DNA from: Clostridiaceae bacterium
Lineage (GTDB): Bacteria; Bacillota; Clostridia; Saccharofermentanales; Fastidiosipilaceae
Reading direction: 5' to 3'
Assembly: GCA_012514965.1 (NCBI GenBank)
Contig: JAAYZH010000166.1
Location: 1 to 17,534 of the forward strand
DNA: 17,534 bases
Shown: positions 1-17,534 of the stretch, one piece after another
How the letters are laid out: each line of letters opens with the position of its first letter
How positions within the stretch are numbered: the stretch's first letter is position 1
Made by a program: the position numbers and the translations under genes
Notes under the pieces: model-generated
What the model was told of the DNA's origin: nothing
Seen by the model: only the letters and a program-made list of their open reading frames with translations
The model's database searches: none

Positions 1-212
1 AGCAATATGAATTTGAGCAGACGGAATACTTTGGCCGGCGCATAAAAGACCGTTATAAGATCGAAGCGAAAAATGCGGAGCTCAAGCAGTCGCACGGATT
101 TGCAAAGTGCAAGTACGTGGGGCTTCGGGGGATGGCAATCCAGGCGTATTTCACGGCCTTTGTGGCCAATGTAAAGCGGATAATGAAACTACAAGCGCTG
201 GAAACCGTCTGA
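1..212 (+). CDS. IS1182-type transposase, C-terminal fragment
   Basis: This is the 3' end of a gene that enters from the left edge; the reading frame begins at base 3 and stops with TGA at 210-212. About 69 residues are visible, including the stretch RRIKDRYKIEAKNAELKQ and a closing VKRIMKL. Both are characteristic of the C-terminus of DDE transposases of the IS1182 family, which are common in Clostridia. The catalytic DDE residues lie outside the window, so it is not possible to tell whether the gene is intact. A hairpin overlapping the stop codon follows. The gene is transcribed toward the sugar operon that ends at 488. The family call is by recall of typical sequences, not a search. Confidence 0.78.
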   Translation, partial: QYEFEQTEYFGRRIKDRYKIEAKNAELKQSHGFAKCKYVGLRGMAIQAYFTAFVANVKRIMKLQALETV

Positions 213-230
213 TCTGACGGTTTTCTTTTT
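202..230 (+). terminator. Rho-independent terminator of the transposase
   Basis: A perfect 8-bp inverted repeat (AAACCGTC at 202-209, GACGGTTT at 216-223) with a 6-nt loop is followed by a T-rich tract (TCTTTTT). The left arm lies inside the last codons of the transposase and the loop contains its stop codon. This compact layout is typical of IS elements. Confidence 0.75.
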
Positions 231-381
231 GACTTGCCACGAAAACAACTCATTTTATTCGAACACATACAAAAAACGCCGTTGAAGCTTTTTAAACAGT
301 GGTTTTTTCAGTGGCCTGGCCAACAGCTTGGAATATCGAAAAATTTGGCCACCGCACACCCCGCCCCCCCACGGACGCCAC

Positions 382-426
382 AAACGCCCCACGCCGCGGT
401 TCAATCGTCAGCTTCGAGGGGCGTTT
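382..426. repeat. 9-bp perfect inverted repeat with 27-nt loop
   Basis: AAACGCCCC at 382-390 pairs perfectly with GGGGCGTTT at 418-426. On the plus strand a run of six T follows at 433-438, after GGCCAG, so this could act as a weak plus-strand terminator. The loop is long for that purpose. It could also be part of the IS end. Confidence 0.4.
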
Positions 427-448
427 GGCCAGTTTTTTACTTGTAAGG

Positions 449-470
449 GATTGACCGGCTCCGGCCAATC
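449..470 (-). terminator. Hairpin downstream of the GH13 gene, possible operon end
   Basis: GATTGACCGG (449-458) and CCGGCCAATC (461-470) form a stem of up to 10 pairs with one G-U pair when read as minus-strand RNA; a 4-nt loop needs the innermost pair open. It starts 18 nt beyond the stop codon of the phosphorylase gene. There is no clear U-tract after it on the minus strand, so it may protect the 3' end rather than terminate alone. Confidence 0.4.
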
Positions 471-487
471 AGCTTCATCGGGGCAGC

Positions 488-2176
488 TTACAGCTCAAGC
501 ACGCGATCATTTTCGCTGATCACAAAGCTGTAGTCGGAGAGATCCGCCTGCAGCTTTGCTGTATGACCGCCGTTAATCCACGTGAAGACGAGCCGGCTGC
601 CGTCGTCCTCGACTTCCAGTTCAGAGTCGAAGCCGAAGGCCGGGCAGGTGGCGCGCCAGCGCAGCATGGCAAGCTGGCGCCGGACCACGGAGGTCTCCAG
701 AGCGCGATCGATGGCCTCGGCCGAGAGGTTCGTGCGGTTGATCTCTTTGTGGCCGCCGGGGCCGGCTTTGGCCACCCCCTCGTGGTCGTTCTTGCCGGCG
801 AACAGGTCCAGGTACCAGACCTGGGGCTTGCCGGGCATGAAGAGCTGGATGGCTCTCGCCAGCAGCAGGCGCTGCTCATCCTCGCCCAGGGCGCTGAAGT
901 AGGTGGCGTTCACCTGATAGTACATGCCCTTCTGGCCGTGCAGATTCTTCACATAGCCGCCGCGCGCCACCAGTGTCTCGATCAGCGTATCGATCTCTTC
1001 GTCGGCCAGGAAGCCGCGGAGGTCCAGGAGCGGGATGCCGTCGTGGCAGCCGAGCATGTTCACCGCGCGAATCTTCTTGTCCCGCAGCTCACGGGCCCAG
1101 GCGGCCAAAGCCGCGCCGTTCTGCTTCTCAAAAGAGTAGAGCACCAGCCCCGGCAGGAAGAAGTCGTAGACCATGTAGCCCTTGTCTGCCAGCACCTCGT
1201 AGATCTTCTCACCATATTGTGCGTGAATCTCGGGCAGCAGGGCGAGTCCATATGTGTCAGCCAGCTCCTGGACGCGGGCCAGCACGTCCCAGGTGCCGGG
1301 TTCGTTCAGGAAGTTCTTGGCGCCGGGTTCTTTGGGGGCGTAGGCAAAGGCATCGAGGCGGACGATTTTGGCCCCGTAATCAGCCAGCTGCCGCAGGGTG
1401 CGATCATAATAGTCCCAGACCAGAGGCGAGCGAATGTCGAGGTCCATCTGTCCCAGATAGCGACGGTTCGACTCCAGCCACGCCACTACCTTGTCCTTGT
1501 ATTCTGTATAGGGTCCCAGGTCAAAGTCAGCACTCGGCTTACCGGAGTCGATCTGCGGGTCGAGGAGCGAGACAAGCTGAACAGCCTCGGCGTACTGCAG
1601 GTCCAGGGCCTGCATGAGCTCCTGGGTGTCGGCCTTCTTGTAGCGGATTTCCTGGTAGAACGTGTTCCAGTAGGGCACATCACGCCCGTCGGGGAAACGC
1701 ACCATCAGGATGGGCAGGCCGGGCTTGCGGAAGAACATGTGCTCCAGGTAGCGGGGTTCGGGCTGGATATAGCCGGCTTCGGTCAGGGGTCCGCAGCCTT
1801 CCCAGAAGCGGTTCCAGTGAATAAAAAAGTCTTTGTATTCGGAGTCTTCGCCCTTCTGCAGCACATCCTGGAATTCCCTGGACAGCACAGAGGCGTGGTT
1901 GAGGATAAAGTCGAGCTTGAGGTCGAGCCCCTGTTCCTTCAAAGCTGCAAGGTCTTCAGGCCGGGCCAGGGTCTTGTTCAGGCTGTAGTCCACGATCGAA
2001 AAGCCGCGGTCCAGATCCGAATTAAAGACACTGGGGAGAATGTAAAATGACTGGAAGACACCGGCGAGTGCAGGCCGGGCCAGTAAGGCCGAGATGTCCC
2101 CGAGTCGTCCGCCCATGCTGTCCGGATACGCGTTGAGCATGGGGCCGTTATCGACGAATTTCGCTTGTTCTGCCAT
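488..2176 (-). CDS. GH13_18 glycoside phosphorylase (sucrose or sucrose-6-phosphate phosphorylase-like)
   Basis: The 562-residue product is a GH13 (alpha/beta)8-barrel enzyme of the sucrose phosphorylase subfamily, which cleaves an alpha-glucoside with phosphate to give glucose 1-phosphate. The catalytic triad is visible: nucleophile D275 in VRLDAFAY, acid/base E316 in LLPEIH, and transition-state Asp D379 in GCHDGIP. The conserved LNH of region I is at 92-94. It is longer than classical sucrose phosphorylases (about 490 residues), mainly through an extra segment around 176-240 between PYWNTFY and MDLDIRSP. No signal peptide, so cytoplasmic. It starts 3 nt after the kinase stop codon, with GAGGG 7 nt before ATG, implying translational coupling. 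Its neighbours (alpha-galactosidase and a kinase) favour sucrose 6-phosphate or sucrose as substrate. Length would also suit glucosylglycerate or glucosylglycerol phosphorylases of the same subfamily. Confidence 0.85.
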   Translation of the reverse strand: MAEQAKFVDNGPMLNAYPDSMGGRLGDISALLARPALAGVFQSFYILPSVFNSDLDRGFSIVDYSLNKTLARPEDLAALKEQGLDLKLDFILNHASVLSREFQDVLQKGEDSEYKDFFIHWNRFWEGCGPLTEAGYIQPEPRYLEHMFFRKPGLPILMVRFPDGRDVPYWNTFYQEIRYKKADTQELMQALDLQYAEAVQLVSLLDPQIDSGKPSADFDLGPYTEYKDKVVAWLESNRRYLGQMDLDIRSPLVWDYYDRTLRQLADYGAKIVRLDAFAYAPKEPGAKNFLNEPGTWDVLARVQELADTYGLALLPEIHAQYGEKIYEVLADKGYMVYDFFLPGLVLYSFEKQNGAALAAWARELRDKKIRAVNMLGCHDGIPLLDLRGFLADEEIDTLIETLVARGGYVKNLHGQKGMYYQVNATYFSALGEDEQRLLLARAIQLFMPGKPQVWYLDLFAGKNDHEGVAKAGPGGHKEINRTNLSAEAIDRALETSVVRRQLAMLRWRATCPAFGFDSELEVEDDGSRLVFTWINGGHTAKLQADLSDYSFVISENDRVLEL

Positions 2177-2179
2177 GGT

Positions 2180-3124
2180 TTAGCCCTCACTTTCGTGCAT
2201 TTGTTTTACATAGTCCGCGTACGAAAGCAGGGTGCCGTCTTTGGCCACAATTATGCGGGCTTTGGGGGCCTGTGTCTGCAGCAAGCGCTGCTCGATCTCC
2301 AGCACCAGAGTCGTAAAGGCGCTGTCAATCGCGCCGTCGCGGTTACGTGAACGACGGTGTGCCAGTGTCTCCTGCGGCGTGCTGTTCAACAGAATGGGGA
2401 TATCCACACCCCTGTAGCCATCGCTGTTGCCGTGTGTCCACTCGATAATCAAGACTTGCACCGGGCCAAAATCGACCTTCTCATACCACAGAGAGGCTTC
2501 ATCGCGCCCCATACGTTTCAGCCAGATCTGCTCCTGACCGTCCTTAAACTGGCGCACAATCTGCTCAACCTCGGCAAAGTCGATCTCCTTGTCCGTGCCC
2601 AGGTAACCCTCCAGGGCCTGTCTGCCGCCGGCCAGATAGGCCGCATACCAGGGATGGTCCGCGAGATGCCGTGGCTCGGCGTCGATCGCCTCACGCTGCC
2701 ATTGCTGCACCAGCTCGACGCGCTCGGGGGTCAGAACCTCCGCAGCCGCCAACGCCCGCATGCCGCCCTGCCGGAACAGATGCAAACGCTCCGCGTCGTT
2801 ATACAGCGGAATCCTCCGCGGATAGTTATCGCCGGACAACGTGTAGCTGCCGATTCCATTCTGGTTCAGATAGTAGGACAGAATCGACGCCAGCTCAGAC
2901 TTGCCGACCCCCGAACCTCCGCAAACGGTCACCACCGCACGCTTGGCCGGGTTCTCCGGCACGACCTCGATAAGCTGGCGGACCAGTTCCGGGAAGATCA
3001 CGTCTGCCTTGCGGATGTGTGCTTCACCGATCTCGATTTTGTCCCCCGGCATGTCACCCTGGGGAATACGTTCCGGCAGCTCCATGCCCTTCCAGGCCAG
3101 CAATTTGCTCAATTTCTCTACCAT
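2180..3124 (-). CDS. P-loop kinase, probable sucrose kinase (AgaSK kinase-domain-like)
   Basis: The product is 314 residues from the ATG at 3124, chosen because AAAGGG lies 8 nt upstream; a longer frame to 3181 has no ribosome site and would cover a palindrome. Walker A is GGSGVGKS at 69-76, followed by LSGDNYP at 97-102 (Asp typical of uridine-kinase-type folds) and an Arg-rich lid-like stretch at 257-262. Proteins of this kind are often labelled adenylylsulfate or uridine kinase by similarity. The better clue is context: it sits between a GH36 alpha-galactosidase and a GH13_18 phosphorylase. In Ruminococcus gnavus AgaSK a P-loop kinase is fused to the C-terminus of GH36 and phosphorylates sucrose. 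I infer that this is a stand-alone equivalent. The ATPase fold is clear; the sugar substrate is inference. Confidence 0.68.
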   Translation of the reverse strand: MVEKLSKLLAWKGMELPERIPQGDMPGDKIEIGEAHIRKADVIFPELVRQLIEVVPENPAKRAVVTVCGGSGVGKSELASILSYYLNQNGIGSYTLSGDNYPRRIPLYNDAERLHLFRQGGMRALAAAEVLTPERVELVQQWQREAIDAEPRHLADHPWYAAYLAGGRQALEGYLGTDKEIDFAEVEQIVRQFKDGQEQIWLKRMGRDEASLWYEKVDFGPVQVLIIEWTHGNSDGYRGVDIPILLNSTPQETLAHRRSRNRDGAIDSAFTTLVLEIEQRLLQTQAPKARIIVAKDGTLLSYADYVKQMHESEG

Positions 3125-3232
3125 GTGTTGCCCTTTCCGCGTGATTTGGCGGGTATTGTTTTGGCCAAAAGTTCGGGCCAAAGTCCGCCTGTTGCGCTAA
3201 AGCCTTATATATATATTATACAATAGTCGCAG
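3125..3232 (-). promoter_or_regulatory. Leader of the kinase-phosphorylase pair with TTTTGGCCAAAA palindrome and possible promoter
   Basis: The gap after the alpha-galactosidase holds a perfect 12-bp palindrome TTTTGGCCAAAA at 3159-3170, 35 nt upstream of the kinase start, and an AT-rich tract whose minus strand reads TATAAT at 3220-3215. A convincing -35 is lacking. The kinase and phosphorylase may therefore have an internal promoter as well as read-through from the alpha-galactosidase gene. The same 15-bp sequence around the palindrome recurs at 7395-7409 before another gene start. Confidence 0.4.
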
Positions 3233-5455
3233 TTAGTCTAGACGCTCGGCCAAAATCTGCAGAGCCCAATAATCGCCGCCCGCTTCCGGGATCCGCCAGC
3301 CGCCGCGCATCAGGGCCAGCCCGCTCACGGTTCCCAGCTCTTCTCTGCCTTCTTCCGAAGACGAGAGCAGCGAAAGCTTGTAGTCGGCCTCCGCCTCTAA
3401 ACCCTGCAACTTGACGTAGACCGGTCGCGGATTGGCCTCCACATGGTGGTAGACCGCAGTCACGAGAGCCGCGGAACGATCCACAGCTGCCATCTGCCAC
3501 ACCGTGCAGCTCCCCTCCAGCGGCGAGGCCAGCCGATAGTAGTTCCCCCGCTGAATCAGCTCATACAGCTCCTTGAAGCGCTCGATCTGCATGCGCACTT
3601 CCCTCTTCTCCGCCGCAGTCATCAGGTTGATATCCAGTTCATAGCCGAAGGTACCGGCCATCGCGACAGCCGCGCGTGTGGCCAAAGAAGTCACCCGGCC
3701 CGTCTGATGATTGGGCACCGCTGAAACATGCGCCCCCATCGCCGAAACCGGATACGCAAAGGACGTGCCATATTGAATCTGCAGCCGCTCAATCGCATCC
3801 GTGTTATCGCTCGTCCAGATTTGCGGGGTGTAATAGAGCATGCCTGCGTCGAAGCGCCCGCCTCCGCCGCTGCAGCCTTCAAACAGAATATGGGGGAACT
3901 TCTGCAGCAGGCTCTCCAGCACACGATAGAGACCCAGGACAAAGCGATGCGCCATCTCCCCCTGCCTCCCGGCCGGCAGCGCCTGGCTGAACTTATCCGA
4001 AATGCTGCGGTTAAAGTCCCACTTCACATAGCTGACCGGAGCGCTCGCCAGCACCGCCGACAAACGTTCAATCAGGTAATCCTGCACGTCCGCCCGCGAG
4101 AAATCCAGGATCAGCTGGTTGCGGCTCAGCACCGGCGGCCGGCCCGGAATCTGCACGGCCCAGTCCGGATGCGCACGATACAGGTCGCTGTCCTCCGAAA
4201 TACATTCCGGCTCAAACCAGATCCCGAACTGCATGCCCAGGCCGGTGATCTTCTCGCCCAGCTCCTTCAGCGTGCAGCCCAGCTTCGTCTCATTGGGGTA
4301 CCAGTCGCCGAGGCCCGAATTGTCGTCATCCCGCTTGCCGAACCAGCCGTCATCCATGACGAACAGCTCGACACCCAGCTCCGCCGCATCCTGCGCGATC
4401 GCTGCCAGCTTGTCCCCGTCGAAGTCGAAATAGGTACCTTCCCAGTTGTTGATCAGGACCGGGCGGCGCTTGTCCTTCCACTCCCCTCGGCAGACGTTGT
4501 GGCGGAGAATGGCGTGGAAATTACGGCTGACTCCACCCCAGCCCCCGTCGCTAAACGTCATCACCGCTTCCGGCGTAGTGAAGATCTCTCCCGCCGCCAG
4601 CGTCCAGCTAAAATTGTCCGGGTGAATCCCCAGGACCAGCCTTGTCTGATCCATCTGGTCCTTCTCGCTCTCCAGCAGGAACTCCCCGCTGTAGACGAAG
4701 GCAAAACCATAGCTGCTGCCTCGAGTCTCACCGGTACCTGGCTCGCAAAGAATCGCGAAGGGGTTATGATGATGTGACGAGGCGCCGCGCACGCTGCCGA
4801 TCGAGGCAACGCCGTGGCTCAGTCTGCTCTTCTGGAAATTCCTCTCCATCGCGTGACGGCCATGGAAACTGATCAGGTCGAACTGGCCCGCTTGCCAGTC
4901 CAGATTCAGGCTCGCAGCCTTCTGCAGCACCACATCGGCAGCTCCCTGATTCGTGATCAGAACTGCCCTGGTAATGATATCCGCTGCCTCGAACACACCA
5001 TAGAGCAGGTCGACCTGCAGGCCGTTCGCCTGATCCACGAGTGTAACGCGCAGGGTGTCGGCCTCTCCGCCATTGTCGTAGACCGCAGGCAGGCCCGGGA
5101 GGCCGTATTTGCCCTCTTCAATCGCAAAGCCGCTGTACACAAGCGAAGCCGCCTGGCTGCCATCTGCGTTCTGCACACGCAGGGCACTTACCCGATAATC
5201 ACCGGTGCCGAAGCAGCTGTACTCCTGTGGCAGGGTATCCAGCGAATAACGGCGGTTCACTCTGCCCAGCTCATGCGGATTCCCGGAGAATCCCCTGTCC
5301 CCATAGGCAATCAGGTACGAGAGGTCGCTGCTGTCGCTCTTGCTGCCGTAGTAGGTGTGCAGGAGTCTGCCCTGCTCATCTACCTTCATCTGGTAACTGC
5401 TGTTGCGGGTGTGGAGCGTAAAGGTCTTCTCTGTTTCGCGATACACGATACTCAT
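3233..5455 (-). CDS. GH36 alpha-galactosidase
   Basis: The 740-residue enzyme removes terminal alpha-1,6-galactose from melibiose, raffinose and stachyose. It has the full GH36 layout: N-terminal beta-supersandwich (about 1-320), a barrel starting at INNWEGTYFDFD (335-346), and a C-terminal beta domain. The nucleophile is D480 in YVKWDFNRS and the acid/base is D550 in WTSDNTDAIERL; these fall within two residues of the equivalents I recall for the Geobacillus enzyme, so there is no large insertion or loss. EGCSGGGGRFD at 526-536 carries the substrate-binding Cys and Gly-rich loop. The start at 5455 is supported by AAGGAG 7-8 nt upstream; the frame extends to 5536 without such a site. No signal peptide, so it acts on imported sugars. 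It heads the minus-strand cluster and would release sucrose from raffinose for the next two enzymes. It lacks the C-terminal kinase domain of AgaSK. Confidence 0.95.
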   Translation of the reverse strand: MSIVYRETEKTFTLHTRNSSYQMKVDEQGRLLHTYYGSKSDSSDLSYLIAYGDRGFSGNPHELGRVNRRYSLDTLPQEYSCFGTGDYRVSALRVQNADGSQAASLVYSGFAIEEGKYGLPGLPAVYDNGGEADTLRVTLVDQANGLQVDLLYGVFEAADIITRAVLITNQGAADVVLQKAASLNLDWQAGQFDLISFHGRHAMERNFQKSRLSHGVASIGSVRGASSHHHNPFAILCEPGTGETRGSSYGFAFVYSGEFLLESEKDQMDQTRLVLGIHPDNFSWTLAAGEIFTTPEAVMTFSDGGWGGVSRNFHAILRHNVCRGEWKDKRRPVLINNWEGTYFDFDGDKLAAIAQDAAELGVELFVMDDGWFGKRDDDNSGLGDWYPNETKLGCTLKELGEKITGLGMQFGIWFEPECISEDSDLYRAHPDWAVQIPGRPPVLSRNQLILDFSRADVQDYLIERLSAVLASAPVSYVKWDFNRSISDKFSQALPAGRQGEMAHRFVLGLYRVLESLLQKFPHILFEGCSGGGGRFDAGMLYYTPQIWTSDNTDAIERLQIQYGTSFAYPVSAMGAHVSAVPNHQTGRVTSLATRAAVAMAGTFGYELDINLMTAAEKREVRMQIERFKELYELIQRGNYYRLASPLEGSCTVWQMAAVDRSAALVTAVYHHVEANPRPVYVKLQGLEAEADYKLSLLSSSEEGREELGTVSGLALMRGGWRIPEAGGDYWALQILAERLD

Positions 5456-5916
5456 AAAGGTCTCCTTCTTATTTGTGTTTGCAGTATGCTGGCCCAAACG
5501 GGTTCGGGGTGTCGGGAGGTCCCACCGCAGAAGCAAGCCCGCCAGACACCGAATCTAAGTTAAATATAGCTTACTGTTTCACGACTGCAGTGACTAGGGG
5601 TGTGTGGTATTTTTTCGGCAAACGAGGGGCCGGGCGGAATCATCGTACGCTTTATACGCGCGGTAGTCATGATGAATTCAGCGGGGTGCGGCTCCTTAGA
5701 AGTGAGCCTCATCTATCCCTCGATCTATCCTCTGCAGCAGCCCAGCCAAACTCTGCATCAGGCTAGAGCAATCGTGCGCTTTGGCCGCGATAAAAGGCTA
5801 AGAGGGTGCCCCTTCTCTCTTGACAGACAGAGGTATTCAGGGTCAGAAAATTTTTCTGAAAAGGCCGCCCAATCGTGCTATTATGTGAAAACTTTACGCA
5901 AATACAGGTGTGAGCA
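5456..5916. promoter_or_regulatory. Divergent intergenic region, alpha-galactosidase and exporter promoters
   Basis: No gene is credible in these 461 bases. Toward the alpha-galactosidase, minus-strand TATATT at 5568-5563 is a possible -10 about 110 nt upstream of the start, with no good -35. Toward the exporter there is a TTGACA at 5820-5825 with no good -10 at standard spacing, and a better extended -10 nearer the gene (separate entry). No catabolite-repression (cre) site that I trust was found. Confidence 0.4.
5843..5884 (+). promoter_or_regulatory. Promoter and overlapping palindromic operator of the exporter gene
   Basis: TGCTATTAT at 5876-5884 is an extended -10 (TGn plus TATTAT). Seventeen bases upstream, CTGAAA at 5856-5861 is an acceptable -35. 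A nearly perfect palindrome, TCAGAAAA-T-TTTTCTGA at 5843-5859, overlaps that -35, as a repressor site would. AGGTG 6 nt before the ATG at 5917 is the ribosome site. Confidence 0.45.
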
Positions 5917-6870
5917 ATGAAAACAGTTAGTAGGTATCTTGGTCAAAGGACACTGAAAACAGCTATCGGGGCTGCAATTGCAATTTTTATCTCCTTCAGC
6001 ATAGGTTTGAGCTATGGCGTGAATTCAGGCATTATCGTCATACTCAGTGTCCAGTCGACGAAGAAGAAATCGCGCGATTTAGCAATCATGCGAATAGGTT
6101 CGACCGTCCTTGCCTTGACGATTGGTAAGCTTGTTTTTACCCTTGTTGGTTTTTCCTCAATCGCTTTTGGTGTTTACCTTCTCTTTTTTATCCCGATCGC
6201 TTCCAGGCTGAAATTTCATGACGGGATCGTGCCCTGCTCAGTTCTTGTATCTCATCTGCTCGCCGCCAAATCCGTTACTTTTGCTATGCTCGGCAATGAA
6301 ATGATGCAAATGCTGATCGGAGCAGGTATCGGCTTCATTCTGAACTTCTTTATGCCAAACCTCGAGAAGCAGTTGACGGAGGACATGAGGAGAATCGATG
6401 AACTATTTCACCAAGTGCTGCATACAATGGCAGAGTCTTTGCGCAACAAGACGCCGCTCCAGGCCGACAGTTTGTTCGCAGAACTCGCGTCTACCCTCAA
6501 GGCAAGCCAAAACAGTGCCCTCGCCGACGCTGAGAACAAGATGATCCCAGGCAGGACGCAGTACATGGACGTCGTAGAAATCCGCAGCCTGCAATATGAG
6601 ATCATGCATTATATGAAGAGGTATTTTTCCAGACTCAGCCAGACTTATGAGCAAACGGAAATGGTCGCTTTTTTGACCGACCAGGTGGCCGATCACTTCA
6701 ATGGCCCGGTAGTCGGTGATGACGTAGTCAAGAGCTTCAAAGAATTCCGCAACTCCTTCAAGAGCATGGATCTGCCGGCTTCGCGCACAGAATTTGAAAA
6801 CCGGGCTACCCTTTATGAGTTCCTCAACGACCTTGAACATTTTATCGATGTTGAAGGAATACGCGCCTGA
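5917..6870 (+). CDS. Aromatic acid exporter family membrane protein (FUSC/ArAE_1-like)
   Basis: The 317-residue product has an N-terminal membrane half (about 14-147) with five to six hydrophobic segments and a soluble, highly helical C-terminal half (about 150-317). This is the layout of the short Bacillota ArAE/DUF939-type proteins, related to one half of fusaric acid/p-hydroxybenzoate efflux proteins. TVSRYLGQRTLKTAIGAAIA at the start, and the FFMPNLEKQL junction leading into the cytoplasmic domain, fit this family. It would export or move small aromatic acids; the substrate cannot be read from sequence. It stands alone, divergent from the sugar operon and convergent with the cytochrome genes. 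Its base composition looks more AT-rich than its neighbours and it contains none of the TTTGGCC motifs found elsewhere, so recent acquisition is possible but unproven. Confidence 0.82.
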   Translation: MKTVSRYLGQRTLKTAIGAAIAIFISFSIGLSYGVNSGIIVILSVQSTKKKSRDLAIMRIGSTVLALTIGKLVFTLVGFSSIAFGVYLLFFIPIASRLKFHDGIVPCSVLVSHLLAAKSVTFAMLGNEMMQMLIGAGIGFILNFFMPNLEKQLTEDMRRIDELFHQVLHTMAESLRNKTPLQADSLFAELASTLKASQNSALADAENKMIPGRTQYMDVVEIRSLQYEIMHYMKRYFSRLSQTYEQTEMVAFLTDQVADHFNGPVVGDDVVKSFKEFRNSFKSMDLPASRTEFENRATLYEFLNDLEHFIDVEGIRA

Positions 6871-6884
6871 TTGCAGCTTTGGCA

Positions 6885-6912
6885 CAAAAAAGCACCCGGG
6901 CAAGCCGGGCGC
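6885..6912 (-). terminator. Rho-independent terminator of the cytochrome operon
   Basis: Read on the minus strand, GCGCCCGG (6912-6905) pairs with CCGGGTGC (6899-6892) through eight pairs including one G-U, with a 5-nt loop, and is followed by TTTTTTG. It lies 33 nt beyond the stop codon of the membrane cytochrome gene and 15 nt beyond the convergent exporter gene. Confidence 0.85.
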
Positions 6913-6945
6913 AGAATCAGTATTCTTAAGGACGAAAGGCTGTGT

Positions 6946-7377
6946 TTAGCTTACCTTGGCAAGCACAACATGGATGGCAACTGCCAGAATCAGCACAAGC
7001 GAAAGCAATCGATGCAGCTTGAGCCATGGTCCGGGCTTCTTCTTCATCACGTACTTACCGTATACACCCAGGCCAATCAGGACCAGCATCAAGCCGCCCG
7101 CGACAAAACCCGAAAGATAGAAGCCGTAGAATCGGAACTGAATCACCAGGTGCGTCAGCATCAGTGCCCCGACCGCCATCCCCACGTAGGGATGCACGCG
7201 TAAATACCCGCGCAGAAACTTTTGGTAACCCTTGCGGAGACGATCGTCCTTGGGGCGTTTGGCCATGTGCCGCTTGTTGACTTCCTTGAAAAACGGATTC
7301 AGAGCGGCGATCAAGAAACCGGCTGCGGCAAACCAGCCCAGCACACGCCCTAAAGTGAATAATTGCATTTGATCCAT
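6946..7377 (-). CDS. Small four-helix membrane cytochrome b (ferric-reductase/b561-like)
   Basis: The 143-residue protein has four predicted transmembrane helices (about 7-27, 63-80, 86-108, 122-140) and basic connecting loops. Helix 2 carries H62 and H76 and helix 4 carries H122 and H136. Each pair is spaced HX13H, so two hemes could be stacked across the membrane with one His from each helix. This bis-heme arrangement is known from ferric reductases, NOX enzymes and b561-type cytochromes. No flavin or NAD(P)H domain is present, so electrons must come from a quinol or a partner protein. AGGAG lies 9 nt before the ATG. The gene follows a cytochrome b5-like lipoprotein gene after 60 bases, so the two probably form one electron path from the membrane to the cell surface. 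The family call is from helix and His pattern, not a search. Confidence 0.72.
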   Translation of the reverse strand: MDQMQLFTLGRVLGWFAAAGFLIAALNPFFKEVNKRHMAKRPKDDRLRKGYQKFLRGYLRVHPYVGMAVGALMLTHLVIQFRFYGFYLSGFVAGGLMLVLIGLGVYGKYVMKKKPGPWLKLHRLLSLVLILAVAIHVVLAKVS

Positions 7378-7396
7378 TGTCTATACTCCTGCTCTG

Positions 7397-7408
7397 TTTT
7401 GGCCAAAA
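7397..7408. promoter_or_regulatory. TTTTGGCCAAAA palindrome before the membrane cytochrome gene
   Basis: This perfect 12-bp palindrome lies 19 nt upstream of the ATG at 7377. It shares a 15-bp identical core (TGTTTTGGCCAAAAG) with the palindrome before the sugar kinase gene at 3157-3171. It could be an operator, or one instance of a motif iterated through this genome. Confidence 0.4.
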
Positions 7409-7437
7409 GACCACTCCGCCAATCGCTCTTCAAGTTC

Positions 7438-7857
7438 TTATGGCTCAACCAGGCTGCCCACTACCGGTGCGCGATCCAAAACCCCGCGACCATGGGGTGA
7501 GGCTGCGTCGATGGCCTCGGTCAGATCAGTGCCAGCCTCGTAGCCGTTGTGTTTGCCGCCTTCCCAGCCGCCCAGCTCCGTGAAATCGTAGATCAAGCCG
7601 TCGACCGCGACATAGGCGGGCTTGCCGTCCATGCCATTGTATTCGGCCAGCTCGGCCAGTGTCAGGGTCAGCTGCGATGCGGATGTTTCGCCAGCCGCGC
7701 TTGTGGTCGCTGCCGTCGTATTTGCCGCTGTCGTGCCGTCAGTCGCGTTGCCGGTCGTGTTGCTGCTCTGTTCGCAGGCGCTCAGCAACAAGGCAAAACC
7801 AATTGCGATCACGGCGAACAGTCGTGTGAAATGTCTTGTTGTGGGTGTTCTTTTCAT
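7438..7857 (-). CDS. Cytochrome b5-like heme-binding lipoprotein
   Basis: The product is 139 residues from the ATG at 7857, chosen because GGGAGGG lies 5-6 nt upstream and a textbook lipoprotein signal begins there: KRTPTTRHFTR, a hydrophobic core, then LLSAC with the lipidated Cys at 28. The open frame runs further upstream but that part has no ribosome site. A Thr/Ala/Ser/Asn-rich linker (30-62) leads to a cytochrome b5-type domain (63-136). Candidate heme ligands are H103 in GGKHNGYEAGTDLTEAI and H122 in PHG. This is the short Bacillota form in which the usual HPGG is replaced. It should sit outside the membrane and exchange electrons with the four-helix cytochrome encoded directly downstream. 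The physiological acceptor is unknown. Confidence 0.85.
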   Translation of the reverse strand: MKRTPTTRHFTRLFAVIAIGFALLLSACEQSSNTTGNATDGTTAANTTAATTSAAGETSASQLTLTLAELAEYNGMDGKPAYVAVDGLIYDFTELGGWEGGKHNGYEAGTDLTEAIDAASPHGRGVLDRAPVVGSLVEP

Positions 7858-8094
7858 CTTATCCCTCCCTTTGGGTTCTTCGATGGCCAAAGCTTCCGAA
7901 TTTGCTTGTTTCGCGTCCGCTTGCTTTGCCTGAGGCAAAGCTTGAACTTGATCGAGCGAACCCTGCTTTGCTTAGGTTGCTCGTCCCCGGTCTGGCTTAG
8001 CTTGACTCGACCGGGTTCTGGTTGATCGTGCCCGGTCTGGCTTAGCCTGACTCGACCGGGTTCTGGTTGATCGGAAGTTAGCCGTGCCTAACTT
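7858..8094. repeat. Row of five hairpins upstream of the cytochrome operon
   Basis: Successive inverted repeats are: GCTTTGCC/GGCAAAGC (7923-7941, 3-nt loop); CGAGC-g-AACC/GGTT-GCTCG (7953-7983); CCCGGTC/GACCGGG (7986-8015); the same pair again (8031-8060); and AAGTTAG/CTAACTT (8075-8094). None has a clear U-tract. They lie 65-240 nt upstream of the lipoprotein start, so they may form a structured leader, or be a patch of REP-like elements. I see no good promoter in this stretch. Confidence 0.6.
7986..8075. repeat. 45-bp direct tandem repeat, two copies
   Basis: Copies at 7986-8030 and 8031-8075 are identical over the first 43 bases except for one T/C change. Each contains the 7-bp inverted repeat CCCGGTC...GACCGGG with a 16-nt loop followed by TTCTGGTTGATCG. 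A more diverged related hairpin precedes them at 7953-7983. Confidence 0.85.
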
Positions 8095-8252
8095 TAGAAT
8101 GGTTCAAATTTACAGGTTTTCTCCGAACCGGACAGCTACCCTTGTTACGATCGTGCTTCTGGGGCATGAATGTGGACTTGGAGTGGGGGGTGAGTTTGGA
8201 TATCAGAGGCTGGAATCGGGAGGTGCGGGGTACCGTGGTCAAATTCGAGGTT
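8095..8252. other. Gene-free spacer before the repeat array
   Basis: No credible gene. It is G-rich on the plus strand. GTGGTCAAAT at 8235-8244 is a partial copy of the 29-bp repeat that follows at 8253. Confidence 0.4.
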
Positions 8253-8281
8253 GGGTGGTCAAATCTGACGTTTATCGGAGC
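8253..8281 (+). repeat. 29-bp direct repeat, left copy
   Basis: The sequence begins GGGTGGTCAAATCTGACG and ends TTTATCGGAGC. It is identical to 8610-8638 and brackets the 72-bp array. Its inner CGTTTATC (8269-8276) is also inverted as GATAAACG at 8292-8299. Confidence 0.9.
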
Positions 8282-8327
8282 GGTGGGGCTAGATAAACGA
8301 CATTTTTGGCCAATTTCGGGGTTGGAT

Positions 8328-8609
8328 GGACAAAATTTTCGATATTCCAAGCCCAGAGCACACACTTTCGCAATTTTTGTCCAGATCTGAGGGGGCGGTG
8401 GACAAAATTTTCGTTATTCCAAGCCGCGAGCACACACTTTCGCAATTTTTGTCCAGATCAGGGGGTGCGGTGGACAAAATTTTCGTTATTCCAGGCGGAG
8501 GGCACACACTTTCGCAATTTTTGTCCAGATCAGAGGGTCCGGTGGACAAAATTTTCGATATTCCAAGCCCCGGGCACACACTTTCGCAAATTTTGTCCAG
8601 AATCACCCC
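8328..8609. repeat. Array of four 72-bp units with internal inverted symmetry
   Basis: Units start with GGACAAAATTTTCG at exactly 8328, 8400, 8472 and 8544. Each has a 14-bp left arm, about 27 middle bases containing ATTCCA and CACACACTTT, and a right arm CGCAATTTTTGTCC matching the left arm's complement at 12 of 14 positions (13 of 14 in unit 4). A 17-base linker ending in CGGT follows. Arms and CACACACTTT are conserved; substitutions are concentrated in a short block after ATTCCA and in the linker. All three plus frames and at least one minus frame are open through the array, but no start has a convincing ribosome site. I do not call it coding. Confidence 0.9.
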
Positions 8610-8638
8610 GGGTGGTCAAATCTGACGTTTATCGGAGC
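8610..8638 (+). repeat. 29-bp direct repeat, right copy
   Basis: Identical to 8253-8281 over all 29 bases. It abuts the linker of the fourth 72-bp unit. Confidence 0.9.
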
Positions 8639-8655
8639 AACGAGGGGCAAGCGGA

Positions 8656-8685
8656 AGGACCTGCTTGGCTCACCAAGCAGGTCCT
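8656..8685. terminator. Perfect 13-bp hairpin with 4-nt loop
   Basis: AGGACCTGCTTGG (8656-8668) and CCAAGCAGGTCCT (8673-8685) pair perfectly around CTCA. It lies 171 nt beyond the isomerase stop. On the minus strand the following bases are TCCGCTTGCC, a poor U-tract. It is a plausible operon-end structure or the edge of the repeat patch. Confidence 0.5.
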
Positions 8686-8803
8686 AATCAATTCTTGGCA
8701 GCTGAAAGATGTGGCAGTCTGCAGTGGTCCGGCCTGGTCGCAGCCCTGCCGTTGCGGCCTTATAGTTGTGTGCGTGATGGCAGCATTTGGCCTACATGAT
8801 GAA

Positions 8804-8833
8804 GGCGCCAAAGTCCCAGGGGACCTTGGCGCC
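8804..8833 (-). terminator. Long hairpin just after the isomerase gene
   Basis: GGCGCCAA/TTGGCGCC (8 bp) and GTCCC/GGGAC (5 bp) pair with one intervening position that is G-U on the minus strand. It lies 22 nt beyond the stop codon at 8856. The bases after it on the minus strand (TTCATCAT) are only weakly U-rich. Confidence 0.55.
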
Positions 8834-8855
8834 GTATTGCTGCACAGTGCTGAGG

Positions 8856-10271
8856 TCAGGCCCCGTGGCGGTGCATTTCCACTTGAAGGTATTTGGCCAA
8901 AGCTTCCTCGAGGATGTCGGCGACGTGACCGCGGACGAAGCAGACATGGTGCTCGAAGCCGTTGTCGCACATGTACTTGAGCAAGCCTTGCAAATTCTCG
9001 ACTTCGCAGTAGGCTACGCCGCCCTTGGTGGGCACGGCGACATCGCTGAAGTGGCCTTCGCCGACATAGCCCTTGATGATGCCTTTGGGATCGTCGGTGG
9101 ACAGGCGGATGAAGGTCATGGGGCCGGCGCTGACGCTGCCCTTGATGGCACCGAAGGTTTTCTCAGAACCGAGGACGCTGCCGAGGACGTCGAGGGAGCC
9201 CAGCTCGAGTTCGTCATTGGCAAAGAAGCTCTTGGGGAAGTTTGAGCAGTGCAGGGATATGCAGCTGTTGCGCTCGTTGTCGACGTTGTTGTTCCAGTCC
9301 ATAAGGGCCGGGGCGCTGTCGGCGGCCAGGCGGGCGGCGAGCATGCTGAGGGCGCCGCAAACGTCGCTCTCACAAGCGCTGGGTTTGCCTTGGTCGCCCA
9401 TCATGGCCATGCCGAGGCAGGTGGCGCAGCCGTAGTTGTTCTCGATGCTGTCCCAGCACTGAACGGAACTGGCCTGGCAGTCGAGCTGCTCGACGAAGTC
9501 TTCCATCGTGAGGATCAGTTTGGCCTGGAGCACGAGTTTCTCGTCGGGAAGCCCGGCAGGCAGGGTGCCGAAGGCACGAATCTCCTCGACTTTGGCCGCG
9601 ATTTTGTTGCTGTCGCTGTAGGCTTTGGCCGCGGCAATGACTTCGCTCATGTCGACGGTCTGGACGGAGATGTCGTTTCTCTGCAGGATTTTCTCGGAGA
9701 AGCGCACGGTGTTGAAGGCGATCGGTCTGGCGCCGAGCATGGCGATCCTGGAGCCTCGGATACCCTGGACGACACGGCAGACGCCGGCGAAGCGACGGAG
9801 ATCATCCGCGAAGTCGGGGCCGTCGATGTCACAGGTGTGGAGGGTGGTCGTGCTGTAGCGGATGCCGCGTTGGTAGAGGTTATTGCACAGCGAGAGCTTG
9901 CCGCAGAAGGCATCGCGACGATTCTCCATGTCGAGTTTGTCGTAGTCGTCGTTGCAGGCCTGGATCAGGATGGGCACGTCGAGGCCGGCCAAATGGATGG
10001 CTTCCGCGACGCCCAGCTCTTCGCCAAAGTTCGGGAGGATCACGATAATGCCCGAGATCTCTTCGCGTTTCGCCTTGAAGAGGCGGGCGCAGGTTTTGGC
10101 CTCCTCGTAGGTCAAAACAGCACCCAGGTCTGTGTATTCGCTGCCGAGCATGACATAGCCGAAGCCTTGGGCATCCAGGGCCTCGGTGATCTGCCTGCGG
10201 GCGGTTTCCACCAGGTGTGACGGGAAAAAGCTCCTCGTCGTTACAATCACGCCAAATGTTTGCTTACTCAT
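8856..10271 (-). CDS. L-fucose/L-arabinose isomerase family protein, candidate D-apiose isomerase
   Basis: The 471-residue protein has the fold of COG2407 fucose/arabinose isomerases: an N-terminal Rossmann-like domain (GVIVTTRSFFP at 7-17, GIIVILPNFGEE at 74-85), a middle domain, and a C-terminal beta-barrel. Candidate metal and catalytic residues are E301 in ACESDV, D325 in LMDWNN (24 residues apart, as E337 and D361 are in E. coli FucI) and H449 in VRGHVADILEE. It would interconvert an aldose and a ketose using a divalent metal. It is the last gene of a five-gene operon, 6 nt after the FGGY kinase, with AAAGG upstream. Because the operon also has a kinase and a two-part transketolase and lies near an apiosidase-like gene, I favour D-apiose to D-apulose. 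Another pentose or deoxysugar remains possible. Confidence 0.8.
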   Translation of the reverse strand: MSKQTFGVIVTTRSFFPSHLVETARRQITEALDAQGFGYVMLGSEYTDLGAVLTYEEAKTCARLFKAKREEISGIIVILPNFGEELGVAEAIHLAGLDVPILIQACNDDYDKLDMENRRDAFCGKLSLCNNLYQRGIRYSTTTLHTCDIDGPDFADDLRRFAGVCRVVQGIRGSRIAMLGARPIAFNTVRFSEKILQRNDISVQTVDMSEVIAAAKAYSDSNKIAAKVEEIRAFGTLPAGLPDEKLVLQAKLILTMEDFVEQLDCQASSVQCWDSIENNYGCATCLGMAMMGDQGKPSACESDVCGALSMLAARLAADSAPALMDWNNNVDNERNSCISLHCSNFPKSFFANDELELGSLDVLGSVLGSEKTFGAIKGSVSAGPMTFIRLSTDDPKGIIKGYVGEGHFSDVAVPTKGGVAYCEVENLQGLLKYMCDNGFEHHVCFVRGHVADILEEALAKYLQVEMHRHGA

Positions 10272-10277
10272 TTTGAA

Positions 10278-11750
10278 TCACCTTTCATTAATCACAGCAA
10301 CCGCGTTCTTCCAGGCCCGGAAGCGGCGGTCCCGCTCGATTTTGCTGATTTGGGGGAGGATTTCTCTGGCGCTGTTCTCTGCGCCGGCCTCAAGTGGATC
10401 GAGAACGCCGGCTGCTGCGCCTGCCACTAGGGCGGCGCCCTGACCGGAAAGCTCTTCGATGCCGTTCATTCGCAGCGGGATCTGCAGCATGTCTGCCTGC
10501 AATTGCATCAGGAAGCCATCTCGCGTGGGTCCGCCGTCGGCGCAGATGAATGTCAGGGGCCGGCCGATGGCCTGGTCGACGACCTCAACAACATCGGCAA
10601 TCTGATACGCGATGCATTCTTCGGCCGCGCGCACGAGATGTGCTTTTTTCGTATTGCGGTTCAGGCCCAGGAAGGCGGCCCGCGCGTGGTTGTTGAAGTA
10701 GGGAGCTCCGAGACCGCTGAAGGCAGGGATCAGAAACACACCGCCGGTATCTTCTACCGTGGCTGCGAGGACACCCGCTTCTCTGGGCTCTCGCAGCAGC
10801 TCAATATCGTGGACAAGCCAGTCGATAACGGCGCCGGTGTAGTTGATATTGCCTTCAATCGCGTAGGTGATCGTGCCGCCCAGGCCCCAGGCCAGACTGC
10901 TGACGACGCCCGGTACAGCCGCGGGCCGCTGCGGGCCGGCATTGACCATCACGGATGAACCGGTGCCAAAGGTGACTTTAGCCGTATTCTGCTGCCAGCA
11001 GCGATTGGCGTACAAAGCCGCGTGACTGTCGCCCAGCACCCCATGTACCGGACAGGGCTCCGGCAGGAGGCCATCGAAGTCGGTGCAGCCAAATAAACTG
11101 TCACTAAAACAAATCTCGGGCAGGACGTCCGTGCGGAGGCCGAAAAGTTCTACCACGTCGGGATCCCAGGCCAGGGTGTCGAGATTCAGCAGCTGCGTGC
11201 GGCTGGCATTGGAGTAATCCGTCTTGAATGCTCCGGTCAGCTTGAAGAGCAGCCAGGCGTCGATGGTGCCGCAGCAGAGATCTTGCTGCTCATAGGCTTC
11301 CCGCACTGCGGGGAGATTCTGCAGCATCCAGGCATATTTGGCCGCGCTGAAATAGGGTGACAATGGCATGCCTGTTACGGCTTGCACGAGGTCGGCCTGG
11401 CCTGCGGCTTCGATCGTTGCTGTAATCGATTCAGCTCTCGCGCACTGCCAGACGATCGCGTTGCACAGAGCTTTGCCGCTCCCGCGGCTCCAGCATACGG
11501 CGGTTTCCCTCTGGTTCGACAGCCCGATCGCCTTGACAGCTGAGGAGTCGACGCCGCTTTGGTCCAGCAAGCCTCCCACGACCGCGAGGGTATTCCGGTA
11601 GATTTCTTCCGGATCGTGTTCGATCCAGCCGAGCTCGTTCGTGATCTGCCGATGGCGCTTGTCGAAGCGAGAGACCAGCTTGCCCATGCTATCCCACAAC
11701 AAGGCCTTGGTGGCAGAAGTGCTCTGATCAATGGACAAGACGTAGTTCAT
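10278..11750 (-). CDS. FGGY-family carbohydrate kinase, candidate apulose kinase
   Basis: The 490-residue protein is a full-length FGGY kinase, close in motifs to glycerol kinases (IDQSTSATKALLWD at 7-20, GLSNQRE at 76-82, GTIDAWLLFKLTG at 161-173). The catalytic base is expected at D241 in GDSHAALYA, and the phosphate loop at FGTGSS (261-266). It would phosphorylate a ketose or polyol with ATP. The ATG overlaps the stop codon of the transketolase C-half by four bases (ATGA), so expression is coupled. Glycerol kinase is the obvious alternative by sequence. However, no glycerol uptake or glycerol-phosphate dehydrogenase gene is present, and the operon supplies an isomerase before and a transketolase after it. 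That favours apulose to apulose 4-phosphate, as in the known D-apiose transketolase pathway. Confidence 0.8.
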   Translation of the reverse strand: MNYVLSIDQSTSATKALLWDSMGKLVSRFDKRHRQITNELGWIEHDPEEIYRNTLAVVGGLLDQSGVDSSAVKAIGLSNQRETAVCWSRGSGKALCNAIVWQCARAESITATIEAAGQADLVQAVTGMPLSPYFSAAKYAWMLQNLPAVREAYEQQDLCCGTIDAWLLFKLTGAFKTDYSNASRTQLLNLDTLAWDPDVVELFGLRTDVLPEICFSDSLFGCTDFDGLLPEPCPVHGVLGDSHAALYANRCWQQNTAKVTFGTGSSVMVNAGPQRPAAVPGVVSSLAWGLGGTITYAIEGNINYTGAVIDWLVHDIELLREPREAGVLAATVEDTGGVFLIPAFSGLGAPYFNNHARAAFLGLNRNTKKAHLVRAAEECIAYQIADVVEVVDQAIGRPLTFICADGGPTRDGFLMQLQADMLQIPLRMNGIEELSGQGAALVAGAAAGVLDPLEAGAENSAREILPQISKIERDRRFRAWKNAVAVINER

Positions 11751-12688
11751 AGGCGCGCGCGCTCCAGCAATGCCCCGGCTTCGCGCGCGATGTTCTCGGC
11801 GGTGAGCCCGTAGTGCTCGAAGAGTTCCTGACTGCTCCCGACCTTGTACTCTTCATCGGGGAAACCCATGATCTTCAGGGGTACGCAGTGGTTTTGCGCC
11901 AGGATGCCCGCGACCATTTCGCCCAGGCCGCCGTGTATGCTGTGCTCTTCGATGGTGAGGATGGCCTCCGTGTCATAGCTTGCCTGGATGACCGCCGCGG
12001 CGTCCACCGGCTTGAGGCGGAACATGTCCAGGACGCGGGCCGCGATCCCGGCCTCCGCCAGAAGACCCGCCGCCTTCTTGGCGTAGAGGACCATTTCGCC
12101 GCAGGCAATCAGGGTGATGTCGCTGCCGTCACAGACGACTTTGGCCCGTTCGATGTCGAAGGATTCCCCGTCCTCGTAGACGGCTTCTACATCACCGCGG
12201 CCGATCCGCAGCCACACGGGCTTGCCGTCTTGCGCAATGTGCTTTGTGATCGCCGCAGCCTGGACCGCATCTGCCGGCGCATAGATCTCGAGGTTTGGCA
12301 ACGCACGCATAGAAGCGAAATCGTTGAGTGTTGTATGGGTACCGCCGAGAGGCCCGTAACTGACCCCCGCCGAAACACCAATCAGCTTAACGTCGGATTC
12401 GTTGTACGCAACATCGATTTTTACCTGCTCGTAGGAGCGGGCGGAGAGGAAACAGGCCGGGCTCAGGACGAAAACGGTTTTGCCCGTGGAGGCCAGTCCG
12501 CTGGCCACGCCGACTGCGTTCTGCTCGGCAATCCCGCACTCGATGAAACGTTCCGGGAACAAGTCCGCGAGACCCGTCACCATGGCGCTGCCCCGGGAAT
12601 CCGTGGTAACGATATACACATTGGGATTGGCAGCTGCCTCTGTCTGGATCGCGGCGGCAACTGCCCCGCGTACGGATACCTTAGTCAT
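11747..12688 (-). CDS. Transketolase C-terminal subunit
   Basis: The 313-residue protein carries the pyrimidine-binding and C-terminal domains of transketolase. E55 in ECGIAEQNAVG is the conserved Glu that activates thiamine diphosphate; GPLGGTHTTLNDFASMRALPN (about 133-153) is the usual second motif, and the C-terminal domain runs from about 190. It is one half of a two-subunit enzyme. It overlaps the N-half gene by 8 bases and the kinase gene by 4. In the D-apiose pathway such a pair (AptA/AptB) transfers a ketol unit from apulose 4-phosphate to glyceraldehyde 3-phosphate, giving DHAP and xylulose 5-phosphate. A general pentose-phosphate transketolase of the split type is the alternative. 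Confidence 0.92.
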   Translation of the reverse strand: MTKVSVRGAVAAAIQTEAAANPNVYIVTTDSRGSAMVTGLADLFPERFIECGIAEQNAVGVASGLASTGKTVFVLSPACFLSARSYEQVKIDVAYNESDVKLIGVSAGVSYGPLGGTHTTLNDFASMRALPNLEIYAPADAVQAAAITKHIAQDGKPVWLRIGRGDVEAVYEDGESFDIERAKVVCDGSDITLIACGEMVLYAKKAAGLLAEAGIAARVLDMFRLKPVDAAAVIQASYDTEAILTIEEHSIHGGLGEMVAGILAQNHCVPLKIMGFPDEEYKVGSSQELFEHYGLTAENIAREAGALLERARL

Positions 12689-13511
12689 GACGAAGCCCCC
12701 TTATCTGTTCTTGCAGATCTGCCTTGATCTGCTTGTACTCTTCCTGCGAAGGTGTCTTGTGGTGCCAGCTGGCCTTGTTCGCCATCACGGCAGAACCATA
12801 GCCTTTCGTTGTGCGGGCAATCACCAGCAAGGGCTGATCTGCAAGGCGTTCTGCGCTAATTGCCTCGATGATTTCCGCGGGTTCGTGACCGTCGCACTCC
12901 TTGACCTGCCAGCCGAAGGCGCTGTATTTCGCGGCTAGATTGTCGATCGGCATGACCTCTTCTGTGGAGCCGGAAATCTGGAGGTAGTTGCGGTCGATCA
13001 CGGCTGTCAAATTGCCTAGGCCGTATTTGCTGGCCGCCATGGCAGCTTCCCAGTTCGAGCCCTCGGCCTGTTCGCCGTCGCCCATGAAGACATAGACATT
13101 TGCCGGTGACGCGTCGTTCTTGCACGCGATCGCCATCCCCACGGCCAAAGGCAAGCCATGCCCCAGCGCCCCGGTGGCCATTTCCACACCCGGCACCTTC
13201 TTCGTCGGGTGCTCGGCCAAAATCGTGTCGAAGGCCGCGTAGGTCTCAAGCAGTTCTTTCGCGAAAAACCCGCAGTCCGCCAGCACCGTATAGAGACTGT
13301 CTCCGCAGTGTCCCTTGCTCATCACAAAACGATCGCGGTCAGGGTCCTGCCGCTTGATCTTCTCGACATCCATGATGACGTAATAGAGACTTACCAGGAT
13401 GTCCAGTCCGGACATGGCCCCGCCGATATGGCCCGACTTCGAGCGCATCACGACTTCCAAGACATCCAGTCTGCGCTCCATGGCAATTGTTTTCAGCTCG
13501 TTTGTTTGCAT
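12681..13511 (-). CDS. Transketolase N-terminal subunit
   Basis: The 276-residue protein is the thiamine-diphosphate-binding half of transketolase. It has SGHIGGAMS (26-34) with H28, KGH with H68, TGALGHGLPLAVG (113-125), and the metal/ThDP motif from GDG (144-146) to N175 in VIDRNYLQ. AAGGAG lies about 11 nt upstream of the ATG. It is 14 nt downstream of the esterase gene and overlaps its partner by 8 bases, which ensures equal amounts of both subunits. The two halves together equal a full transketolase lacking nothing obvious. Substrate choice cannot be read from these motifs; context suggests apulose 4-phosphate. Confidence 0.92.
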   Translation of the reverse strand: MQTNELKTIAMERRLDVLEVVMRSKSGHIGGAMSGLDILVSLYYVIMDVEKIKRQDPDRDRFVMSKGHCGDSLYTVLADCGFFAKELLETYAAFDTILAEHPTKKVPGVEMATGALGHGLPLAVGMAIACKNDASPANVYVFMGDGEQAEGSNWEAAMAASKYGLGNLTAVIDRNYLQISGSTEEVMPIDNLAAKYSAFGWQVKECDGHEPAEIIEAISAERLADQPLLVIARTTKGYGSAVMANKASWHHKTPSQEEYKQIKADLQEQIRGLRHD

Positions 13512-13525
13512 GCGTCTGCCTCTCC

Positions 13526-14407
13526 TTACTGTTCTGAGCCTCGGCTGCCAAGCAACTCTAACTCCTGCAGATCCTCATCAGAGATCAAGCCGGGGATCCA
13601 TTCACTCGGTACATCCGCGACCTCCGGCCTTCCGAAGGTCCGCCACAGCCACTCTACGCTGAGTGAATGCCAGCTGCCGACATGGCTATCCACCATGGCG
13701 GTGCGACCATTCGCTGTGATTCTCCTTGCCAAAGACAAGCCATGCTCCCCTTCCTGGTACAGATGCAGTTCAAAGGGAACCTTGTTCTTGTCGTAGGCCT
13801 GGGCCAGCGCCAGCAGATCCCCCGCCGTAACCAGGACATCCCCCACCGTCCCCCAGCTGAACATAGGCGGTGCGTCGGTCGTGACCTGCGCAGGCAGGTT
13901 CACCTTCTGGGCTTCTTCCGTGGTATATTCTTCACTCAAAATCGTTTTCGCAATGGTCGATGGTGCTCTACCGCGAAACAGGGTCGTGGCTGCATAGGAC
14001 AGGACCAGAGCATTAGGCTTCGGATTCCCACATATACCCACCCAGGCCGCGAGGTGCCCGCCGGCGGAGAAACCACAAACTGCAACTTTGTCAGGGTCTA
14101 CATGCCAAGCCTCCGCGTTTTGGCGGATAAGAGCAATGGCGGCTTCTGCCTCCTTGAGCGGTTGGTAGTTTCTCGCCCGCTTGCCCACCGAATAGCGAAG
14201 AACAAAGGCCTGGAAGCCTTCGGCAGCGTAGGCCAGAGCAACGGGTTCGGCTTCACGATCGGAGGTAAAGAGATAGGCGCCGCCGGGAAAGATCAGGACA
14301 GCAGGCCGCGTCTGCACGGTCTTCATTTCGCGGGAGGGCTCCTGGATATAGGTTGTCAATTCGGCCCCCAGCTCACCAATTTTTTGCTTCTCAATTCTCA
14401 TAAGCAA
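13526..14407 (-). CDS. Alpha/beta-hydrolase, carbohydrate or aryl-ester esterase (BD-FAE/Aes-like)
   Basis: The protein of about 293 residues has the alpha/beta-hydrolase fold with nucleophile S114 in GFSAGGH, D190 in GTVGDVLV and H222 in GEHGLSL. PGGAY at 41-45 replaces the usual HGGG oxyanion motif. These are features of the acetylxylan- and feruloyl-type esterases near COG0657. No signal peptide, so cytoplasmic. The start is ambiguous: TTG at 14407 has AAAGGAG exactly 6 nt upstream, while the ATG two codons later (14401) has only a weak AGG at good spacing. It is the first gene of the operon, so its job is probably to remove acyl groups from the imported glycoside before or after sugar release. 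Confidence 0.85.
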   Translation of the reverse strand: MLMRIEKQKIGELGAELTTYIQEPSREMKTVQTRPAVLIFPGGAYLFTSDREAEPVALAYAAEGFQAFVLRYSVGKRARNYQPLKEAEAAIALIRQNAEAWHVDPDKVAVCGFSAGGHLAAWVGICGNPKPNALVLSYAATTLFRGRAPSTIAKTILSEEYTTEEAQKVNLPAQVTTDAPPMFSWGTVGDVLVTAGDLLALAQAYDKNKVPFELHLYQEGEHGLSLARRITANGRTAMVDSHVGSWHSLSVEWLWRTFGRPEVADVPSEWIPGLISDEDLQELELLGSRGSEQ

Positions 14408-14649
14408 CCTGTACTCCTTTTACTCTTTTGCTTTTGCCGCAGTCGATGATTTCCAGCTGAAGTAGACGTGTTCAGGCCGGATCAAGTCTGTACCCTAAGC
14501 ATAAAGAAGGCTTCACTAAATTAAAATTAATTCTTTAGTGATTTTTAGCTAAATTTAGCTAAATCCCACCTCAAGCAGGCTTTGCTGTGCTATAAATAGA
14601 CCAAACAGCACACTTTCACCTTCCATCCGAAACGCCAGGAGACACAAGA
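14408..14649. promoter_or_regulatory. Divergent control region between esterase operon and lacI-type gene
   Basis: The region is AT-rich in its middle. It holds TCACTAAA (14513-14520) inverted as TTTAGTGA (14534-14541), then two TTTAGCTAAA palindromes. TGCTATAAA (14588-14596) is an extended -10 for the regulator gene. On the minus strand TTATGCT near 14500 is a weak candidate -10 for the operon. AGGAGA 8 nt before the ATG at 14650 and AAAGGAG at 14420-14414 on the minus strand are the ribosome sites. Confidence 0.6.
14544..14563. promoter_or_regulatory. Two abutting perfect palindromes, probable LacI-family operator
   Basis: TTTAGCTAAA occurs at 14544-14553 and again, directly adjoining, at 14554-14563. 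Each is a perfect 10-bp palindrome with a central GC. The pair sits upstream of the regulator's -10 and between the divergent genes, the usual place for an autoregulating LacI-family repressor. Confidence 0.6.
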
Positions 14650-15666
14650 ATGACATCGAAAGAACTCGCCAGGAAATTAGGTCTGTCAGAAGCCGCCGTT
14701 TCTCTCGCACTCAACAACAAGCCGGGTGTAAGCACCACTACCCGAAACCGGGTCAAAGCTGCTGCCGAAGCAGCCGGTCTGGAGCTGGCCGGGATGAGCA
14801 GCCCCCAGCAGGCCGGCGTCATCTACCTGGTCTATTTCCGCAGGCACGGCGCGGTCCTGGCCGACACCTCCTTCTTCTCCGAGCTTACCGAAGGCGTCGA
14901 AAGAGGCTGCTCCGCCAATGGCTACCGCGTGAATATTCTCAATGTGTACCAGCTCGAGGACTTGCAGCGTACACTGGATAACGCTCATGCAGCGGGTGTT
15001 GCCGGCGTGATTCTCTTTGGCACCGAGATGCGCGAAGAAGACTTTGCCACGCTGGATTTTAGCCGCCTGCCCATCGTCCTGCTCGACAACCACTGCCCGT
15101 CAGCGACAATCGATTCCGTGCAGATCAATAACCTCGACGGCGCTTTTTTGGCCACAGACTACCTCATCAAGCAGTGCAAGCAGCAGCCAGGCTACCTCAA
15201 GTCCGCCTACCCCATTATGAATTTCGCCCAGCGCACAGCCGGCTTCCGCAAGGCCATCACGTACAACGGTATGTCGAAATCTTCCGCCATCATTCACGAG
15301 CTCACCCCCTCCATCGAGGGCGCCTGTGACGATATGCTGGAGATCCTGAGCAGCGGCGACAAACTGGCCGCCTGCTACTTCGCCGACAACGACCTGATTG
15401 CCATCGGAGCGATCAAGGCCTTCAAGGCCAAAGGCTATCGCATACCGCAGGACATCTCCGTGCTGGGCTTCGACGACATCGCCATGTGTGACTATACCGA
15501 ACCTGCGCTCACCACCATTCACGTACCCAAGTGCTACATGGGCTTGATGGCCGCCGAACGCTTGGTCTACCTCATCAAGAACAAGTCGCTCTATCCCGTG
15601 AACATCCAGGTGGCCACCCACCTCGTGATCCGAAACTCAATCACCTCGACAGCCCAGGGCGACTAA
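14650..15666 (+). CDS. LacI-family transcriptional regulator
   Basis: The 338-residue protein begins with the LacI helix-turn-helix (SKELARKLGLSEAAVSLALN at 3-22) and hinge region (to about 50). A periplasmic-binding-protein-like sensor domain follows (about 57-325), with the family signatures LLDNHCPS, AGFRKAI and VLGFDDIAMCDYTEPALTTIHVP. Its length is normal. It is divergent from the esterase-transketolase-kinase-isomerase operon and convergent with the apiosidase-like gene, so it most likely controls one or both in response to the sugar or a phosphorylated intermediate. The adjoining palindromes at 14544-14563 are its likely operator. The effector cannot be predicted from sequence. Confidence 0.95.
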   Translation: MTSKELARKLGLSEAAVSLALNNKPGVSTTTRNRVKAAAEAAGLELAGMSSPQQAGVIYLVYFRRHGAVLADTSFFSELTEGVERGCSANGYRVNILNVYQLEDLQRTLDNAHAAGVAGVILFGTEMREEDFATLDFSRLPIVLLDNHCPSATIDSVQINNLDGAFLATDYLIKQCKQQPGYLKSAYPIMNFAQRTAGFRKAITYNGMSKSSAIIHELTPSIEGACDDMLEILSSGDKLAACYFADNDLIAIGAIKAFKAKGYRIPQDISVLGFDDIAMCDYTEPALTTIHVPKCYMGLMAAERLVYLIKNKSLYPVNIQVATHLVIRNSITSTAQGD

Positions 15667-15673
15667 GCTAGTA

Positions 15674-15705
15674 AGCCCCGGCGCTGGCAGGCCAGCACCG
15701 GGGCT
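15674..15705. terminator. Terminator hairpin between convergent genes
   Basis: AGCCCCGG (15674-15681) pairs with CCGGGGCT (15698-15705), then one mismatch, then GCTGG/CCAGC around a 4-nt loop. It starts 7 nt after the regulator stop codon. The 3' side reads CCTTCTATCC, a weak U-tract. It may serve both the regulator and the convergent glycosidase gene. Confidence 0.75.
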
Positions 15706-15740
15706 CCTTCTATCCTATACGCAGGCCACAGCCCTCAGGT

Positions 15741-17276
15741 TTAGCCGGCTACGCGACGCAACTGAATCGCCATGTATTGCTTGCCGGGCAAGGCAACCCT
15801 GAAATGCCCCTTGACGATCCCGCGATCCTCCACGGTCATGTCCCAAGTATCGATGACCTTCAGCTCATATTCGCTGTGGTCGTCGAAGTAGTACTCCCGA
15901 AAAGACGGTCTCATAAAGCTATAGTAATAGAGGTAATAATCTTTGACCGGTGAAAACGAGCTCTTCGTCCCTTCCACAGTCGCAGCCACCTCATCAAAGT
16001 GTGCCCCCGTATAGGGAGCCAAACCCACACCCGGCGTCTGGCACAGAATCTCGTGTAAAAACGCAAGTCTCTTGTAGGTATCCGAACGCAGCTTGCCACC
16101 GTGTGACCACCATAAGATATCATCCTCGCTCATGTAGGTTTCGCCATGTCCCGCGTACGCTCCGCGGCAAGTAGCTTCCCAGAAACGACGCACCATCTCC
16201 TCTCCGGTGATATTGCCCCAGCCATGCTGAATATTCCCCTCGTAGACAATCTCATCCAGAACAATCGGCTTTTGGTAGCGTTCACGCCACTCATTCACGT
16301 GTTCTGCAGTCTTATAGATGTCCTGTCTCTGAATGCTGCAGTGCGTAATCCAGGGACGTGTATAGTCATAGAAATATCTGCAGTTGTGAATCGAGCGCAG
16401 GCGGCTGTATGGGTCCTTCTCGACGATAATCTTCGCGTAACGCTCCCAGTCCGCAATCGTCTTGTGTTCCATGATGTCGTACTCATTGGCCAACGACCAC
16501 CAGACATTCCGGTACGCGCTAAATCTCGCGATTACATAATTCCAGTACAAGTCATCCTGGTCCGCCGTCATAAACGAGAAGCCCCAACGGTCGTAAGGAT
16601 GCATGACAATCAGGTCTGCCTCAATCCCCAGCTCGCCCAGCTGCTGGATTGACTTCTCAATGTGCCGGAAATGCTCCACGTTGAAGCGGTAGAAATCCCA
16701 ATCGTTGCCCTCATTCGGCCCAATATAGTGAAAAAAGTTATCCTTCGACAATACACTGGAGTCCATCGGTGTGCCCTCGTAGGGATAGGACCGCGGCTCA
16801 CGGAAGTTGTAATCATAGTGCTTAGGAAAAATACAAAAACGAATCTTGTTGAAAGGAGCCTTCTTGAGCGTCTCCAGCGTCTGCTCGATCAGCTCATCGC
16901 TCTGCAGCTCCCACACATAGCAAGTCGTGCCGACCGAGAAATACGGCTCTCCATCCTCATAGGCAAAATGGAAAGTATTCGCCACCCGCACCGGCCCATG
17001 GTTGCCCTCCTGCGGCAGCGTCACGAAGAAGCTTCCACCCTGTTCCCCGGCCAAAAAACTCCCCGAAACCGCAAACGTATACTGTCCCTCAAACGACGGC
17101 ATGAAACGAACCTTGTACACGCCCTCACCATCATAGAAGCCATCCGCCTCTACCGTTTCGTGCGCACCCGTGAAGACACCCTTGATCACCTGATCCACAA
17201 AGGGGTTGCCATCCGTCGGTCCCGGCAGCGAAACCTCAAATACACCCCATTTCTCAACCTGCTCAACAAAATTCAT
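15741..17276 (-). CDS. DUF5060/DUF4038/DUF5605 glycoside hydrolase, candidate apiosidase (GH140-related)
   Basis: The 511-residue protein has an N-terminal beta-sandwich of DUF5060 type (about 6-88), a central barrel of the DUF4038/apiosidase type (about 95-400) and a C-terminal beta domain like DUF5605 (about 425-508). The barrel shows FNKIRFCIFPKHYDYNF (142-158), MHPYDRWG (225-232), WWSLANEYD (259-267) and VLDEIVYEGN (339-348). E265 and E342 fall where clan GH-A enzymes carry acid/base and nucleophile, and are my best catalytic guesses. DUF4038 is the domain of the Bacteroides GH140 apiosidase that acts on rhamnogalacturonan II. No signal peptide, so it works on imported oligosaccharides or glycosides. 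AAAGGAG lies 9-10 nt before the ATG. Domain borders are by eye and GH140 membership is unproven. Confidence 0.78.
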   Translation of the reverse strand: MNFVEQVEKWGVFEVSLPGPTDGNPFVDQVIKGVFTGAHETVEADGFYDGEGVYKVRFMPSFEGQYTFAVSGSFLAGEQGGSFFVTLPQEGNHGPVRVANTFHFAYEDGEPYFSVGTTCYVWELQSDELIEQTLETLKKAPFNKIRFCIFPKHYDYNFREPRSYPYEGTPMDSSVLSKDNFFHYIGPNEGNDWDFYRFNVEHFRHIEKSIQQLGELGIEADLIVMHPYDRWGFSFMTADQDDLYWNYVIARFSAYRNVWWSLANEYDIMEHKTIADWERYAKIIVEKDPYSRLRSIHNCRYFYDYTRPWITHCSIQRQDIYKTAEHVNEWRERYQKPIVLDEIVYEGNIQHGWGNITGEEMVRRFWEATCRGAYAGHGETYMSEDDILWWSHGGKLRSDTYKRLAFLHEILCQTPGVGLAPYTGAHFDEVAATVEGTKSSFSPVKDYYLYYYSFMRPSFREYYFDDHSEYELKVIDTWDMTVEDRGIVKGHFRVALPGKQYMAIQLRRVAG

Positions 17277-17317
17277 GTCTCATTTCTCCTTTCGCAGCAT
17301 CCTCTGCTTGCGCCCCC

Positions 17318-17485
17318 CTGGCGTCTGGCTCCTGGCTTCTGGCCTCTGGCCCTTGGCTTCTGGCCTCTGGCCCCTGGCTCCTGGCTTCTGGCTCCTGGCC
17401 TCTGGCCTCTGGCCACTGGCCCCTGGCTTCTGGCCTCTGGCTCCTGGCCTCTGGCTTCTGGCCTCTGGCCTCTGGCTTCTGGCCA
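17318..17485. repeat. Heptanucleotide tandem repeat, 24 units of CTGGCNN
   Basis: Twenty-four consecutive 7-base units begin with CTGGC (one begins TTGGC) and end in TT, CT, TC, CC, CA or, once, GT. The first five bases are nearly invariant, while the last two vary mostly between C and T. It lies 42 bases upstream of the glycosidase start. All three minus-strand frames are open through it because the unit cannot make a stop codon. Such short tandem repeats resemble the STRR class described in cyanobacteria. Confidence 0.92.
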
Positions 17486-17534
17486 TACGTGTCGGGCTTG
17501 CACGATATCAGCACTTTTGCCTTCATCATAACGA
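17486..17534 (-). other. Window edge, possible end or start of an upstream gene
   Basis: On the minus strand one frame is open from the window edge through the heptamer repeat and ends with a TGA that overlaps the glycosidase ATG as ATGA. Another frame has ATGATG at 17529. Neither can be judged from 49 bases. Confidence 0.2.

Follow-up and report, generated by a model that had tools for sequence, protein, structure and literature searches.

In this study, a locus was found on the Clostridiaceae contig JAAYZH010000166.1 that very likely serves D-apiose utilisation by the transketolase-type route, as judged from its genes and their homology, and from the gene set, phylogeny and active-site signatures that its isomerase, kinase and transketolase have in common with the enterobacterial D-apiose cluster. 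Apiose is a branched plant sugar that decorates many plant glycosides. It is also the sugar used for borate cross-linking of pectin in plant cell walls, as described in PMC10952590. The window studied was the entire contig of 17,534 bases, and every gene named below was an intact frame at the coordinates given.

A tight five-gene operon extended from 14407 to 8856 on the minus strand. It encoded, in this order, a serine esterase (13526..14407, BD-FAE/Abhydrolase_3, an alpha-beta hydrolase with a GFSAG motif), a candidate AptA-like transketolase N subunit (12681..13511, 276 aa, Transketolase_N), a candidate AptB-like transketolase C subunit (11747..12688, 313 aa, Transket_pyr and Transketolase_C), a glycerol-kinase-like FGGY kinase as the candidate apulose kinase (10278..11750, 490 aa, FGGY_N/FGGY_C) and a candidate ApsI-like D-apiose isomerase of the Fuc/Ara isomerase superfamily (8856..10271, 471 aa, Fucose_iso_C PF02952, 92.8 bits), with intergenic gaps of 14, -8, -4 and 6 bases. 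A LacI-family regulator gene (14650..15666, plus strand, LacI PF00356 and Peripla_BP_3 PF13377) was divergent from the operon. The gene for a candidate apioside hydrolase (15741..17276, minus strand), consisting of DUF5060, Apiosidase (PF13204, formerly DUF4038) and DUF5605 domains, converged on lacI and for this reason lies outside the operon. Domains were assigned with Pfam, NCBIfam being the second model set. Within the N-terminal 42 residues, the peak 12-residue mean hydropathy was 1.58 across the six enzymes encoded on the minus strand and 0.86 for the glycosidase among them; therefore, by hydropathy, no signal peptide was seen. The gene list of the original prediction, its overlapping operon and its glycosidase lacking a signal peptide were all borne out by these frames, gaps, Pfam assignments and hydropathy values. 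Promoter and terminator scans of the window yielded no more than those of shuffled sequences.

The D-apiose locus of E. coli SE15 matches the Klebsiella, Sodalis and Rahnella clusters in gene set, and these three clusters carry the isomerase. According to PMC13001218, growth on apiose is seen in three cluster-carrying E. coli strains, in E. fergusonii and in Pectobacterium, but not in K-12; apsI is present in Pectobacterium, and in its place Escherichia has two oxidoreductases. The same source states apiose degradation for Clostridia as well; apiose use by this class has thus been reported already and is not new here. In 44 of 80 isomerase loci, spanning six phyla, the isomerase gene was accompanied by those for both transketolase subunits and the kinase, and 8 of these 44 (e.g. 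L083) also carried a relative (>300 bits) of the binding protein of the Klebsiella apiose cluster.

The window isomerase shared 43-44% identity at 99% coverage with its counterparts in the Klebsiella, Sodalis and Rahnella clusters, and homology thus points to a D-apiose isomerase of the ApsI type. Residues E301, D325, H441 and H442 were invariant in the 46 sequences aligned, and the spacing of 24 between E301 and D325 is that of the FucI metal ligands. Searches of the PDB sequences with the isomerase and with its 46-row profile gave no match at E<=1, so the fold and the metal site rest on Pfam and on the conserved residues. A scan of viral contigs with the isomerase also gave no matches. A locus for another sugar, in which L-fucose, D-arabinose or L-arabinose would be metabolised through the isomerase, the kinase and an ordinary split transketolase, could be suggested by several observations. 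The only Pfam label of the isomerase was Fucose_iso_C, and its best NCBIfam model was sulfoquinovose isomerase, far under the cut-off of that model. Moreover, ApsI-like isomerases of approximately 50% identity were also found without a transketolase among the 80 loci, long loci included, and distant isomerases (approximately 25%) adjoined ordinary split transketolases in many relatives. Such a locus is nevertheless improbable, because the transketolases beside the distant isomerases keep D469 and fall on the opposite side of the tree, and the kinase and transketolase signatures of the window are common to the enterobacterial apiose cluster. On these signatures, an L-fucose or L-arabinose pathway was rejected.

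Compared with the E. coli, Klebsiella and Sodalis proteins, the window transketolase showed identities of 39-43% in the N subunit (43% to E. coli SE15) and 34-37% in the C subunit. In the C subunit, D469 was replaced by L and H461 by S, and the catalytic E411 and H473 were retained. Position 469 was compared in all 81 complete pairs together with the window and E. coli (60 of the 81 had been taken in an earlier comparison), a pair being counted as linked when an isomerase match of >300 bits was present within 12 kb. Leucine was present in the window, in 4/4 enterobacterial and in 52/52 isomerase-linked C subunits; aspartate was present in 4/4 C subunits adjoining distant isomerases and in 20/22 unlinked ones. 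In the tree of pairs, from which the long-branch rows L109, L178 and L179 were left out and in which the first 14 remaining unlinked pairs were kept, a single branch (100/100) parted 36 apiose-type from 17 other pairs, with the window and E. coli pairs on the apiose side. L160 was grouped with the apiose-type pairs on account of its L signature and of a linked-type kinase that its genome carries on the same contig. The apiose-positive genomes for the Fisher test were assigned by hand, and the signature was checked in some of their transketolases. By D469L and the tree, the pair is a candidate two-subunit transketolase of the apulose-4-phosphate type. A housekeeping role for it was rejected, since the genome has a separate full-length transketolase (a 691-residue frame on contig C88).

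The kinase was 38-41% identical to those of E. coli, Klebsiella and Sodalis. Against the GlpK model TIGR01311, it scored 503.6 bits, below the cut-off of 590, as did E. coli AplK with 495 bits; with serine at glycerol-pocket position 270, the window kinase would not be a GlpK member. Both F270S and Q246S were present in the window, in 3/3 enterobacterial kinases including E. coli AplK, in Listeria and Monoglobus, and in 23/23 linked kinases (10 from 30 kinase loci and 13 picked by hand from named genomes). F270 and Q246 were kept in 19/19 unlinked GlpK-like relatives, which were all the remaining kinases of the 30 loci, the window's own set aside, and of which L192 alone was checked against the GlpK model. 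A GlpK-like gene piece elsewhere in the window's own genome also carries F270. Two observations would favour a second glycerol kinase in an operon for glycerol or pentose-phosphate turnover: the solved structures nearest to the kinase are glycerol kinases, and PMC3091722 describes the corresponding Listeria operon, lmo1031-1036, as "responsible for glycerol metabolism". This is most improbable, as S was found at 270 and 246 in all linked kinases compared (57, picked by score >300 bits, in the signature comparison), and a branch fully supported by SH-aLRT set the 19 unlinked relatives apart. A glycerol operon was rejected on the two substitutions and the kinase tree. The original prediction had taken glycerol enzymes as closest homologues to speak against it; for the kinase this applies on the surface only, because E. 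coli AplK is likewise glycerol-kinase-like and below the GlpK cut-off. Its assignment of isomerase, apulose kinase and split transketolase agrees with the gene set, phylogeny and active-site signatures common with the enterobacterial D-apiose cluster, and homology to AplK makes the kinase a candidate apulose kinase distinct from glycerol kinase.

Searches of the PDB with the glycosidase by phmmer (E<=1) and by profile (E<=0.01) gave 4n0r as the sole match and no sequence match to the GH140 structures. At the profile-profile level, a relation to GH140 was found, so that the enzyme has a PF13204 catalytic domain and a related fold; Glu265, in an NE motif, was at the position of the GH140 Asp and Glu342 at that of the Glu. 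These two residues are probably the catalytic pair. In BT_1012, the catalytic residues are Asp187 and Glu284, and PMC4032388 gives Glu instead of Asp in 17.3% of PF13204. The GH140 label was therefore rejected, and the "GH140-like" assignment of the original prediction was not upheld; by sequence, among the PDB structures compared, the glycosidase belongs to a sister family of GH140, in which Glu takes the position of the Asp, rather than to GH140 itself. Glycosidase places were compared for 14 of 18 rows, leaving out the own gene and three rows of <36 bits. DUF5060-type genes were present in 11/80 isomerase loci and adjoined the pathway in Monoglobus, G017, G047 and G062; they lay beside it in other Bacillota, Planctomycetota and one alphaproteobacterium, and Listeria had a GH140-like one. 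The configuration is thus not unusual, contrary to the original prediction. Whether the substrate is an apioside stands at about even chances, and the predicted intracellular release of apiose draws its support from gene linkage. The glycosidase could possibly, although with somewhat smaller probability, cut another linkage of the same oligosaccharide (e.g. mannosyl, rhamnosyl or another beta-linkage next to apiose), with apiose being freed otherwise and then entering the D-apiose pathway. Against this, the DUF5060 gene was the only glycosidase of its kind seen by BLAST in the Monoglobus and G062 loci, no second PF13204 gene was found in the window's 82%-complete genome, and apiosidase (8t9w) was the sole named activity among the PF13204 members met.

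The listed start of the esterase is TTG, and ATG at 14401 is also possible; a relative (63%) adjoins a DUF5060 glycosidase in L147. The LacI protein and its counterpart in the Monoglobus cluster were 50% identical. Between lacI and the divergent operon, a perfect palindrome, TTTAGCTAAATTTAGCTAAA (14544..14563), was found as the candidate LacI operator; half of it was present twice in the window, which was reached by 4/200 shuffles. A search of the 82%-complete genome gave no second copy (<=3 mismatches), so that no link between glycosidase and regulator could be drawn. No transporter genes were found in the 17,534-base window, and the best match of the Klebsiella apiose-cluster binding protein in that genome was 25% identical (34.7 bits), with no close relative found. 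The locus can thus not be called complete in the sense of the original prediction, and an importer other than the D-apiose ABC transporter may serve it.

For D-apiose utilisation, an imported apiose glycoside or oligosaccharide would lose its acyl groups through the operon esterase and would then be cut by the cytoplasmic glycosidase. The isomerase would convert D-apiose to apulose, and the kinase apulose to apulose 4-phosphate. The two-subunit transketolase would transfer a two-carbon unit from the latter to glyceraldehyde 3-phosphate, giving xylulose 5-phosphate and DHAP, the products of the transketolase-type apiose pathway. The LacI protein, probably bound at the palindrome, would repress the operon.

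Present annotation confuses candidate apulose kinases and apulose-4-phosphate transketolases with glycerol kinases and ordinary transketolases, and the signatures offer a simple means of separating them. Tentatively, at a little below even chances, the DUF5060-PF13204(Glu type)-DUF5605 proteins would be a new apioside-active family, sister to GH140, cytoplasmic in Clostridia, acting on acylated apiosides or RG-II-type oligosaccharides after their import and feeding the transketolase apiose pathway, and F270S/Q246S and D469L would reassign "glycerol" and "fucose" operons such as Listeria lmo1031-1036. The linked family provides a candidate for a new enzyme that releases apiosides, one that lends itself to direct testing, the crystal structure of a relative (4n0r) having been solved already.

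The window has the same four enzyme families as the D-apiose transketolase pathway of Pectobacterium and relatives (MetaCyc PWY-8089; ApsI, AplK, AptA, AptB), an overlapping tktN-tktC pair, and the kinase and transketolase substitutions in common with the E. coli proteins. It differs in having LacI where the known system has a sugar-binding regulator, in keeping Arg at transketolase positions 358 and 520, unlike the enterobacterial pairs, and in having an added esterase and cytoplasmic glycosidase and no ABC transporter. The Monoglobus pectinilyticus cluster (NZ_OY725736, L031) and Listeria lmo1031-1036 share with the window LacI, isomerase, tktN, tktC, a glycerol-kinase-like kinase and a DUF5060 or DUF4038 glycosidase, but their isomerase belongs to another subfamily (24-26% to the window); the former has an SGNH hydrolase, and the latter has a PTS transporter and the GH140-like enzyme. 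Compared with GH140 apiosidase (BT_1012, 3kzs/5msy; 8t9w), the window glycosidase has Glu for Asp and adds an N-terminal DUF5060 and a C-terminal DUF5605 domain. Its closest counterpart is BVU_0362 (4n0r), an uncharacterised putative glycoside hydrolase of the bacteroidete Bacteroides vulgatus.

The window, one entire contig of 17,534 bases from a genome that is 82% complete and divided into 371 contigs, carries a five-gene operon on the reverse strand (14407-8856) encoding an esterase, the N and C subunits of a split transketolase (TK-N and TK-C), an FGGY kinase, and a Fuc/Ara-type isomerase, consecutive genes being separated by 14, -8, -4, and 6 bases. The lacI gene (14650-15666, forward strand) starts divergently from the operon. 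The glycosidase gene (15741-17276, reverse strand) is convergent with lacI and has an upstream region of its own; it therefore counts as a neighbour and does not belong to the operon. The cluster named in the original prediction was thus present, with the glycosidase placed outside the operon.

Two tandem repeats were observed: about 24 copies of CTGGCCT at 17318-17484, upstream of the glycosidase gene and close to the contig end, and a 72-base repeat (3.8 copies, 91% matches) at 8327-8601, immediately downstream of the isomerase gene, in which several frames are open. Two further genes lie near the candidate apiose cluster both in the window (488-3181) and in genome G019 (locus L035, 1-2661), with 62% and 57% identity between the two: one is of GH13 type with an alpha-amylase domain and looks by eye like a sucrose phosphorylase, and the other is an unassigned gene of P-loop type; in the window, a GH36 alpha-galactosidase gene comes after them.

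The available part of PMC13001218 describes growth on apiose for three E. coli strains with a D-apiose cluster, E. fergusonii, and Pectobacterium carotovorum, and none for K-12. The E. coli cluster contains the kinase gene aplK and the transketolase genes aptA and aptB; the isomerase gene apsI is found in the Pectobacterium cluster, and two oxidoreductases occupy its place in Escherichia. E. coli SE15, the locus of which was read here as the apiose-cluster reference, is named in that part as the query strain and not among the strains grown. With the window isomerase as query, the Klebsiella, Sodalis, and Rahnella plasmid clusters were found. These have a gene set in common with E. coli (binding protein, DUF2291 protein, ABC transporter, regulator, tktN, tktC, and kinase), but an isomerase replaces the oxidoreductases and the gene arrangement differs in part. 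From the gene content, this isomerase is probably ApsI; the window isomerase is 43-44% identical to it over 99% of the length.

In two other loci, L094 (2276-11410) and L131 (9833-21400, one gene being cut by the locus end), relatives of both E. coli oxidoreductases (59-64%) were observed together with an ApsI-like isomerase. Their occurrence in one stretch speaks against a simple replacement of apsI, the idea in the part of PMC13001218 available.

Scanning of genome contigs yielded at least 538 relatives of the isomerase, and the best 80 of these were analysed. Isomerase, TK-N, TK-C, and kinase occurred together in 44 of these 80 loci (Bacillota 16, Bacteroidota 16, Planctomycetota 4, Pseudomonadota 3, Spirochaetota 2, Thermodesulfobacteriota 2, and unassigned 1). 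Of the 80 loci, 11 encode a protein related (>300 bits) to the binding protein of the Klebsiella apiose cluster, and 8 of these 11 have the full set. In the clostridial locus L083, genes for LacI, the binding protein (60%), a small protein, an ABC ATPase and permease (both identified by eye), TK-N, TK-C, kinase, and isomerase stand in a row, which ties the clostridial enzymes to the apiose transporter. TK-N was not seen in 31 of the 80 loci, many of which are short contigs; at least 8 (L094, L095, L098, L105, L108, L114, L125, and L127) span about 21 kb, and other FGGY kinases occur in several of the 31. Given these loci, the presence of an ApsI-like isomerase is not by itself proof of the pathway, and the argument rests on the kinase and transketolase signatures. 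In a clostridial genome (L066, 4518-6617), two similar genes immediately precede a TK-N gene of the apiose type, the first encoding a nucleoside-hydrolase-like protein (PF01156/PF07632).

Because transketolases divided into two subunits are widespread and do not in themselves point to apiose, 81 transketolase pairs out of 87 TK-N matches were compared. The genome of the window also has a separate full-length transketolase, the GEDGETHQ motif of which sets the place that we take to be Asp469 in TktA numbering. Leu was found at this place in the window, in 4 of 4 enterobacterial C subunits, and in all 52 isomerase-linked ones (isomerase match >300 bits within 12 kb); Asp was retained in 20 of 22 unlinked pairs and in the four pairs beside distant isomerases. 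The two unlinked exceptions had Leu (L160) and Ala. His461 followed the same pattern, with Ser or Asn, and the catalytic Glu411 and His473 were retained. A single branch of a 53-row tree (support 100/100) parted 36 apiose-type pairs from 17 others; in a 62-row quick tree, all 25 other-type rows (21 unlinked, 4 with distant isomerases) fell on one side (SH-aLRT 98), and L160 was placed on the apiose side, next to an apiose-type pair. The change from Asp to Leu would be expected if carbon 3 of the sugar bears a hydroxymethyl group. All 4 enterobacterial pairs have Ala in place of Arg358 and Gly in place of Arg520, whereas the window keeps Arg at both, and of the 52 linked pairs 43 keep it at 358 and 40 at 520; this difference counts against full identity of the window enzyme with the enterobacterial transketolase.

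The distant (about 25%) Fuc/Ara-type isomerases adjoin ordinary split transketolases in L047, L048, L051, L156, and many genomes of relatives group f2/g10, and may belong to another isomerase-transketolase pathway.

A kinase nearest to glycerol enzymes had been named as evidence against the assignment. Sequence searches indeed returned glycerol kinase, but the E. coli apiose-cluster kinase has a similar GlpK model score (495 bits against 503.6 for the window kinase; cut-off 590; GlpK-like protein of L192, 665). Ser replaces both Phe270, presumably a glycerol-pocket residue, and the neighbouring Gln246 in the window kinase, in those of Listeria and Monoglobus, in all 3 enterobacterial kinases, and in all 23 linked ones. 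Phe270 and Gln246 were present in all 19 unlinked GlpK-like relatives, which a fully supported branch (SH-aLRT, quick tree) places together on one side. Descent from glycerol kinase would be chemically sensible, because apulose has a glycerol-like branched end.

In Listeria monocytogenes NCTC7974 (L030, 4004-13086), a gene cluster encodes LacI, isomerase, TK-N, TK-C, kinase, a PTS beta-glucoside transporter, and a GH140-like enzyme, and corresponds by gene order, with the LacI gene alongside, to lmo1031-lmo1036 of EGD. With Leu469 in TK-C and Ser270 in the "glycerol kinase", it looks like an apioside operon. The parts available of two reports describe lmo1031-1036 as an operon for glycerol metabolism with lmo1031 as a hypothetical L-fucose isomerase (PMC3091722), and lmo1036 as a beta-glucosidase (PMC8079631).

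The configuration with the glycosidase, predicted to be unusual, proved common to many bacteria: DUF5060-type genes (>200 bits) were present in 11 of the 80 best isomerase loci, TK-N being found in 9 of these 11, and occurred together with the pathway in Monoglobus, G017, G047, and G062. Across the 147 genomes of the relatives set other than the window's own, the apiose cluster was present in 6 of 9 with the glycosidase versus 5 of 138 without (Fisher p 2.8e-6, with cluster status assigned by hand and the genomes related, so not independent). Four of 14 glycosidase places (G017, G047, G053, and G062) were within 12 kb of the cluster, versus about 1% expected by our own estimate (binomial). The DUF5060 glycosidase thus looks apiose-linked. 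Counting against this link, G007 and G011 of the window's own family have glycosidase relatives (54-56%) and gave no isomerase match and no TK-N match at 1e-40. Their glycosidase genes (L145 and L146; Pfam was run for L145) lie near an ABC transporter and GFO/IDH/MocA-type oxidoreductases, in L145 also near a xylose-isomerase-like barrel, and the neighbourhood is perhaps an oxidative route. The stretches in L079-L081 encode extra enzymes, of GH29 (L079), GH31 (L080), and GH43 (L081), and, in L081, ABC permeases; uptake of a complex pectic oligosaccharide would be in keeping with these.

The esterase was matched twice in 140 loci (L027-L031, L033-L052, and L065-L179), weakly in L105 (28%) and, in L147, by a relative of 63% identity that directly adjoins a DUF5060 glycosidase, the apiose cluster of that genome (G033) being on another contig. 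Its link to apiose is thin.

For evidence from sequence, the assignment of the window to a D-apiose pathway is strong; an intracellular apiosidase step has about an even chance. The pathway is not new in Clostridia, since the available part of PMC13001218 cites original work showing apiose degradation by gut Bacteroides and Clostridia. Among the matches listed in the open-licence literature, none linked apiose to DUF5060 proteins or to Listeria lmo1031-1036, which is weak evidence of absence. The pathway itself would be the known one; the window differs in having a glycosidase of a different, apparently uncharacterised family, an added esterase, and no visible apiose ABC transporter.
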